From Salegentibacter echinorum (GTDB taxonomy: Bacteria; Bacteroidota; Bacteroidia; Flavobacteriales; Flavobacteriaceae), in NCBI RefSeq assembly GCF_900129445.1, contig NZ_FQVT01000004.1, positions 1 through 64,000 on the forward strand: 64,000 nt of DNA. Direction: 5' to 3'. Positions within the stretch are counted from its first letter, which is position 1. The number at the start of each line of letters is the position of its first letter. Shown here one piece after another: positions 1 through 64,000 of the stretch. The notes beneath the pieces were generated by a model. The model worked only from the letters and a program-made list of their open reading frames with translations. It had not been told where the DNA came from and did no database searches. The translations under genes were made by a program, and so were the position numbers.

Positions 1-24
1 GACGCCAAAGGAAAATATATCCAT
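1..24 (-). CDS. Possible 5' end of a leftward gene cut by the window edge
   Basis: An ATG on the minus strand at position 24 opens eight codons (MDIFSFGV) that run off the window. A perfect TAnnTTTG-type box (TATATTTG, minus strand) lies about 24 bases upstream of this ATG, which is the only real support. Too little protein is visible to name a product, and the reading frame could be chance. Confidence 0.3.
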
Positions 25-47
25 AATGTTAAATCTAAATATTTAAT

Positions 48-55
48 CAAATATA
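48..55 (-). promoter_or_regulatory. Candidate -7 promoter box (TATATTTG) for the leftward edge gene
   Basis: The minus strand reads TATATTTG, matching the Bacteroidota TAnnTTTG consensus. No TTG was found at the usual -33 distance, so only half of the promoter is seen. Confidence 0.35.
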
Positions 56-131
56 GGATATTTTCCGGTATTTAGGAATGTTTACGGATATACAGTTGCG
101 TAATAAGATTTAAACTACTTCAAAAATGATC

Positions 132-161
132 TTGAAAATGTAATCATTTCCCTTAAGTTTG
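132..161 (+). promoter_or_regulatory. Promoter of the DinB-like gene
   Basis: TTG at 132-134, a 19-base spacer and TAAGTTTG at 154-161 match both halves of the flavobacterial promoter (TTG-N17-23-TAnnTTTG). The box ends 32 bases before the ATG at 194, so the expected leader is short. Confidence 0.65.
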
Positions 162-193
162 TTTTATACGCTTTCTGAATAAAATTGCTAAAA

Positions 194-727
194 ATGACCA
201 AAAATAAACCGGAAGTATGGTTAAGAGGAAAGTTGCCTGGGATACCAGATTTACTGCAACCCGCTGCTCACGCCTTGTTACAATCTAAAGAAGAAGTAGT
301 AAACTATATGCAGGATTTCCCCAAAGAATTACTTTGGAAGGAGCCAGGAAATAGGGCATCGGTAGCATTTCATTTGGAACATCTAACGGGGGTAGTAGAT
401 AGAATGTTAAGTTATGCTAAAAATGAAAAACTATCTAAAGCGCAATATGACTATTTGGAAAGCGAAGGGAAACCCGATGAAGAAATTAGTGTAGATATTC
501 TAGTTCAGAACTTTAAAAGTAAGGTGGCAGAAGCTATAGTTTTTCTCGAAAATACACCAACGAGAGAATTAACAACATTTAGACCGGTGGGTAGAAAAGA
601 ACTACCATCAAGTCTTATAGGCTTGTTGTTTCATGCGGCAGAACATAGCCAACGGCACGTGGGGCAACTCCTGGTGACCATAAGTTTTGTAAAAGAAATT
701 GAGCAGTTTAAAATGGGAGGTTGTTAA
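194..727 (+). CDS. DinB-like four-helix-bundle protein (putative metal-dependent hydrolase/transferase)
   Basis: This 177-residue protein has the DinB/YfiT layout: a central HLEHLTG histidine motif (around residue 60) and a late HAAEHSQRH segment (around residue 150). Together they would supply the three-histidine metal site of the family. Family members are metal-dependent thiol transferases or hydrolases acting on small molecules, and the substrate cannot be read here. I chose ATG 194 over a TTG nine bases upstream because it fits the leader from the promoter at 132-161. The 3' end overlaps the convergent dehydratase gene by 20 bases. A second, unrelated-looking DinB family gene lies at 47979. 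Confidence 0.85.
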   Translation: MTKNKPEVWLRGKLPGIPDLLQPAAHALLQSKEEVVNYMQDFPKELLWKEPGNRASVAFHLEHLTGVVDRMLSYAKNEKLSKAQYDYLESEGKPDEEISVDILVQNFKSKVAEAIVFLENTPTRELTTFRPVGRKELPSSLIGLLFHAAEHSQRHVGQLLVTISFVKEIEQFKMGGC

Positions 728-1646
728 CATCTACATTTCCGCCACTAAGAATTATTCCCAATCTATTTCCGCGAAAGTTTTCTTTCTCACGCAATACCGC
801 CGCAAATGGAACGGCGCAAGACGGCTCTACAACAATTTTTAAGCGTTCCCATAGCAATTTCATCGCATTAATAATCTCATCTTCTTCCACGCGAATGACT
901 TCTGCCACTTTATCTTTTATTACGGGAAAATTCTTATCTCCCAGGTGTGTTTTAAGTCCGTCGGCGATGGTATTTGTAGTTTCATTAAATTCAATTTTCC
1001 CGCTTTTTATAGATCTATAAGCATCATCTGCTTTAAAAGGCTCTACGCCTATGGTGGTGCAATCTTCACCATAAAAATCTACTGCCAGGGCAGTGCCGGC
1101 CAATAAACCGCCGCCGCCAACCGGGGCGAGGATTATATCTAATTCCGGAAACTCTGCTAAAAATTCTTTTGCAGCAGTTCCCTGCCCGTAAATCACGTTT
1201 AAATCGTTAGAAGGGTGTAGGAAAGTTGCACCGGTTTCTTTCTGAATCTTTTCCGCAGCTTCTTCCCGTGCTTTAATATTGGGATCGCATTCTGTTATCT
1301 TTCCGCCATAGGTTTTAACGGCATCTTTTTTCACTTGTGGAGCTGAAGAAGGCATCACGATATAAGCGGGAATCCCAAGACTTTTTGCTGCTAATGATAC
1401 TGCCTGGGCAAAATTACCTGAAGAATGTGTAACCACCCCTTTTTCCCTTTCTTCAGCTGTTAAAGCGAGCATTGCCGAAGTTGCGCCGCGCATCTTAAAA
1501 GATCCTGTTTTTTGAAAATTCTCACATTTAAAATATACTTCGGTTTCAGCAAGCCCGTTTAAGAGTCGGGATTGTAAAACCGGGGTGCGGTGTATATAGG
1601 TGGAAATGTCTTTGTGAAGTTTTGAAAATTCTTTTTCTGTGATCAT
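708..1646 (-). CDS. PLP-dependent threonine/serine dehydratase (serine racemase-like)
   Basis: The 312-residue protein is a fold-type II PLP enzyme. GSFKMRG carries the Schiff-base lysine (K51), SSGNFAQA lies near residue 75, and a GGGG phosphate-binding loop lies at 177-180. It ends without the ACT domains of biosynthetic IlvA, so it resembles catabolic threonine ammonia-lyase or serine racemase, converting threonine or serine to the 2-oxo acid plus ammonia. A longer frame starts at 1721, but its extra 25 residues are encoded in intergenic CAGT-type repeat sequence, so I start at MITEKEFSKL. The C-terminal codons overlap the convergent DinB gene by 20 bases. Dehydratase and racemase cannot be told apart from sequence alone. 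Confidence 0.88.
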   Translation of the reverse strand: MITEKEFSKLHKDISTYIHRTPVLQSRLLNGLAETEVYFKCENFQKTGSFKMRGATSAMLALTAEEREKGVVTHSSGNFAQAVSLAAKSLGIPAYIVMPSSAPQVKKDAVKTYGGKITECDPNIKAREEAAEKIQKETGATFLHPSNDLNVIYGQGTAAKEFLAEFPELDIILAPVGGGGLLAGTALAVDFYGEDCTTIGVEPFKADDAYRSIKSGKIEFNETTNTIADGLKTHLGDKNFPVIKDKVAEVIRVEEDEIINAMKLLWERLKIVVEPSCAVPFAAVLREKENFRGNRLGIILSGGNVDVNNLPF

Positions 1647-1679
1647 TTTATGCGGAATTAAAGGTTGAATTTTTTTCAG

Positions 1680-1831
1680 TGAACAGTCGTAATATGCAGT
1701 TTGCAGTTGATAGAACACCAAACTATAAACAATAAACCAGGAGTTAATAAACTGCCTTGTCTTTAGTCCTTAAAAATAACAAGCTCAGAACTCAAACCGA
1801 TAACCCACAAAACTCACAACCGACAACTGAA
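1680..1831. repeat. Degenerate CAGT / CAAAC word array
   Basis: This stretch is made of loosely repeated short words such as cagtttgcagttg, aacaccaaac, aactcaaacc and aactcacaaccg. The same word families appear at 17085, 30928 and 38044, all at gene ends. It has no coding signal and contributes the spurious N-terminal extension of the dehydratase frame. Confidence 0.55.
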
Positions 1832-2281
1832 TTAAACTTCCTGAATGGGAATAGAGAGTAATGGTATTTTGGCATTTTTAAACAATTCTATCGATACGCT
1901 TTCATCAAACAAATTATAGAAAAAACTGCGTTGATGTGTGCCAACAATAAGTAAATCGGCCTTTAGTTTTTTAGCTTCTTCCAGCACCGTTTCTACGGTA
2001 GAACCCTGAATTAACAGCGCATCTGAGTCAATTTCTGGTTTTATGAACATTTCACAAATTTGCTGCAGTTTTTTATGTTCATCCTGTAACTCATCTGCTC
2101 GCAGGTCTCTTATATATTGTGGTCCCGTTTCATATCCTACAAAATCGGGGTTTGGGGCGGCCACGTGGACCACCCATAATTTTGCCCCGTGTTTTTCTGC
2201 AAAACTCTCTGCATAAGACATTAATTCCCCCACTGTGTCATTAAAATCTACTGCTACTAAAATGTTTTTTAAAACTTTCAT
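1832..2281 (-). CDS. Universal stress protein (UspA) family protein
   Basis: A single-domain Usp protein of 149 residues. ILVAVDFND forms the first strand with the conserved Asp, KADLLIVGTHQRS is the fourth strand, and IPLLSIP closes the fold. The glycine-rich GxxGxxxxxxxxxG(S/T) nucleotide loop typical of ATP-binding Usps is not preserved after VGTHQR, so it may belong to the non-ATP-binding class. The role is probably a stress-responsive cytoplasmic protein, with no specific partner visible. It lies 87 bases downstream of the hydroxyacid dehydrogenase on the same strand and could be co-transcribed with it. Confidence 0.88.
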   Translation of the reverse strand: MKVLKNILVAVDFNDTVGELMSYAESFAEKHGAKLWVVHVAAPNPDFVGYETGPQYIRDLRADELQDEHKKLQQICEMFIKPEIDSDALLIQGSTVETVLEEAKKLKADLLIVGTHQRSFFYNLFDESVSIELFKNAKIPLLSIPIQEV

Positions 2282-2368
2282 CGTATTTAAAATTAGTGGT
2301 TAATGTTTTACAGATGGAATTTTGAAATCAAAAGGGAAGTTTTTAAATAACAACTTCAGTATTAAAAA

Positions 2369-3298
2369 TTAATACCCTCTATCGCGCTCTACTACATTTT
2401 TAAGTGTTTTATCATCCTGCATATTCTCATAATTCTCTAAAATTTGAGGAACTACAGATTTTGGATGCGTAACACTCGCCACATGTGGAGTTACCCTAAT
2501 TTTATCATGAGTCCAAAATGGATGTTCTTTTCTAATGGGTTCTTCCCAGAATACATCTAATGCAGCACCAGATAAGTGACCATCGTCTATTTTTGCCAGC
2601 AGGTCGTGCTCTACTAAATGTTCTCCTCGCGCCACATTAATGAAGTAGGCTCCTTTAGGTAGTTTTTCGAAGAGTTCTTCATCTAGTATTTGCTCTGTTT
2701 CTGGCGTTAATGGTAGCATGTTTACAAGAATATTAGACTGCTCCAGGAAATCATCTAATTCATCTTCCCCTGCAAAACTCTCAATATTTTCAATTTCCTT
2801 TTTAGATTTTGAATAACCTATTACCTGGAAATCGTGTTTAAGTAGAAAGCTGGCAACACTTTGTCCTAGATTCCCCAGTCCTAAAATCCCCACTTTAATT
2901 TCGTTATTACGGGTATAAGGAATTGGATCCCATTCTTCCTGAAGCTGTTTTTCACGATAGTGTAACAAATTTCTTTGGTGTGCTAAAATAAGTGTAAGAA
3001 CAAAAGTTCCCATGTCCTCTTCCAGCCGGTTATCTACAACCTTTGTGATTTTTACATCTTCGGGAAGTTCGGGGTCACTGGTTATATGATCTACCCCGGC
3101 GCCCATGGAGGCAACAACTTTAAGATTTGGGTAATTTTGGAAAATACCGCGTGGATGGTTCCAGGTTAAGGCAAATTCAACTTCTTCTTTATCATGATCT
3201 TCGGGATAGACAATAACGTCTAATCCGGGATTTTGATTTCTTAATTCTTCAACCCAGGCTTTTGGATCTTTACCCGGGCTAATAACTAGTAATGACAT
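2369..3298 (-). CDS. D-2-hydroxyacid dehydrogenase, glyoxylate/hydroxypyruvate reductase A type
   Basis: At 309 residues this matches the GhrA-like branch of D-isomer 2-hydroxyacid dehydrogenases. The Rossmann motif GLGNLG is at 140-145, with the catalytic Arg in VARGEH (R224), a WEEP acidic residue near 252 and the catalytic His in TPHVAS (H272). Family members reduce glyoxylate or hydroxypyruvate with NAD(P)H. The exact substrate is inferred. The gene begins 28 bases downstream of the acyl-CoA dehydrogenase stop on the same strand, suggesting a short operon. A second, more SerA-like paralogue is at 23473. Confidence 0.87.
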   Translation of the reverse strand: MSLLVISPGKDPKAWVEELRNQNPGLDVIVYPEDHDKEEVEFALTWNHPRGIFQNYPNLKVVASMGAGVDHITSDPELPEDVKITKVVDNRLEEDMGTFVLTLILAHQRNLLHYREKQLQEEWDPIPYTRNNEIKVGILGLGNLGQSVASFLLKHDFQVIGYSKSKKEIENIESFAGEDELDDFLEQSNILVNMLPLTPETEQILDEELFEKLPKGAYFINVARGEHLVEHDLLAKIDDGHLSGAALDVFWEEPIRKEHPFWTHDKIRVTPHVASVTHPKSVVPQILENYENMQDDKTLKNVVERDRGY

Positions 3299-3326
3299 TC
3301 TTTTTATTTTTTTGGAATGGTTAATA

Positions 3327-4691
3327 TTAATTTACAAAGGCGCTGTAGCCGGTAATGGCGCGCCCCACAATTAGTGAATTTATTTCTTTTGTACCTTCAT
3401 AGCTATAAATGGCTTCGGCATCGGCTACAAACCTGGCAACATCGTGCTCCAGTAAGATCCCATTGCCGCCCATGACTTCTCTTGCCCTGCTCACTACATC
3501 CCTGGTTCGCATACTGCAAAATACCTTAGCTAAAGATGCGTGTTCGTCTTGCAGTAAACCTTCGTCCTGCATTTCAGACAATCTAAATACCAGGGTTTGC
3601 ATGGCGGTAAGATTGGATACCATTTCTACCAAATGGTTTTGTATTAATTGGTAGGATGCTATTGGCCTGTTAAATTGTTCTCTTTTTCTGGTATATTTTA
3701 AAGCGCTTTCATAAGCACCCCTGGCACAGCCTACTGCCTGCCAGGCTACCCCGGCCCGGGTCATTTTTAATACTTTGGCGGTATCTTTAAAGGAGTCTGC
3801 TTTTTGCAACCGGTCTCCTTCGGGGATTTTACAGTCAGTTAAGGTAATAAGGGCGTTTTGAACAATACGCAAGGCCATTTTATCCTCCATTTTTTTTGCT
3901 TCAAAGCCCGGATTTTCCTTCCTAACCAGGAAGCCTTTAACTTGATTGCTATCTTCATCCCTTGCCCAAATAACAATGACATCGGCAAAGGTTGCGTTAC
4001 CAATCCATTTCTTTTGTCCGTTTAAGATCCAGTTTTCACCATCAAATTTACAGGTGGTCTCCAGGCCTCCTGCCACGCCAGAACCTACATTTGGTTCGGT
4101 AAGACCAAAGGCACCTATTTTTTCCAGTTTTTGCATTTTAGGGAGCCACTCCTGTTTTTGTTCCTCACTGCCACAAAGATAGATGGAGCCCATAGCCAGG
4201 CCGCTGTGTACGCCAAAGAAGGTTGAAATGGAAACATCTACCCGGGCAATTTCCTGCGCAATAATTCCTTCCATTAAAAAAGGTAGGTTAGGACAGCCGT
4301 AACCTTCATAAGGCACGCCGGTGATATTTAATTTTTTAAACTTTTCAATTATTTCATAAGGAAATTTGGCCTTATTCCAATGATCATTTACCAGAGGGCG
4401 TACTTCATCTTCCATAAAGTTACGCACTTCCATTTGTAGTTTGCGCTGCTCATCGGTTAGTTTAAGGTCTAGATTGTAGAAATCACCGCTAATTGGAGGA
4501 AGTTCACTTTGACCTTTTTTGCGCTTGGTTTTTAACATCTTCATCAAGCCTTTGAGTTGGGACTCATCTAACTCTCCAAGCTTTTTCATGGCTTCGGCAA
4601 GATCTATTTGCTTATTTATCTTTGCTAATTGATCTAAATCGACCGATTTTAATAAGTTGAAAGTGTTTTTTACCTTTTTGAAAACAGACAT
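3327..4691 (-). CDS. Acyl-CoA dehydrogenase, glutaryl-CoA dehydrogenase-like
   Basis: The 454-residue FAD enzyme has the normal order of domains: N-terminal helices, a central beta domain (FGLTEPNVGSG), and the C-terminal helical domain with AREVMGGNGIL and the catalytic glutamate in YSYEGT (E432). The Glu position in the last helix region is that of short-chain and glutaryl-CoA dehydrogenases. About 70 extra N-terminal residues rich in Lys and Leu precede the core, a feature I recall from Bacteroidota homologues. It would oxidise an acyl-CoA and pass electrons to ETF. The substrate is not determined. It is first in the leftward run with the hydroxyacid dehydrogenase. Confidence 0.9.
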   Translation of the reverse strand: MSVFKKVKNTFNLLKSVDLDQLAKINKQIDLAEAMKKLGELDESQLKGLMKMLKTKRKKGQSELPPISGDFYNLDLKLTDEQRKLQMEVRNFMEDEVRPLVNDHWNKAKFPYEIIEKFKKLNITGVPYEGYGCPNLPFLMEGIIAQEIARVDVSISTFFGVHSGLAMGSIYLCGSEEQKQEWLPKMQKLEKIGAFGLTEPNVGSGVAGGLETTCKFDGENWILNGQKKWIGNATFADVIVIWARDEDSNQVKGFLVRKENPGFEAKKMEDKMALRIVQNALITLTDCKIPEGDRLQKADSFKDTAKVLKMTRAGVAWQAVGCARGAYESALKYTRKREQFNRPIASYQLIQNHLVEMVSNLTAMQTLVFRLSEMQDEGLLQDEHASLAKVFCSMRTRDVVSRAREVMGGNGILLEHDVARFVADAEAIYSYEGTKEINSLIVGRAITGYSAFVN

Positions 4692-4876
4692 ATACTAATG
4701 GATTGGTGTAACTTTAAAAATAGGAATTAAAATAGTGTCTGGCTGTTAAAGCTTTCCGAAGAAAAGAGAAAATAGGACTGTTTTAACGGATCTTTCAGTT
4801 TCATGTGATTTGGATTTAAAAATAACGGGTTAAGATTCCCTGGAAAACCTCAAAATCTACCGAAAATATTGGGCAT

Positions 4877-4910
4877 AAAAAAACGCCTTCCGAATTAACG
4901 AAAGGCGTTT
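4877..4910 (-). terminator. Rho-independent terminator of rng
   Basis: AAACGCCTT (4881-4889) pairs perfectly with AAGGCGTTT (4902-4910) around a 12-base loop. On the minus strand the hairpin is followed by a T run. It starts four bases after the rng stop codon. Confidence 0.85.
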
Positions 4911-4913
4911 CTT

Positions 4914-6452
4914 TTAAAGGATTTTGTTTCCTTCTTGATCGTGAAAATGATATTCCATATACGTGTAAGCGTCTCTTGGTAAAATTTTCACCCATCGTTT
5001 ATGGTCTAAAAACCATTGCGAACGGGGAGATGGAAAGCCTTTGGTTAGAAAGGCTGCAATAAATGGATGCGCACTTAAAGTGATCTTTTTTTGATCCTTT
5101 TTAAGTAGCTTTTCCAGGTCGGTTTTAATTTTGTTTACTAAAAGTATTGGTGCTTCAATTTCACCATTTCCGTTGGGGTTTTCCTCACGGGTTTTAATAT
5201 TCATTTCCGGCCTTACGCGTTGTCTTGTAATTTGTATCAACCCGAATTTACTCGGTGGCAAAATCTTGTGTTTTGCGCGGTCGTCACTCATTTCTTTTCT
5301 TAGGTGATCATAGAGGGCTTTGCGGTTTGCTGCTTTGCCCATATCTATAAAATCTACTACAATTATGCCGCCCATATCGCGTAAACGCAATTGCCGGGCA
5401 ATTTCTGTAGCACTAATTAAATTCACCTCCAGTGCGGTATCTTCCTGGTTTTTAGATTTGTTGGAACGGTTGCCACTATTCACGTCAACAACGTGCATGG
5501 CTTCTGTATGTTCTATTACCAGATAGGCGCCTTTGCTCATAGAAACGGTGCGCCCAAATGAAGTTTTTATTTGTCTTTCGATACCGTGTTTTTCAAAAAT
5601 TGGAACATTGGATTGATGTAATTTTACAATCGATTCTTTGCTAGGGGCGATCTCGCCCACATAGTCTTTAATTTGTGTATATAGCGTTTCGTCATCTACA
5701 GTAATAGAAGTAAAAGTATCGTTAAAGATATCTCTTAACAGGGAAGATGCCCTGTTTAATTCTCCCAGTACTTTAGAGGGGTGATGCGGTTTATACATTT
5801 TTTTACACATTCCCGTCCAGCGACCCATTAAATTTTGTAGGTCTCTGTCTAGTTCTGCTACTTTTCTGCCTTGTGCTACGGTTCTTACAATAATCCCAAA
5901 ACCTTTGGGTTTAATGCTCTTCACCAGTCTTTTTAACCGGTCCTTCTCTTCTTTGCTATCAATTTTTTGTGAAACTGAAATACGATTTGAGAAAGGGACC
6001 AATACAATATAACGACCCGCAATAGAAAGCTCTGAGCTTATCCTGGGACCTTTGGTGGAAATAGGTTCTTTTACTACCTGAACCAGTAGCGATTGATTTG
6101 ACTTTAGAACATCGGTGATAACCCCATTCTTGTCAATATCTTTTTCAAAAGTAAAATTCTTGAGGGAATAATCTTTTAATTTACCTGTGCTTACACGTTT
6201 TATGAACTTAAGCATGGAAGAAATTTGCGGGCCTAGATCGTGATAGTGTAAAAAACCATCTTTTTCATAGCCTACATTTACAAATGCGGCATTTAGCCCG
6301 GGAACAGCTTTTCTAATTTTGGCTATAAAAATATCGCCAACATTAAATTTGTTGCTGTCTTCTTCCTTGTTGAGTTCAATAAGTTTTCCATCTTTTAATA
6401 AGGCAAAATCTACAGCAGAGGTTTCGGACCTAATAATTAATTCTTTGTCCAC
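4914..6452 (-). CDS. rng: Ribonuclease G (Rne/Rng family)
   Basis: This endoribonuclease (512 residues from the chosen start) has an N-terminal S1-like RNA-binding region (VGDIFIAKI to GFLHYHDLG). It also has the DNase I-like catalytic core with the metal-binding aspartates in HVVDVNSG and GGIIVVDFIDM. It lacks the long disordered C-terminal scaffold of RNase E, so it is the short RNase G type that matures rRNA and turns over mRNA. An ATG at 6497 would add 15 residues, but these lie in a hairpin-forming intergenic-like sequence. The GTG at 6452 gives VDKELIIRS, the usual family N terminus. It follows HU and a 29-residue basic protein on the same strand. Confidence 0.92.
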   Translation of the reverse strand: MDKELIIRSETSAVDFALLKDGKLIELNKEEDSNKFNVGDIFIAKIRKAVPGLNAAFVNVGYEKDGFLHYHDLGPQISSMLKFIKRVSTGKLKDYSLKNFTFEKDIDKNGVITDVLKSNQSLLVQVVKEPISTKGPRISSELSIAGRYIVLVPFSNRISVSQKIDSKEEKDRLKRLVKSIKPKGFGIIVRTVAQGRKVAELDRDLQNLMGRWTGMCKKMYKPHHPSKVLGELNRASSLLRDIFNDTFTSITVDDETLYTQIKDYVGEIAPSKESIVKLHQSNVPIFEKHGIERQIKTSFGRTVSMSKGAYLVIEHTEAMHVVDVNSGNRSNKSKNQEDTALEVNLISATEIARQLRLRDMGGIIVVDFIDMGKAANRKALYDHLRKEMSDDRAKHKILPPSKFGLIQITRQRVRPEMNIKTREENPNGNGEIEAPILLVNKIKTDLEKLLKKDQKKITLSAHPFIAAFLTKGFPSPRSQWFLDHKRWVKILPRDAYTYMEYHFHDQEGNKIL

Positions 6453-6467
6453 TCTATTAGATTTTTG

Positions 6468-6559
6468 TCCCGAAAGTAATCGGGATGGATTAAACATTAT
6501 TTTATCACAGGGTTTTTAATCCTGAAGAAACCCTAAACGAATTAGGTGAGCAGGGTTTC
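6468..6559 (-). promoter_or_regulatory. Structured 5' leader of rng with two hairpins
   Basis: Two inverted repeats lie between the small basic gene and rng: TCCCGA/TCGGGA (6468-6473 with 6480-6485), and GAAACCCT/AGGGTTTC (6527-6534 with 6552-6559). Both are perfect. The first directly precedes the GTG start. A leader that folds upstream of an RNase gene recalls autoregulated RNase E mRNAs, but that role is inference. Confidence 0.4.
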
Positions 6560-6583
6560 GATTTCAATGAACATTTTAAATAA

Positions 6584-6608
6584 AAAAAGTAGTGTGAAAC
6601 TACTTTTT
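6584..6608 (-). terminator. Hairpin overlapping the stop of the small basic protein gene
   Basis: AAAAAGTAG (6584-6592) pairs with CTACTTTTT (6600-6608) around a 7-base loop. The TAG stop of the 29-residue gene is part of the stem. It could terminate or attenuate transcription between HU/small protein and rng. Confidence 0.6.
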
Positions 6609-6689
6609 CTTGTGTCGGTTAGCTCTGTTTCGCTTTTTACGCTTATGCGTCGCTACCTTATGTCTTTTTCTCTTTTTTCCACTTGGCAT
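6600..6689 (-). CDS. Conserved 29-residue Lys/Arg-rich protein, putative ribosome-associated
   Basis: The minus strand encodes a complete 29-residue peptide starting MPSGKKRKRHKVATHKRKKR and ending in RHKKK. More than half of the residues are Lys, Arg or His. I recognise this sequence type as a very conserved tiny protein of Bacteroidota located between HU and rng. It is usually missed because of its length. The composition strongly suggests rRNA binding. The Flavobacterium johnsoniae ribosome structure added one novel small protein (bL38), and whether this is that protein I cannot confirm. A hairpin overlaps its stop codon. Confidence 0.8.
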   Translation of the reverse strand: MPSGKKRKRHKVATHKRKKRNRANRHKKK

Positions 6690-6749
6690 AGTGTTCCTTT
6701 TTAATTAATAAATTATTTTAAATAGAGGCGGTGTGATTACTACCTCAAA

Positions 6750-7040
6750 TTACTTAACTTCTACGTTAGATTTAACCCCTTCAACAAAGATTTTGGCAGG
6801 TTTAAATGCAGGAATGTTGTGTGCAGGAATCTTAATAGTGGTGTTTTTAGATATATTTCTTCCGGTTTTTTCTGCTCTTGTTTTTACCACAAAGCTTCCA
6901 AATCCTCTTAAATATACGTTATCTCCACTTTCTAAAGAAGTTTTTACCTCTTCCATAAATGTTTCAATAGTAGCCTGTACATCACCTTTTTCCATTCCTA
7001 ATTTTTCTGAAATGTTTGCTACGATATCTGCTTTCGTCAT
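6750..7040 (-). CDS. HU-family DNA-binding protein
   Basis: The 96-residue protein is a standard HU/IHF-type histone-like protein. It begins MTKADIVANISEKLG and carries the RGFGSFVVKTRAEKTGRN beta-arm segment and the PAHNIPAFKPAK minor-groove-binding arm. It binds and bends DNA as a dimer in the nucleoid. It has a good promoter at 7092-7123 in the region divergent from mutY, and it leads the leftward run HU, small basic protein, rng. Confidence 0.95.
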   Translation of the reverse strand: MTKADIVANISEKLGMEKGDVQATIETFMEEVKTSLESGDNVYLRGFGSFVVKTRAEKTGRNISKNTTIKIPAHNIPAFKPAKIFVEGVKSNVEVK

Positions 7041-7091
7041 TTTCGTACTATTTAATATTATAATATTGGGGTTTCCAATTTTTCAAGGGCG

Positions 7092-7123
7092 CAAATATAT
7101 GAATTAAATATACAATATTTCAA
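7092..7123 (-). promoter_or_regulatory. Promoter of HU
   Basis: On the minus strand TTG (7121-7123) is followed after 21 bases by TATATTTG (7092-7099), matching the flavobacterial promoter. It sits 51 bases upstream of the HU start. Confidence 0.65.
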
Positions 7124-7184
7124 GCCTAATTCATTAAATAATAACGGAATAAACTTTTAATATTGCACAAACTCTTATTTATAG

Positions 7185-8240
7185 ATGGTGTTTTCTAAAA
7201 TATTGATTTCCTGGTATTTAAAAAATAAACGTGACCTGCCCTGGCGCAAAACCCGGGAGCCATATCGCATTTGGCTTAGTGAAATCATGCTGCAACAAAC
7301 CAGAATTGAACAGGGATTACCATATTACAATCAGTTTATTGCCGCTTTTCCCAGCGTTTTTGATCTGGCTGAAGCTCCACAGGAAAAAGTACTTAAGCTC
7401 TGGCAGGGTTTGGGTTATTACTCGCGCGCCAGAAACCTGCACGAAACGGCAAAAAAAGTCGCGACAGAGTTTAACGGGAAGTTTCCAAAATCCTTTAAAG
7501 AACTCAAAAAACTTAAGGGAGTAGGGGATTATACCGCAGCGGCCATAGCTTCTATTTCTTATAATGAGCCGGTAGCTGTTGTAGATGGAAATGTGTATAG
7601 GGTGCTTTCTCGTTTTTTTGAGGTGGAAACATCTATAAATTCCACCGCCGGTATTAAAGAATTTAAAGAGCTTGCTTCAGAATTACTGGATAAAAACAAC
7701 CCTTCCAATTTTAACCAGGCTATTATGGAGTTTGGTGCCCTGCAGTGTAAACCGCGTAATCCTCTGTGTGAGAGTTGTCCATTAAATTCGGGCTGTTTAG
7801 CTTTAAAAAATGGTAAGATAAAAGAATTGCCGGTTAAGCTGAAGAAAACGAAAGTTAAAAAACGCTATTTTAATTATTTGGTGCCTATTTCTGAAGAAAA
7901 TGAAACCCTTATTAAGCAACGCAGCGGTAAAGGTATTTGGCATGGGCTCTATGAATTCCCCCTCATTGAAACAGAAGAAGCCTGGAAGCCTGGGGTAACT
8001 CTTTCCGAAGAAAAAATCAATGAACTTGTAGGGACTAAAAATTACACTTTGAGTCTTTATAATGAACAACCGGTGATTCATAAACTTTCACATCAACATA
8101 TTTACACCCATTTTTGGATGGTAAAAATGGAAAACCTGGGTGTGGAAGCCGTACCTTTGCAAAAAATTTTGGAATATCCTGTGCCGGTTTTAATCGCTAA
8201 TTTCCTTGAAGAGACGGCTCTGGAAAACTATTCCCTGTAA
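7185..8240 (+). CDS. mutY: A/G-specific adenine DNA glycosylase MutY
   Basis: The 351-residue enzyme removes adenine mispaired with 8-oxoguanine. Visible are the catalytic Glu in SEIMLQQT (E33), the helix-hairpin-helix LKKLKGVGDYTAA (near 108-120) and the catalytic Asp in VVDGNV (D134). The [4Fe-4S] cysteines are C188, C195, C198 and C204 in the C-x6-C-x2-C-x5-C pattern. A NUDIX-like C-terminal domain recognises 8-oxoG. It starts the rightward run mutY-ssb-gldE-gldD, an arrangement familiar from flavobacteria, with ssb 98 bases downstream. Confidence 0.96.
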   Translation: MVFSKILISWYLKNKRDLPWRKTREPYRIWLSEIMLQQTRIEQGLPYYNQFIAAFPSVFDLAEAPQEKVLKLWQGLGYYSRARNLHETAKKVATEFNGKFPKSFKELKKLKGVGDYTAAAIASISYNEPVAVVDGNVYRVLSRFFEVETSINSTAGIKEFKELASELLDKNNPSNFNQAIMEFGALQCKPRNPLCESCPLNSGCLALKNGKIKELPVKLKKTKVKKRYFNYLVPISEENETLIKQRSGKGIWHGLYEFPLIETEEAWKPGVTLSEEKINELVGTKNYTLSLYNEQPVIHKLSHQHIYTHFWMVKMENLGVEAVPLQKILEYPVPVLIANFLEETALENYSL

Positions 8241-8338
8241 ATTAATTAAAGTTTTATTGATTTTCGTTTTAAATAGCAAGAATTTTTTCAGTATTTTAGA
8301 GTATAATTAAATAGCCTAAATGGCAAAAACATAAAGAG

Positions 8339-8812
8339 ATGGCAGGTACATTAAATAAAGTAATGCTTATTGGAAATACGGGTGATGATGTAAAAATGCA
8401 TTATTTTGAAGGTGGCGGAATGCTCGGTCGTTTTCCGTTGGCTACCAGTGAAACTTATACTAACAGAAGCACAAACGAACGCGTTACCAATACCGAATGG
8501 CACAATATCGTAGTGCGAAATAAAGGTGCCGAAATTTGCGAAAAATACCTTAAAAAAGGAGACAAGGTTTATATAGAGGGAAGAATAAAAACCCGTAAAT
8601 GGCAGGATGACAAGGGAAATGATCGCTATACTACAGAGATTCATTGCACCGAATTTACCTTTTTAACACCAAAGGGAGAGAGTGACAACAGCGGCGGATA
8701 TTCGCAGCAGCAAAATTCCCCGGCGCAAAATCAACAAAACACAGCTAAAAATGATAATTTTGCCGGTCAATCTATGGCAAAAGAAGAAGAGGAAGATGAT
8801 TTGCCTTTTTAA
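8339..8812 (+). CDS. ssb: Single-stranded DNA-binding protein
   Basis: The 157-residue protein has an N-terminal OB-fold (GTLNKVMLIGNTGDD to about residue 110), a Gln/Asn/Gly-rich disordered linker and the acidic tip EEEDDLPF that recruits repair and replication partners. Its stop codon overlaps the left copy of the 9-bp target duplication of an IS4-type element (8806-8814). The insertion therefore landed directly at the gene end without changing the protein. Before insertion, gldE would have begun about 21 bases downstream. Confidence 0.96.
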   Translation: MAGTLNKVMLIGNTGDDVKMHYFEGGGMLGRFPLATSETYTNRSTNERVTNTEWHNIVVRNKGAEICEKYLKKGDKVYIEGRIKTRKWQDDKGNDRYTTEIHCTEFTFLTPKGESDNSGGYSQQQNSPAQNQQNTAKNDNFAGQSMAKEEEEDDLPF

Positions 8813-8814
8813 GT
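8806..8814. repeat. Left target-site duplication of the IS element
   Basis: TTTTTAAGT here is identical to TTTTTAAGT at 10114-10122, directly flanking both ends of the IS. Nine bases is in the normal range for IS4-family insertions. The copy includes the ssb stop codon. Confidence 0.8.
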
Positions 8815-10113
8815 CACTACTGTCCAGTTAAAATAGACTGAGTGACAGTTGGTTATAATCAAGTTCTTTGACATTACTATAATCTATATTCATAAAAAGC
8901 TCATTTATAGGGGTTTTATCTAATAATGAGATGCCCAAAACCTGTAATATTTCGTAGGTTGAACGCTCCAATTTTAGTTTATCTGCCACAATAGAGACCA
9001 GACAGTAAGCACTTATCGCACAGTAGATCTGGATTTTTACGGCATTTTCAGATGTTCCCCAGAAGGATTTTATTTTCAAGTGTTGCTTGACCCATTTAAA
9101 GAAAAGTTCCACCTGCCATCTTTTTTTGTACAGTAAGGCAACCTCCTCGGCAGTAACCTTCATGTTGTTTGTCAAAAAGATAAAGGTTCGGTTTGACTCT
9201 TTATCATAATATTTCACTCTGCGAAGTTTTTCTGGATACTCTTGGGAGGTATAAAAACCACTTAATTTTCCAATCTGGTCACATCGGATCCCAGTTAGCT
9301 TATCAACTTTATTAGAGTACATCCGCCTGAATTTGGTATTCGATTTTGCCCGAACTACAAAGTAGGCTGAGCAACGTTCTATTTTGTACAACCTAGTGTA
9401 ATCAAGATATGCACGATCAAATATATAGTGGGCACCCGTTTCATAAACCAGCTCATCCATTGCCTTCACGTCATGAACGTTAGCAGGGGTAATATGCAGA
9501 AAGGCTGGTATCTGGGTGTTTACATCATATAAAGTGTGAAGTTTGATTCCTCCTTTTGCCTTGCGAAATTTCGCCCACCAAAAGACATTTAGACAAAGAT
9601 CTATGGTGGAGGAATCAAAGGCATAAATGTTTTCCTTTGATTTTAAAATCATCACTAGAATGCAATTCCCGGGCTATAGCGATCAGATGATAGGCAAAAT
9701 CTTCAAAAATTTTTGAATTGCGAACTTCGTTGGCTTTTGCAAAATTACTTCTGGTAACACTTTTGCCCAATCCAAGATGATACGATTTTCCACTATGAGC
9801 ATCAAGCGCAACGATTAGGTCTCGGAGGCTTTCTCGATTAGTCAGCTGACCGAATAGCATACAAAGTAGTTGATTCCAGCAAGTAAAATGTTTCACATAC
9901 CTGTTTCCATCATGCTTTTTGACAAACCTATCAAAAACTCGTTGGGGTAAATATCCCGTCAATTGGGAGAAAACGTATTTTCCTTGATTCATGGTCGCCA
10001 AATTTTAGAGGCTAAACCTAATCAATTCAAATCGTCACGCGCCTATTAAGCTTGTAAAGTATAGATTATCAGTAATTTCAAAGAACAATTAAAATTTTTA
10101 ATGGACACTAATG
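8815..10113 (-). mobile_element. IS4-family insertion sequence, 1299 bp, with defective transposase
   Basis: The element is bounded by imperfect terminal inverted repeats: CACTACTGTCCAGTTAAAA at the left, and CATTAGTGTCCATTAAAA reading inward from the right. Both start with CA, typical of IS4. A perfect 9-bp target duplication flanks it. One transposase gene fills it on the minus strand, and its stop codon lies inside the left inverted repeat. The gene carries a +1 frameshift, so this copy is probably immobile unless complemented. It separates ssb from gldE. Confidence 0.88.
8828..10001 (-). pseudogene. Frameshifted IS4-family transposase (DUF4372 plus DDE domain)
   Basis: The first part (10001 to about 9617, 128 codons) is the DUF4372-type N-terminal domain (GKYVFSQLTGYLPQRVFDRF). 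The second part (from about 9650 to 8828) is the DDE nuclease: first Asp in YAFDSSTID, second in YIFDRAYLD, and Glu in the YKKRWQVELFFKWVK signature. The two parts lie in different frames and join cleanly if one A is removed from the AAAA run in GGAAAAC near 9625-9632. Restoring one base gives FKIKGNIYAFDSSTID. The shift needed is +1, not the -1 used by programmed IS frameshifting, so I read it as a mutation or sequencing error. Confidence 0.85.
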
Positions 10114-10122
10114 TTTTTAAGT
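10114..10122. repeat. Right target-site duplication of the IS element
   Basis: TTTTTAAGT, identical to 8806-8814. It begins directly after the CATTAG terminus of the IS and lies 19 bases before the gldE start. Confidence 0.8.
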
Positions 10123-10141
10123 ATAATTTAAACCGCGTCAT

Positions 10142-11464
10142 TTGGATTCAGAACCTCCCAGTTTAATTTTATTTTGGGCCGTTTTAGATTTTTCACAGCT
10201 AATAAGCTACCTGGTTCTATTATTGCTGTTGCTTTGTTCTGCCCTAATTTCTGGGGCCGAAGTGGCTTTCTTTTCACTTAGCCCGGCCGATATTATTACC
10301 GAAGATGGAAAACGCAGCAAAGCCCAGCAAATTGTTGTAAATCTGCTCGATAAGCCTAAAAAATTGTTGGCTACTATTCTCGTAGCCAATAACTTTATCA
10401 ATATTGCTATCGTGCTGTTGTTTGATAGTATTACAGAAGATCTTTTTGGAGATATCAATATTGTTTTCTACGGAATTAACCTAAAGTTTATAGTAGAAGT
10501 AGGGGTGGTTACCTTTGTGATTTTACTGTTTGGAGAAATCTTACCAAAAGTTTATGCCAGTAGAAACAATGTGTTGTTCTCTAATTTTATGGCGCGTCCA
10601 CTTAATTTTTTAGATACTATTTTTACACCTTTAAGTCAGCCAATGCGGGCAGTGACTATTTTTATGCATAAGCACCTGGGAAAACAGCGTTCCTTTATTA
10701 GTATAGATCAGTTGTCGCAGGCTTTAGAGCTTACCAGTGAAGAAGATACTACCCAGGAGGAACAAAAGATACTTAAGGGAATTGTTTCTTTTGGAAATAC
10801 AGATACCAAACAAGCCATGCGACCTCGTATGGATATTTTTGCTTTTAATGAAAACCAGGATTACAAAGAAATTATCCCTGAAATTATTGAAAATGGATAC
10901 TCCAGGATTCCAGTATATCGTGAGAATATAGATAATGTGATTGGGATTCTTTATGTAAAAGACCTTTTGCCATATCTGGATGAAAAAAGCTTTAATTGGA
11001 CCGGGTTATTACGTAAACCTTATTTTGTGCCAGAAAATAAGAAGTTAGACGATCTTCTTAATGATTTTAAGCTGAAGAAAAATCACCTGGCCATTGTGGT
11101 AGATGAGTATGGAGGAACCAGTGGTTTGATTTCCCTGGAAGATATTATTGAAGAAATTGTTGGTGATATTAGTGATGAGTTTGATGATGAAGATTTGGTT
11201 TTTTCCAAACTAGATGAAAATACTTTTGTTTTTGAAGGTAAAACTCCTCTTAAGGATTTTTATAAAATCATGAAAGTGGAAGATCCGCAGGCTTTTGAGG
11301 AAAAAAAGGGAGAAGCCGATACCCTGGCGGGCTTTTTATTGGAAATTTCCGGAGGCTTTCCCAGTAAAAATGATGTGATCTACTTTTTGAATTATAGTCT
11401 AGTGGTAGAGGTAATAGATGACAAGCGTATTAAACAAATTAAAGTGAATATCTCCCCGGTTTAA
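10142..11464 (+). CDS. gldE: Gliding motility-associated membrane protein GldE (CNNM/CorC-like)
   Basis: The 440-residue protein has an N-terminal DUF21 domain with several transmembrane helices (residues 10-160; LLLLLLCSALISGAEVAFFSL). It is followed by a CBS pair (around 200-330, with YSRIPVYRENIDNVIGI and AIVVDEYGGTSGLIS) and a C-terminal CorC/HlyC domain. In Flavobacterium johnsoniae GldE is encoded with GldD and supports T9SS and gliding. The start is TTG at 10142, giving MDSEPPS, as in homologues. The IS element directly upstream has cut it off from ssb and possibly from its native promoter. Confidence 0.92.
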   Translation: MDSEPPSLILFWAVLDFSQLISYLVLLLLLLCSALISGAEVAFFSLSPADIITEDGKRSKAQQIVVNLLDKPKKLLATILVANNFINIAIVLLFDSITEDLFGDINIVFYGINLKFIVEVGVVTFVILLFGEILPKVYASRNNVLFSNFMARPLNFLDTIFTPLSQPMRAVTIFMHKHLGKQRSFISIDQLSQALELTSEEDTTQEEQKILKGIVSFGNTDTKQAMRPRMDIFAFNENQDYKEIIPEIIENGYSRIPVYRENIDNVIGILYVKDLLPYLDEKSFNWTGLLRKPYFVPENKKLDDLLNDFKLKKNHLAIVVDEYGGTSGLISLEDIIEEIVGDISDEFDDEDLVFSKLDENTFVFEGKTPLKDFYKIMKVEDPQAFEEKKGEADTLAGFLLEISGGFPSKNDVIYFLNYSLVVEVIDDKRIKQIKVNISPV

Positions 11465-11490
11465 TCGCGGGGCAATAGCCAGGGATTTAA
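11461..11490 (+). repeat. Stop-codon-linked repeat, copy 1
   Basis: This 30-base segment, which contains the gldE TAA stop, matches 27 of 30 bases of the segment at 49339-49368, which contains the stop of exonuclease III. Here CGGGG also pairs with CCCCG at 11492-11497, followed by TTTTTT, so this copy may act as a terminator. Confidence 0.55.
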
Positions 11491-11779
11491 CTCCCCGGTT
11501 TTTTCTCAAAATAGAAGAATTTTTTCGGAAGCAAGTGAGGGTCTGGAAAGCACTTTGGTTTGTCATTATGAGAAACGAATCAATCAACCGATACTTGGAA
11601 ATCAATAAAGTAGATTACTTCATTTCGTTTGTAAGGACGTTATGTCTTGCTTTTGCGACAGCCACTGTTGATTGCACGTGATACGAAAGACAGGGAGACG
11701 TTTTGGAAGATGATTGTATAGCCAATAGGTCTGGCTAAAGTTAAAGGAATAAGACAGGAATGCTTAAAATTATAAACAG
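11465..11779. other. gldE-gldD intergenic region, 315 bp, made of repeats
   Basis: No coding sequence was found. The region starts with the stop-linked repeat and its hairpin (to about 11503) and contains the palindromic CATTGCGAG-type element (11562-11639). The remaining 140 bases show no recognisable signal and no TAnnTTTG box before gldD. Confidence 0.5.
11562..11639. repeat. Palindromic CATTGCGAG-type repeat, copy 1
   Basis: The left half GTCATTATGAGAAACGAA and the reverse complement of the right half (CGTCCTTACAAACGAAATGA) both resemble the unit GTCATTGCGAG-gaACGAAGCAATCT. The element is thus two inverted units. A larger relative is at 24521-24654 and a single unit at 30997-31028. Confidence 0.5.
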
Positions 11780-12355
11780 ATGAGAAAATGTTGGGTTGTG
11801 ATAGCGGCGATGTTTTTGATTGTAGCATGTGGGGAAGAAGAAACCAAACCAAAACCCCGCGGATTCCTGGCTTTAGATTATCCGGAAGCACAGTATAAGT
11901 TTACCAACTTTGATTGTCCTTATAATTTTGAAATAAATACTAATGCCCGGGTAAAGCCCTCTCGCAATAATATTCCCTGTTGGATAGATTTAGAATATAA
12001 GAACCTTAAGGGAACCATATTTGTTACTTATCAACCGGTTCATGGAAATTTAGATTCCCTGCTTACCGATGCGCAAAATTTACCATTACAACATACTATA
12101 AAAGCCGATGGAATAGAAGGAGATATTTATACGAACCCAAAGCGTAATGTATATGGTATGTTTTATGAAGTATCTGGCGATGCAGCCTCGCAGGCACAGT
12201 TTTATTTAACCGATAGTATAAATCACTTTCTTACCGCTTCGGCTTATTTTAAAACCAAGCCAAATTACGATTCTATCGTTCCCGCGGCCGCCTATCTAAA
12301 AAAGGATATGAAAAGAATGATAGAAACCATGCAATGGCAGGATAAAACCGATTAG
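11780..12355 (+). CDS. gldD: Gliding motility lipoprotein GldD
   Basis: The 191-residue protein has a lipoprotein signal (MFLIVAC, lipidated C17) followed by the GldD body with PRGFLALDYPEAQY and YNFEINTNARV, typical of the family. It is expected in the cell envelope, where in F. johnsoniae it is required for T9SS-dependent gliding. It follows gldE, its usual partner, but after a 315-bp repeat-filled gap, unlike the tight spacing I recall in relatives. An inverted repeat (12376-12397) follows the stop. Confidence 0.93.
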   Translation: MRKCWVVIAAMFLIVACGEEETKPKPRGFLALDYPEAQYKFTNFDCPYNFEINTNARVKPSRNNIPCWIDLEYKNLKGTIFVTYQPVHGNLDSLLTDAQNLPLQHTIKADGIEGDIYTNPKRNVYGMFYEVSGDAASQAQFYLTDSINHFLTASAYFKTKPNYDSIVPAAAYLKKDMKRMIETMQWQDKTD

Positions 12356-12375
12356 TCCTTTAAATTTTATTGAAT

Positions 12376-12397
12376 TGAGAGTTTCTAGTGACTCTCA
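12376..12397. terminator. Hairpin between convergent gldD and a hypothetical gene
   Basis: TGAGAGT (12376-12382) pairs with ACTCTCA (12391-12397) around 8 bases. It overlaps the stop of the convergent gene. There is no T run, so terminator function is weakly supported. Confidence 0.35.
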
Positions 12398-12822
12398 TTC
12401 ATAACTTTTGTTTTTTGAGTCTTTAGCATTTTACTTTTATCTCTTTGAAACATTATAAGATAATAGATGTGAAATAACATCAATAATTCAAAACCCGTCT
12501 TATTTTCGCGATTTTCGATTGAACGGGGTAGTTCCATTGCGGCATCAAAAAGAAAAAATAAGGTTATAAATAATATGCCTGAAACCAGGTTTTTTAACCT
12601 AATTTCAATGTACCGTTTCCTTTCAATTTTTTCTTTTGAAAATGAAAAGAATATCAAGGCTAATAAGAATAAATATTTGGCCAACGGGATAAATATATCT
12701 TTGTTTAAATTTACTTGTTCAACATAGCTTAGTACACCCAGCACTACAGAGAGACCTGCTATTGCATAAGCTATTGTTTTAAAATAAGTTGGTAGAAGTT
12801 TTTTGTTGGGATCAAATTTCAT
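12385..12822 (-). CDS. Hypothetical membrane protein
   Basis: I do not recognise a family. The 145-residue protein has three to four hydrophobic segments (about 13-32, 42-60, 77-92 and 108-125), short charged loops (FSKEKIERKRYIEIRLKN) and a basic C terminus (KSKMLKTQKTKVMNESH). It is therefore probably an inner-membrane protein. It is alone on its strand between gldD and the M16 protease operon, which ends upstream with its own terminator. No function is inferred. Confidence 0.7.
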   Translation of the reverse strand: MKFDPNKKLLPTYFKTIAYAIAGLSVVLGVLSYVEQVNLNKDIFIPLAKYLFLLALIFFSFSKEKIERKRYIEIRLKNLVSGILFITLFFLFDAAMELPRSIENRENKTGFELLMLFHIYYLIMFQRDKSKMLKTQKTKVMNESH

Positions 12823-12840
12823 AAGTATGCTTAAATTTAA

Positions 12841-12868
12841 AAAAAACCGACCCTAAGGCCGGTTTTTT
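12841..12868 (-). terminator. Rho-independent terminator of the M16 protease operon
   Basis: AAAAAACCG (12841-12849) pairs perfectly with CGGTTTTTT (12860-12868). On the minus strand the stem ends in a T run. It starts 20 bases after the stop of the M16 gene. Confidence 0.8.
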
Positions 12869-12888
12869 CTAACATTAATAGAAAATCA

Positions 12889-14955
12889 CTATTCTTCAAA
12901 ATCTTCTGGCGAAACACCTTCGTTAATAAGGATTTCGTTAACTGTAAATTCAAAAGTTTGTGGGCCTGCGGCCTGCGTCATTTTAAAAGGAAATTTAACA
13001 CCTTCTACCGCCTGGTAGTCGCTGTACCCGGTTGGGATACTCATAGTTTGCCCGCCCTGGGAAACCGTTTGCATTGTCTGTAGTTTTAATCCGCTATCTA
13101 CACTGTAGTAAGCTTTGTAGTTTTCGTTTAGTGCAATAACATAAGCATCGGTACCCTCAACAGTTTCAATTCCTTCCAAAGTTTCATTACCAACTTTAAG
13201 TTCTGGAAACGGGTTGGCGTCTATTTTTGCAGTTTTAACCTGGTCTTCAGTATAAGGGATTTTTTGCCCCTGCGCCATCACAAATCCAGACTCCCCGTTA
13301 AAAACCTGCTTGCTCATTACATTACCGCCTACTGAAACCTCTTGATTTAGTTTCCCGTTTGTGGTTCTTTTCATAATAAGGTTTAGAGCCATTCCCTGTA
13401 CGGTTGCTTCCGCTCTCATTACTACGCTTTCTACCTTTTCAACAGCATCCCTGCCGCCAATAGCTTCCAGATAATCCTGATATACTTTTTCAACAGTTAC
13501 AGAAGCATCAACTTGCTTTTCTTGAGGTTTTTCTACTTCCTCACCATATTTATTAAAATATTTTACAGGAATTGTTTTTCCGTTAAATTCAATTTTTTCA
13601 AGATTTTCAGCAATTTCTGAAGCTTTTCCGGCAACGATAATTCGCATATTATCGGTTTGATAATATTTATTAGCTACACGTTTTATGTCTTCTTGCGTCA
13701 CGGCATTAATTTTCTCGAGGAAAGTTTTATGAAAATCTTCAGATAGATCGTTTGTTTTAATATTTAGCGCATAGTTTGCAATGGTAGATGGGCGTTCTAA
13801 ACGCAGTACAAAACTACCTGCAAATTTATTTTTCGCATCTTCTAAAACCTGCGGATCTACTTTTTCTGTCCTAATTCTTTTAATTTCTTTTAACGCCTCT
13901 ACGACTGCGCTATCGGTAACCGCATTTCGCACACTAGCATTAGCAACAAACCGGGATGCATATTTATCTGCCCCAGTGCTTGAATAAGCGCCATAAGTAT
14001 ATCCTTTATCTTCTCGAAGATTGGCGTTTAGATAGCTGCCCAGACTGCCACTGCCTCCAAGAATTCTATTTGCAACCAATACCGGAAAATAGTCTTTATC
14101 TCCCATTTTTAAATTAATGGTGTTTTGAATTCTCAACTCACTTTGCACTGCGTTGGGAAGGTCTATAAGATTAATTTGTGTTCCATCAACATTGGCAACT
14201 TGCGGTAGTTCTTGTTCGTTTGGAGCTCCAGCTTTCCAATCCCCAAAGTTTTTCTTAGCTAACTTTTTAACATCCTTGGTTTTTACATCACCTACAACAA
14301 CTAAATAAGCATTTCCTGGTTTAAAATAATTGTTGTAGAAATCTTTTACATCCTGTAATTCAACCTGCTCGGTATTTTCTACCGTTGCAAATTCGCCATA
14401 AGGGTGTTTTGCACCGTAAGCCAGGGCAGCGCTAACACGGCTTGCAATTGCGCCTACATCTTTATTCATTGATTTTAGACCTTCAATCTGCTTGTTTTTT
14501 TCGGCATCAAATTCTTCTTGAGTAAATTTTGGTCTTAAGGCACCTTCAGCCATTAATTCCATCACACGGGGGAAAAATTTAGACAATGAGCTAGCAGAAG
14601 CCCTTTCGGCCCCAAAGCTAATTCTAGCGCCTAAAAAGTCAACTTCTTCATTAAAGTCATCTTTAGAAATATTTTCAGTACCGGTCCCCATTAAAGCAGA
14701 AACCAGGTCGGCCGTGGCCGGTTTTGCTTCAGCGTGTGGTTTGTTGTCAATAATTAAGGAAGCAGAAACCCTTGGTAGTTTATGGTTTTCTACTACCATA
14801 ACCGTTAAACCGTTATCTAAAGTAAATTCATCTGGTTCTCCCAGGTTGATTTTTGGTGCGGGTCCCGGCTCTGGTTGCTGGGATCTGTCTATTTGAGCGT
14901 TCACTCCGGTCGCAATAAAAAGCAATGCGAAAAGAGCTAAAAAATTATTTTTCAT
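12889..14955 (-). CDS. Non-catalytic M16 peptidase-like subunit with C-terminal LolA-like extension
   Basis: This 688-residue protein starts with a signal peptide (FALLFIATGVNA) and carries two M16 (pitrilysin-fold) halves in the first 460 residues. Where active enzymes have HxxEH, this one reads ATADLVSALMG, so zinc binding is lost. It should pair with the active protein encoded just upstream, as in other two-gene M16B systems. Residues of about 485-688 form an additional domain (YLEAIGGRDAVEKVESVVMR onward) resembling the outer-membrane lipoprotein-sorting/DUF4292-like beta fold. The location is probably the periplasm or outer membrane. The partner gene ends 68 bases upstream on the same strand. 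Confidence 0.88.
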   Translation of the reverse strand: MKNNFLALFALLFIATGVNAQIDRSQQPEPGPAPKINLGEPDEFTLDNGLTVMVVENHKLPRVSASLIIDNKPHAEAKPATADLVSALMGTGTENISKDDFNEEVDFLGARISFGAERASASSLSKFFPRVMELMAEGALRPKFTQEEFDAEKNKQIEGLKSMNKDVGAIASRVSAALAYGAKHPYGEFATVENTEQVELQDVKDFYNNYFKPGNAYLVVVGDVKTKDVKKLAKKNFGDWKAGAPNEQELPQVANVDGTQINLIDLPNAVQSELRIQNTINLKMGDKDYFPVLVANRILGGSGSLGSYLNANLREDKGYTYGAYSSTGADKYASRFVANASVRNAVTDSAVVEALKEIKRIRTEKVDPQVLEDAKNKFAGSFVLRLERPSTIANYALNIKTNDLSEDFHKTFLEKINAVTQEDIKRVANKYYQTDNMRIIVAGKASEIAENLEKIEFNGKTIPVKYFNKYGEEVEKPQEKQVDASVTVEKVYQDYLEAIGGRDAVEKVESVVMRAEATVQGMALNLIMKRTTNGKLNQEVSVGGNVMSKQVFNGESGFVMAQGQKIPYTEDQVKTAKIDANPFPELKVGNETLEGIETVEGTDAYVIALNENYKAYYSVDSGLKLQTMQTVSQGGQTMSIPTGYSDYQAVEGVKFPFKMTQAAGPQTFEFTVNEILINEGVSPEDFEE

Positions 14956-15023
14956 CTATATAAAGTTTAGTAACCTTTTTCTAACTTTTAGTAATGTAGA
15001 GAAAGGATTTTATATTATTTTAA

Positions 15024-16352
15024 TTATTCTGTTTTATTGTCTTCGGTTTCAGGTAGATAATCCAATACCACCCGTTGGTTAGGCTTTAAATATTCCTGGG
15101 CCACTCTTCTTATGTCTTCCCTGGTGATATTTCTATAAATTTCAATTTCTTCGTTAATTAGATCTGTGTCGCCATATAGCAAATAATTTCTGGCCAGGGA
15201 ATTTGCCACGCCGGCAATACTTGAGTTGGAATTCACAAAATTGTTTTCTGCTTTATTCTGAATTTTTTTGAAATCTTTTTCTGAAATTAATTCAGTTCTA
15301 AGTTTTGCGATTTCTTCATCAATAGAATTGCTTACGGCTTCTAAACTGTTTTCTCCCAGGGGCAGACCAAATATGAAATAAATACCATAATCTGATTGTT
15401 CTAAATTTTGTGCACCAACCTGAAGGGCTATTTTCTCATCATCTACTAATTTATTGTATAGCACAGAGCTTTTTCCATCGCTCAAATAGGTAGAGATCAT
15501 ATTTAAAACATAAGAATCCTTGTCTTGAAAACCTGGTGTTCTATAGGCTTGAATTAACGCTGGAATTTGAATATTTGAATCGTATGTTTTGGCATTTATC
15601 TGCTGGGTGATTGGATCTTCTTCTGGGAAGTTTCTGGAAACCTTTTTTCCCGAGGGGATTGGTCCAAAATAATCTTCAATCATTTTCTTAGTTTCCTTAA
15701 TATCTATATCTCCGGCAACCACCAAAACTGCGTTGTTGGGCGCGTAATATTGATCGAAATATTGATTGAATTCATCTAAGGTAGCAGCATCAAGATCGTC
15801 CATATAGCCAATATTAGGATCTTTGTAAGGATGTTTTTTAAATAGGTTTTCGCTTACACTGGAAAGAAATTGGCCATAAGGCGCATTGTCCATTCTTAAT
15901 CGTTTTTCTTCTTTTACAACCTCATTTTGGGTGTCAACTCCTTCCTGAGTTATTTTTGGATGGAGCATTCTTTCAGATTCCATCCATAGACCAAGTTTCA
16001 GATTATTGGATGGAAAAGTTTCATAATAGTAAGTACGATCATTAGACGTATTAGCATTATTAGTACCTCCATTAGCGTTTACAATATCCATCCATTTTCC
16101 TTTGGGGATATTCTCGGTTCCATCAAATAATAAATGCTCAAAGAAATGAGCGAAACCGGTTTTACCGTTTATTCTATCTTTTCCGCCTACATCATACATT
16201 ACAGATGTTGTAACTACCGGTGTAGTGTTATCTTGATGTAAGATAACGTGTAAGCCATTGTCCAGGTTGTATTCGGTAAATTCTACCTCCTGGGCAGTTC
16301 CCGCTGCGCTACAAACTAATGCCAGGGCAGCCATCTTTAGGTGTTTAATCAT
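15024..16352 (-). CDS. M16 family zinc metallopeptidase, catalytic subunit
   Basis: At 442 residues with a signal peptide (ALALVCSAAGTAQ), this is an active M16B protease. The inverted zinc motif HFFEH lies at residues 69-73, and a downstream glutamate cluster (NEVVKEEK, 143-150) supplies the third ligand. The second M16 domain follows. It probably degrades peptides in the periplasm together with the non-catalytic protein encoded 68 bases downstream. No perfect TAnnTTTG box was found in the 267-base upstream gap. Confidence 0.92.
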   Translation of the reverse strand: MIKHLKMAALALVCSAAGTAQEVEFTEYNLDNGLHVILHQDNTTPVVTTSVMYDVGGKDRINGKTGFAHFFEHLLFDGTENIPKGKWMDIVNANGGTNNANTSNDRTYYYETFPSNNLKLGLWMESERMLHPKITQEGVDTQNEVVKEEKRLRMDNAPYGQFLSSVSENLFKKHPYKDPNIGYMDDLDAATLDEFNQYFDQYYAPNNAVLVVAGDIDIKETKKMIEDYFGPIPSGKKVSRNFPEEDPITQQINAKTYDSNIQIPALIQAYRTPGFQDKDSYVLNMISTYLSDGKSSVLYNKLVDDEKIALQVGAQNLEQSDYGIYFIFGLPLGENSLEAVSNSIDEEIAKLRTELISEKDFKKIQNKAENNFVNSNSSIAGVANSLARNYLLYGDTDLINEEIEIYRNITREDIRRVAQEYLKPNQRVVLDYLPETEDNKTE

Positions 16353-16619
16353 TTTTTATGTGGATTTTTTATGAATGTAATGGATAAGTATTTAATTTGG
16401 TCTGTTTGTTACAAAGAATTTTATATTTTTAGTGTAAAATCATTGCTTTATGCGAAAACTGTTAATATTAACAAGCCTTTAGGCTAAAAACCAATACGTT
16501 TTTTAGAAATTTACCTGAAGAAAGATTTGAAAGCCTTATATCTCTTGTTAAAATGAGAAGTTCAATGAAAAAGACGAGCTTTAAAAAGGCGCCTAATTAA
16601 AAAAATAACTAACTAAACT

Positions 16620-17084
16620 ATGAAAAACTTAAGTATTCCAATTAAGTATGGTCTTGCTATTGCAGCGGGTCTTATTGCTTATTTTTTAATTCTGTCTCTA
16701 TTTAATGCTCATATCAACCCAATTTTTAGTTTATTTAATGGGGTGATTATGGCTTATGGAATGTGGGAGGCTATTAAACATTACCGTTTAGCTAAGGGAA
16801 CAAAGTTTAAATACCAAAAAGCTTTTATGGCTAGTTTATTTACCGGCTTTAATGCTTCCCTAATTTTCACTATATTCTTCGGAATCTATGCCACCGAGTT
16901 AAATCCAGACTTTCTGGATAACCTAATTACCATGTGGCGCAACGATTATGATACCGGTATTGGAATTGTACTTTTTGTAGTGGCGATCATGGGATTTGCC
17001 ACAAGCTTTGTGCTAACGCTTGCGTTTATGCAATTATATAAAGATTCCTGGAACACAAAAGAAGGGAAGAAGCATACGTATTGA
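16620..17084 (+). CDS. DUF4199 domain membrane protein
   Basis: The 154-residue protein has four hydrophobic segments (about 10-28, 32-48, 70-92 and 120-142) with short charged loops. The pattern matches the DUF4199 family, common in Bacteroidota and of unknown function. It is a single gene: a 267-bp gap precedes it and a CAGT-type repeat region follows it before the L21 promoter. No catalytic motif is visible. Confidence 0.75.
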   Translation: MKNLSIPIKYGLAIAAGLIAYFLILSLFNAHINPIFSLFNGVIMAYGMWEAIKHYRLAKGTKFKYQKAFMASLFTGFNASLIFTIFFGIYATELNPDFLDNLITMWRNDYDTGIGIVLFVVAIMGFATSFVLTLAFMQLYKDSWNTKEGKKHTY

Positions 17085-17260
17085 TAGTGCTCAGTTTGCA
17101 GTCATCACAGTGGGCAGTCTCAGTTGACAGCTTGCAGTCTCATCATCGCCCATAATTTAAGAGCGCGATAATATTTTTGCCAGTCTTTTTCGTTGTTCTA
17201 ATCACTGCCTACTGCGACTGCCCACTGAGCACTGAAGACTGCGACTACTTACTGAACCTG
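17085..17260. repeat. CAGT word array with a 12-bp inverted repeat
   Basis: The region is filled with cagtttgcag, cagtgggcagtc, cagttgacag and their complements. CAGTGGGCAGTC (17108-17119) and GACTGCCCACTG (17216-17227) are perfect inverted copies, so the array is two arms facing each other. Nothing coding is seen. It occupies most of the 305-bp gap before rplU. Confidence 0.65.
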
Positions 17261-17298
17261 CCTGCCGCTTTAAAATTTGGTAGAAAAGTTTGCCAGGC

Positions 17299-17329
17299 TT
17301 TGTGAATTAATTATTTAGAAGTATATTTG
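17299..17329 (+). promoter_or_regulatory. Promoter of rplU-rpmA
   Basis: TTTG (17299-17302), 19 bases, then TATATTTG (17322-17329) match the full flavobacterial consensus. It leaves a leader of about 55 bases before rplU. It is one of the best promoters in the window. Confidence 0.75.
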
Positions 17330-17389
17330 CACCCGCTTGCGAAAAAAGTAAGTGTAATTTTTTAGCATAAATTAATTAATCATAACACT

Positions 17390-17899
17390 ATGTATGCAAT
17401 TGTAGAGATAGCAGGGCAGCAATTTAAAGTTGCAAAAGACCAAAAGGTGTTTGTTAACCGTCTAAGCGGGGAAGAAGGAGATAGTATTTCTTTTGATAAA
17501 GTTCTTCTTACCGGCGACGGAGACAATGTAACACTTGGCGCCCCGGCTATAGATGGAGCTCTTGTAGGAGCGAAAATCACCCGTCATCTTAAAGGAGATA
17601 AAGTGATTGTTTTCAAAAAGAAAAGACGTAAAGGGTATAAGAAGAAAAATGGTCACCGCCAGGCTTTAACCGAGATCGTGATTGAAAACATCGATGTAAA
17701 AGGTGGGCAAAAAGCAACTTCTACTAAAAAAGAAGAGGCTCCTAAAAAAGCAGAACCTAAAAAGGAAGCATCATCAGATAAAAAATCTGAAGATTTAAGC
17801 CAACATACTGTAGCAGAGCTAAAGGAAATGGCTAAAGAACGCGGGCTGGAAGGTTATTCTTCTATGAAGAAAGCTGAATTAATTGAAGCCTTAAGTTAA
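17390..17899 (+). CDS. rplU: 50S ribosomal protein L21 with C-terminal SAP-like extension
   Basis: Residues 1 to about 102 are L21 (MYAIVEIAGQQFKV to the basic KKKRRKGYKKKNGHRQ rRNA-binding segment). The protein continues for a further 65 residues: a Lys/Glu/Ala-rich linker, then LSQHTVAELKEMAKERGLEG and SSMKKAELIEALS, a helix-extended-helix (SAP/Rho-N-like) nucleic-acid-binding motif. Normal bacterial L21 is about 103 residues. I recall such tails in other Bacteroidota. It is co-transcribed with rpmA, 30 bases downstream. Confidence 0.95.
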   Translation: MYAIVEIAGQQFKVAKDQKVFVNRLSGEEGDSISFDKVLLTGDGDNVTLGAPAIDGALVGAKITRHLKGDKVIVFKKKRRKGYKKKNGHRQALTEIVIENIDVKGGQKATSTKKEEAPKKAEPKKEASSDKKSEDLSQHTVAELKEMAKERGLEGYSSMKKAELIEALS

Positions 17900-17929
17900 T
17901 TTATTAATCTACTTAAAACCTAAAATAAA

Positions 17930-18190
17930 ATGGCACACAAAAAAGGAGTCGGTAGTTCCAAGAACGGTAGAGAGTCAGAATCGAAACGCTTAGGTGTGAA
18001 GATTTTTGGCGGACAAGCTGCTGTAGCTGGAAATATTATAGTTAGACAAAGAGGTACTGCACACAATCCAGGCGATAATGTGTATGCAGGAAAAGATCAT
18101 ACTTTACACGCTAAAGTTGATGGTCTCGTAAAATTCACTAAGACTAGAAATAATAAGTCTTATGTTTCTATAGAGCCGTTTGAAGCTTAA
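17930..18190 (+). CDS. rpmA: 50S ribosomal protein L27
   Basis: The 86-residue protein has the usual L27 sequence ([20 protein letters not shown], then [15 protein letters not shown]). Its N terminus reaches toward the peptidyl-transferase centre. It begins directly MAHKKG and lacks the cleavable N-terminal extension known from Firmicutes. It lies 30 bases after rplU, followed by a strong terminator at 18232. Confidence 0.97.
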
Positions 18191-18202
18191 ATATGCTCCC
18201 TA

Positions 18203-18217
18203 GCCCCCAAAGGGGGC
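18203..18217. repeat. GCCCCC-AAA-GGGGGC palindrome
   Basis: A perfect 6-bp inverted repeat with a 3-base loop between rpmA and its terminator. The surrounding words (ctagcccccaaagggggcag) resemble short GC-rich hairpins common between genes in Bacteroidota, related in style to the repeats at 34690 and 35298. Confidence 0.4.
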
Positions 18218-18231
18218 AGGTAGAATTATAT

Positions 18232-18266
18232 AAAAACCCCTTTCGTACTTCGGAAGGGGTTTTTTC
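18232..18266 (+). terminator. Rho-independent terminator after rpmA
   Basis: AAAAACCCCTT (18232-18242) pairs with AAGGGGTTTTT (18254-18264), followed by further T residues. It is the clearest terminator in this part of the window. Confidence 0.9.
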
Positions 18267-18291
18267 GTATCTTTAGGTAAAGCCTAAGTTT

Positions 18292-18636
18292 ATGAAATAC
18301 GTAAATGTTTTTCGCACTTCAGATAGTAATGAACTCGCAATCATTAAAAACCTTTTTGATGATGCTGAAATAGCTTATCGCACCAAAGGCGAAGCTATGG
18401 ACAGCGCCGCGAATATTGGGGGAATGGGAAATTATGGTTTACAAATAGAAGTAGAAAAAAGTGAGCGGCAAAGAGCAATGACAATAATAGAACACAGCGG
18501 ATTTGTAAAACAACCACTGGAAGCCGAAAAACCAACGGGTAGAATGCCAAAAACAGGAAACTGGATAATTGTGGTGCTCGCTGCCTTAGTGATGCTTATT
18601 GCGATTGTGCTTTTTGTTTGGTTTATGAATGGATAG
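18292..18636 (+). CDS. DUF2007 family protein with C-terminal transmembrane helix
   Basis: The 114-residue protein starts with a DUF2007-type ferredoxin-like domain (YVNVFRTSDSNELAIIKNLF, then GLQIEVEKSERQRAMTII). It ends in one transmembrane helix (WIIVVLAALVMLIAIVLFVWF). The family is labelled putative signal-transducing, but the function is unknown. The membrane anchor would place the small domain in the cytoplasm. The gene lies right after the rpmA terminator and ends 79 bases before the signal peptide start of the next gene. Confidence 0.75.
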   Translation: MKYVNVFRTSDSNELAIIKNLFDDAEIAYRTKGEAMDSAANIGGMGNYGLQIEVEKSERQRAMTIIEHSGFVKQPLEAEKPTGRMPKTGNWIIVVLAALVMLIAIVLFVWFMNG

Positions 18637-18715
18637 TTTGCGCAAGCTTATTTTGTTTAAATTTCTTCAATTTCTAAACATTCCAATTCCCATCGCAAAA
18701 CCCTACCTTTACAGG

Positions 18716-20494
18716 ATGCGTATTCTTTTAATGCTATTCTTTTTTTTAAGTTTTATTTCAGGTTGTTTTGCACAGTCTGAATCGCTGGCGCGTAACTTTT
18801 TTGAACAGGGAGAATTTGAGAAGGCCTTAAAAACATATGAGACGTTGGTGAAAGGAAATCCGCAAAATATAAGGTATTTTTTTGGCGTGGTAGAAAGTGA
18901 GCAGCAATTGGAAAACTTTGCCAAAGCAGAAGAGTTATTGCGCGACCGACTTAACAATTCGGCCAATAATCCCACCTTACTTATTGAGTTGGGACACAAT
19001 TATGAACTTCAGGAACAGCAAAAAAAAGCAGAACAATTTTATAATGAAGCTTTAGCAGCGGTTGAGGGCCGACCTAATTATGCATTTTCTATAGCACGGA
19101 CTTTCGAAAAATACAACTTGTTAGACAAAGCCGCGGCCACCTATGAAAAAGCCATGGTTCTTAGTGAGGATCAAAATTATAATTTGCAATTAGCAAGAAT
19201 TTATGGGGAGCAGGGTAAAACTGAAAAAATGTTTGCCAACTACCTGGAGTTGATAGAAGCCAATCCCGATTTCTTTAATATTGCCAACAGGGAGTTTGGA
19301 AAGTATATTTCTGAAGATGCTTCAGCCGAAGCCAATACTATTTTTAGAAAACTATTACTCACAAAACTTCAGCAGAACCCTAAATTACTTTATAATAAAA
19401 TGCTGAGCTGGCTTTTTGTTCAGGAGAAAAAATATTCCAGGGCATTTTCGCAGGAAAAAGCTATTTACAAAAGAGGTGGTAAAAGTTTGCAAAATTTATT
19501 GACACTTGCGGTAACAGCGCGGAAAGCGAAGGATTTTGAAGCAGCCCAAAAAATTGTTGAATATGTAATTTCACAGTCAAATTCTGAAAATTTGATTTTG
19601 CAGGGAAACCAGTTCTTGCTAAATATCCAGGTGGAACAGGAAACGGGGGAAGCCGCAGCCGAAATCATCAAAAAATATGAAGCACTTTTAGAACAATTTG
19701 GTACCGGAATTAAAACTTTGGCGCTTCAAATTGATTTTGCCAATTTTTTAGCCTTTAAAAAAGGTGAAAAGGAGCGCGGAGTAAGCTTGTTAAAAGAGCT
19801 TTCAGAAAAAACAAACAGTGATTTTAATAAAGCTATGGTAAAACTGGCACTGGCTGATATTTTAGTGCTTCAGGAGAAATTTAATGAAGCGCTTATTTAT
19901 TATTCGCAGGTGCAAAATTTGGTGAAAAATGATAAAATCTCGCAAAATGCCCGTTTTAAAGTGGCGAAAACCAGTTATTTTAAAGGCGATTTTGAATGGG
20001 CGAAACAGCAGTTGGATGTTCTAAAATCTTCTACATCACAGCTTATCGCCAACGACGCTATGGAGTTAAGCTTGCTTATTGAAGACAATACAATTGAAGA
20101 TACCACACAGGTAGCCTTAAAAAAATATGCCCGGGCAGATTTACTTGCTTTCCAGGAACAAGATGTAGAAGCCATAAAGTTATTAGAAGACATTCTAAAT
20201 GAACATAAGGGCGAAAAAATTGAGGATGAAGCTTTGCTAAAACAAGCAAAACTTTTTGAGAAAACAGGGGAATTTGAAAAGGCAGCGGGGAATTACCAAC
20301 GAATCATAAAGTTCTTTAAAGCCGATATCCTGGCAGACAACGCCTATTTTTATCTCGCCGAATTATATGCTAATGAGTTAAATGAACCCGAAAAAGCCAA
20401 AGCAGCATACGAAGAAATTATTTTTAACTTTGCCGACAGTATTTACTTCGTGGAAGCCCGTAAAAAATTCCGTTCACTTCGGGGCGATAAGTAG
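18716..20494 (+). CDS. Secreted tetratricopeptide-repeat protein
   Basis: The 592-residue protein has a signal peptide (LLMLFFFLSFISGCFAQ) and then TPR motifs across most of its length, for example AEELLRDRLNNSANNPTLL, ALIYYSQVQNL and AAGNYQRIIKFF. I chose ATG 18716, which puts the signal peptide at the N terminus. A frame open from 18629 would place 29 atypical residues in front. Long TPR proteins of this sort act as envelope scaffolds. No specific partner is visible. Next, 21 bases on, is the DUF4286-rsmA-mgtE run, which may be co-transcribed. Confidence 0.82.
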   Translation: MRILLMLFFFLSFISGCFAQSESLARNFFEQGEFEKALKTYETLVKGNPQNIRYFFGVVESEQQLENFAKAEELLRDRLNNSANNPTLLIELGHNYELQEQQKKAEQFYNEALAAVEGRPNYAFSIARTFEKYNLLDKAAATYEKAMVLSEDQNYNLQLARIYGEQGKTEKMFANYLELIEANPDFFNIANREFGKYISEDASAEANTIFRKLLLTKLQQNPKLLYNKMLSWLFVQEKKYSRAFSQEKAIYKRGGKSLQNLLTLAVTARKAKDFEAAQKIVEYVISQSNSENLILQGNQFLLNIQVEQETGEAAAEIIKKYEALLEQFGTGIKTLALQIDFANFLAFKKGEKERGVSLLKELSEKTNSDFNKAMVKLALADILVLQEKFNEALIYYSQVQNLVKNDKISQNARFKVAKTSYFKGDFEWAKQQLDVLKSSTSQLIANDAMELSLLIEDNTIEDTTQVALKKYARADLLAFQEQDVEAIKLLEDILNEHKGEKIEDEALLKQAKLFEKTGEFEKAAGNYQRIIKFFKADILADNAYFYLAELYANELNEPEKAKAAYEEIIFNFADSIYFVEARKKFRSLRGDK

Positions 20495-20515
20495 AATAAC
20501 ACTAAAATAATTGAG

Positions 20516-20830
20516 ATGTATATATATAATGTTACTATAAATATAGAAGAAGGAGTTCATGACGAATGGCTGGAATGGATGAAAACCGAACATATTCCTG
20601 AAATGTTGGGTACCGGGAAATTTGTAAAAGCTTTAATGACCAGAGTGATGGTGAACGAACAGATGGGTGGAATTACCTATTCGGTACAATACACCGCTAA
20701 AAATAAAGCAGATATCGAAAAGTACCAGGAAGAAGATGCTGCTATATTAAAAAAGAAGAGTAAAGCTTTTGAAGGTAAATTTGTTGCTTTTAGAACAGAA
20801 ATGCAGGTGGTTAGCGAACAGAAAGTATGA
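20516..20830 (+). CDS. DUF4286 family protein
   Basis: This 104-residue protein ([20 protein letters not shown]) matches DUF4286, a small alpha/beta family of Bacteroidota with a ferredoxin-like, dimeric-barrel feel. It has no catalytic motif that I can identify. Its stop overlaps the rsmA start by 4 bases, so translation is probably coupled. The constant pairing with rsmA in relatives suggests, without proving, a link to ribosome maturation. Confidence 0.8.
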
Positions 20831-21648
20831 GCAAATACAAGAGGAAGAACAAAAAACCAGGACATCGGGAAGGGGAGGTGCGAGCCAAAAAGCACCTGGG
20901 GCAACATTTTTTAACCGATGAAAATGTAGCCGAAAAAATTGCGAAAACCCTAAGTTTTTCCGGGTATAATAATGTGCTGGAAATTGGGCCCGGCATGGGC
21001 GTGCTCACTAAGTTTTTATTGAAACAGGATGCCGAGGTACACGTGATAGAAATTGATACCGAAAGCGTTACTTACCTTCAGGAGAATTATGCTGAATTAC
21101 AGGAAAGGATACATCAACAGGATTTCCTAAAATACAATTTGCAGGAGGTTTTTAAAGAGGAAGCTTTTGCGGTTATTGGTAATTTTCCCTATAATATCTC
21201 CACTCAAATTGTTTTTAAAGTTTTAGAGATGAAAGAGCAAATTCCTGAATTCTCGGGAATGTTCCAAAAGGAAGTGGCACAGCGAATTTGTGAAAAACAG
21301 GGAAGTAAAACTTATGGAATACTTTCAGTTTTGGTGCAGGCCTTTTATTATGCTGAATATTTCTTTACAGTACCACCCTCGGTGTTTAATCCGCCGCCAA
21401 AAGTAGATAGTGGTGTTTTACGACTAACCAGGAAAGAAGATTTTAGCATTGCCTGTGATGAAAAATTGTTTTTTAGGATAGTAAAAACTGCATTTCAGCA
21501 GCGTAGAAAAACCTTGCGAAATAGCTTAAAAACGTTCAATTTACCCGATAATATTCGAGAAGATACTATCTTTGGCCGTCGACCTGAACAACTCGGTTTT
21601 CAGGAGTTTATAAATTTGACGCTTAAAATTCAGCCTTATGCAATTTGA
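20827..21648 (+). CDS. rsmA: 16S rRNA (A1518/A1519-N6,N6)-dimethyltransferase RsmA (KsgA)
   Basis: The 273-residue enzyme dimethylates two adjacent adenines in helix 45 of 16S rRNA, late in 30S assembly. The SAM site EIGPGMG is at 52-58, the acidic VIEID motif near 73-77 and the target-base motif NFPY at 119-122. The C-terminal domain is complete ([10 protein letters not shown]). It begins inside the end of the DUF4286 gene and ends 11 bases inside mgtE, so the three genes form a tight operon. Confidence 0.96.
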
Positions 21649-22990
21649 AATAAGTAGCGAATTAATTGAGAAAATACGGTTTCTCATAGAAGAGAACAAC
21701 AACGAAGAAATTCTGTTGCATCTGGAAGACGTGCACCATGCCGATCTTGCCGAAATTCTTACCGAACTCTCACTGGAAGAAGCTACTTATTTAATAAAGC
21801 TGCTGGACCACGAAAAAACAGCCGAAGCGCTTATTGAACTGGATGAAGATGCACGGGAACGTATTCTTCAATTGCTCAATCCGCGGGAAATTGCCCAGGA
21901 GCTGGAAGAAATGGATACCGATGATGCCGCCGATATCATTTCTGAACTTACCCCAGAACGTCAACAAAGCGTTATCGCCGAACTCGTTGACGAAGAACAC
22001 GCAGATCATATTGTGGAGCTGCTTAGGTATGACGAAGATTCTGCCGGTGGACTTATGGCAAAAGAGTTGGTGAAGGTTAATGAAAACTGGAGCGTTACCG
22101 GCTGTATGACAGAGATGCGCGAACAGGCAGAAAATGTGACCCGGGTGCATTCTATTTATGTGGTAGATGATCGCAACAAACTTAAAGGACGGCTTTCTCT
22201 TAAAGATTTACTTACCGCACCGAGCAATTCTAATATCAGGGATGTGTATATTCCTCAGGTAGATTATGTGAATGTGCATACCGAAGGGGAGGAAGTAGCC
22301 CGAATTATGCAAAAATATGACCTGGAAGCGATTCCTGTTGTAGATGAAATGGGACGTCTGGTAGGTAGGATTACTATTGATGATATTGTTGATTTTATAA
22401 AAGAAGAGGCTGAAAAAGATTATCAGATGGCTTCGGGTATTTCTGAATCTGTAGAAGCAGATACAGGGCTGTTAAGACAAACCCGGGCACGCTTACCCTG
22501 GCTGTTAATTGGAATGTTTGGCGGTTTGGGAGCAGCAAGTATAATTAATGGGTTTGAAACTATTATGACAACCTTTCCCAAGCTTTTAATATTTGTTCCT
22601 TTAATTCAGGCAACGGCGGGAAATGTAGGAGTACAGTCTAGCGCGATTGTAGTGCAAGGCCTTGCCAATGGTACTCTAAAAGGAAATATATTCCGTAGAT
22701 TATTTAAAGAGATTATACTAGCCCTGGTAAATGGTTTATCTATAGCTATAATAGTGTTTATTATAAGTAGTTTTTGGTTTGAGACCAGTTATAATGAATC
22801 TGTTAGTATTGGGATTGCGCTTATGTCTGTAATCATTATAGCAGCTTCCATTGGTACCTTAATCCCGTTTATGTTAGATAAAAATAATATTGACCCGGCG
22901 GTAGCAACCGGTCCATTTATTACCACCAGTAACGATATTTTTGGGATACTAACTTACTTTCTTATAGCGAAAGCTATTTTAGGGTTTTAA
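21638..22990 (+). CDS. mgtE: Magnesium transporter MgtE
   Basis: The 450-residue protein has the full MgtE layout: an acidic N domain of alpha repeats (about 1-130), a CBS pair (about 135-255), a connecting helix and five transmembrane helices (about 285-450, including [18 protein letters not shown], the conserved cation-site helix). The N and CBS domains sense cytoplasmic Mg2+ and gate the pore. It overlaps rsmA by 11 bases, so a separate Mg2+ riboswitch in front of it is not possible here. Confidence 0.95.
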
Positions 22991-23069
22991 AATTAATCTA
23001 CCTGCGTGGTGGAATTTGCCACGAATCCACAAGTATTAATGTTTCTAATGTTTAAGTAGTAATGGGTGG

Positions 23070-23142
23070 AATTCACTTCTCAACCCTTTCAATTCATTCA
23101 GCTATCGTCGAAGAAGACACTTTCTTTCAAGGGAGGGAGCGC
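23070..23142 (-). repeat. Degenerate half-copy of the 34690/35298 repeat family
   Basis: Read on the minus strand, this segment aligns with the left half of the repeats at 34690 and 35298: gcgctc, a ctttc/gaaag hairpin, cttcttc, cgatagc, gaa, aagggttgaga and gtgaatt, in the same order and spacing. It shows that the repeat is dispersed and not confined to the ligase operon. Confidence 0.6.
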
Positions 23143-23329
23143 TTTCTTGTTATATACATAATTTAATAAAATTAGAGGCTCCAATTCAGTCTATTCTCAT
23201 AAATTAAAAAAATTTGGTATTCAATATAATTCCGACGATAATATACTTCAAAACAGTATAACTTATTTAGTTTAATTTTAATTAAGCCGAAGTTAACAGC
23301 TCCCAGCTTCCTGAATTGAAATGATTTCA

Positions 23330-23337
23330 TAACTTTG
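23330..23337 (+). promoter_or_regulatory. Candidate -7 box (TAACTTTG) for the dehydrogenase at 23473
   Basis: Matches TAnnTTTG. No TTG was found at the right distance upstream. The leader would be about 130 bases. Confidence 0.35.
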
Positions 23338-23472
23338 CATGCTTCGCGAAAAAGATGAAACCACCTATTTATAAAAGAAATTGCATTAAAATTACTTCAA
23401 AAACAATCAATACAAGATTTTCTTTTGAAGGTGATCATCTATACATAAAATTAAAAACTCAAATTTAGAGCA

Positions 23473-24453
23473 ATGATTATTTTACATTCAGATACCAATC
23501 ATCCAACATTACTTAAGCAACTGGAGGAAGCCGGGCATCACAATATCGAAGGCTATACGCAAACCAGGGAGGAGACTTTGGAGAACCAGCATTTGTATGA
23601 TGGTATTGTGATTAGAAGCCGTTATACAATTGATAAGGATTTTATAGATGCTGCACCCAATTTGAAATTTATCGCCCGGGTGGGAGCAGGTCTCGAAAAC
23701 ATTGATGTAGATTATGCTGAAGCCAATGGAATCACCCTTTTTTCTGCTCCTGAAGGTAACCGCAATGCTGTAGGAGAACACAGTCTGGGAATGCTGCTAT
23801 CGCTGTTCAATAAGCTAAACAAGGCCGATAGAGAGGTGCGTGAAGGACTTTGGCACCGTGAAGAAAACCGCGGTTTAGAATTAGATGGCAAGGTTGTAGG
23901 GATTATTGGTTATGGAAATATGGGAAAAGCTTTCGCCAGGAAATTAAGAGGTTTCGATGTAGAAACTATCTGTTATGATATTAAAGATAATGTAGGTGAT
24001 GAAAACGCCAGGCAGGTAAATTTGGAGGAATTTAGGGAAAAATGTGATGTTGTTAGCCTGCATACACCATGGACACCAGATACAGATCAAATGGTCAATA
24101 AAGAATTTATTGATGCTTATAAAAAACCGTTCTGGTTTATCAATACCGCAAGAGGTAAAAATGTGGTAACCGAAGATTTGGTTGCATCGCTAAAAGAAGG
24201 CCAGGTGCTTGGTGCGGGGCTTGATGTTTTGGAATATGAAAAAGCTTCTTTCGAAAGTCTTTTTTCCAATAAAAAGAATGTTTCGGTAAGTGCTCACGAA
24301 ACCATCCCAAAAGCTATGCAGGAGCTTATGTTTCTGCCCAATGTTATTTTGAGTCCGCATGTAGCCGGTTGGACTGTAGAATCTCACAAAGGCCTGGCTA
24401 GCGTAATCGCAAATAAAATTATCGATAAGTTTGGAAAAGGAGAGGAGAAATAA
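23473..24453 (+). CDS. D-2-hydroxyacid dehydrogenase, phosphoglycerate dehydrogenase-like
   Basis: The 326-residue enzyme has the Rossmann motif GYGNMG (146-151), the catalytic Arg in NTARGKN (R227), an acidic residue in DVLEYE (about 254-256) and the catalytic His in LSPHVAGW (H296). It resembles the SerA catalytic part but has no C-terminal ACT or ASB domain. It could be a phosphoglycerate dehydrogenase without serine feedback, or another hydroxyacid dehydrogenase. It is a single gene with its own terminator at 24477. Confidence 0.87.
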   Translation: MIILHSDTNHPTLLKQLEEAGHHNIEGYTQTREETLENQHLYDGIVIRSRYTIDKDFIDAAPNLKFIARVGAGLENIDVDYAEANGITLFSAPEGNRNAVGEHSLGMLLSLFNKLNKADREVREGLWHREENRGLELDGKVVGIIGYGNMGKAFARKLRGFDVETICYDIKDNVGDENARQVNLEEFREKCDVVSLHTPWTPDTDQMVNKEFIDAYKKPFWFINTARGKNVVTEDLVASLKEGQVLGAGLDVLEYEKASFESLFSNKKNVSVSAHETIPKAMQELMFLPNVILSPHVAGWTVESHKGLASVIANKIIDKFGKGEEK

Positions 24454-24476
24454 TTTTTTTTCGGAAAATTAAATAG

Positions 24477-24505
24477 AAAACCTCACAGAAATCGTGAGGT
24501 TTTTT
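24477..24505 (+). terminator. Rho-independent terminator after the dehydrogenase
   Basis: AAAACCTCAC (24477-24486) pairs with GTGAGGTTTT (24494-24503) around 7 bases, followed by T residues. Confidence 0.9.
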
Positions 24506-24520
24506 ATTTGATACCAAAGG

Positions 24521-24654
24521 GACTGTTTCAAAAATACTAAGATTCATCAATGCGAGGCACGAAGCAATCTCTAATTTTTACTAAGCAGATTACTCTACTT
24601 TTTCCGATAATTATCGAGACGTAATGACGCTTTATCTTAGCTTTCTACACAGTC
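24521..24654. repeat. Long imperfect palindrome of CATTGCGAG-type units
   Basis: The left end (gactgtttcaaaaatactaa) matches the reverse complement of the right end (gactgtgtagaaagctaaga). Inside, CAATGCGAGGCACGAAGCAA faces CGTCATTACGTCTCGATAAT read from the other strand. The whole 134-bp segment could fold into one long stem and looks like a small non-coding mobile element or a hairpin repeat. Confidence 0.6.
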
Positions 24655-24678
24655 TTTTAGGTTTATAAATCTAATTAA

Positions 24679-25329
24679 TTAATTGTTTTGACTTAGCTCG
24701 ACTAGTGCCGATTTTATAGACTCTTTACCTTCTAAAGCCTGGAAAGCCATATTTTTTCCTAATGGATCGGCCAGGCACATTACTAATAAAAAGGCCACAT
24801 CGTCACGGGAAATTTCTCCGCGCTCATTTAATTTGGGAGCAAGTTTCACCTTAGCTAGCCCCATATCATCTGTTAGCGCGCCCGGTTGCACAATAGTGTA
24901 CACAATTCCACTATCTACAAGATATTCATCGGCTTCATTCTTAGCTTCAAGGTAATGTTGTAAGTCGCCACCTTTTTCTGGTTCATCTGTACCCATGGCG
25001 CTAAGCATAATGAATTTTTTTACTTTATGCTTTTTAGCTCCATCTACCATTTTCTTAGCGCCTTCCAGATCTACAGCGGTAGTTTTTTCCGGGCCGGTAC
25101 TTCCACCAGAGCCCGCAGCAAAAATAGCCCGGTCTATTCCTTTAAAAGCGTGGTCTATATCACCTTCAAGATCTGCCATTACACTTTCTACGTTCATATC
25201 GTCAAAGATTTGCTTTTGCTCTTCTTTGCGAATCATCGCAACCGGTTTAAAATTTTCAGTATTATTAAGAATTTCAACAACTCTTTTTCCTGTTTGTCCG
25301 GTAGCTCCGGCTATCAATATTTTTTCCAT
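24679..25329 (-). CDS. Atypical SDR / NAD(P)-binding protein
   Basis: The 216-residue protein starts with GATGQTG (8-14), the GxxGxxG dinucleotide motif of atypical SDRs. It continues through FIMLSAMGTDEPEKGG and IVQPGALTDD, the pattern of the YwnB/BVR-B-like family of NAD(P)H-binding proteins. The usual YxxxK catalytic pair is not evident. The substrate is unknown, and family members act as flavin or quinone reductases or as redox sensors. It stands alone between two repeat-rich gaps. Confidence 0.8.
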   Translation of the reverse strand: MEKILIAGATGQTGKRVVEILNNTENFKPVAMIRKEEQKQIFDDMNVESVMADLEGDIDHAFKGIDRAIFAAGSGGSTGPEKTTAVDLEGAKKMVDGAKKHKVKKFIMLSAMGTDEPEKGGDLQHYLEAKNEADEYLVDSGIVYTIVQPGALTDDMGLAKVKLAPKLNERGEISRDDVAFLLVMCLADPLGKNMAFQALEGKESIKSALVELSQNN

Positions 25330-25420
25330 TTCTTAATCTTTTAATTAAAATCAAATTGAAGATAAGGATGAATTAAAGATCATCATAATCATTTGTTTAG
25401 TATAACAAGAAATTAACAGG

Positions 25421-27226
25421 CTACCGGGAGTTGTTATTGTATTTGGCTTCCAATTCTTTTTGAAACTCTTCCATGACCGGTTTAACGGTGCTTTCGGGGA
25501 GATCGGCTATTCTTATATACATCAATCCATCTACCGAATTATTGAATAAAGGATCTACATTAAAGGCAATTACTTTAGCATTTTGTTTAATGTATTTTTT
25601 TATGAGAATTGGCATTCTTAAGCCTTCAGGTTCTATTTCATCAATAATTTTATCAAATTTATTGAGGTCGGCTTCGCTGGCATCAAAAACAAAATCTTTG
25701 TCTGCGTCTTTTAATTTTACTTTAAACTCTTTTTTCGGCTTAATATATTGCGCCACATAAGGATCGTAATAATGGGATTTCATAAACTCTATCATCAAAG
25801 ATTTTGAGAAATTAGAGAATTTATTGCTAATACTTACTCCGCCAATTAAGTATTTATGCTCTGGGAAGCGCAAGGTACAATGTACAATTCCCTTCCAAAG
25901 TAAAAACAGGGGCATTGGTTTTTGCTGGTATTCTTTTGTGACAAATGCCCGTCCCATCTCAATAGAATTATTCATCATGCCATACAACTCTGGCTCAAAC
26001 CTAAAAAGATCCTGTAGGTAAAATCCGTTAATGCCATGTGCTTCAAAAATTTCAGAACCCATACCCATCCTGTAGGCTCCCGCTATTTTTTTTGCTTCGT
26101 TATCCCATAAAAATAGATGGTAATAATAGTCATCAAATTTATCCAGATCGGTAGCATTATTAGTGCCCTCGCCAATGGCCCTAAATGTGATTTCCCGCAG
26201 CCGGCCCATTTCTGTAAGAATATTGGGGATAATCTCTTTTTTTGCCAGGAAGACTTCATAATTTCGACTGGCCAACAAGCGTTTGTCTAATTTTCTACAG
26301 TTTTCTATTTCCGTTTCCATTAGATTTTCGGCCGTTTCTGTGGCAATTTTGCTGGGAGTTTTAGGTAATTTTAAGTTCTTTGGCAGCTTTTCAAAAAGAT
26401 TCTTCTTTTCAAAAACATTAGCGAGCATATAAGTTTTTCGACGTAAAAAAGCGGTAAAAGCTTCTAAATTATCGTGTTCAGTTTGATCTTCTACTGAAAT
26501 AGGATTACCAATACGCACTTTTATCTTGCGTCGTTTTTGAGTGAGCATTTCGCTGGGCAGTTTTGCTGTGCGAAAAATATCGTTCATCGAAGCCAGGCGA
26601 TAGAAAAAGGTGGAGTTTTTTGCGTGAAAATAGATTGGTAAAACCGGTACTTTTGCTTTTTTAATAAGTTTCATTGCCGATGGTTCCCAGGGTTTATCTA
26701 CAATAACTTTTTCGTCTTTATAAGTAGAAACTTCACCGGCGGGAAACATCCCTAAAGGTTTTCCTTCTTTTAAATGGGCGATGGCTTGTTTTATACCTCC
26801 TAAACTGGACTTGGCGTCCTTGTGCTCTTCAAAAGGATTAACGGGCATTACATAAGGCTGCAAAGGTTTTAAGCGATGCAACAGGAAATTGGCTATGATT
26901 TTATAATCTTCCCGCTGTTCAAGTAATAATTTCATTAAAATTATACCGTCTATAGCGCCAAGGGGATGATTGGAAATAGTAATGAATGCTCCCGATTTTG
27001 GGATTCGTTTTAGATCTTTTTTTGAAATTTCAAAGTCAATCTCAAAACCTTCAAGAATGGAGTCTATAAATTCTAAGCCTTGCAGGTTCTCGCGCTTTTC
27101 ATACTCTTTATTTATTCTGGAAAGCTTGGTTGTCCTTAATATTAGCCAGCCAATAGAGGTGCCCAATGGACCTAATTTATCCAGGTTCATGACTTTAGCG
27201 ACTTCCTTGGCATTTACTACTCCCAT
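25421..27226 (-). CDS. Bifunctional acyltransferase (PlsC + GNAT N-acyltransferase), OlsF-like aminolipid synthase
   Basis: At 601 residues this joins two acyltransferases. The N-terminal half is PlsC-like, with SNHPLGAID (H87 to D93), an FPAGEVS substrate motif near 185 and a PVLPIYF motif. The C-terminal half (about 300-550) is the hemolysin-type GNAT domain (REITFRAIGEG, DKFDDYYYHLFLWD, AGAYRMGMG). This order matches OlsF, which makes ornithine lipids by N-acylation and then O-acylation. Related Bacteroidota enzymes make glycine or other aminolipids. The amino acid used cannot be read from sequence. It would be a membrane-associated cytoplasmic enzyme. A TAAGTTTG box lies 125 bases upstream. 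Confidence 0.85.
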   Translation of the reverse strand: MGVVNAKEVAKVMNLDKLGPLGTSIGWLILRTTKLSRINKEYEKRENLQGLEFIDSILEGFEIDFEISKKDLKRIPKSGAFITISNHPLGAIDGIILMKLLLEQREDYKIIANFLLHRLKPLQPYVMPVNPFEEHKDAKSSLGGIKQAIAHLKEGKPLGMFPAGEVSTYKDEKVIVDKPWEPSAMKLIKKAKVPVLPIYFHAKNSTFFYRLASMNDIFRTAKLPSEMLTQKRRKIKVRIGNPISVEDQTEHDNLEAFTAFLRRKTYMLANVFEKKNLFEKLPKNLKLPKTPSKIATETAENLMETEIENCRKLDKRLLASRNYEVFLAKKEIIPNILTEMGRLREITFRAIGEGTNNATDLDKFDDYYYHLFLWDNEAKKIAGAYRMGMGSEIFEAHGINGFYLQDLFRFEPELYGMMNNSIEMGRAFVTKEYQQKPMPLFLLWKGIVHCTLRFPEHKYLIGGVSISNKFSNFSKSLMIEFMKSHYYDPYVAQYIKPKKEFKVKLKDADKDFVFDASEADLNKFDKIIDEIEPEGLRMPILIKKYIKQNAKVIAFNVDPLFNNSVDGLMYIRIADLPESTVKPVMEEFQKELEAKYNNNSR

Positions 27227-27350
27227 GTAGGCTTTAGTTTTTTAATTATAATTAAAATTAAACACTTTTGATGCAATTACTTCCTCGATTCAGGAAAACA
27301 TACATAAACTGCATGCCCGGTGCTTCAGTTTTGAAGCTTAAGATTATAGA

Positions 27351-27358
27351 CAAACTTA
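27351..27358 (-). promoter_or_regulatory. Candidate -7 box (TAAGTTTG) for the OlsF-like gene
   Basis: Perfect TAnnTTTG on the minus strand, 125 bases upstream of the start. The -33 TTG is not seen. Confidence 0.4.
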
Positions 27359-27422
27359 AATTATTTTTTCTATTATAGCACAGCGTGTTTATTTCCGAAG
27401 CTAAAAAATGCTTTAGCAGAAT

Positions 27423-28673
27423 TTAATCCCTGGTTACAATTTGCAGGGTGTTATGTGTGAGCTGCTTTAATAGAATTTGCTTGTCTTTCTCCAACTTTTC
27501 AATAGCTTCATCATTAAAATGTCTAATGGTAAAAAGACTAACGCCCGGTAAAAAACTCACTTTAAACCTGGCCTTTAAATGCTGAATAAGCTTGTCTAGT
27601 TGATTAAATTTATTGTTTACACAAACCGAAAAACTAATTGCCGAATTCTGGATAAGGTCCACCTTCATTTGATATTGATGGAATAATCTAAATACCTCGC
27701 TAATGTTTTCTTCTACCATAAAAGAAAAATCGAGTGTGGAGAGTGAAATTAACACCAGGTCTTTTTTTACAATAAAGCAGGGGATTTTTGGGAAAATTAA
27801 TTCGCCTTTTCCAACGCGGGTTCCCTCCTCCTGCGGATTCAAAAAAGGTTTTACAAAAAGCGGAATTTCCTTTTGCTGTAAAGGTTGCAAAGTTTTTGGA
27901 TGAATTACCGAGGCTCCATAAAAAGCGAGTTCAATAGCCTCTTCATAGGAAAGCTGCTGTAGTAGTTCTGGATCTTTAAATTCTCGTGGATCGGCGTTGA
28001 GTACGCCCGGCACATCTTTCCAAATTGTCACTTCTTCGGCATTTAGGCAATAAGCGAAAATCGCAGCAGTATAGTCGCTACCTTCCCGTCCCAGGCTGGT
28101 GGTGAAATTATTAGCATCAGAAGCGATAAAGCCCTGCGTAATATTAACTTGATCAACATCCAGGTGTTCTAAAATTGCTTCGTGGGTTTCTTCCCAATCT
28201 ACTGCGGCATCACGGTAAACACTATCGGTTTTTATAAACTTCCTGGCGTCTATCCAATTAGTTTTAAGTTGTTGACTGTTGAGGTACTCGCTAACAATTG
28301 TTGTAGAAAGTAGCTCCCCGTAACAAATAACCTGGTCGTAAACAAAATCGTATTGTTCAGATTTATTATGCTGAAGAAAATTCTTCAACTCCCTGAATAA
28401 CTGATGCACCTTGCCAAAAACCTGATGATTGGTATTTTGAAAAAGAGCTTCTAAATTTAGAAAATGACTATCTTCTATCGCTTGCAGGCTTTCAGGAACT
28501 TCTTTAGAAAACAAATAATCCTTTACAACAATTTCCAGGGCGTTGGTGGTTTTTCCCATTGCCGAAATTACGATAAGCTTGGGGCCGTTCCCCGTTTGTT
28601 GTAATACGTTTTGAACATTTCTTACTCCTGCCGCATCCTTTACTGAAGCGCCTCCAAACTTAAAAACTTTCAT
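27423..28673 (-). CDS. Aspartate kinase (monofunctional)
   Basis: The 416-residue enzyme phosphorylates aspartate, the first step to lysine, threonine, methionine and diaminopimelate. Seen are KFGGASV at 4-10, TSLGREGSDYTAA near 190 and the aspartate-kinase helix ASVIHPKTLQP. A C-terminal ACT-like regulatory region (about 290-410) follows. No homoserine dehydrogenase domain is fused. It is the last gene of a leftward operon with two GNAT genes, only 6 bases after the upstream GNAT stop. Confidence 0.93.
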   Translation of the reverse strand: MKVFKFGGASVKDAAGVRNVQNVLQQTGNGPKLIVISAMGKTTNALEIVVKDYLFSKEVPESLQAIEDSHFLNLEALFQNTNHQVFGKVHQLFRELKNFLQHNKSEQYDFVYDQVICYGELLSTTIVSEYLNSQQLKTNWIDARKFIKTDSVYRDAAVDWEETHEAILEHLDVDQVNITQGFIASDANNFTTSLGREGSDYTAAIFAYCLNAEEVTIWKDVPGVLNADPREFKDPELLQQLSYEEAIELAFYGASVIHPKTLQPLQQKEIPLFVKPFLNPQEEGTRVGKGELIFPKIPCFIVKKDLVLISLSTLDFSFMVEENISEVFRLFHQYQMKVDLIQNSAISFSVCVNNKFNQLDKLIQHLKARFKVSFLPGVSLFTIRHFNDEAIEKLEKDKQILLKQLTHNTLQIVTRD

Positions 28674-28679
28674 TATTTG

Positions 28680-29150
28680 TTATTCGATATTTTTCTTGAT
28701 CCCGGTTTCGTCCATGTGCACCGTGTACCAATTCTTTTTAATGTCTGCACCGGTATTTTCATAAAACTCCTGGGCATTTTTGTTACCTTCAGAAACTACC
28801 CATTCTACCCTCTTAACGTTGTTGTCATGACCATATTGCACGATTTTTTTATACAAAGCGCCACCCAGGCCTGTTCCTCGCATTTTTTCTCTAACAATAA
28901 GATCCTCCAGGTGAACAGTGCGTCCTTTCCAGGTAGAAAATCTAAAATAAACCAATGCCATTCCTTCTATCTTGCCATCAACATCGGCTACAAAACATTT
29001 AAAATTCTTCTCTTCAAATCCCTCGTGCTCTAGATCATCAACGCTAATTTCTACCTGGTCTGCGGCATTTTCATAGCTCGCTAACTCTTTTATTAGCTTT
29101 AAAACTTCGGGCATATCATCCCGCCTGGCTTCTCGTATAACGTATTCCAT
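28680..29150 (-). CDS. GNAT family N-acetyltransferase (copy 2 of a tandem pair)
   Basis: This acetyltransferase (156 residues from the chosen start) has the acetyl-CoA loop VREKMRGTGLGGALYKK (R-x-x-G-x-G/A) and a preceding STWKGRTVHLEDL strand typical of diamine/spermidine acetyltransferase-like GNATs. The start MEYVIREARRDDM is preferred over a Met five codons upstream by comparison with its tandem paralogue at 29221. The two share long blocks (YFR-STWKG-TVHLEDL-VREKMRG). It lies between that paralogue and aspartate kinase and is probably co-transcribed with both. The substrate is unknown. Confidence 0.87.
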   Translation of the reverse strand: MEYVIREARRDDMPEVLKLIKELASYENAADQVEISVDDLEHEGFEEKNFKCFVADVDGKIEGMALVYFRFSTWKGRTVHLEDLIVREKMRGTGLGGALYKKIVQYGHDNNVKRVEWVVSEGNKNAQEFYENTGADIKKNWYTVHMDETGIKKNIE

Positions 29151-29220
29151 AAGTTTGTTTTCCACAAAAATAAGAATAGAATTTAAAAAGTAACTTAGTT
29201 TTTAAGCCCTTTGGATATTA

Positions 29221-29703
29221 TTAACGTCCTTTATTTAGAAAATCTTCTATCGCCGGTCCATCCATTTGTACCGTGCACCAGTTTGTGAAAACCTTAGCTC
29301 CACTGCGTTGATAAAAGTCGCGGGCGTGTTTATTCCAGTCTAAAACTACCCACTCGGCCCGTTCAACGCCCTGGTCTTTTGCAAATTCTATAACCCTGGT
29401 ATAAAGGGCATTTCCCAGGCCCTTGCCGCGCATTTTTTCGCGAACAACCAAATCTTCAAGATGTACAGTTTTTCCTTTCCAGGTAGAATATCTAAAATAA
29501 CATAAAGCCATGCCTTCAATTTTACCTTCCACTTCGGCGACAAAACAGGTGAAAGAAGGGTTTTCACCAAAACCGTCCCGAACGAGATCTTCCGCAGAAA
29601 TAATAACCGCTTCAGGTTCTTTTTCAAATTCAGCCAGTTCTTGTATAAGCTCCAGAACGGCGGGCATGTCTTCTTTAGTACTTTTTCTAATATTGATGTT
29701 CAT
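29221..29703 (-). CDS. GNAT family N-acetyltransferase (copy 1 of a tandem pair)
   Basis: The 160-residue acetyltransferase has the acetyl-CoA-binding VREKMRGKGLGNALYTR motif and the STWKGKTVHLEDL block shared with the next gene. Much of the alignment over 150 residues is identical or conservative, so the pair arose by tandem duplication. The target is likely a polyamine or other small amine. A good promoter at 29722-29753 should drive it together with its paralogue and aspartate kinase. Divergent fbp lies on the other side. Confidence 0.88.
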   Translation of the reverse strand: MNINIRKSTKEDMPAVLELIQELAEFEKEPEAVIISAEDLVRDGFGENPSFTCFVAEVEGKIEGMALCYFRYSTWKGKTVHLEDLVVREKMRGKGLGNALYTRVIEFAKDQGVERAEWVVLDWNKHARDFYQRSGAKVFTNWCTVQMDGPAIEDFLNKGR

Positions 29704-29721
29704 AGTTTATAGCATTTAAAG

Positions 29722-29753
29722 CAAAAATAGGCAATAGATTTTTTTACAATCAA
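29722..29753 (-). promoter_or_regulatory. Promoter of the GNAT-GNAT-aspartate kinase operon
   Basis: TATTTTTG on the minus strand (29722-29729) with TTG either 17 bases (29747-29749) or 21 bases (29751-29753) upstream. The box lies 19 bases before the GNAT start. Confidence 0.55.
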
Positions 29754-29859
29754 TTGTTCTGGCGGTAATTTTAATGGGAAGGAGACTTTTAAAATGAAAA
29801 CTGAAGTTTAAGTAAATCCTCCGAATTTTAGTCTTGTTCAACATTCTTTAGCTAAAACG

Positions 29860-29890
29860 TTGTAGTAAGTGATAAAAATGAATATTTTTG
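29860..29890 (+). promoter_or_regulatory. Promoter of fbp
   Basis: TTG (29860-29862), 20 bases, TATTTTTG (29883-29890), matching both promoter halves, 25 bases before the start codon. Confidence 0.6.
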
Positions 29891-29915
29891 AAGCAAATAA
29901 CGATATTAGTAAATA

Positions 29916-30926
29916 ATGGTTAAAAAAAATCAGACTTTAGGTGAGTTTATTATAGAAAATCAGGCAGCTTTTCCATATTCTTCGGGAGAACTTTCCAGGT
30001 TGATAAGATCTATTCGTCTTGCGGCAAAAGTGGTTAACCACGAAGTAAATAAAGCAGGATTAGTTGATATTTTAGGTCTGCATGGGGAGACCAATGTGCA
30101 GGGTGAAGACCAACAGAAACTTGATGTTTATGCCAATGAAAAATTTATCCAGACTTTAATAAATCGTGAAATTGTATGTGGGATTGCCTCCGAAGAAAAT
30201 GATGATTTCATTACAATTTCAGGTAAGAATAACGACAATAAAAATAAGTACGTAGTTTTAATGGATCCTTTAGATGGCAGTAGTAATATAGATGTAAATG
30301 TATCTGTAGGTACTATATTTTCTATCTATCGCCGGGTTACGCCCATTGGCACGCCGGTCACTGCCGAAGATTTTCTACAACCGGGCAACAAACAGGTCGC
30401 GGCAGGCTACATTATTTACGGCACCTCTACAATGCTTGTTTATACTACCGGTTGCGGCGTAAACGGGTTTACCTTAAATCCCGCTTTGGGCTCCTGGTAT
30501 TTATCCCATCCAGACATGAAGTTTCCTGAAAGCGGTAAGATTTATTCTATCAATGAAGGGAATTATGTGCATTTCCCTGAAGGTGTAAAGAAATATATTA
30601 AATATTGCCAGGAGGAGCAGGAGGACCGGCCTTATACTTCCAGATATATTGGTTCCATGGTTTCAGATATTCACCGTAATATGATTAAAGGTGGTATTTT
30701 TATCTATCCAAAAAGTTCTAAAGCAAATAACGGAAAATTGCGTTTGCTTTATGAATGTAATCCTATGGCATTTATTGTAGAACAAGCCGGCGGAAAAGCC
30801 AGTAATGGTTATCAAAGAATTCTAGATATTCAACCGAAAAAATTGCACGAACGCGCTCCTTTTTTCTGCGGAAGTAAAAAAATGGTCGAAAAGGCTGAAG
30901 CTTTTATGGAAGAATTCAGTTCTTAA
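29916..30926 (+). CDS. fbp: Class I fructose-1,6-bisphosphatase
   Basis: The 336-residue enzyme dephosphorylates fructose-1,6-bisphosphate in gluconeogenesis. The metal and phosphate motif [20 protein letters not shown] lies at 117-136, with ASEEND (91-96) supplying metal ligands. Substrate residues follow in [13 protein letters not shown] and in [14 protein letters not shown]. The length is standard for class I. It is divergent from the GNAT-aspartate kinase operon and has its own promoter. A tandem GTTCAAG array starts two bases after the stop codon. Confidence 0.96.
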
Positions 30927-30927
30927 A

Positions 30928-31294
30928 GTTCAAGGTTCAAGGTTCAAGGTTCAAGGTTGCGTGTTGCGAGTTGCGGGTGTGGAGAAAACTCGCTGGTCCT
31001 TGCGAGCGACGAAGGAGCGTGGCAATCTTTTTTTAATTAGTGATTTTGTGTGACCTGTTACGGTTGCGAGGGTTCAAGTTTTGAATCTCATTGTACGAAT
31101 TAGTCTGGCCACAGATAATTAGGACTGTTAACTCGCAACTGAAAACTGCCACCTGTTTTTCACGCAAAGAAAGTGCAAAGTTTTCCGCAAAGCTCACAAA
31201 GAAAAATAGCGTTTAAAATAAAACGCAAGATCAAACAACCAGTTAACTGTTAAACTAAAAACTGAGAACTCACAACTGAGACTGCCAACTGAAA
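30928..31294. repeat. Mixed intergenic word-array region with tandem GTTCAAG
   Basis: Four exact tandem copies of GTTCAAG occupy 30928-30955 and run into gttgcgtgttgcgagttgcg. A single CATTGCGAG-type unit (tccttgcgagcgacgaagga, 30997-31028) follows. Next comes a region of cgcaaag-like words (31160-31202) and aactgagaactcacaactgag words near the TerB gene. No coding potential is seen in 367 bases. It is the densest mixture of junk-repeat families in the window. Confidence 0.65.
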
Positions 31295-31723
31295 CTACGC
31301 ATTTTTCTTCAGCAAATAACGATAATCGTCGAAATCAAGTTGTCCTGAAAATATTTCGATAGAGCGTTTTATAATTTTTTCTGAAATTTCGCTGGAAAAG
31401 CCCAAACCTATAGAGTAACGCTTAATAAGTTCCTCTTCTTCTTTGTCGATTACATTATCGGCAAAAATAATTTTAAAAAGGTCGTGCAAGTGTTCCAAAC
31501 GCTTTTCTTCACTATTATAAGAGCTAACCCGGAATTCCTGAGGATTTTCAACAATAGTTTTATATTCTTGTTCGGTAATATCTAATTTACGGGCGAAACG
31601 ATCTACTACTATTTTTTCTTGTTCATTAATCTCTCCATCTACGCTGGCTAAATTAACTATAGCAGCAAAATGGTTCACATTTCTAAGGTGTTCCCCGGAA
31701 TGAAATAAATCTGAATAAGCCAT
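31295..31723 (-). CDS. TerB-like (tellurite resistance family) protein
   Basis: The 142-residue protein is all-alpha with the TerB acidic pattern: AAIVNLASVDGEINEQEK, then KIIFADNVIDKEEEELI. These two D-G/N-x-I-x-x-x-E loops form the metal-binding repeats of the TerB/DjlA N-terminal family. I start at MAYSDLFHSG. An upstream extension would run through the promoter region. The function in Bacteroidota is unknown, and tellurite resistance itself is not implied. A TATATTTG box lies 17 bases upstream. Confidence 0.83.
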   Translation of the reverse strand: MAYSDLFHSGEHLRNVNHFAAIVNLASVDGEINEQEKIVVDRFARKLDITEQEYKTIVENPQEFRVSSYNSEEKRLEHLHDLFKIIFADNVIDKEEEELIKRYSIGLGFSSEISEKIIKRSIEIFSGQLDFDDYRYLLKKNA

Positions 31724-31739
31724 TTGTAATGTTTTAAAG

Positions 31740-31747
31740 CAAATATA
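31740..31747 (-). promoter_or_regulatory. -7 promoter box (TATATTTG) of the TerB-like gene
   Basis: Perfect TAnnTTTG on the minus strand, 16 bases upstream of the chosen start, supporting that start over the longer frame. No TTG was found at the -33 distance. Confidence 0.5.
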
Positions 31748-31968
31748 GGTAAAGCCAAAATTATTACTATCGAAAATACTTTTAAAATTTTTGCATTTAA
31801 TGTAATAGATTAAGATAAGCCTTTGCAATCATAATAAATATAAAACCGTAGTGCATAAAACCTGGACAATGAACATAAATATTCACTTTTCTAAAAGTTA
31901 CAGGTCGCTAATCTTTTCTTAATCTTTTCTTCAGGCTTTTCAATTTTATTAATTTCAGAAAGAAAAAA

Positions 31969-32997
31969 ATGAAAACACCATTACTGGTATTTGATGAAAA
32001 GGGAATTTTCTGCGAGCAGGCGGGGGTTTATCTTGATCCCTGGAAACCCGTGGATAAGGCGATTATTTCCCACGGGCACGCAGATCATTCCCGGTGGGGC
32101 CACAAGAAATATATTACACATCATACCAACGTGCCGATAATTAAACATAGGCTTGGCGATATCAAGGTTTCAGGCGTAGCCTGGGAAGAAACTTTTACAA
32201 TTAATGGGGTCACATTTTCTCTTCATCCTGCTGGTCATATAATAGGATCTTCACAAATTAGAGTGGCCTATAAAGGAGAGGTTTGGGTTTTTACCGGTGA
32301 TTATAAAGATGAGGTAGATGGTGTAGCGACTCCGTTTAAACCTGTAAAATGTCACACCTTCATTACCGAATGCACCTTTGGACTCCCTGCTTTTAAATGG
32401 CAGCCGCAAACAGAAGTGTTTTCAGAAATTAATAATTGGTGGCAACAAAATAAAGATGAAGGCACAACCTCGGTAATCTTTGGCTATTCTTTAGGCAAGG
32501 CGCAAAGGCTTTTAAAACATCTCGACACTTCTATTGGTGAGATTTTTACCCACGGTGCTATTGAGAATATGACCGATGTAATTAGGCCGTTATGCGAAAT
32601 GCCAAAAACCACGAGAATTACACGCGATACAAAAAAAGCCGATCTTAAAGGCAATATTGTAGTAGCGCCACCCAGTGCCCACGGTAGTACCTGGATAAAG
32701 AAAATGACACCATACATTACAGCTTCTGCCAGCGGTTGGATGACTTTTCGTGGGGCCAGAAGACGTAGAGCGATAGATCGTGGTTTTGTATTATCTGATC
32801 ATTGCGATTGGACGGGGCTTTTAAAATCCATAAAAGCTACGGGAGCCGAAAAGGTGATTTGCACTCACGGTTATACTGATATTTTTTCCCGTTACCTTGG
32901 GGAATTGGGTTATGATGCCCGCACCGAAGAAACTCAATATGAAGAAGAGAATGAAAGCCCCTCTCTAACCCTCCCCAAGGGGAAGGGAATTAAATAA
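31969..32997 (+). CDS. Ligase-associated DNA exonuclease (metallo-beta-lactamase fold)
   Basis: The 342-residue protein has the HxHxDH metal motif SHGHADH (34-40), later HPAGHIIGSSQI and the C-terminal LSDHCDW, as in the SNM1/beta-CASP-like nucleases. The family is known from operons with an ATP-dependent ligase, an Lhr-type helicase and the PdeM phosphoesterase, predicted to act in DNA damage repair. The last 14 residues (ESPSLTLPKGKGIK) are encoded by a GC-rich intergenic-type repeat (ctctaaccctccccaagggg), so the native C terminus has probably been replaced. The ligase starts 74 bases downstream. Confidence 0.9.
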   Translation: MKTPLLVFDEKGIFCEQAGVYLDPWKPVDKAIISHGHADHSRWGHKKYITHHTNVPIIKHRLGDIKVSGVAWEETFTINGVTFSLHPAGHIIGSSQIRVAYKGEVWVFTGDYKDEVDGVATPFKPVKCHTFITECTFGLPAFKWQPQTEVFSEINNWWQQNKDEGTTSVIFGYSLGKAQRLLKHLDTSIGEIFTHGAIENMTDVIRPLCEMPKTTRITRDTKKADLKGNIVVAPPSAHGSTWIKKMTPYITASASGWMTFRGARRRRAIDRGFVLSDHCDWTGLLKSIKATGAEKVICTHGYTDIFSRYLGELGYDARTEETQYEEENESPSLTLPKGKGIK

Positions 32998-33071
32998 AGT
33001 CCTCAAAATAATTTATGAATATGAAAAAGAAAGATGAAAATGAGGTAATTTCACCTGTCTCTGCAGGTGGT

Positions 33072-34667
33072 ATGAGAGACTTCTCCCAACTTATAAAAAC
33101 TTTAGACAGTACTAACAAAACTAACTTAAAGGTAGCTGCGTTAACCCATTATTTCAAAAATGCCCGGGATAAAGATAAAGTCTGGACTATCGCAATTTTA
33201 TCCCATCGTCGGCCGCCCAGGCCGGTAAATACCACTTTAATGCGTAGCTGGGCGTCTGAACTGGCCAATATTCCGTTGTGGTTGTTTGAAGAATCTTATC
33301 ATATCGTGGGAGATTTAGCAGAAACTATAGCCCTGGTAATCCCGGCGGCAAAAGAGGCTACAGATAAAAGTCTTCATCAATTTCTTCAGGAAATAATCGC
33401 GTTAAAAGCAAAGGGTGAAGAAGAAAAGAAAGCTTATTTACAGGAAAACTGGCTTGCTCTTAATTATTATGAGCGTTTTGTATTTACAAAATTAATCACT
33501 GGTAGTTTCCGAATAGGCGTGAGTCAAAAACTAATGACCCGGGCGTTATCAAAAGCTACCAATATCGATGAAGATATTCTGGCTTATAAAATGATGGGTA
33601 ATTGGAAACCCGATAAGATTAGTTTTTCCAAGTTGATCCTGGAAGAGCATGAGGAAGATTATTTGTCTAAACCTTATCCTTTTTACCTGGCTTACCCCAT
33701 AGATGGCGAGGTAGAAGAGCTGGGCGATGTTGCTGGCTGGAGTGCAGAACACAAATGGGATGGGATTAGATCCCAGGTGATTGTAAGAAATAACGAGTTG
33801 TTTGTGTGGAGCCGGGGCGAAGAACTGGTAACCGATAAGTATCCTGAATTTGAAAAATTTGTAGACTTGCTTCCAAACGGAACCGTTTTAGACGGTGAAA
33901 TTTTACCATTTCCAGAAGGGAAAATCGGGACTTTTAAAGACCTGCAGACCCGAATTGGCCGAAAAAATATCTCTAAAAAGCTGCTAAAAAAGACTCCGGT
34001 GATCTTAAAAGCCTACGACGTTTTGGAATGGCAGGGAGAAGATATTCGGGATAAAGCTTTTGCTGAAAGACGAAAAATCCTGGAAAAATTATTCAAAAAA
34101 GTTTCTTCGGAAGAAATCCCCTTGCATTTATCAAAGCGTATTTCCTTTGAAAGCTGGGATGAGGTAGCCAAAGAACGGGAGCGGGCGCGAGAAGAAAAAT
34201 CGGAAGGTTTGATGCTTAAAAAGCTGGGCTCGCCTTATTTAGTGGGAAGGAAAAAAGGCGATTGGTGGAAATGGAAAGTAGATCCCTTAACCATAGATGC
34301 AGTTTTAACCTATGCCATGCGTGGCCATGGACGGCGCAGTAATTTATTTACCGACTATACCTTTGGACTTTGGGATGAAGAAAAAAAGGAACTGGTCACT
34401 TTTGCAAAAGCATATTCGGGGCTTACCGATGCCGAGTTCAGAAAATTAGATAACTGGATCAAGAAAAATACCTTAGAACGTTTTGGTCCCGTGAGAAGTG
34501 TCACGCCACATCACGTTTTTGAAATTGCTTTTGAAGGAATTACCGAATCTAAACGACATAAAAGCGGTGTTGCCACCAGGTTCCCCAGGATGGTTCGCTG
34601 GCGCACCGATAAAAATATACACGAAGCAAACAATTTAGATGATTTAAAAGATTTGATTCCCGATTAA
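33072..34667 (+). CDS. ATP-dependent DNA ligase
   Basis: The enzyme (531 residues from this start) has an N-terminal helical DNA-binding domain and a nucleotidyltransferase domain with the AMP-accepting lysine in EHKWDGIR (K228). LDGEILPF is motif III, EGLMLKK motif IV and WWKWK motif V, followed by an OB domain. It seals nicks using ATP and is additional to the NAD-dependent LigA used in replication. An ATG at 33015 would add 19 residues with no family resemblance, so I prefer MRDFSQLIKTLD. It sits between the exonuclease and, after a repeat-DUF559-repeat cassette, the helicase. Confidence 0.93.
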   Translation: MRDFSQLIKTLDSTNKTNLKVAALTHYFKNARDKDKVWTIAILSHRRPPRPVNTTLMRSWASELANIPLWLFEESYHIVGDLAETIALVIPAAKEATDKSLHQFLQEIIALKAKGEEEKKAYLQENWLALNYYERFVFTKLITGSFRIGVSQKLMTRALSKATNIDEDILAYKMMGNWKPDKISFSKLILEEHEEDYLSKPYPFYLAYPIDGEVEELGDVAGWSAEHKWDGIRSQVIVRNNELFVWSRGEELVTDKYPEFEKFVDLLPNGTVLDGEILPFPEGKIGTFKDLQTRIGRKNISKKLLKKTPVILKAYDVLEWQGEDIRDKAFAERRKILEKLFKKVSSEEIPLHLSKRISFESWDEVAKERERAREEKSEGLMLKKLGSPYLVGRKKGDWWKWKVDPLTIDAVLTYAMRGHGRRSNLFTDYTFGLWDEEKKELVTFAKAYSGLTDAEFRKLDNWIKKNTLERFGPVRSVTPHHVFEIAFEGITESKRHKSGVATRFPRMVRWRTDKNIHEANNLDDLKDLIPD

Positions 34668-34689
34668 ATTATTTTCGGTTTAAAATTAG

Positions 34690-34873
34690 TAAAGGTGATC
34701 AGCAAGCGCTCTTTCCCTTTAAAGAAAGGTGGCTTCTTCTGTGATAGCGGAAGGAGTCGGAAGGGTTGAGAGGTGAAATTGTATTTAAATTTTGAAAAAC
34801 CACCCCGCCCTATCGGGCACCCCTCCTTAAAAAGTAGGGGAGCGGGCCTCTTTGGTTGCTAAGTGGAATTTAT
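34690..34873 (+). repeat. GC-rich hairpin repeat, copy A (upstream of DUF559)
   Basis: A segment of about 184 bases matching copy B at 35298-35480. The central 118 bases (34726-34844) differ at one position. It contains a ctttccctttaaagaaagg hairpin, gatagcggaaggagtcgg, aagggttgagaggtg and ccgccctatcgggcacccct. The two halves are themselves imperfect inverted relatives, both beginning CGCTCC when read inward. It is non-coding. Confidence 0.85.
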
Positions 34874-34899
34874 GAGAAAAGCTTAAAAACTTAATTGAA

Positions 34900-35274
34900 A
34901 TGTGGATTTTGAAAAAAGCAAATCATAATAAAAAATATCTTGAGTCGTATCGTAAAACGCTAAGAGAAAATCTAACTCCGGCAGAAGCTTTTTTATGGAA
35001 ACAGTTGCAACACCGAAAATTTGAAGGTAGAAAATTTAGAAGACAACATAGTATTGAAAATTTCATAGTCGATTTTTACTGTGCTAAAGAGCAATTAATT
35101 ATAGAACTGGATGGAGATATCCATAATAATCCTTTAGCTGAAGAAAGGGATAAAAAACGAACAGAGAAATTGGAAGCTTTAGGTTTTAAGGTATTACATT
35201 TTGAGAATAAAATGGTGTTTGATTTTTTGCCATCAGTTTTAAAGGAAATTGCAGATAATTTTAAAAAGCAATAA
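34900..35274 (+). CDS. DUF559 endonuclease-like protein
   Basis: The 124-residue protein belongs to DUF559, a Vsr/restriction-endonuclease-like fold. The segment NFIVDFYC (D58), then LIIELDGDIH (E69, D71, H75), gives the likely metal-dependent nuclease site, with RREFRRQH-like basic residues before it (KFEGRKFRRQHSI). The exact activity of the family is not established. It is not a normal member of the ligase-exonuclease-helicase operon and is flanked on both sides by nearly identical 180-bp repeats, which suggests that it arrived with them. Similar small DUF559 genes are scattered in Bacteroidota genomes. Confidence 0.88.
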   Translation: MWILKKANHNKKYLESYRKTLRENLTPAEAFLWKQLQHRKFEGRKFRRQHSIENFIVDFYCAKEQLIIELDGDIHNNPLAEERDKKRTEKLEALGFKVLHFENKMVFDFLPSVLKEIADNFKKQ

Positions 35275-35297
35275 AATATTGGCTTTGTTAAGTTACG

Positions 35298-35480
35298 AAT
35301 GATATTAGCAAACGCTCCTTCCCTTTGAAGGGAAGGTGGCTTCTTCTGCGATAGCGGAAGGAGTCGGAAGGGTTGAGAGGTGAAATTGTATTTAAATTTT
35401 GAAAAACCACCCCGCCCTATCGGGCACCCCTCCTTAAAAAGTAGGGGAGCGAGCTTGTTCAGTTAGGTAGCTAAATTTAA
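35298..35480 (+). repeat. GC-rich hairpin repeat, copy B (downstream of DUF559)
   Basis: Second copy of the repeat at 34690, offset by 607 bases. Here the first hairpin is perfect: CCTTCCCTT (35317-35325) with AAGGGAAGG (35328-35336). GCCC-TATC-GGGC in the right part also pairs. The unit repeat plus DUF559 appears once as a full unit, followed by this extra repeat. Confidence 0.85.
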
Positions 35481-35486
35481 GTAGCT

Positions 35487-35535
35487 CCTTCCCTTTTTTT
35501 AAGGGAAGGTAGCATATTCTGTTTTTACAGAATAT
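35487..35535 (+). repeat. Double hairpin upstream of the helicase, related to the repeats
   Basis: CCTTCCCTT (35487-35495) pairs with AAGGGAAGG (35501-35509), directly followed by ATATTCTG (35514-35521) pairing with CAGAATAT (35528-35535). Both are perfect. The first hairpin is the same as in copy B, and tgagggaagggtc follows as in the repeats, so this is a third, partial family member 28 bases before the helicase start. Confidence 0.7.
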
Positions 35536-35562
35536 GAGGGAAGGGTCAAAAAGGACACAATC

Positions 35563-38043
35563 ATGAACAAAAAAAAACTCATCAACATAGCAGAAACATG
35601 GTTTTCCAATCAGGGGTGGAAGGCTTTTGCTTTTCAAAAACAAACCTGGGATGCTTTTCTTAAAGGTAAAAACGGACTTTTAAATGCGCCCACGGGAAGC
35701 GGAAAAACTTATGCGCTCTGGATTCCTATTGTACTGGCTTATCTTAAACAAAACCCAAATTATAAAACTAAACATAGAAAAGGCTTAAAAGCAATTTGGA
35801 TTACGCCGCTTCGGGCACTTTCAGTAGAAATTGAACAGGCTGCGCAGCGTTTTGCTAACGAAATTGACAGCGGACTAAGCGTGGGAATTCGAACCGGCGA
35901 TACACCACAAAAAATTAGGGCTGCTCAAAAAAAATCAATGCCCGATCTATTGATAACCACTCCCGAAAGTTTGCAGTTGTTATTAGCTTCAAAAGATTAT
36001 GATAAAACTTTTAAAAATCTGCAAGCGGTAGTGGTAGATGAATGGCACGAATTGCTGGGCACTAAACGCGGGGTGCAAATGGAACTGGCGCTTTCGCGTT
36101 TAAAAACAGTTTCAGGAGAATTGCGAATTTGGGGAATCTCAGCGACGATTGGAAATTTGGAGCAGGCACGGGAAGTATTGCTTGGCCCAAATTCCGAAGC
36201 ATTTGAAAATTCAGTATTAATAAAAGCCAGGCTAAAAAAGAAAATCAAGGTGCAATCTATTATTCCTAAAAAAATGGAACGTTTTCCCTGGCGGGGGCAC
36301 CTTGGTTTACACTTGCTGGATGAGGTAGTGCCAATTATCAAAAATTCTAAAACAACGCTGTTGTTTACCAATACCCGTTCACAATGTGAATTGTGGTTCC
36401 AGAAATTAATGTCGAAATATCCCGAATTTGCTGGAGAGGTAGCTATGCATCACGGGAGTATTAACAAAGAAACCCGGCTGTGGGTGGAGCAGGCCATTAG
36501 GAACGAAACTTTAAAAGCCGTGGTATGTACTTCCAGCCTTGATTTGGGCGTTGATTTTGCGCCGGTAGAAACCATTATTCAAATTGGTGGCCCCAAAGGG
36601 GTTGCGCGGTTTATGCAACGTGCCGGGAGAAGTGGTCACCAACCGGGTGGGGAAAGTGTGATCTATTTTTTGCCTACCCACGCGATAGAACTCATAGAAG
36701 CTTCAGCCTTGCAAAAAGCGGTGAAAAAACAGGCGGTTGAAGATCGAATTCCATATTTGCTGAGTTTTGATGTCCTGGTGCAATATTTAACGACCCTGGC
36801 GGTGTCCAACGGATTTTTTCCGAATGATATCTGGCCCGAGGTAAAAGCTACATTTTGTTTTCAAACAATAACTAAAGAACAATGGCGTTGGTTGCTTAAT
36901 TTTGTCACGAAAGGTAGCCAGAGCTTACAGGCTTACGATGAATATAAAAAAATTGAGATTGAAGAAGATGGCCGTTTTAAGGTAAATAACCGCGGGGTTG
37001 CTATGCGACATCGTTTGCAAATTGGCACTATTGTGAGCGATGCGATGTTGAGTGTAAAATATATGAAGGGTGGTTATATAGGTACTATTGAAGAATGGTT
37101 TGTTTCCAAATTGAAACCGGGGGATGTATTTACTTTTGCCGGCCGAAATTTAGAACTCGTTCATATTAAAAGTATGCAGGTGTTGGTGCGTAGATCTAAA
37201 AAAAAGACAGCCAAAGTTCCCAGCTGGATGGGCGGCAGAATGGCGTTTTCGGCACAAATGAGTGAATTGTTGAGAGAAGAAATGTATGCGGCTTCAGCTT
37301 CTTCGACTGTCACCTCGAACGCAGCTGGGAAATCAGAGGAATTGAAAGCTTTGCGGCCAATTTTAGATAGACAGTTGAAGGAATCTATTGTTCCGAAGCA
37401 AGACGAGTTTTTAATTGAAACTTTTAAAACCAGGGAAGGATATCACGCTATTTTTTATCCTTTTGAGGGTCGTTTTGTACACGAAGCCCTGGGAAGTTTG
37501 CTGGCTTATCGTATTAGTTTACTATCACCCATCACTTTTTCCATCGCTTTTAATGATTATGGTTTCGAGTTGCTTTCAGACCAGGAAATTGATATGCAAC
37601 AGGTGTTGGACAATAATCTTTTTTCTGAAGCATATTTAATGGACGATCTTTACAAAAGTTTGAACGCTACCGAAATGGCACGAAGAAAATTTAGAGATAT
37701 AGCGGTAATTGCCGGCATGGTTTTTACCGGTTATCCCAATAAAATGATTAAAAGTAAGCATCTACAAAGCAGTTCGCAGTTGTTATTTAGTGTTTTTAGG
37801 GATTATGAAGCCGATAATTTATTATACCTGCAATCTTTTCGAGAGACCTTTGAGCATCAATTGGAAGAAGGCCGTTTAAGACTAGCCTTAGATCGAATTT
37901 CCGGGCAAAAAATAGTTTGGAAAAACTGCGAAAAACCCACGCCGTTTTCTTTTCCTATTATTACCGATAGGTTGCGGGAAAAATTGTCTTCAGAAAAAGT
38001 GGAAGATCGTATAAGAAAAATGCTAAAGAGTTTGGAGCAATAA
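35563..38043 (+). CDS. Ligase-associated DEXH-box helicase (Lhr type)
   Basis: The 826-residue protein is an SF2 helicase with Walker A APTGSGKT (42-49), the DEWH box (159-162), SATIGN (motif III) and motif VI QRAGRSGHQPGG. It then has the winged-helix and Lhr C-terminal domains. It belongs to the Lhr-core group found with ATP-dependent ligase, MBL exonuclease and PdeM in a predicted DNA-damage operon. Here it is separated from the ligase by 896 bases of repeats and a DUF559 gene. No pdeM follows. Instead, a CAGT word array begins just after the stop. Confidence 0.94.
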   Translation: MNKKKLINIAETWFSNQGWKAFAFQKQTWDAFLKGKNGLLNAPTGSGKTYALWIPIVLAYLKQNPNYKTKHRKGLKAIWITPLRALSVEIEQAAQRFANEIDSGLSVGIRTGDTPQKIRAAQKKSMPDLLITTPESLQLLLASKDYDKTFKNLQAVVVDEWHELLGTKRGVQMELALSRLKTVSGELRIWGISATIGNLEQAREVLLGPNSEAFENSVLIKARLKKKIKVQSIIPKKMERFPWRGHLGLHLLDEVVPIIKNSKTTLLFTNTRSQCELWFQKLMSKYPEFAGEVAMHHGSINKETRLWVEQAIRNETLKAVVCTSSLDLGVDFAPVETIIQIGGPKGVARFMQRAGRSGHQPGGESVIYFLPTHAIELIEASALQKAVKKQAVEDRIPYLLSFDVLVQYLTTLAVSNGFFPNDIWPEVKATFCFQTITKEQWRWLLNFVTKGSQSLQAYDEYKKIEIEEDGRFKVNNRGVAMRHRLQIGTIVSDAMLSVKYMKGGYIGTIEEWFVSKLKPGDVFTFAGRNLELVHIKSMQVLVRRSKKKTAKVPSWMGGRMAFSAQMSELLREEMYAASASSTVTSNAAGKSEELKALRPILDRQLKESIVPKQDEFLIETFKTREGYHAIFYPFEGRFVHEALGSLLAYRISLLSPITFSIAFNDYGFELLSDQEIDMQQVLDNNLFSEAYLMDDLYKSLNATEMARRKFRDIAVIAGMVFTGYPNKMIKSKHLQSSSQLLFSVFRDYEADNLLYLQSFRETFEHQLEEGRLRLALDRISGQKIVWKNCEKPTPFSFPIITDRLREKLSSEKVEDRIRKMLKSLEQ

Positions 38044-38160
38044 TGTCAGTAGGCAGTCGCAGTGTGCAGGTATCACTCAATAGTGAGCAGTCTCTGTTTA
38101 CAGTAAGCAGTAAATTTTTAACCGAAATCGATGAAAACGCCAAACAAAAAACACCAAACA
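38044..38160. repeat. CAGT / CAAAC word array after the helicase
   Basis: Words such as gtcagtaggcagtcgcagtg, gtgagcagtctctg, acagtaagcagt and aacaccaaacaac fill the gap between the convergent helicase and YagU-like genes. A 60-codon open frame over this array (38043-38225) has no resemblance to PdeM or any family that I know. Confidence 0.55.
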
Positions 38161-38169
38161 ACGAGTTTT

Positions 38170-38679
38170 TTATTCCTGTTCTTTTAAACTTTTTAATACG
38201 CTGCTTCGCACTACTTCTGCGGTGATTCCGAATAAAACGTGGGCAAACAATTCGTTTAATTGCATTTTAATGGGAACATCTATGGGTTTTGGCTCAAGTC
38301 CTAAAATAGGCAGGGAAGTTTCGTGGGTGGTGATCCAGGTGGAACTACCCAGTATAATTCCGGCTTTAATGTCCAATTTCTCATCATCTCTCTTGCTATA
38401 ACCATAAGCAGCACCTACGCTAGCACCAATCGGGAAATTTACCAACTGTTCGGCCAGTTCTTCATTTTGAACACTTACCGGGGAACCGGTTATTTTGGTA
38501 GAAAGGTCATCTACAATCTCAAGTTGTGCAGATTTTTGCTCAACTTCCCTTACCGGTAAAAAATGTTCTACAAGGCTTTTAATAGCTGTACCGGCGAGTC
38601 CGCCAATGATACCTGCCAATAAACCTTTGCCTGCGGCCGAAGAAAAAGAATCTTTTTGCATTAAAGTCTGTACATTCAT
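38170..38679 (-). CDS. YagU-like (DUF1440) membrane protein
   Basis: The 169-residue protein has a glycine-rich first helix (GKGLLAGIIGGLAGTAIKSL), a central PIGASVGAAYGYS segment and a late AHVLFGITAEVVRSSVLK helix, the layout of DUF1440/YagU. YagU of E. coli is an inner-membrane protein linked to acid tolerance, but the function here is unknown. It is alone, convergent to the helicase and divergent from the nitrilase gene. Confidence 0.72.
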   Translation of the reverse strand: MNVQTLMQKDSFSSAAGKGLLAGIIGGLAGTAIKSLVEHFLPVREVEQKSAQLEIVDDLSTKITGSPVSVQNEELAEQLVNFPIGASVGAAYGYSKRDDEKLDIKAGIILGSSTWITTHETSLPILGLEPKPIDVPIKMQLNELFAHVLFGITAEVVRSSVLKSLKEQE

Positions 38680-38750
38680 CTTAGTAAATTTTTAAAGTGC
38701 CAGAAGTTATAGGTTTAATTAGCTGGCGGGATTAAAACTATCAATTATCG

Positions 38751-38758
38751 TATTTTTG
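38751..38758 (+). promoter_or_regulatory. Candidate -7 box (TATTTTTG) for the nitrilase gene
   Basis: Perfect TAnnTTTG 57 bases before the ATG. A second match, TAAATTTG (38805-38812), lies only 3 bases before the ATG. Neither has a clear TTG at -33. Confidence 0.4.
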
Positions 38759-38815
38759 AGCAATTGTTTTAACAAGGATTTAGCAGCAAGAATTTAAAAT
38801 TTGGTAAATTTGGGT

Positions 38816-39595
38816 ATGGCACAAAAACTAAACACCGCATTGTTACAAGTGAATCTCAAATGGGAAGATGCCCAGGAGAACCGAAGCTTATTTTCGAAAG
38901 AAATAAAGGCGCTTTCTGAAGATATCGATCTAATAATTCTTCCGGAAATGTTTACCACCGGCTTTAGTATGAATGCATCAGAATTGGCTGAGGAAACCGA
39001 TGGCCTTAGTTTACAATGGATGCGCGAAATGGCGAAACTTAAAGACGCCGCCGTTACCGGAAGCGTGATTATTACAGAAAATGGCAAGTATTATAACAGG
39101 CTATTTTTTGTTTTTCCCAATGGTAGCTATAAAACTTACGATAAACGTCACGCTTTTAGTTTTGCAAAAGAAGATGAAACCTTTACCGAAGGGAAAGAGC
39201 GTTTAATTGTAACATATAAAGGCTGGAAGATTTGTCCGCTAATTTGTTATGACCTTCGTTTCCCCGTTTTCTCCAGAAATACCGAAGATTATGATTTATT
39301 GATTTATGTAGCTAACTGGCCGAGCAAACGTGTGTTTGCCTGGGACAATCTCTTAAGGGCCAGGGCTATTGAAAATATGAGTTATTGCATTGGCGTAAAC
39401 CGAACTGGAAAAGATGGCGATGGCTATGAATATAACGGACACACTGCCGCTTATGATGCACTTGGTCAAAACATCACCGAACTAAACCTGGAAAAGCCTT
39501 TTGTTAAAGAAATAGTTCTTGAAAAAGCTCATATAAGTGAAACCCGTGGAAAGTTTAAATTTTTACAGGATCGCGATGATTTTATTTTAAAATAA
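38816..39595 (+). CDS. Nitrilase-superfamily amidase (omega-amidase-like)
   Basis: The 259-residue cytoplasmic enzyme has the carbon-nitrogen hydrolase triad: Glu in ILPEMFTTGF (E44), Lys in YDKRHAF (K110) and Cys in LICYDLRFP (C144). This close match to the NIT2/YafV branch suggests omega-amidase activity on 2-oxoglutaramate or 2-oxosuccinamate. The start is ATG 38816, because an in-frame TTG 15 bases upstream falls within the promoter-like TAAATTTG. Its last 14 bases overlap the convergent lipoprotein gene. Confidence 0.9.
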   Translation: MAQKLNTALLQVNLKWEDAQENRSLFSKEIKALSEDIDLIILPEMFTTGFSMNASELAEETDGLSLQWMREMAKLKDAAVTGSVIITENGKYYNRLFFVFPNGSYKTYDKRHAFSFAKEDETFTEGKERLIVTYKGWKICPLICYDLRFPVFSRNTEDYDLLIYVANWPSKRVFAWDNLLRARAIENMSYCIGVNRTGKDGDGYEYNGHTAAYDALGQNITELNLEKPFVKEIVLEKAHISETRGKFKFLQDRDDFILK

Positions 39596-41195
39596 AATTT
39601 TCGTTCATATCCCAATTAGACCGTACCTGTATGGTGTCGTTATAATACTGGATCTCTTCCGGTTGTTGTTTTTCTAAATAATTTCCGGTATCCCATTTTC
39701 CGTTAGCGTTATCATCATAAATAACCCTAATGAGGTATTTTGCCGGTTTTAAAAATCTAAAATGAAAACTGTTTTCTCCATTAGAAACTTTTTCTGCCTG
39801 TAATTCTCCTTTCTCATTAGAAAGTTGAACGAGGATGGGATATTTTTTTACGTTTTGCAATCGTAAAATAATACTACCATATTCTGAGTAAGCTTTGGTG
39901 CTAAGGCTTTGCCTAATCGTATCATTGGTTTCTTCAAAAAGATCTGTGACTGCTCCCGGCAGAGCCAATACCTGGTATTTGGCACTTTCCTCTTTCTCAA
40001 AGGAAATGATAATTTCGTTTTCAAGCCTGCGCATTTTTGTCGTGAAAGGGACCAAAACAGAATCTTTGTCTCTAATTGTTATAAAATCTTCATCAAAACT
40101 TGTGATTGGCGTATTGGCTTTCAATTTAAAATCCTGGGCAAATTCAATATTCCCGGTGGGTTCAGTAGTGACCCGTAAGGAGTCCCTATCGGCTTTAGAA
40201 ATTTTGGTAAATAACGTATCGCGTCGTTGCGGGCTTACCACTTCAAAAGAAAGACTGTCAGTTTCAGGTCTAATGTTGTACCAATAATAAAGGGTGTCTG
40301 TTTTCTCATCTTTTACGATCCTGGATTTATATCCGGCAGGTTTTGGAGTGAGTAGATTAATTTTAACACTATCTACTCCTTTCTTCCCTTCATAACCAAA
40401 AAGTATTTGATTGCCTTTTAATAACTTAGGGCGTTTAGGTTCAAAAGCCAAATTTTCTTTAAATAGGGTTAATTGATAAGTGCTGTCTGTAGGTAACGTA
40501 ATATAATCTTCTAAAAAAGCTATTTTTTCATTCTTAGGATTAAAAAGATAATTGTCATTTTTATCTTCTATGGCCAGCATTTGGTAAGTCCCTTCTTTAA
40601 GGTTTTCCAATTTAAAATTAACGCTGCTATCTAAGGTATAAGTAATATATCTTGGGGTCTCCTTATAAACCAGGGAATCTGAAAAAGTGCTATCTACAGG
40701 ATATAAGAAAATGGAAATAAATTCGGCAGGAGCTTTTAGATAAGCATCCTTAACATTACCCGAAACCGATAAAGAATCCAGGTAATCCCCGGTAGAAAAA
40801 ACATATTTAAAATAAGGTAAGGGATTACCTTCATTGTTATCAACAATACTTTTACCAAAATTAATCGTGTACGTAGTATTTTCCTGTAATGAATCCAGGT
40901 TCTCTATCATTACATCTTTACGGGCCGTTCCCATAGGCATAATGCTGGGACGGGGTTCTATGGGAGGGGAAATCACGATTTGCTGCCGCGCATCTTCCAG
41001 TTTTATATATTCGTTAAAAAAGATCCTAATCTCATTTGCGCTAAAATTGGTATTGTAATTTTCAGGATTTGCCCTAATAAACTTTGGTGGCTCTTCATCC
41101 TCGGGACCACCTTCTGGCATCCCTTTTTTAGCACATTGCACACATAAAAGTAGTAGCGCAGCAACGATGATTATACCTGGAGTTCGTTTTAGCAT
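39582..41195 (-). CDS. Ig-like (SbsA/Big_5-type) domain lipoprotein
   Basis: The 537-residue protein begins with a lipoprotein-like signal (IIVAALLLLCVQC, C21; the -1 residue is Gln, unlike the classic lipobox). An SbsA-type Ig-like domain follows (about 35-135: PPKFIRANPENYNTNFSANE, TTYTINFGKSIVDNNEGN). Further beta-sandwich regions fill the rest. The N-terminal sequence is recognisable as a conserved Bacteroidota envelope lipoprotein, with function unknown. It overlaps the convergent nitrilase gene by 14 bases. Confidence 0.8.
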   Translation of the reverse strand: MLKRTPGIIIVAALLLLCVQCAKKGMPEGGPEDEEPPKFIRANPENYNTNFSANEIRIFFNEYIKLEDARQQIVISPPIEPRPSIMPMGTARKDVMIENLDSLQENTTYTINFGKSIVDNNEGNPLPYFKYVFSTGDYLDSLSVSGNVKDAYLKAPAEFISIFLYPVDSTFSDSLVYKETPRYITYTLDSSVNFKLENLKEGTYQMLAIEDKNDNYLFNPKNEKIAFLEDYITLPTDSTYQLTLFKENLAFEPKRPKLLKGNQILFGYEGKKGVDSVKINLLTPKPAGYKSRIVKDEKTDTLYYWYNIRPETDSLSFEVVSPQRRDTLFTKISKADRDSLRVTTEPTGNIEFAQDFKLKANTPITSFDEDFITIRDKDSVLVPFTTKMRRLENEIIISFEKEESAKYQVLALPGAVTDLFEETNDTIRQSLSTKAYSEYGSIILRLQNVKKYPILVQLSNEKGELQAEKVSNGENSFHFRFLKPAKYLIRVIYDDNANGKWDTGNYLEKQQPEEIQYYNDTIQVRSNWDMNENFILK

Positions 41196-41400
41196 AATTA
41201 TAAAATGAAATAGAAAGACAAAGAAACAATTATTTTAGGTTTTTTGGTAGCTACATTCTTTTGTTTCTTATTTAAACGGAACCAGTAAATTTATAAAGTG
41301 CAGAAAATGCTCATTATTTTTTATTTCTGAAAGAATAAAATTTTCCGGTGAGTTGTAATTAAGTTTTTTCTCCTTTAGTCTTAGCGTCCATATTTCTCCT

Positions 41401-42081
41401 TCAATGTGTAATAGCCATCGTTGCGATACTCAGTTTAGTGTTTTTGATAGTCAATAATTTATTTCCGCAGGCTTCTAAAGTAGCCCCGGTAGTCACGAGA
41501 TCATCTACCAATAGAATATGACGGTTTTCTAATTTCTGCCTGTTTTTTAACATGAAAGTTTCTTCCAGCATTCCCCATCTTCCAACGCGTTTTTTTAAAG
41601 TTTGCGTTAGGGAAGATGATTTTTTTACCAATACATCGTCAATATATGTTGCGTTTAGACTACTGGCCAGTTCTTTTCCGAAGCCGGCCACCTGGTTAAA
41701 TCCTCTAGTTTTTAATTTTTTGCGATGTAAAGGCACCGGTACTACACAATCTACTTCTCTAAAATTGGAGCAATAGGCTAGTTCTTCGCTTAACCAACGT
41801 CCCAGAAAAGCGGAAACTTCTTCCTGTTTTCGGTATTTTAAGTTGTGAATTAAATATTGTACAAGACCTTTTTTACCAAAATAAAGTAGTGAAGTTGCAT
41901 TTTCCAGGGAAAGTCGGGCATCAAATACTTTTTTAGTCGCATTTTCGTTATCATTGTGGTAACCGGTAAGGGGGAGCTGATGCAAACAAAGCGTACATAT
42001 TACAGCTTCATGCTTTAATAAAGGTTTATCACAGCAATTACAAATTTGCGGATAGAACAAATTGAGTAAATCGTGAAACAT
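41401..42081 (-). CDS. ComF family phosphoribosyltransferase-like protein
   Basis: The 226-residue protein has an N-terminal zinc-binding segment (CNCCDKPLL, then ICTLCLHQLP) and the PRTase motif ILLVDDLVTTGAT near residue 185, preceded by VDCVVPVPLHRKKLKTRGFNQ. This is the ComFC layout. In competent bacteria ComFC assists DNA uptake and single-strand handling. In non-competent species its role is unclear. It is divergent from the coiled-coil gene at 42141. Confidence 0.9.
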   Translation of the reverse strand: MFHDLLNLFYPQICNCCDKPLLKHEAVICTLCLHQLPLTGYHNDNENATKKVFDARLSLENATSLLYFGKKGLVQYLIHNLKYRKQEEVSAFLGRWLSEELAYCSNFREVDCVVPVPLHRKKLKTRGFNQVAGFGKELASSLNATYIDDVLVKKSSSLTQTLKKRVGRWGMLEETFMLKNRQKLENRHILLVDDLVTTGATLEACGNKLLTIKNTKLSIATMAITH

Positions 42082-42140
42082 TTGTTAAGTTATTACCTGT
42101 TACCTTCCGAAAATCCTAAATTTACAAAACAAATACTTAT

Positions 42141-43025
42141 ATGATGACCGAAAAGAAAAACAATACCGCGCTTAAAATTTTAACCGGGGTTTTAGCAGTA
42201 GCACTACTGGCTTTGGGTATCTACACAATTAAATTTTATAACGAAGAAAAGGAAAATAAAGCCATTCTCACCAAAGAAAAAGCAGTGATAGAGGATGAGC
42301 TCAATGATTTAATTGTAAAATATGATGAGGCGATTGATGAAAATGAAATTATGGATCAAAATCTGGTTGATGCCCGGGCGAGGATAGACAGGTTGCTGGA
42401 TTCAGTAAAAGATAATGAAGCTAATATTGTTCTAATTTCTCGGTATAGAAGGGAAATTGGCAATCTAAAAGCCGAAAAGGAACGTTTGTTTAGAGTGGTT
42501 GATAGCTTAAACCGCCAAAACCAAATGATGTCCCAAACTTTAGACAGTACCAATGTAGTTTTAGAAGAACGAACAAAATTATCAGATTCGTTACAAACTA
42601 CCAATCAGGATCTTGCCAATAAAGTAGATAGAGCTTCGCAACTAAAAATTACAAGTTTACGTGGGGAAGGAGTGATAGTTCGCAATAGCGGAAAACTGAT
42701 TGTAAATGATCGAACCAGGCGTATAGATCAAATTAGGGCTTGCTTTACCATAAGTGCCAATGATCTTGCCGGCCCTGGAGAACGCAATATGTATGTACAG
42801 GTTTATAACCCAGACAATGAACTGGTGGGAGATCAAATAGTGGTGCAGCATGAAGGCGGGCCAATGGTTTACAGCGCATCTTCTAAGGTGTACTACGAAA
42901 ATAATGAGTTAGATGTATGTATTCTTTCTAATACTGCTGAAGACAAATTGAAAGAAGGAACCTATAAAGTGTATGTTTATGCTGAAGCCAATCTTCTGGG
43001 GACAGCTTCTTTTAATCTTAGGTAA
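42141..43025 (+). CDS. Membrane-anchored coiled-coil protein, function unknown
   Basis: I do not recognise a named family. The 294-residue protein has one N-terminal transmembrane helix (ILTGVLAVALLALGIYTIKF, about 14-33). A long heptad-rich coiled coil of about 35-170 follows (KAVIEDELNDLIVKYDEAID). A compact C-terminal domain of about 180-294 is rich in beta strands (IRACFTISANDL, GTYKVYVYAEA). The topology suggests a periplasmic or cytoplasmic rod ending in a binding domain. It is a single gene closed by a strong terminator at 43143. Confidence 0.78.
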   Translation: MMTEKKNNTALKILTGVLAVALLALGIYTIKFYNEEKENKAILTKEKAVIEDELNDLIVKYDEAIDENEIMDQNLVDARARIDRLLDSVKDNEANIVLISRYRREIGNLKAEKERLFRVVDSLNRQNQMMSQTLDSTNVVLEERTKLSDSLQTTNQDLANKVDRASQLKITSLRGEGVIVRNSGKLIVNDRTRRIDQIRACFTISANDLAGPGERNMYVQVYNPDNELVGDQIVVQHEGGPMVYSASSKVYYENNELDVCILSNTAEDKLKEGTYKVYVYAEANLLGTASFNLR

Positions 43026-43142
43026 TCAATAATAGTAGGTTTAAGAAGAAAAATTGACCAATTTTTCTTATGTTTATAGATTAATTAAACAGTAAAAAAA
43101 TAATCATCCTTTATAGTGAAAGGATAAAAATAATTTTGAAGT

Positions 43143-43171
43143 CCGCGCTAATGCTTTTTAGCGCGGTTTTT
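43143..43171 (+). terminator. Rho-independent terminator before glyS
   Basis: CCGCGCTAA (43143-43151) pairs perfectly with TTAGCGCGG (43158-43166), 6-base loop, then TTTTT. It ends 14 bases before the glyS start codon. Confidence 0.92.
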
Positions 43172-43184
43172 CTATTTTTGTGAT

Positions 43185-44723
43185 ATGGCAAAACAAGAAG
43201 ATTTTTTTAAAAATGTAATATCCCATGCTAAAGAGTATGGGTATATTTTTGCGTCTAGTGAAATCTACGACGGACTTAGCGCGGTTTATGATTACGGACA
43301 AAATGGAGCCGAACTCAAAAAAAACATCAAAGATTACTGGTGGAAAAGTATGGTGCAATTGCACCAGAATATTGTGGGCCTGGATGCCGCGATATTAATG
43401 CATCCTACCACCTGGAAAGCTTCCGGGCACGTAGATGCTTTTAATGATCCTTTAATTGATAACAAGGACTCCAAGAAGCGTTACCGGGCCGATGTTTTAG
43501 TAGAAGATCACGCTGAAAAAATCAACCAGAAGGCACAAAAAGAGATTAAAAAAGCGAAAAAACGCTTTGGGGATAAGTTTGATGAAGAAGAGTTTGTAAA
43601 CACCAATCCCAGGGTGATTCGTTATAAAAAAGAAGAAAAAGAAATACTTGAACGCCTGGCAAAATCCCTCACCGATGAAGATTTGGCAGATGTAAAGGCT
43701 TTAATTGAAGAGCTTGAAATCGCCTGTCCCGAGACCGGTTCTAAAAACTGGACAGATGTAAAGCAATTTAACCTCATGTTTGGGACAAAGTTAGGAGCAT
43801 CGGCAGATAGTGCTACAGATCTTTTTTTACGTCCCGAAACTGCCCAGGGTATTTTTGTGAATTTCTCTAATGTGCAGAAAACCGGACGAATGAAGATTCC
43901 CTTCGGAATTGCCCAAATAGGGAAAGCCTTTAGAAATGAAATTGTAGCGCGCCAATTTATTTTCCGCCAGCGGGAATTTGAACAAATGGAGATGCAATTT
44001 TTTGTACGCCCCGGGGAAGAACTAAAATGGTTTGAGCATTGGAAAGAAACTCGACAAAAATGGCATTCTTCTTTAGGACTGGGTGAAGAAAAATACCGTT
44101 TTCACGATCATGAGAAAATGGCGCACTATGCTAATGCTGCTACAGATATAGAGTTTGACTTTCCTTTTGGGTTTAAAGAATTGGAAGGAATTCATTCCCG
44201 AACAGATTTCGATTTAAAAGCACACGAAGAACATTCTGGGAAGAAATTACGTTTCTATGATCCTGAAATGAAAGAGAATTATGTGCCTTATGTAATTGAA
44301 ACTTCCATAGGTTTAGATCGTATGTTCCTCGCTGTATTTTCAGGTTCTCTAAAGGAAGAAGAACTGGAAGACGGAAAAACCAGAACAGTTTTAAAACTAC
44401 CGGCAGTGATAGCCCCAACCAAAGCAGCCGTGCTTCCATTAGTGAAGAAAGATGGTTTGCCAGAGCTTGCTAACGAAATTGTTGAGGAATTAAAATGGGA
44501 TTTTAGAGTTCAGTATGATGAAAAAGATGCGATTGGCCGTAGGTACCGTCGCCAGGATGCTGCGGGAACACCATTGTGTATCACTGTAGATCACGATTCT
44601 TTGGAAGACAAGAAAGTAACGATTCGTTACCGGGACACTATGGAGCAAAAACGAGTAGCGATTTCAGAATTAAAAGAACTTATTCAACAAGAAATAGATT
44701 TTAAACATTGGTTAAAAAAGTGA
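43185..44723 (+). CDS. glyS: Glycine--tRNA ligase (alpha2 type)
   Basis: The 512-residue class II synthetase is the homodimeric eukaryote/archaea-like type. Motif 2 lies in RPETAQGIFVNFSNV and GKAFRNEI, motif 3 in ETSIGLDRMFLAVF, and the anticodon-binding domain is at about 400-512. It charges tRNA-Gly. The start lies only 18 bases after the previous gene's terminator hairpin, and a TATTTTTG box (43173-43180) ends four bases before the ATG. Transcription may therefore start essentially at the ATG, or rely on readthrough. It is followed by its own terminator. Confidence 0.96.
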   Translation: MAKQEDFFKNVISHAKEYGYIFASSEIYDGLSAVYDYGQNGAELKKNIKDYWWKSMVQLHQNIVGLDAAILMHPTTWKASGHVDAFNDPLIDNKDSKKRYRADVLVEDHAEKINQKAQKEIKKAKKRFGDKFDEEEFVNTNPRVIRYKKEEKEILERLAKSLTDEDLADVKALIEELEIACPETGSKNWTDVKQFNLMFGTKLGASADSATDLFLRPETAQGIFVNFSNVQKTGRMKIPFGIAQIGKAFRNEIVARQFIFRQREFEQMEMQFFVRPGEELKWFEHWKETRQKWHSSLGLGEEKYRFHDHEKMAHYANAATDIEFDFPFGFKELEGIHSRTDFDLKAHEEHSGKKLRFYDPEMKENYVPYVIETSIGLDRMFLAVFSGSLKEEELEDGKTRTVLKLPAVIAPTKAAVLPLVKKDGLPELANEIVEELKWDFRVQYDEKDAIGRRYRRQDAAGTPLCITVDHDSLEDKKVTIRYRDTMEQKRVAISELKELIQQEIDFKHWLKK

Positions 44724-44785
44724 TTTTTTGGCTAATTAGTTATAGCAATTCTCTGAATTTTTAGAATGTATTTTTTAGATAAAGT

Positions 44786-44817
44786 GGAGCGATTAAGTAA
44801 TTAGTCGCTCCTTTTTT
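44786..44817 (+). terminator. Rho-independent terminator of glyS
   Basis: GGAGCGA (44786-44792) pairs with TCGCTCC (44805-44811), followed by TTTTTT. Confidence 0.9.
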
Positions 44818-44956
44818 ATTGAATAATATTTTGCTTCTTCAGTGACAATTTTTATAGCATTAATAAGGAAATGTAGTATTCCGTTTCCATTAGCAATATC
44901 GCTAAAAATCCAAAACCCGAGATAATTTTCAACGGAACAAGGTGGAATAAGTTTAG

Positions 44957-44986
44957 TTTGTTTATTTTTAAAACATCATAGCTTTG
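44957..44986 (+). promoter_or_regulatory. Promoter of the T9SS cargo gene
   Basis: TTTG (44957-44960), 18 bases, TAGCTTTG (44979-44986), matching both promoter halves. The box ends 11 bases before the ATG, giving a very short leader. Confidence 0.68.
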
Positions 44987-44997
44987 AACATCTTGGA

Positions 44998-47973
44998 ATG
45001 AAACACTATTATCTTCTTTTAATCTTTATTTTTGGGTTCTTTATTACAGCTTTCGGACAGGACAGAGAAAGCTCCGGGCCTGTGCATATAGACTCTGCCA
45101 GGGTAGTACCCTCGTTTTCCATGACAAAACGAAAAATAATTCCGCCTTCCAAAAAGTTTAAAATATACAATCCGCGGAATAGAGGGATAAACAAGATAGT
45201 TCCGGGAAAAGGGCTACCTAAAACCAAAGATGAGGCTATTCAAACAAAAATGGGGGAAATCCCCCTAAAATCACCAAAATTTACTTTCGAAGCTGTTTCT
45301 ACCCAGGCAACTCCTACAGATCCCACCGGATCGGCAGGTCCCAATCATTACGTAAATGGATGGAATTCGGCATTTTCAATTTTCGATAAATCCGGAAAAC
45401 AAATTTTACCACCTAGTTCCCTGGCTAGTATTGGTGGTGAATTCACTAATGAAACTTTAGGCGATCCCATTATTCTATACGATGAATTTGCCGATCGCTT
45501 TATCATCTCTCAATTTAGCGATACGCCAGAAAGTTTTCTCGTCGCTATTTCACAAGGCCCAAATCCTGTTACAGACGGTTGGTACACTTATAGGTTTACT
45601 ACCAATGGTGTTTTACCAGATTATCCCAAGATCTCGGTGTGGGGAGATGCTTATTATATTACTACTAATAAATCTTCAAAAACCGCTTCTGAGAGTCCCG
45701 TGGTTTATGCAATTGAACGTGATGCGATCCTGGCAGGTAAAACAGCCAAATTTCTGTCTTTTCCTTTGCCCGGGATTAGAACCAACGGCTTCTACAGTCC
45801 GGCGGGCTTCTCTGGAATCGGTGAAAATATTCCACCGCGTGGCAATTCGCCTATCGTTTATTTACAGGACGACGCCTGGGCAGGGGTAAATGAAGATCAT
45901 TTAAAAATTTGGTTAATTAATGTAGATTGGAATAATCCTGAAAACTCTAACATTGCTGAGTCACAAGAGCTGGCAAGTGCAGAAGGTGTGAGTGCCTTTA
46001 CAGCGACTTTTGATGGTGGTGCATTTTCCAATCTTTCCCAGCCGGGGGACGATACGCCAGATGTTGATGTGCTACAGGCCACTATGATGTATATGACAAC
46101 CTATCGGAAATTTCCTAATTATAATTCGGTGGTTATGAATTTTGTAGTAGACATAGATCCAACCGCTGCAGAACACGCGGCGATTCGTTGGTATGAATTG
46201 AGACAGCGACAAGATGGTGGTCCCTGGGAGGTATATCAGGAAGGGACTTATGCTCCAGATAACAGCGATCGTTTTAGCGCCAGTATTGGTATGGATGCCA
46301 ATGGAAATATAGCCATGGGCTATACCGTTCTAAATGACAATCCTGCTAACCCCGTTTTTCCATCGCTGCGTTATACCGGGAGGTATGCGGACGATCCCGT
46401 TGGAGTGATGACCTTTGAGGAGCAAAGTATAGTTGAAGGCGAAAGTCCCAATCCCAACACGAGGTATGGTGATTATTCTCACCTTAGCGTAGATGCAGAC
46501 GACGGACTCACCTTTTGGTATAATGGTGAGTATTTTGTTGGGACCCTTAGAAAAAACCGGGTAGGGGTGTTTAAACTTGCCCCCGATTTTGATAACGATT
46601 TAGGGATAGTAAGTCTGGTAGCGCCAAACAACTCCAGTCTTAGTGCCAATGAAGCACTCACTGTAAAGATTCGAAATTTTGGACGTAATGCGCAATCAGG
46701 TTTTGAGGTGAGTTATCGTTTGGATAATGGAGCAGAAGTAACCGAAACTTTTACTAAAAGTATTCCGGCTACGAGTGCCGTAGAGTTTACTTTTTCTGAA
46801 AAATTAGATCTTTCGGAAGTTGGAGAAACTTATAATTTTCAATTTTACACCAGTCTTAAGAATGATGCTAATAGAGAGAATGATACTTTAGTTAAGAAGA
46901 TTAAGAACCTGCCGCCAAAAGATATAGGAGTCACTTCTATTGACGCCCCGCAAACCGAAGAAAATTTAGGTACTTCTGAAGAAATTACCGTAAGTATAGA
47001 GAATTTTGGTGGAGAACCACAAGAAGATTTTACGGTTTTCTATCAAATAGGAAACAATGCGCCAATAACTGAGACTTTTACTGAAAGCCTACCGGTAGGG
47101 GGGATTGTCGTTTATACTTTTAATCAAACTGCAGATATTTCACCCTCGGGGAGTTATGAAATCACTGCAGGCACCAGGTTAGAGAATGATTTTGATCCTA
47201 CCAATGATAATACTGTAAAAAGTGTGGCCAATTTAGATTGTATTCCAGAGGGCGCCGATTGTAGTTTTGGTGACGGCATTGCTTTTTTCGAGCTAAATGA
47301 AATTTTAAATGAGCGTATTCCTTGCGGTAACGGTTATGCAGATTTTATTGATTTAACTGCAAATCTAGATAGGTCTAAAAGTAATTTTACGGTTTCACTA
47401 CAATCCCTATTTGGAGAAACCACGAAACCTAATGATGAAAAATTTTCGCTGTGGATAGACCTTAATGATGATGCTGTTTTTAGCGAAGACGAGCTTTTAA
47501 TTAATGCTGAAGTAATTCCAGAGGCGAATACCTGGTTCTCTTATGAGTTTAGTCTGCCACAAGACGCAAAATTAGGGCAACATTTATTGCGCATTAGGGC
47601 TGGTGATACCAGTTATGATGGCGATTTAAACAATCCCTGTGAAGTTATGGAATATGGTACAACGCATGATTATTCGGTAAATATCACCGATTCAACATTA
47701 GATATTGAAGACTTTATTTTAGAGGAAGCAGAACTGGTTGTGGTTTCTGGGAAGAACAAACAGTTTAGGATTATCATGGAAACCGATTATGAGGAAACCT
47801 TAAGAATTACTGTTCACGATATTTTGGGCCAGAAATTATTAGAAAATCAGGTGGAAAATAATGGTTCCGGTTATGTTTATGAACTCGATATGTCATACGC
47901 CGCCCGGGGTGTTTATCTTGTTAGGGTTGGAACCAGGAAAGTAGGAAAAGTAAAGCGCTTTATAGTAAAATAA
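44998..47973 (+). CDS. Large secreted protein with CARDB-like, GEVED-like and T9SS type A sorting domains
   Basis: The 991-residue protein starts with a signal peptide (YLLLIFIFGFFITAFG). The region of about 90-540 is an unclassified, probably propeller-like domain (TPTDPTGSAGPNHYVNGWNS, GDYSHLSVDADDGLTFWYNG). Two CARDB-like Ig repeats follow (about 545-650 and 655-745; SLVAPNNSSLSANEALTVKI and DIGVTSIDAPQTEENLG). Next comes a GEVED-like domain (about 790-890; FSLWIDLNDDAVFSEDE). A C-terminal T9SS type A tail (about 905-991, ending KVGKVKRFIVK) should direct export across the outer membrane. Its function on the cell surface is unknown. Confidence 0.87.
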   Translation: MKHYYLLLIFIFGFFITAFGQDRESSGPVHIDSARVVPSFSMTKRKIIPPSKKFKIYNPRNRGINKIVPGKGLPKTKDEAIQTKMGEIPLKSPKFTFEAVSTQATPTDPTGSAGPNHYVNGWNSAFSIFDKSGKQILPPSSLASIGGEFTNETLGDPIILYDEFADRFIISQFSDTPESFLVAISQGPNPVTDGWYTYRFTTNGVLPDYPKISVWGDAYYITTNKSSKTASESPVVYAIERDAILAGKTAKFLSFPLPGIRTNGFYSPAGFSGIGENIPPRGNSPIVYLQDDAWAGVNEDHLKIWLINVDWNNPENSNIAESQELASAEGVSAFTATFDGGAFSNLSQPGDDTPDVDVLQATMMYMTTYRKFPNYNSVVMNFVVDIDPTAAEHAAIRWYELRQRQDGGPWEVYQEGTYAPDNSDRFSASIGMDANGNIAMGYTVLNDNPANPVFPSLRYTGRYADDPVGVMTFEEQSIVEGESPNPNTRYGDYSHLSVDADDGLTFWYNGEYFVGTLRKNRVGVFKLAPDFDNDLGIVSLVAPNNSSLSANEALTVKIRNFGRNAQSGFEVSYRLDNGAEVTETFTKSIPATSAVEFTFSEKLDLSEVGETYNFQFYTSLKNDANRENDTLVKKIKNLPPKDIGVTSIDAPQTEENLGTSEEITVSIENFGGEPQEDFTVFYQIGNNAPITETFTESLPVGGIVVYTFNQTADISPSGSYEITAGTRLENDFDPTNDNTVKSVANLDCIPEGADCSFGDGIAFFELNEILNERIPCGNGYADFIDLTANLDRSKSNFTVSLQSLFGETTKPNDEKFSLWIDLNDDAVFSEDELLINAEVIPEANTWFSYEFSLPQDAKLGQHLLRIRAGDTSYDGDLNNPCEVMEYGTTHDYSVNITDSTLDIEDFILEEAELVVVSGKNKQFRIIMETDYEETLRITVHDILGQKLLENQVENNGSGYVYELDMSYAARGVYLVRVGTRKVGKVKRFIVK

Positions 47974-47978
47974 ATAGA

Positions 47979-48530
47979 TTGAAAACTCAGGAATTTATAG
48001 ACCGCGTAGAAGAGCTTAGTATAAAATTTAGCCGAGAATTTGGTCATTGTGATCTTGCTACACTAAATTTTAAGCCCGATGAAAAATCCTGGAGTATTGC
48101 TCAGATCCTGGCTCATTTAATAAAAGTAAACGAATCTTATTTTCCTTTATTTACGCAGCTTCAGGAGGGGAAATATTCGCTTCCTGTAACCGGAAGAATA
48201 GGATTCGTGGTAAATTTCTTCGGAAAAACGCTCTTAAAGTCGGTACAACCGGAAACAAAAAAGAAATCCAGCACTGTCCCGGGTTGGAAACCTGCAAAAG
48301 AAACATTTTCAGAAGAAATATTGATTGAGTTTAACGAAGTTCAGGAAGCTTTGAAGAATCATATTGAGAATTCTGAAGTTCTGCTTCATCAAAAAGCAAT
48401 CATCTCATCCCCGGCCAATAAGTTTATTGTCTATCGTTTAGAAACGGCTTTTCAAATTTTAGTGGCACACGAAGAACGTCATTTTCAGCAAGCCAAAAGA
48501 GTACTTGAAATTGAGCAATCCCACTTGTAA
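47979..48530 (+). CDS. DinB-family four-helix-bundle protein
   Basis: The 183-residue protein has the DinB_2-type layout: KSWSIAQILAHLIKVNESYF with a conserved His and a late VAHEERHFQQAKRV with the H-x3-H pair. Together they would build a three-His metal site. The start is TTG, 5 bases after the stop of the T9SS cargo gene. Bases between the two genes are too few for a promoter, so they are probably co-transcribed, although a functional link is not evident. The substrate is unknown. Confidence 0.85.
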   Translation: MKTQEFIDRVEELSIKFSREFGHCDLATLNFKPDEKSWSIAQILAHLIKVNESYFPLFTQLQEGKYSLPVTGRIGFVVNFFGKTLLKSVQPETKKKSSTVPGWKPAKETFSEEILIEFNEVQEALKNHIENSEVLLHQKAIISSPANKFIVYRLETAFQILVAHEERHFQQAKRVLEIEQSHL

Positions 48531-48571
48531 ATCTTAGTTTTAGCCTTATTTTTGGGGAAAATTGATTTTTA

Positions 48572-49342
48572 ATGAAGATTATTTCCTACAACGTAAACGG
48601 AATTAGGGCAGCTGTAAGAAAAGGCTTTTTAGATTGGGTACAACAGGCGAATCCAGATGTGGTTTGTCTTCAGGAGATAAAAGCCCAACCCGAACAGCTA
48701 AATCTGGACGAATTTGAAGAAGCCGGTTATCCTTATCACTACTGGTACCCCGCGCAAAAGAAAGGTTATAGCGGCGTGGCGATTTTAAGCAAACATAAGC
48801 CTTTGCATATAGAATATGGCACCGGCATAGATTATATGGATTTTGAAGGCCGTACAATCCGTGCCGATTTTGAGGATTTTTCGGTGATAAGTTTGTATTT
48901 ACCCTCGGGTACTAATATCGCACGTTTGGAACATAAACTGCAGTTTATGGATGATTTTCAGCAATATATAGACAATTTAAAACAAGATTTCCCCAATTTA
49001 ATAATTTCAGGAGATTATAACATTTGTCATGAGGCCATAGATATTCACGATCCTGTTAGGCTTAAAAACACATCGGGATTCCTGCCGGTAGAGCGCAAAT
49101 GGATCGATAATTTTATGAAAAGCGGCTTTATAGATTCTTTTAGGCATTTTAATAAAGAAGGCGATAACTATTCGTGGTGGAGTTACCGCGCCAATGCCCG
49201 CAACAATAACAAAGGCTGGCGTATAGATTATAATTTGGTTGCTGAGCCGTTACAAGAAAAACTAAAACGCGCCGTTATATTACCGGAAGCAAAACACAGC
49301 GATCATTGTCCTGTTTTGGTAGAATTGGCTTCCGAATTTTAA
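48572..49342 (+). CDS. xth: Exodeoxyribonuclease III
   Basis: The 256-residue EEP-fold nuclease has SYNVNGIRAAVRKGF at the N terminus, the metal-binding Glu in CLQEIKAQ (E35), SGDYNICH near 148 and the catalytic SDHCPV (D244, H245) at the end. It processes abasic sites and 3' blocks in base-excision repair. The stop codon lies in a 30-base element also found at the gldE stop. The gene follows the DinB gene at 41 bases. Confidence 0.93.
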   Translation: MKIISYNVNGIRAAVRKGFLDWVQQANPDVVCLQEIKAQPEQLNLDEFEEAGYPYHYWYPAQKKGYSGVAILSKHKPLHIEYGTGIDYMDFEGRTIRADFEDFSVISLYLPSGTNIARLEHKLQFMDDFQQYIDNLKQDFPNLIISGDYNICHEAIDIHDPVRLKNTSGFLPVERKWIDNFMKSGFIDSFRHFNKEGDNYSWWSYRANARNNNKGWRIDYNLVAEPLQEKLKRAVILPEAKHSDHCPVLVELASEF

Positions 49343-49368
49343 TCGCGGGGCGATAGACAGAGATTTAA
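49339..49368 (+). repeat. Stop-codon-linked repeat, copy 2
   Basis: Matches 27 of 30 bases of 11461-11490. The exonuclease III stop is inside it. Unlike copy 1, the following sequence (tttgcggggtat) does not pair, so terminator action is unlikely here. Confidence 0.55.
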
Positions 49369-49416
49369 TTTGCGGGGTATGCTTTATAGTTTTATGAATA
49401 CCGACTTATATTAAAA

Positions 49417-50373
49417 ATGAACAAGATGAGAAAATTAGGTGTTTTAATGATTTCAGGAGTTTTTATGTTGAACTCCTGTGTTTCTCCTAAAGATTATAAA
49501 TCCCTGGAAGGGAGGCACGCCGATTTAAAAAGGGAAAATCGAGATTTGCAGGCCGATATGGAAAAATATAAAAACCTGGAGGAGGATTTTTCTAATTTAG
49601 AAGAAGACTATAAAGCGGCAGCCGCAGAACGGGACCGTTTAAAAGATGAGCTAGCAAGTACGGAGAGAAGCTATAAAAACCTGAAAAATTCTTATGATGC
49701 TTTAGAGGAAAACAGTTCTGCCGCTATTTCAGAGAATTCCCGGCAAAATAGGGAGTTACTGGCACAGCTGGAAGAAAAGGAAGAGGCTTTATCTAAAGAG
49801 CAGGAACGATTAGAAAAGCTTAAACGCGATTTGGAAGCTCGGTCTAAAAGAGTTGATGAGTTAGAAAGCCTTATCGCTGCCAAAGATGCTAAAATGAACG
49901 CTTTAAAAGACGCGATTTCCAAAGCTTTAACCAATTTTGAAGGCAAAGGTTTAACCGTAGAACAGCGGGATGGCAAAGTGTATGTTTCTATGGAAAATAA
50001 ATTACTGTTCAGCTCGGGCAGCTGGGCGGTAAATGCTGAAGGTAGGCAGGCAGTAAAGCAATTAGGGCAGGTTTTAGCGCAAAATTCAGACATTGCGGTT
50101 TTAATTGAAGGTCATACCGATAATGTACCCTATAACGGAAGCGGAGCACTAAAAGATAATTGGGACCTTTCTACCAAAAGAGCGACGTCTATCGTTCAAA
50201 TATTAAAAGAGAACAATAATATAGATCCGCAAAACCTTACCGCCGCCGGTCGCGGGGAATATGCACCGGTGGCAACTAATGAAACAGCTGCGGGACGGGC
50301 AAAAAACCGAAGAATTGAGGTGATTTTAACACCAAAATTGGATGAGGTTACTAAATTGCTAAACGAAGAATAA
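49417..50373 (+). CDS. OmpA-family lipoprotein with long coiled coil
   Basis: The 318-residue protein has a lipoprotein signal (VLMISGVFMLNSC, C21) and a coiled coil of about 30-170 (LKRENRDLQADMEKYKNL). An OmpA-like peptidoglycan-binding domain follows at about 190-310, with LIEGHTDNVPY, LSTKRATSIVQIL and GRAKNRRIEVILTP. It should tether the outer membrane to the peptidoglycan. The coiled coil gives it unusual reach. The following aldo/keto reductase begins 26 bases downstream. Confidence 0.9.
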   Translation: MNKMRKLGVLMISGVFMLNSCVSPKDYKSLEGRHADLKRENRDLQADMEKYKNLEEDFSNLEEDYKAAAAERDRLKDELASTERSYKNLKNSYDALEENSSAAISENSRQNRELLAQLEEKEEALSKEQERLEKLKRDLEARSKRVDELESLIAAKDAKMNALKDAISKALTNFEGKGLTVEQRDGKVYVSMENKLLFSSGSWAVNAEGRQAVKQLGQVLAQNSDIAVLIEGHTDNVPYNGSGALKDNWDLSTKRATSIVQILKENNNIDPQNLTAAGRGEYAPVATNETAAGRAKNRRIEVILTPKLDEVTKLLNEE

Positions 50374-50399
50374 TATTAATAATTGCTGAAGAAAAATTA

Positions 50400-51437
50400 A
50401 TGAAATACACCAGCCTTCCCAACACCGATATTAAAGTTAGTAAAATTTGCCTGGGAACCATGACCTGGGGACAACAGAATACTGAAGCCGAAGGTCATGC
50501 ACAAATAGATTTTGCCCGCGAAAAAGGAATAAATTTTTTAGATACGGCAGAGATGTATGCCGTGCCGGCTAAAGCCGAAACCCAGGGCCGCACCGAAGAA
50601 ATTATTGGCACCTGGTTTAAGAGAACAGGGAAAAGGGAAGATGTAGTGTTGGCTTCAAAAGTGGCCGGTCCCAGTGAAGGAATGAAGCATATTCGCGAGA
50701 ACCTGGGCTTCACGAAAGAAGGCATTAGGGATGCCTTGCATAAAAGTTTAAAGCGACTACAAACCAATTATATTGACCTGTATCAATTGCACTGGCCCGA
50801 GCGAAATAGTAATTTCTTTGGAAAAAGAGGTTATGAGCACAAGCCAGATGAAGCCTGGGAAGACAATTTTAAAGAAGTTTTGGAAACTTTAGATCATTTT
50901 ATAAAACAGGGAAAAATACGACAAGTTGGACTTTCTAATGAATCTCCCTTTGGAGTGATGCGGTTTCTGGAAGAGGCGAGAAAACACAATCTTCCAAAAA
51001 TGATTACCGTACAGAATCCCTATAATTTAATTAACAGAAAGGATGAAATTGGTCTTACCGAAGTCTTACACCGCGAGAAGATAGGTTTGTTTCCCTATTC
51101 CCCGCTGGGAATGGGCACTTTAAGTGGAAAGCACTTAAACGGGGTTGTGGAAAACTCGAGATTAGGTTTGTTTCCGCAGTATAAGAGATACTCTGGTGAA
51201 CAGGCGGTAAAAGCAACCAGGGCGTATAGTGAAATTGCAAAAAAGCACAATCTAAATTTTGCCCAAATGTCTTTGGCGTTTGTGAATACGCGTCCTTTTG
51301 TGACCAGCAATATTATTGGAGCGACTTCTTTAGAACAACTTAAAGAAAATATTGACAGTATAAATTTAGAGCTTTCCGAAGAAATATTAAAAGAGATCAA
51401 TAGCATACACGAAACTTATCCTAATCCAGCACCCTAA
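50400..51437 (+). CDS. Aldo/keto reductase (Tas-like)
   Basis: The 345-residue NADPH-dependent reductase has the tetrad D48 and Y53 in FLDTAEMY, K87 in LASKVAG and H131 in YQLHWPE. The C-terminal NADP-binding GATSLEQLKENI is also present. It resembles E. coli Tas and YeaE-type reductases in having the inserted FFGKRGYEHKPD loop. The substrate is unknown. Its last four bases overlap the convergent M23 peptidase gene. It follows the OmpA-like gene closely and may share its transcript. Confidence 0.9.
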   Translation: MKYTSLPNTDIKVSKICLGTMTWGQQNTEAEGHAQIDFAREKGINFLDTAEMYAVPAKAETQGRTEEIIGTWFKRTGKREDVVLASKVAGPSEGMKHIRENLGFTKEGIRDALHKSLKRLQTNYIDLYQLHWPERNSNFFGKRGYEHKPDEAWEDNFKEVLETLDHFIKQGKIRQVGLSNESPFGVMRFLEEARKHNLPKMITVQNPYNLINRKDEIGLTEVLHREKIGLFPYSPLGMGTLSGKHLNGVVENSRLGLFPQYKRYSGEQAVKATRAYSEIAKKHNLNFAQMSLAFVNTRPFVTSNIIGATSLEQLKENIDSINLELSEEILKEINSIHETYPNPAP

Positions 51438-52594
51438 TTTATAGATTCCTGTGACAGTGGATTTTGGAATCTCACCAAACTCTCATGAATAAAAGAAGCT
51501 TGATTGTTTGAAGTTCTAATATGAAACCAATTCTTAGATTTTCCGAGAAGCTGTAAGGTGTCACCGGCCTTCGCGGTGTTTAAAATTACCGAACCAGCAG
51601 TTGTTGGTCGGTTTCTAAGATTAGCCTTACTACTGCCCACAATTAAGTGGAGAGCTGTAATTTCTGAAATAGACTGATTAGTCTCGCTTTTTTCAGTTTT
51701 GTAAACAAAGTACAAGGGGTTTATAGCACCGCCATAGCCTTTATAAATACCAAAGTGGAGATGAGGAGCGGTGGTTTTTGCGTTTCCCGTGTTCCCAACA
51801 AAACCTAAGGTGTCGCCCCGTTTTACATTTCCTGAAACATTGGCAATACTATCTAAATGGGCATAATAAAGCAATTGCCTGCGTTTGCGGTCGCGTAGCC
51901 AAACCTGTTTGCCTCCCAATCCTTTTTCCCCGGTAAAACCAATTCGACCGTCGGTGGCGGCTAATACGGGAGTGCCGCGCCTGGCAAAAATATCTATTCC
52001 CTCGTGGCTCCTGGCGCCACCGTCACGATTTGCACCCCAATAACTTTGAATATTGGCATTGTTCGCTCCACTTACCGGAAAGAGATAAGCAGGTTTTTTC
52101 TCTATTTCTATGACAAACCTGGTATGTGCTTCAATTTCAGGTTGAATGACTAGTTTGTAAGTCGCCGATTTTTCTGCTTCAAATTTTAAATTTTTCTTCT
52201 GAAAATCGGTGCCGGTAACTTTCTTAAATTCAGGAATGCTGTCATTGGTTTTTTCAAAAAGTTCAGCAAAAATTAGTTGGTTTACGGAATCGGTTTTTAT
52301 ACTAAGATCGAGCACTTCGCCAGGCTGTAAATGAATTTCATAAGAATAAACCGGGAAACTTTTGGGAAAGAATTTACCGGTTTCAGCATAAGGAAGCGTT
52401 ACACTAACACTATCCTGAAAAGCGGTTTTAGCCGAATTCTCCCAAATCTCAAACAATTCATTTGAAATATTAAAATTGCGTTTATACTGTTCTTTTGCGG
52501 TTGGATTAGTTATAAAATCTGATGCTTTATCCAAGTGCGAACAGCCGCAGATAATCAGGGTAAATAATAAGCTTAAGGTTTTCAACTGCTTCAT
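51434..52594 (-). CDS. M23 family metallopeptidase lipoprotein with SH3 domain
   Basis: The 386-residue protein has a lipoprotein signal (LLFTLIICGC), an N-terminal beta domain and the LytM/M23 zinc site in SHEGIDIFARRG and APHLHFGIYKG. A C-terminal bacterial SH3 domain follows (about 310-375, LRNRPTTAGSVI and NWFHIRTSNNQASFIH). It should cut peptidoglycan cross-links in the periplasm, with the SH3 part binding the wall. It overlaps the convergent aldo/keto reductase gene by 4 bases. Confidence 0.92.
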   Translation of the reverse strand: MKQLKTLSLLFTLIICGCSHLDKASDFITNPTAKEQYKRNFNISNELFEIWENSAKTAFQDSVSVTLPYAETGKFFPKSFPVYSYEIHLQPGEVLDLSIKTDSVNQLIFAELFEKTNDSIPEFKKVTGTDFQKKNLKFEAEKSATYKLVIQPEIEAHTRFVIEIEKKPAYLFPVSGANNANIQSYWGANRDGGARSHEGIDIFARRGTPVLAATDGRIGFTGEKGLGGKQVWLRDRKRRQLLYYAHLDSIANVSGNVKRGDTLGFVGNTGNAKTTAPHLHFGIYKGYGGAINPLYFVYKTEKSETNQSISEITALHLIVGSSKANLRNRPTTAGSVILNTAKAGDTLQLLGKSKNWFHIRTSNNQASFIHESLVRFQNPLSQESIN

Positions 52595-53004
52595 AGAAAT
52601 TCGTTTCCAGGGAATATAAAGCAGAAATTATACCAGATATTTTCAAAATTTCAGTACGCAATAATAGTTTTCAGGTTTATTTTTTACAGCTTCAAAAGCA
52701 CGCTTTTGATTACCAATTTTTATTTTCTAGAGCCTACTAATATTTCATAATCGGATTTTTTTTAATGCACTTATATACAACAAACTAAGTTTGGTCTTCA
52801 CATGATCGTTGAGCAAGTAGGGAAGTTTGTTAGTCTAAGCAGGCAATTTTTACATATTATGCTTTGAAGTGAAGAGAATTCAGTTTTGGAAAAATCTTTT
52901 TGTTAAGTTTTTTAAAAATGAATGGTGTTGAACCCATAAATTGTAGATTAGTAATTTTAATTCTGTAATAAGGTTAGGTTTAAATTAATAATACTGATAA
53001 AAAT
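52595..53004. other. 410-bp intergenic region between M23 peptidase and AI-2E family permease
   Basis: No gene is seen. It is AT-rich, with one TAAGTTTG box on the plus strand (52796-52803) about 200 bases before the permease and no TTG at the -33 distance. No repeat family was recognised. Confidence 0.4.
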
Positions 53005-54039
53005 ATGACAAATTCAAAAATTAATATATCCGGGGAATACGTCATTAAATTTTTAGGAATTATAAGTTTAGTTTGGGTAATACTCACTTATGCTTCTGCT
53101 CTTATTTTGCCAATTTTGGTATCGGTCATCATCGCTACCTTATTGGATAAGCCCACGAAGATGATGAAAAAGTGGAAATTCCCTTCCTGGCTGGCCATTA
53201 GTATTTCTATCCTTATTACTGCTATAATCTTTATTTTATTATTTTGGTTAATTAGCTCGCAGGTAAATAATATTGCAAACGATTGGTCGGTAATACGGGA
53301 AAAGGCGATGGAGAAATTTGAGCTTTTCAGCTCCTGGATGCAAAGTAATTTTCAGGTAAATCCCAGAAAGGTTTTTAATAAAAATGTAGATTTCTTTAAC
53401 CAATTGCGAACCCTCGCGCAAGGTTTTTTGTCTTCGGTTACAAACATTTTTACAAGTTCCCTTCTTGTTTTAATCTATACCATTTTGTTCTTAATGCAGA
53501 AAGATTTTTTCATCCGGTTTTTTAAAAAACTTGTTAAAAATAACAGCGGCGCCGCTAATATTTTAAAAGATTCGGCTCAAATTATTAGCGGATACCTCCT
53601 GGGTAAGGTGAAAATTATGTTTTTTCTGTTTGTAATCTATTTTATAGGATTTAAAGTAGGACAAGTTCCTTATGCCTTGTTTTTAGCGCTATTTGCGGCC
53701 TTATTTTCTATTATTCCGTATGTGGGGAATATTATTGGTGGTGGGGTTGCAGTTATTTTGTCTTATCTATATGCCGGCGCCACTCCTGCCTTAATTGTAG
53801 TTGCAGTGATTTCTGCCACTCAATTAATAGAAAATTACATTTTAACCCCCTGGATTATTGGGGACGAGATAGATTTGAATCCGTTTATTACCGTTTTTGG
53901 CGTTATTTTATTTTCCAGCCTATGGGGAATAGTTGGGGCTATCATCGCCTTGCCTATTGTGGGGGTTTTAAAAGTTGTGTTTCAACATACCGAAGGCTTA
54001 GAAGCCTATGCTTATCTATTAAAAAAGCCAAAAAAATAA
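53005..54039 (+). CDS. AI-2E family transporter (PerM-like permease)
   Basis: The 344-residue integral membrane protein has the AI-2E/PerM layout: two N-terminal helices, a soluble helical loop (about 90-130), then a hydrophobic block ending in PIVGVLKVVFQHTEGLEAYA. Conserved GNIIGGGVAVILSYLYAG and ENYILTPWIIGDEIDLNPFI segments are present. Members export diverse small molecules or ions, and the substrate cannot be inferred. It is convergent with radA, 9 bases away. Confidence 0.9.
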   Translation: MTNSKINISGEYVIKFLGIISLVWVILTYASALILPILVSVIIATLLDKPTKMMKKWKFPSWLAISISILITAIIFILLFWLISSQVNNIANDWSVIREKAMEKFELFSSWMQSNFQVNPRKVFNKNVDFFNQLRTLAQGFLSSVTNIFTSSLLVLIYTILFLMQKDFFIRFFKKLVKNNSGAANILKDSAQIISGYLLGKVKIMFFLFVIYFIGFKVGQVPYALFLALFAALFSIIPYVGNIIGGGVAVILSYLYAGATPALIVVAVISATQLIENYILTPWIIGDEIDLNPFITVFGVILFSSLWGIVGAIIALPIVGVLKVVFQHTEGLEAYAYLLKKPKK

Positions 54040-54048
54040 TAATAAAAT

Positions 54049-55413
54049 CTAATCAAACAAATGACTTACCACATCTTCAATTTTAGCCACTTTTACCACT
54101 TTAATATTAAAATTGGCTTTTGAGATTTTACTTTGTTTTGAAACCAGGATAGCAGCAAAGCCCAGTTTCTCTGCTTCAGTAATTCGTTGTTCTACGCGGG
54201 TAACGGGTCTAATTTCTCCCGCCAGGCCAACTTCAGCAGCAAAACAAATATCTTTTTCAATAGCAATATCTTCGTTGGAGGAAAGGATGGCGGCGATAAC
54301 TGCCAGGTCTATCGCGGGATCATCAACACTGATCCCGCCGGTAATATTCAAAAAAACGTCTTTAGCCCCCAATCTAAAACCTGCCCGTTTTTCTAAAACA
54401 GCCAACAACATATTAAGTCGTTTTACATTATAACCGGTAGCCGAACGTTGGGGCGTACCATAAACGGCCGTACTTACCAATGCCTGGATTTCTATCATTA
54501 ATGGGCGCATTCCTTCTAAAGTCGCCGAAATTGCCGTGCCGCTTAAATCTTCATCATTTTTAGAGATAAGTATTTCGGAAGGATTGCTCACTTCCCTAAG
54601 TCCGCTGCCCTGCATTTCATAAATGCCAAGTTCGTGGGTAGAGCCAAAGCGGTTTTTGTGCGCCCGCAAAATTCTATATACGTGATTTCTATCGCCTTCA
54701 AACTGTAAAACAGTATCTACCATATGCTCCAGAACTTTGGGGCCGGCGATGCTGCCTTCTTTTGTGATATGACCAATTAAAATCACCGGGGTATTGGTTT
54801 CTTTGGCAAATTTTATCAGTTCTGCAGTGCATTCCCTAATTTGAGAAATACTACCCGGCGCGCTTTCAATATAATCGCTGTGCAGGGTTTGTATGGAATC
54901 TATAATAATCACCTCGGGCTCAATCGCTTCAATTTGCCTGAAAATATTTTGAGTTTTAGTCTCGGTAAGAATATAACAATTGGCAGCAACAGGATTAATA
55001 CGCTCAGCCCGCATTTTTATTTGCTGCTGACTTTCCTCTCCTGAAACATATAAGACTTTGTAATTTAACTGAAGCGAGATTTGTAACAGCAATGTACTTT
55101 TTCCAATTCCCGGCTCCCCGCCGAGTAGAGTGAGGGAACCCGGTACGAGGCCGCCGCCCAGCACCCGGTCTAATTCATTATTGCCGGTATTCCATCGATT
55201 TTGCGGACTATTCTCAATTTCAGCAATTTTCAATGGCTTTGCGGTGCGCTTTGCTTCTTTTGCAGCCGGAGATTTCCAGTCTTTTTTATCTGGTTTTTCT
55301 ATAATATCTTCTGCAATGGTATTCCATTCCCCGCAAGCGCTGCATTTTCCCTGCCATTTTGAATATTGGCTGCCACAGTTTTGACAGTAAAAAGTTGTTT
55401 TAACCTTCGCCAT
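54049..55413 (-). CDS. radA: DNA repair protein RadA
   Basis: The 454-residue protein has an N-terminal zinc finger (C10, C13, C24, C27), a RecA-like ATPase with Walker A GEPGIGKST (99-107), the KNRFG motif specific to RadA (near 250) and a C-terminal Lon-like domain. It helps branch migration in recombination. It is the last gene in the leftward run panC-panD-YbhN-esterase-like-radA, 47 bases after the esterase-like gene. Confidence 0.96.
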   Translation of the reverse strand: MAKVKTTFYCQNCGSQYSKWQGKCSACGEWNTIAEDIIEKPDKKDWKSPAAKEAKRTAKPLKIAEIENSPQNRWNTGNNELDRVLGGGLVPGSLTLLGGEPGIGKSTLLLQISLQLNYKVLYVSGEESQQQIKMRAERINPVAANCYILTETKTQNIFRQIEAIEPEVIIIDSIQTLHSDYIESAPGSISQIRECTAELIKFAKETNTPVILIGHITKEGSIAGPKVLEHMVDTVLQFEGDRNHVYRILRAHKNRFGSTHELGIYEMQGSGLREVSNPSEILISKNDEDLSGTAISATLEGMRPLMIEIQALVSTAVYGTPQRSATGYNVKRLNMLLAVLEKRAGFRLGAKDVFLNITGGISVDDPAIDLAVIAAILSSNEDIAIEKDICFAAEVGLAGEIRPVTRVEQRITEAEKLGFAAILVSKQSKISKANFNIKVVKVAKIEDVVSHLFD

Positions 55414-55442
55414 CTTCTATAAATCTATTTTTTGTTTTAAAT

Positions 55443-55456
55443 CTTGAACCTTGAAC
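55443..55456 (-). repeat. Two tandem GTTCAAG units
   Basis: CTTGAACCTTGAAC on the plus strand is two exact copies of the 7-bp unit seen four times after fbp (30928-30955). It lies in the 47-base gap between radA and the esterase-like gene. Confidence 0.55.
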
Positions 55457-55460
55457 CAGA

Positions 55461-56609
55461 CTAATAACCAAAATCCCTTTTAATCGCTTCAGCTTTTTCC
55501 AACATGAAATCGGTGTTCAGGAAAGCAATCTTTTGCTGTCCGTAGGCATTTTGGTAAATACGCATGGCTTTTTTGGGATTTCCGGTTTCTTCTTCATACC
55601 GGGCTTCAAAAAAAGTGCCCAACATGGTTTCGGGATAATTATCGTAAGCAAGTTTACTTAAGCCTTTGTAATCATCCCAGCGCCTGGTTTTTTCAATAGC
55701 GTTGTAGATGGCCATAAAATCTTTCACCCTAATTTGTTTTTCTATGCCGTACAGCTGTAAAATACTTTCATATTTATCTTGCAAAAAGCTTAAAGGCGAC
55801 AAAGAAGTTTGCAACAAGATTTCATTGTAATCTTTTTCACTTATGGGCCTAAATACCGTAAACATGCTCTCCAGGGCAGAAGGAATCGCTTTTCCAACTA
55901 AAGTATAATGGGTAGCGTGTTGAAAATCATCGAATTTATAACTTACCAGTTCATTATCTATTGCAGCCAATTGGTTATTGAAGTTTTTAATATTCTCCTT
56001 TAATCCTGGGATATCATTGCTGCCGGTAGCAAGGTAAAACCACTTTTTAGTTTCAGATTTTGCCAGGGAACTGCTTATGCGATCGGCCATTTTTGGGGCG
56101 AGATCTGGGCTTAAGTTTATGTACCCATCAAAAATAGGGTGTGATTTCAGTAGGTAGTAATTAATAAAATTGGCGGTATAATCGTGGCCAACTATTACCC
56201 TAAAATTTGCCGTGCGATATTTCTCGTCGAGATAGGTCATTAATTCCATGCCTAGAAACTCAAAAAATGCAGCGCCTTTATCTGCCGGAAGAAAATTCAT
56301 ATCTTCATAATAAGCATCGTCCATACGAGTTCTGCTTTGATTAATGCCTACTACGATCATTTCTGGGGCATCTTCCCAATAAGAATAGTAATCTACATTT
56401 CCCGCCATAGGCTCAAAAAGGTAATCCCCATCTAAAACCAGCATTATTGGGTAGGTTTTCTCGGTGTTTTCTTCATAATTACGTGGAAGTTGGATTTTTA
56501 ACTCTCGCGTTTCGTCTAATTTTTCAGAAGAAATTGTTTCATAAATAGTTTGTGAAAAACTCAACAAGGGAATGTTAAGTATCACAAATAGGAGTAGTTT
56601 TTTTATCAT
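55461..56609 (-). CDS. Esterase-like alpha/beta hydrolase with altered nucleophile site
   Basis: The 382-residue protein has a signal peptide (LLLFVILNIPLLSFSQ). The putative esterase (Fes/IroE-like) fold follows, with RELKIQLPRNYEE, PIMLVLDGDYLF and IVVGINQSRT. The nucleophile elbow, normally GHSxGG, reads GHDYTAN (D143), so the catalytic Ser is missing. The likely His (FQHATHYT) is kept. A C-terminal TPR-like helical part (about 290-382) follows. It could be a non-catalytic binding protein. It is part of the panC-to-radA leftward run. Confidence 0.85.
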   Translation of the reverse strand: MIKKLLLFVILNIPLLSFSQTIYETISSEKLDETRELKIQLPRNYEENTEKTYPIMLVLDGDYLFEPMAGNVDYYSYWEDAPEMIVVGINQSRTRMDDAYYEDMNFLPADKGAAFFEFLGMELMTYLDEKYRTANFRVIVGHDYTANFINYYLLKSHPIFDGYINLSPDLAPKMADRISSSLAKSETKKWFYLATGSNDIPGLKENIKNFNNQLAAIDNELVSYKFDDFQHATHYTLVGKAIPSALESMFTVFRPISEKDYNEILLQTSLSPLSFLQDKYESILQLYGIEKQIRVKDFMAIYNAIEKTRRWDDYKGLSKLAYDNYPETMLGTFFEARYEEETGNPKKAMRIYQNAYGQQKIAFLNTDFMLEKAEAIKRDFGY

Positions 56610-56643
56610 AGGTGTTTCTGTTTTAACCCAGACAAGGTAGTTA

Positions 56644-57609
56644 TTATTTTTTTCTATTGAAAATGGGAAGAAATATGAAAGAGAGTCCGCCGAGAAGAAT
56701 TACCAATAGAGTTTGAGTGCCCCAGGTAAGCCAGCCAAAGGCTTCCCCGTGTTCTTTTGATATATCAAACAAAAGCATAAATGCGCCAATACTAACGGGA
56801 TAAACACCAATCCCGCCATTGGTTGCCGAGACCACAAAAGAACCAACTACAAAGGCACCCATTATTACAGAAAGGTTGGTTTTTTCCATTCCGGGTACGG
56901 CAAAGATCACTACGTAAAACATAAGAATGTACATGATCCAAATAAAGAGAGTATGGAAGATAAATGCCCATTTTTGTTTCATTTTAAAAATGCTTCGCAT
57001 TCCTTCCAGAAGACCTTTTGCCATTTTTTTGATCTTAACCAGGAAAGAAAGCTTAGATCTTTTTATAAATTGTAGAATTAGAAGGCCAAATAGCAATAAT
57101 ATAGCTAGAATTCCTGCACTTAATAAGGGGTTTATATCGTGGCTTTTAAAATAAGCCAGGAGGTGTTCGGTTTGCATAAGAAATGTGATCGCCGTTACTG
57201 TAAGCATCACTACAACATCGGCTACCCTTTCAGAAATAATAGTACCAAAGGTTTTTTCAAAAGGGATTTCTTCATAGCTGGATAAACTGGCCGCTCTAAG
57301 TACTTCACCAGATCTTGGAATCCCAAGATTAGCTAGGTAACCGGCCATTACTGCCATAAAGCTATTTGCAAGCTTTGGTTTATAGCCTAGTGGTTCCAGT
57401 AAAAATTTCCAACGATAGGCACGGGAAAGATGTGAAAGCCCGCCAAAAGTGAAAGATAAGATTAAAAACCACCAATTGGCATTAGAAATATTTTGCCAAA
57501 GTTGAGCTCTTTCTTCAGGGGTGGCGCTGCTTAGAGAATACCATATTAAAAAAACTCCCAGGGATAGTGGGAGTGCAATTTTAAGTATTTTAAGCGTTTT
57601 TTTTTTCAA
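56644..57609 (-). CDS. YbhN/UPF0104 family membrane protein (lysylphosphatidylglycerol synthase TM-like)
   Basis: The 321-residue protein has seven to eight transmembrane segments with the family marks AYRWKFLLEPLGYK, AGYLANLGIPRSGEVLRA and SATNGGIGVYPVSIGAFML. This corresponds to the flippase-like transmembrane part of MprF without the catalytic synthase domain. The function is unknown, possibly lipid translocation. It lies 37 bases after panD and 34 bases before the esterase-like gene. Confidence 0.88.
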   Translation of the reverse strand: MKKKTLKILKIALPLSLGVFLIWYSLSSATPEERAQLWQNISNANWWFLILSFTFGGLSHLSRAYRWKFLLEPLGYKPKLANSFMAVMAGYLANLGIPRSGEVLRAASLSSYEEIPFEKTFGTIISERVADVVVMLTVTAITFLMQTEHLLAYFKSHDINPLLSAGILAILLLFGLLILQFIKRSKLSFLVKIKKMAKGLLEGMRSIFKMKQKWAFIFHTLFIWIMYILMFYVVIFAVPGMEKTNLSVIMGAFVVGSFVVSATNGGIGVYPVSIGAFMLLFDISKEHGEAFGWLTWGTQTLLVILLGGLSFIFLPIFNRKK

Positions 57610-57646
57610 GGACCTGAAGCGGGTTTATATAATTAAGCTATTATAA

Positions 57647-57997
57647 TTAGCTTATTAGGTTGGTTTCTTCATTTGGAAAAACCAGTGAAGGTTTAAATGC
57701 TTTGGCCTCTTCAAAGTCCATAATTGCATAGGCGATAAGAATCAATATATCTCCTTTGGCTACTTTCCTGGCTGCCGCACCATTTAAAGTGATTTCTCCA
57801 GAATTTCTTGGCCCGGGTATAACGTAGGTTTCCAAACGTTCGCCATTATTATTATTTACAATTTGAACTTTTTCGCCTTCAATAATGTTGGCAGCTTCCA
57901 TGAGATCTTCATCTATGGTAATGCTGCCTATATAATTGAGATCGGCGCCGGTAACTTTTACACGATGTATTTTAGATTTTACTACGTGAACTTGCAT
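57647..57997 (-). CDS. panD: Aspartate 1-decarboxylase
   Basis: The 116-residue pro-enzyme makes beta-alanine for pantothenate. The self-cleavage site is YIGSITID with G24-S25, giving the pyruvoyl group. YAIMDFEEA closes the fold. Length and motif are normal for PanD. It starts 10 bases after panC, so the two form an operon that supplies both the beta-alanine and its ligase. Confidence 0.96.
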
Positions 57998-58007
57998 GTT
58001 ATAGTAT

Positions 58008-58859
58008 TTAATTTGTTAAGGCGATATTGTCTATAAGTCTTATTTCGCCGGCATAAGCAGCAATAAAAGCCCTATAATCCTCGTCTTTTTCTTTACTAAC
58101 TGTTTTCTTTAAGGTTCGGGTGCTGGCTATTTCAAAATATTCCAGAACCAGGTCCGGTTGTTTTTTGAATTCGCTAATCACCCAATCTTCAATATATTCT
58201 GCACTTTTTGTGCCAAATAATTCCCTGGTTTTAAGCAAAGTCTTATAAATAAAGGCTGCCTGGTTTCTTTGGCTGGCAGTTAATCTTTCATTGCGAGAAC
58301 TGCGCGCTAAACCATTCTCTTCCCTTAAAATGGGACAGCCTATTATTTCTACCGGCAGGTTGTTTTTTTCGGTTAACTTTTTTACAATTTGTAATTGCTG
58401 AAAATCTTTTTCTCCAAAAAATGCCTTATCAGGTTTTATAATGGTAAACAGTCTTTTAACAATGGTTCCTACTCCGTCAAAATGTCCGTTTCTGTGTTTT
58501 CCTTCCATTACACCTTCCAAACCGTCAAAATTAAAGTGTTCTGAAGCGATATTTTCCCCGTATAATTCGTTCGCAGTAGGAGCGAAAACCCAAAGGTTTT
58601 CGTGGGTTTGTTTTAACATCTGGATATCCTGCTCTAAAGTGCGAGGATATCGTTCAAGATCTTCTGGGTTGTCAAACTGAGTTGGATTCACGAAGATACT
58701 GATTATCACGCGGTCACATTCTTTTAGAGCTTGTTTAACCAACGAAATATGGCCGTGATGTAATGCACCCATTGTGGGCACTAAACCCAGTGTTTTTCCT
58801 TGAGATTTCTCGGCTTTTACAGCCGATTGTAATGGGGTTTTTTCCTTGAAAACCTTCAT
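58008..58859 (-). CDS. panC: Pantothenate synthetase
   Basis: The 283-residue ligase joins pantoate and beta-alanine with ATP. Visible are the nucleotide motif GALHHGH (31-37), [11 protein letters not shown], and NGLARSSRN in the KMSKS-like position. panD is directly downstream. It has a candidate promoter at 58883-58890, divergent from the glycogen synthase-like gene. Confidence 0.96.
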
Positions 58860-58882
58860 TTTATTATAAAATTAACAGCGTG

Positions 58883-58890
58883 CAAACTTA
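58883..58890 (-). promoter_or_regulatory. -7 promoter box (TAAGTTTG) of panC-panD
   Basis: Perfect TAnnTTTG on the minus strand, 23 bases upstream of the panC start. A TTG lies only 12 bases further upstream, too near for the usual spacing. Confidence 0.5.
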
Positions 58891-58921
58891 ATATATTACC
58901 AGCAATCTGCATAAAATTTTG

Positions 58922-58929
58922 TAATTTTG
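58922..58929 (+). promoter_or_regulatory. -7 promoter box (TAATTTTG) of the glycogen synthase-like gene
   Basis: Perfect TAnnTTTG, 41 bases upstream of the chosen ATG. It faces the panC box across 31 bases, forming a divergent promoter pair. Confidence 0.5.
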
Positions 58930-58970
58930 CTTGATTTTTGTTCGCAACCGCAATTAAAGTAATCAATTAT

Positions 58971-59783
58971 ATGAAAGACAAGAGGATATTATACGTATCA
59001 TCTGAAGTTATTCCTTACCTACCTGAAACCGAAATTTCATCTACTTCTTTTGAAGCTGCTAAAATGGTAAACAATCTTGGTGGGCAAATTCGGATTTTTA
59101 TGCCCCGGTTTGGTAACATTAATGAACGTCGTCACCAATTGCACGAAGTGATAAGGCTCTCTGGGATGAACCTTGTAATCAACGATTTGGATATGCCTTT
59201 AATTATTAAAGTAGCATCCATTCCCAAAGAGCGCATGCAGGTCTATTTTATAGATAATGAAGATTATTTTAAAAGAAAAGCCACATTGACCGATGAAGAT
59301 GGGAATTTATTTGACGATAATGACGAAAGAGCTATTTTCTTTGCCAAAGGAGTAATAGAAACCGTAAAGAAATTAAATTGGTCGCCAGATATTATTCACG
59401 TGAATGGTTGGCTGGCTTCCCTGTTGCCATTATACCTAAGACGATATTACGGTAATGAGCCATTATTTAATAAAGCAAAAATTGTGACTTCTATTTACAA
59501 TGAAGGCTTTGAAGGAACGTTAGATGAGGAGATGCAGGAGAAAGTCTTGTTTGACGGGATGGAAAATTCCGACGTTAAACATTTAAAAACGCCTAATTTC
59601 GAAAATCTAATGAAGCTTGCTTCCCTGCATTCCGATGCTATTATTATGGCTAGTGAAGATTTGCCAGACGAAATTACAGATTATGTGAAGAAGCTTAAGA
59701 AACCAGTACTTCCTTATAAAAACAAAGAAGAATTTAACCAGGCTTATCAGGATTTTTATACCGATAAAGTTTTATCTGAATAG
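58971..59783 (+). CDS. Half-length glycogen/starch synthase-like protein (GT5 N-terminal domain only)
   Basis: The 270-residue protein covers only the first Rossmann half of a GT5 synthase (ILYVSSEVIPY, NLGGQIRIFMPRFGNI, PDIIHVNGWLASLLPLYLRR, VTSIYNEGFEG). Bacterial GlgA is about 470 residues with a second half carrying much of the donor site. The KTGGLADV motif is replaced by a serine-rich ISSTSFEAA segment, so synthase activity is doubtful. Bacteroidota commonly have this short form. The start is ATG 58971, in place of an upstream TTG. DUF4270 follows at 13 bases. Confidence 0.85.
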   Translation: MKDKRILYVSSEVIPYLPETEISSTSFEAAKMVNNLGGQIRIFMPRFGNINERRHQLHEVIRLSGMNLVINDLDMPLIIKVASIPKERMQVYFIDNEDYFKRKATLTDEDGNLFDDNDERAIFFAKGVIETVKKLNWSPDIIHVNGWLASLLPLYLRRYYGNEPLFNKAKIVTSIYNEGFEGTLDEEMQEKVLFDGMENSDVKHLKTPNFENLMKLASLHSDAIIMASEDLPDEITDYVKKLKKPVLPYKNKEEFNQAYQDFYTDKVLSE

Positions 59784-59796
59784 TAAAAAATACCGA

Positions 59797-61392
59797 ATGA
59801 ATTTTAAGAAAGTAATGTCTAAAGCAACAGCTATACTTGGTGTTGTTTTTGTTTTTGCGGCATGTGATGACGAGTTTAGTAATGTTGGGGGTGATATTAT
59901 AGAAAACCCCAGCGACCTGGAAGTAAAAGAGGTAGAAGTTCTCGCTTATAATAAAAAGCTTAATGCGGTACAAACCAATACCCTTAATAATAGTTTATTA
60001 GGAGTATATAGCCACCCTGTGTATGGGCAATCTACGGCGAGTATTCTTTCACAAATTTCACTAAGTACTAAAAACCCCACTTTTGGAATAGAGCCAGAAT
60101 TGGATAGCGTGGTCATGACTATTCCATACTTTAGTACAAAAGGAGAATTGGATGAAGACGGTAATTTGGAATATAGCTTAGATTCAATTTACGGAAGCGA
60201 GCCTATTAAAATCACTGTTCAGGAATCAAATTATTTCCTAAACGATTTGGATCCCGATGCTGGTTTTGATAATAGTAAGTACTATTCCAATCAACAGGAA
60301 CTTTTTGAGCAAAACCTGGTTGGGAATGTGATTTATGAAGATGCTAATTTTGTACCTTCTGAAAAAGCTATAGTTTCTTATGAGAAGAATGAAGATGGCG
60401 TGGAAGATACTATTACCAAAGCTCCTGCTCTAAGAATAAAATTGCCAACGGCTTACTTTAAAGAAAAGATTATCGATAGGGAAGGCTCTAATGTGCTGAG
60501 TAACAATAACAACTTTAGAAATTATTTAAGGGGACTTTTTATAAAAGCTGAAGCTACCGGAGAAAACGGTACTATGATGCTTTTGGAAAACTTAAGACAA
60601 AACGGCGATATTAAGCTTTATTATACTTCTGAAGTAAAAGGAACAAACGATGACGGTGAAGAGGAGACCACTCGGGAAAAGCGCGATTACACCTTAGGTT
60701 TTGGGAATAGCATTGTAAATACTTTTGAAGGGGATTACCCCAGCGATATTCTACAGGCGATCAACGATTCTAATGAAGAAACAGGTGCAGAAAACCTCTT
60801 CTTAAAAGGAGGAGAAGGTAGTATGGCTGTAATAGAATTATTTGATTCTAAGACGCAAATTGAAGATTTAAAGGAAAATAATTGGTTAATTAATGAAGCG
60901 AACCTCATTTTTCACGTAAATCGTGATTTTGTTAATAATGTGAATGAAAACAACAGGTTGTATTTATATGATCTTACCAATGGGACTTTCCTTGCAGATT
61001 ATGGTTTCGCTAGGAATTTTGTAGGCGACTACATCGCTGGAGAACCTTTAAATTCACTAAAATCTTTCTCGGCTCCAATAAAGGAAGATGAAGAATCTGG
61101 CGATTATAGTTACACCGTGAATATCACCCAACACGTAGCAAATATCATTGAAAATGATGCAGATAACGTGAAATTGGGATTAGTAATTGTCGATAATATT
61201 AATAATGTAGCTACCCAGAACCAGGATGGTACTATATTGCCCATTCAAACTGGGGTGAAAGGTGTTGATTCTGTCGAGACCTTGCCTGTTGAGACAGTGT
61301 TAACACCAGAGGGTACGGTGCTTTACGGTAACCTGGCAAATGATGAAGAAAAACGTTTAAAATTAAGAATTTACTATACAGAGACAGAATAG
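59797..61392 (+). CDS. DUF4270 domain lipoprotein
   Basis: The 531-residue protein has a lipoprotein signal (VVFVFAAC, C23) and the DUF4270 body, rich in Asn, Asp and beta strands, with LNNSLLGVYSHPVYGQSTAS near the N terminus and an end of KRLKLRIYYTE. It is a Bacteroidota outer-surface or envelope lipoprotein of unknown function. It starts 13 bases after the glycogen synthase-like gene, a pairing that I recall in other flavobacteria, and glmS follows at 43 bases. Confidence 0.88.
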   Translation: MNFKKVMSKATAILGVVFVFAACDDEFSNVGGDIIENPSDLEVKEVEVLAYNKKLNAVQTNTLNNSLLGVYSHPVYGQSTASILSQISLSTKNPTFGIEPELDSVVMTIPYFSTKGELDEDGNLEYSLDSIYGSEPIKITVQESNYFLNDLDPDAGFDNSKYYSNQQELFEQNLVGNVIYEDANFVPSEKAIVSYEKNEDGVEDTITKAPALRIKLPTAYFKEKIIDREGSNVLSNNNNFRNYLRGLFIKAEATGENGTMMLLENLRQNGDIKLYYTSEVKGTNDDGEEETTREKRDYTLGFGNSIVNTFEGDYPSDILQAINDSNEETGAENLFLKGGEGSMAVIELFDSKTQIEDLKENNWLINEANLIFHVNRDFVNNVNENNRLYLYDLTNGTFLADYGFARNFVGDYIAGEPLNSLKSFSAPIKEDEESGDYSYTVNITQHVANIIENDADNVKLGLVIVDNINNVATQNQDGTILPIQTGVKGVDSVETLPVETVLTPEGTVLYGNLANDEEKRLKLRIYYTETE

Positions 61393-61435
61393 AACAAACC
61401 ATAACTAATTTAACTTAATCTAATAGAACTACATT

Positions 61436-63283
61436 ATGTGCGGAATTGTAGGTTATATTGGACATAGGGATGCTTATCCCGTTGTCTTAAAAGGACTCCA
61501 AAGACTGGAGTATCGCGGCTATGATAGTGCCGGAATCGCTATTTACGATGGCGAAGAGCTAAAACTTTGTAAAACACAAGGTAAAGTAGCCGATTTAAAA
61601 GAAAAATTGGAAAACACCATAACTACCCATGGTAATGTGGCAATAGGCCATACCAGGTGGGCAACTCACGGTGTTCCTAACGATGTAAACAGCCATCCTC
61701 ATTATTCTAACTCGGGCGATCTTGTAATAATTCATAATGGAATTATTGAAAATTATGATGCCTTAAAAAAAGAGTTACAAACCCGGGGCTATACTTTTAA
61801 AAGTGATACCGATACCGAGGTTTTGGTCAATCTTATCGAAGATGTGATCTTAAAAGAGAATGTCAAGCTGGGAAAAGCAGTGCAAATTGCTTTAAACCAA
61901 ACTATTGGGGCCTACGCGATTGCGGTTTACAATAAGAGCAAACCAGACGAGATCGTAGTTGCCCGTTTGGGTAGTCCCCTGGCTATTGGAGTAGGGGAAG
62001 ACGAGTTTTTTATCGCTTCTGATGCTTCTCCATTTATTGAGTTCACTAAAAACGCGATTTATCTGGAAGACGGGGAAATGGCGGTGATTAGAAGAAATAA
62101 GGAGGTTAAAGTGCGTAAAATTCAGGATGATACTTTGGTAGATCCTTATCTTCAGGAATTACAATTGAACCTGGAGCAGATAGAAAAAGGGGGGTACGAT
62201 CATTTTATGCTAAAGGAAATCCACGAACAGCCTACAGCTATAAAAGATACTTACCGCGGAAGAATGTTGCCAGATGAAGGCCTAATTAGAATGGCCGGGG
62301 TAGATGATAACCTGGAGCGTATTGCCAATGCCAAGCGTATTCTTATTGTAGCTTGTGGTACCAGTTGGCATGCCGGGCTTGTGGCCGAATATATTTTTGA
62401 GGAATTAGCGAGGATTCCGGTTGAGGTAGAATATGCTTCTGAATTTAGGTATCGTAATCCCATTATTTCAGAAAAAGATGTGATTATTGCCATTTCACAA
62501 AGTGGAGAAACGGCAGATACTATGGCGGCTATAAAGTTGGCTAAAGAAAAAGGTGCTTTTGCCTTTGGCGTTTGTAACGTAGTTGGTTCTTCTATTTCCA
62601 GAGAGACAAATGCGGGTGCCTATACCCACGCTGGTCCAGAGATTGGAGTGGCTTCTACCAAGGCTTTTACCACACAAATCACAGTGCTTACTTTAATGGC
62701 ACTAAAGTTGGCAAAACATAACGGTACGATTTCAAATACAGATTTTCGAACTTATTTACAGGAATTGGAGTTAGTGCCAGGGAAAATTGAGAAAGCCCTG
62801 GAAGCCGATGAACACATAAAATATATTTCTGATATTTATAAAGATGCCAGGAATTGCCTGTATTTAGGTAGAGGTTTTAACTTTCCGGTAGCTTTAGAAG
62901 GCGCACTTAAGCTAAAAGAAATTTCTTATATCCACGCCGAGGGTTACCCGGCAGCCGAAATGAAACATGGTCCTATTGCGCTTATTGACGAAGAAATGCC
63001 GGTGGTGGTAATTGCAACCAAGAAAGGTCATTATGAAAAAGTGGTAAGTAATATCCAGGAAATTAAATCTAGAAAAGGTAAAATCATCGCCATTGTTACT
63101 GAAGGTGATACTGAAGTGAGAGAACTTGCAGATCACGTGATCGAGGTGCCGGAAACTATAGAGCCGCTTACCCCGTTAGTGACTACCATTCCGCTTCAAT
63201 TATTATCCTATCATATTGCGGTAATGCTAGGGAAAAACGTAGATCAGCCACGGAATTTGGCAAAATCGGTTACGGTAGAGTAA
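61436..63283 (+). CDS. glmS: Glutamine--fructose-6-phosphate aminotransferase
   Basis: The 615-residue enzyme makes glucosamine-6-phosphate, the first step to UDP-GlcNAc. Residues 1-230 are the Ntn glutaminase domain with the catalytic C2 (CGIVGYIG). Two SIS sugar-isomerase domains follow (about 290-610, including CGTSWHAG and SQSGETADT), and the protein ends LAKSVTVE. Only 43 bases separate it from the DUF4270 gene, leaving no room for a glmS ribozyme. Confidence 0.97.
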   Translation: MCGIVGYIGHRDAYPVVLKGLQRLEYRGYDSAGIAIYDGEELKLCKTQGKVADLKEKLENTITTHGNVAIGHTRWATHGVPNDVNSHPHYSNSGDLVIIHNGIIENYDALKKELQTRGYTFKSDTDTEVLVNLIEDVILKENVKLGKAVQIALNQTIGAYAIAVYNKSKPDEIVVARLGSPLAIGVGEDEFFIASDASPFIEFTKNAIYLEDGEMAVIRRNKEVKVRKIQDDTLVDPYLQELQLNLEQIEKGGYDHFMLKEIHEQPTAIKDTYRGRMLPDEGLIRMAGVDDNLERIANAKRILIVACGTSWHAGLVAEYIFEELARIPVEVEYASEFRYRNPIISEKDVIIAISQSGETADTMAAIKLAKEKGAFAFGVCNVVGSSISRETNAGAYTHAGPEIGVASTKAFTTQITVLTLMALKLAKHNGTISNTDFRTYLQELELVPGKIEKALEADEHIKYISDIYKDARNCLYLGRGFNFPVALEGALKLKEISYIHAEGYPAAEMKHGPIALIDEEMPVVVIATKKGHYEKVVSNIQEIKSRKGKIIAIVTEGDTEVRELADHVIEVPETIEPLTPLVTTIPLQLLSYHIAVMLGKNVDQPRNLAKSVTVE

Positions 63284-63336
63284 TATTTCAGCAATAATCA
63301 TTGGGAAATTATTTTTCGATTGTTGGATAAATTTAA

Positions 63337-63379
63337 AGGTTGAGCCGGGTATTTTTTTAATTCTGGTTCAGCCTTTTTT
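63337..63379 (+). terminator. Rho-independent terminator of glmS
   Basis: AGGTTGAGCC (63337-63346) pairs with GGTTCAGCCT (63365-63374) with two G-T wobbles, followed by TTTTT. Confidence 0.85.
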
Positions 63380-63661
63380 GTTTATGCGAATAGCTGTAGT
63401 TTGAATGAGCTATTATAGCTGCAATCAGCTCTCATCCCGAGGTAGGAAGAATCCTTTCTTTTAAAATAAAGATTCTTCCCCGGCCGTCCTCAATTTTTAA
63501 ACTTGTTAGCATAAGCTTTTTAGTAAAAATCCGTCTTCATTTTAAGCCTATTTTGATTAAAATATTCAGGTATATATTGTCCTGAAAAGCACGAAATAAA
63601 GCACTTTTTAGAAAGCATAAAAAACTTATTTCACAGAGGGGTGATTTTATAAAGAAAAAAC
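63380..63661. other. AT-rich gap before atpD with one hairpin
   Basis: GGAAGAATC (63445-63453) pairs with GATTCTTCC (63471-63479), preceded by tcatcccgaggta and followed by ccggccgtcc, resembling dispersed repeat hairpins of the window. Nothing else, and no gene, is seen. Confidence 0.45.
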
Positions 63662-63669
63662 TATCTTTG
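63662..63669 (+). promoter_or_regulatory. -7 promoter box (TATCTTTG) of atpD
   Basis: Perfect TAnnTTTG. No TTG at the -33 position. The leader to the ATG would be about 90 bases. Confidence 0.45.
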
Positions 63670-63766
63670 CAGCCTTAAAATGCCATTTCATGAATTTAAT
63701 TTGTTGTGAATTATTCATTTGGGGTTTTAAGATATTTTAAAATAAGAAACATTAAAGAATTAGATA

Positions 63767-64000
63767 ATGTCTAAAGTAACAGGTAAAGTTTCCCAAATTA
63801 TTGGCCCTGTAGTTGATGTTGTTTTCGACTCAGAGAATGCTGAATTACCAAAGATTTACGACTCTTTGGAAATTACCAGAAAAGACGGTTCCATCTTGGT
63901 TTTAGAAGTGCAATCGCACGTAGGAGAAGAAACCGTACGAACAGTTTCCATGGACTCTACAGATGGTTTAAGTCGTGGGGTAGAAGTAGTCGCAACCGGT
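63767..64000 (+). CDS. atpD: ATP synthase F1 subunit beta, N-terminal part
   Basis: The frame is open from ATG 63767 to the window end (78 codons). It encodes [20 protein letters not shown], then [20 protein letters not shown] and [16 protein letters not shown], the N-terminal beta barrel of the F1 beta subunit. The catalytic domain lies beyond the window. It has its own promoter-like box and follows glmS at 483 bases, so it begins a separate transcription unit. In Bacteroidota atpD-atpC are often apart from the main atp operon. Confidence 0.95.

Follow-up and report, generated by a model that had tools for sequence, protein, structure and literature searches.

The question raised by this locus is why a small DUF559 gene boxed by hairpin repeats lies inside a DNA-repair operon, and whether gene and repeats belong together. 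Profile search of the window (the whole stretch of DNA that was analysed, 64,000 nucleotides) identified the host operon as the 'ligase-associated DNA damage response' set, i.e. the exonuclease (31969..32997; TIGR04122, 463.5 bits, above cut-off), the ATP-dependent DNA ligase (33015..34667; TIGR04120, 628.8 bits; PF01068/PF04675/PF04679) and the DEXH-box (Lhr-like) helicase (35563..38043; TIGR04121, 1140.6 bits), all on the + strand. The junction between the ligase and the helicase is occupied, in this order, by repeat A, a standalone DUF559 nuclease gene (34900..35274, +; 124 aa; PF04480, E 3.9e-32), repeat B and a partial third repeat. This arrangement, with A and B placed around DUF559 and splitting the ligase from the helicase, was described in the original prediction and its coordinates held on re-reading, as did the single difference claimed between A and B over their core (the 119 nt at 34726-34844 differ only at 34742). 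A and B had also been taken for two nearly identical 180-bp repeats; they are indeed alike (162 nt at 89%), but the natural unit is not a 180-bp block. No family reached the gathering threshold in an Rfam scan of the window. A defence-system reading of the locus was rejected, PADLOC giving only weak matches (homing endonuclease, 3e-4; type II enzyme, 6e-3; DpdF, 7e-3).

The natural unit is approximately 46-60 bp long and consists of a C-rich tail and one or two hairpins. Repeat A and repeat B each form an L-R doublet, i.e. two units built on one plan in opposite orientation, so that the junction reads L-R, DUF559, L-R, L. The L unit has the order GCTCCTTCCCTT-loop-AAGGGAAGGTGG-variable stem-GACGGAAGGGTT, and the R unit the reverse order of tail, small stem and large stem (AACCACCCCG-short stem-CACCCCTCCTT-loop-AGTAGGGGAGC); the majority sequence of 34 aligned units is GCTCC..AAGGG(A)AGGTGG..stem..GACGGAAGGGT. 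A covariance model for L, derived from 34 units (R1), located the L units of repeat A (34708..34766; E 2.0e-12, also supported by alignment) and repeat B (35314..35373; E 5.2e-15) as well as the third repeat, which is a lone L unit (35484..35546; E 6.5e-14). The R units of A (34798..34843, with the tail AACCACCCC) and B (35405..35450) were read from the sequence; they are identical, without a single mismatch, and opposite in orientation to L. All five units are given on the + strand. Elsewhere in the window, positions 23072-23147 (- strand) hold a partial, decayed copy of the L unit.

The two perfect hairpins predicted for the third repeat were borne out by its folding (z -7.1; none of 200 shuffles folded equally well). 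Repeat B also folded well (z -3.0; 1/200 shuffles as good), whereas repeat A alone did not (z -0.6; 47/200), because its first stem (in the L unit) contains mismatches. RNAalifold predicted 15 stem pairs, with compensatory changes in 11 of them. The tail is approximately a copy of the 3' arm of the stem and co-varies with it: after 19 of 116 units whose tail fitted no listed type had been set aside, tail and arm types matched in 94 of 97 units, compared with at most 55 in shuffles. Thus, one word occurs three times per unit, as an inverted pair and as the tail. We infer, without binding data, that the enzyme recognises this word, as duplex sites or through an alternative pairing between tail and arm in single strands.

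The repeat is not confined to this locus but dispersed. When the window's own genome (3.96 Mb) was searched at the DNA level (E up to 1e-3), 23 matches were obtained, which contained the full cassette once and otherwise parts of the repeat, and R1 detected 22 copies, three of them within the cassette. Units are scattered between genes, singly and as inverted doublets; among 17 dispersed copies read with their flanks, eight were R-spacer-L doublets by eye and the others had no clear R, and the best copies are up to 96% identical to the L unit of repeat B. The genome has three DUF559 matches, two of which lie in reading frames of >1,000 aa, leaving one standalone enzyme per about twenty repeats. 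One dispersed doublet (C29:308553) lies within about 480 bp of sequence, at a site where five relatives have 65-75 bp and no doublet. Several of the 17 copies have further flanking sequence in common. Near-identical L units were also present in common flanks at 17 of 18 sites read in G401 (L271-L288), mostly with an R unit after them; this genome has one standalone DUF559, and the repeat has apparently spread in it recently. A tandem array of nine units with a spacing of about 160 bp was observed in G335 (C8:488309-489667, L319), the sole DUF559 gene of which is broken (C15, L289).

The association of gene and repeat was analysed in Flavobacteriaceae using the best 80 of 119 matches to this one protein, four of which lacked 300-bp flanks and were dropped. 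A hairpin was defined as a perfect stem, 8 bp or longer, within 300 bp of the gene. Of the resulting 76 loci, 60 had such a stem upstream, 67 downstream, 53 on both sides and 2 on neither side; imperfect units were visible by eye in these two. Only 17 of 454 other ORFs from the same loci had stems on both sides (vs 53/76; Fisher, 1.5e-39). Strong direct similarity between the two flanks was observed for 51 of the 76 DUF559 genes, again from the best 80 of 119, and for 6 of the 454 other ORFs (4e-45). Hairpins or flank repeats are therefore far more common beside standalone DUF559 than beside other genes, and a lack of association, which would have refuted the predicted partnership, was not observed. 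An origin of the repeats by chance was ruled out by the shuffles, the control genes and the covariation. What nevertheless counts against the explanation proposed below is that the sample consists of the best 80 of 119 matches to a single protein.

A draw of 90 genomes from the family contained 29 standalone loci in 27 genomes, two of them without full flanks; flank repeats were present at 17 of the other 27 loci and a hairpin or a flank repeat at 25, without control genes in this case. Some of these loci are not recognized by R1, and 6 of the 9 R1-negative loci with full flanks still carry flank repeats in different letters. Several of the nine R1-negative loci follow the tail-plus-stem plan, also in other letters. 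Phylum-wide, 39 of 40 standalone loci were usable (one lay at a contig edge and was dropped), with flank repeats at 24 and hairpins on both sides at 22. In contrast, 20 fused DUF559 domains (reading frames >1,000 aa) showed no flank repeats and hairpins on both sides only once. The difference (24/39 vs 0/20) indicates that the association belongs to the free-standing gene, and the fused domains were excluded from the phenomenon.

Profile models of the L and R units placed 224 of 301 units within about 400 bp of DUF559, a space that makes up 6.9% of the 990 kb searched, although this figure is biased upward because the models were seeded with units beside DUF559. Counted by locus (n=81), units occurred upstream in 62, downstream in 68 and on both sides in 53. 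Of the 53 loci resolved among these 81, 37 had the nearest units across the gene in inverted and 16 in direct orientation (p 0.005); the window itself was scored as direct because its R units were missed by the models. A generic orientation caller gave 9 inverted and 17 direct loci in Flavobacteriaceae, where it misses R units, 13 inverted of 18 resolved among 40 phylum loci, and 7 inverted of 7 resolved among 14 plasmid loci.

Repeat and gene also occur together across genomes. R1 matched in 20 of the 90 genomes (representing 89 genera), and an intact standalone DUF559 was present in 18 of these 20, compared with 8 of the 70 repeat-less genomes (Fisher, 6e-11). The two remaining repeat-bearing genomes have a DUF559 gene in two pieces (G335) or with an internal stop (G358). 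Standalone DUF559 occurs in 9 of the 70 R1-negative genomes, in one of them (G362) with an internal stop, and counting in the single-stop genes of G358 and G362 gives 8e-12. Co-occurrence is looser within the window's genus, where 8 of 11 repeat-bearing genomes have an intact standalone gene, one a broken gene and two none. Among 15 genomes of this genus, those with an intact standalone gene had 22, 20, 20, 16, 13, 12, 6 and 1 repeats, and those without one had 8 (broken gene), 7, 7, 0, 0, 0 and 0 (Mann-Whitney, p 0.011 without and 0.006 with G007, which is 61% complete and has 0 repeats). The broken gene is that of G009, and the two genomes with 7 repeats each and no standalone DUF559 are G004 and G008; their repeats may be relics left after loss of the enzyme or evidence against strict dependence. 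G003 carries two standalone DUF559 genes and only 1 R1 match.

The type of repeat follows the lineage of the enzyme. On a DUF559 tree of 77 proteins (61 labelled by the stem type of the adjacent unit and 16 unlabelled; 4 of 81 with internal stops were left off), stem type changes 6 times, compared with at least 17 changes in 200 shuffles. When shuffling was confined to the four mixed-type genera, with labels exchanged inside each genus, 6 or fewer changes were obtained in 3 of 500 trials. Salegentibacter and Aquimarina each have DUF559 genes in separate clades, with differing repeat types. This tree rests on few columns, and many of its forks are unresolved. Judged from sequence alone, DUF559 lineage is a predictor of repeat type within genera.

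The DUF559 domain spans residues 14-119 of the 124-aa protein, which was modelled with AlphaFold2 (pLDDT 87, pTM 0.79). The nearest solved structure is 3hrl, a gonococcal putative endonuclease-like protein (Z 15.6), followed by the homing endonuclease I-Bth0305I (PDB 3r3p; Z 10.9), the catalytic domain of which is also the nearest functionally characterised profile relative among solved structures (E 8.5e-4). Vsr gave Z 9.6 and 8.8, a level also reached by three mitoribosomal proteins (Z 8.8-9.7). These matches, together with PF04480, agree with the restriction-like fold that had been proposed in place of a tyrosine transposase. As to the nuclease residues said to be kept (D58, E69 and D71), D58 and E69, as well as H75, are invariant in 29 aligned sequences, that of the window included, while D71 is nearly so (Asn in L032); other invariant residues include R18, R22, E29, W33, Q49, G72, D84, R87, E102 and N103. 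On the model, the protein has the predicted fold of a Vsr/EDxHD, PD-(D/E)XK-type nuclease with conserved catalytic-type residues, from which cutting is inferred.

Given this fold, the protein could be a Vsr-like housekeeping nuclease of mismatch repair, with the hairpins being terminators or mRNA-stability elements of a kind that any intergenic gene may gain. The accessible part of one report (PMC12907096) describes a Caulobacter DUF559 protein, VsrA, as responsible for an SOS response in a cytosine methyltransferase mutant, i.e. without the methyltransferase. This effect is compatible with an active nuclease, and the source paper itself reads it as mismatch repair. We nevertheless consider a housekeeping role improbable, as other genes in the same loci are rarely boxed and fused DUF559 domains are not, repeat type tracks DUF559 lineage, repeats and gene co-occur, and the adjacent genes here encode the ligase and the helicase and no methyltransferase. 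Linkage is, however, not essential, since the same paper, as far as available, reports an unlinked pair of VsrA and methyltransferase.

Fixation of the cassette at this locus in all relatives would have spoken against a mobile cassette, and it was not observed: of the 13 relatives with a readable ligase/helicase junction, eight (G002, G003, G004, G006, G008, G009, G013 and G015) have neither L/R units nor the gene, with junctions of 7 to about 54 bp, one has a lone doublet and four have the cassette. The junctions of G002 and G004 end in letters like those of the L tail, perhaps a scar. A different palindrome, of the CTCACAGGTTTTCAAAACCTGTGAG type, was seen at the junction in G009, G008 and G013 (L115, L121 and L120), and G013 has three tandem DUF559 genes about 420 bp apart at another site (C115:37420-38574). 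The lone doublet, in G012, is a 140-bp R-L doublet without a gene, and it matches the remnant expected from recombination between flanking doublets. G014, G011, G005 and G021 have R-L-DUF559-R-L; G005 additionally has tandem doublets, which include fragments from the start of the helicase gene and from the end of DUF559. The ligase/helicase site is common to 17 of 81 loci from several genera, which suggests that the cassette is passed on mostly at a fixed site; the 81 loci have 43 distinct neighbour pairs and 26 context groups. The cassette thus appears to be mostly stable by descent and to move occasionally. No target-site duplication was readable in the empty/occupied pairs, the flanks of which are about 20% diverged.

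Such empty and occupied sites might also be produced by a homing-type element, in which DUF559 cuts an intergenic site where it is absent, perhaps a lone doublet, and is copied in by repair; the repeats would then be recognition sites or scars and would not be spread by DUF559. The relationship to the catalytic domain of I-Bth0305I (E 8.5e-4; Z 10.9) is in keeping with this, as is the lone R-L doublet of G012, placed exactly where G011, G014 and G005 have R-L-DUF559-R-L, and the portion of PMC9403480 available to us puts a DUF559 gene in the EDxHD homing family. Left unexplained are the about 20 dispersed copies, nearly all away from the sole standalone DUF559, and the inverted doublets found elsewhere. 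Furthermore, I-Bth0305I is long and multi-domain according to the accessible part of PMC3943268, compared with 124 residues here. We therefore regard homing as unlikely, though it remains a possibility to be taken seriously.

A search beyond Bacteroidota (tblastn) found DUF559 on 42 plasmid records, 14 of which were fetched, picked for organism spread before their flanks were seen. Three of these loci lie in the hpa operon, and one (Photobacterium, L216) is unannotated and its end points were guessed. Inverted copies flanked DUF559 at 10 of the 14 loci, compared with 1 of the 44 CDS other than DUF559 that these loci contain (Fisher, 2e-7); by phylum, they were found in Deinococcota (4/4), Pseudomonadota (5/6) and Cyanobacteriota (1/4, with units visible by eye at two more loci). 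Among the 14, the single Photobacterium locus had none (0/1). As in the window, the gene may lie inside operons: suf, between sufB and sufC, in Sphingomonas, and both paa and hpa in Deinococcus, where the neighbours within hpa differ. An insertion of 734 bp in Sinorhizobium sp. C101, with the plan doublet-DUF559-doublet as in Bacteroidota, is absent from Shinella, and the pieces of the two genomes at the cassette site overlap by 7 bp. The flanking unit has 83 matches on the S. meliloti Ak57 replicon, several of them in inverted pairs about 80 bp apart, although one palindrome can count twice, once per strand. In A. lipoferum, a Deinococcus unit gave 21 matches, with similar inverted pairs, while on four Deinococcus plasmids the unit beside one DUF559 gene had 3, 1, 4 and 0 matches, i.e. 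dispersal was not seen there. The recurrence of the pairing of this enzyme family with hairpin repeats in distant bacteria suggests that the enzyme spreads or tends the repeats.

The same distribution bears on the idea that DUF559 is a mere passenger, trapped between two MITE-like doublets that are moved by an unseen transposase, and spread as cargo. It is true that some copies lie in longer elements with further common flanks (in the window's own genome and in G401), as MITEs do. Variation would be expected of cargo, but in four phyla it is DUF559 that is boxed, by repeats of different sequence, and enzyme lineage and repeat type go together (other boxed families were not surveyed, except GIY-YIG). 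The passenger role is, in our opinion, very doubtful.

We favour, with a probability of roughly 65%, the reading that this is a REP-like system of which the locus is the copy that carries the enzyme, with DUF559 as the dedicated partner of the repeat. It is supported directly by the anatomy of the units, their association and co-occurrence with the gene, the match of lineage and type, covariation, the presence/absence pattern, the fold and the catalytic-type residues, while binding, cutting and copying are inferred. Most likely, the DUF559 protein would recognise the word common to the tail and the stem arm, and it may nick or cut at or beside this word. Cell repair or recombination would then copy doublets to new intergenic sites, the copying and its direction being inferences. 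The whole doublet-DUF559-doublet cassette might now and then be copied likewise, and recombination between the flanking doublets would delete the gene and leave a lone doublet.

REP-like repeats are common in bacteria, and how families that lack a RAYT spread is an open question. With a second partnership of enzyme and repeat, based on a nuclease of metal-dependent type rather than a tyrosine transposase and present in four phyla, DUF559 would acquire a function, a large group of hairpin repeats would be accounted for, and this lifestyle would be shown to have arisen more than once. The open-licence literature searched, mostly represented by titles and abstract openings, contained no link of DUF559/COG2852 to dispersed repeats; a prior description elsewhere is possible.

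Among known systems, I-Bth0305I (PDB 3r3p; PMC3943268, accessible in part) has a homologous EDxHD/Vsr-type catalytic domain. The DUF559 locus differs in that no intron or intein was seen, the protein has a single domain and the gene is boxed by hairpin repeats. The extended DNA-binding regions of EDxHD homing endonucleases are absent from a protein of 124 aa whose domain spans residues 14-119. Empty junction alleles do exist among relatives. Vsr endonuclease and Caulobacter VsrA (PMC12907096, partly available) are alike in fold, VsrA being itself a DUF559 protein, and differ in that no cytosine methyltransferase is adjacent at the window locus and repeats box the gene.

CGTC-tagged REPs, which according to the available portion of PMC3733652 (2013) apparently lack a dedicated transposase, resemble the present repeats in being palindromic and dispersed as inverted dimers, but have another sequence, and one Azospirillum locus boxes a GIY-YIG nuclease instead. 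This locus (A. lipoferum plasmid AZO_p3, L320, 1107-1400) has a GIY-YIG gene boxed by inverted doublets of the CGTC palindrome at the sufB-sufC junction, which is also the site of the DUF559 cassette of Sphingomonas (L219). Strong direct flank repeats were observed at 13 of 25 usable loci out of 30 with standalone GIY-YIG genes in Flavobacteriaceae (L324-L353), without control genes; when five GIY-YIG loci were printed, some had TGTC/CGTC-headed imperfect palindromes and one did not. The GIY-YIG nuclease could be the missing partner of the CGTC repeats. Tentatively, and with somewhat more doubt than belief, we propose that small nucleases with unrelated folds each partner repeats of a palindromic superfamily: RAYT with GTAG (known), DUF559 with C-rich units (four phyla) and GIY-YIG with CGTC/TGTC (glimpsed). 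If this is true, tiny domesticated nucleases would maintain and spread much of the 'orphan' hairpin DNA of bacteria, and there would be a candidate for the partner that the CGTC repeats lack.

REPINs (PMC3116915) are similar in that what spreads seems to be the dispersed inverted doublet, and differ in partner enzyme and in repeat sequence, both of which are unrelated. The closest likeness is to the REP/RAYT system, and the original comparison with it is apt in anatomy. As described in the part of Nunvar 2010 (PMC2817692) available to us, REP/RAYT loci share a gene between two inverted repeats, many dispersed copies, inverted doublets, compensatory stem changes and an enzyme lineage tied to repeat type, and many dispersed copies are found here in the window's own genome (22) and the S. 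meliloti replicon (83 matches). Inverted flanking is claimed to be 'always' the case for RAYTs, whereas DUF559 loci show only a tendency (37 inverted, 16 direct). The RAYT enzyme is an IS200/IS605-type tyrosine transposase and DUF559 a Vsr-fold nuclease, so the enzyme criterion is not met, and RAYT REPs have a GTAG (or GTRG) head, which is absent from the majority sequence of 34 units, where the tail instead repeats the stem arm. With another enzyme fold and no GTAG head, the DUF559/repeat system is not a RAYT system; with binding, cutting and mobilisation inferred, it is best read as a REP-partner system with an unrelated nuclease.
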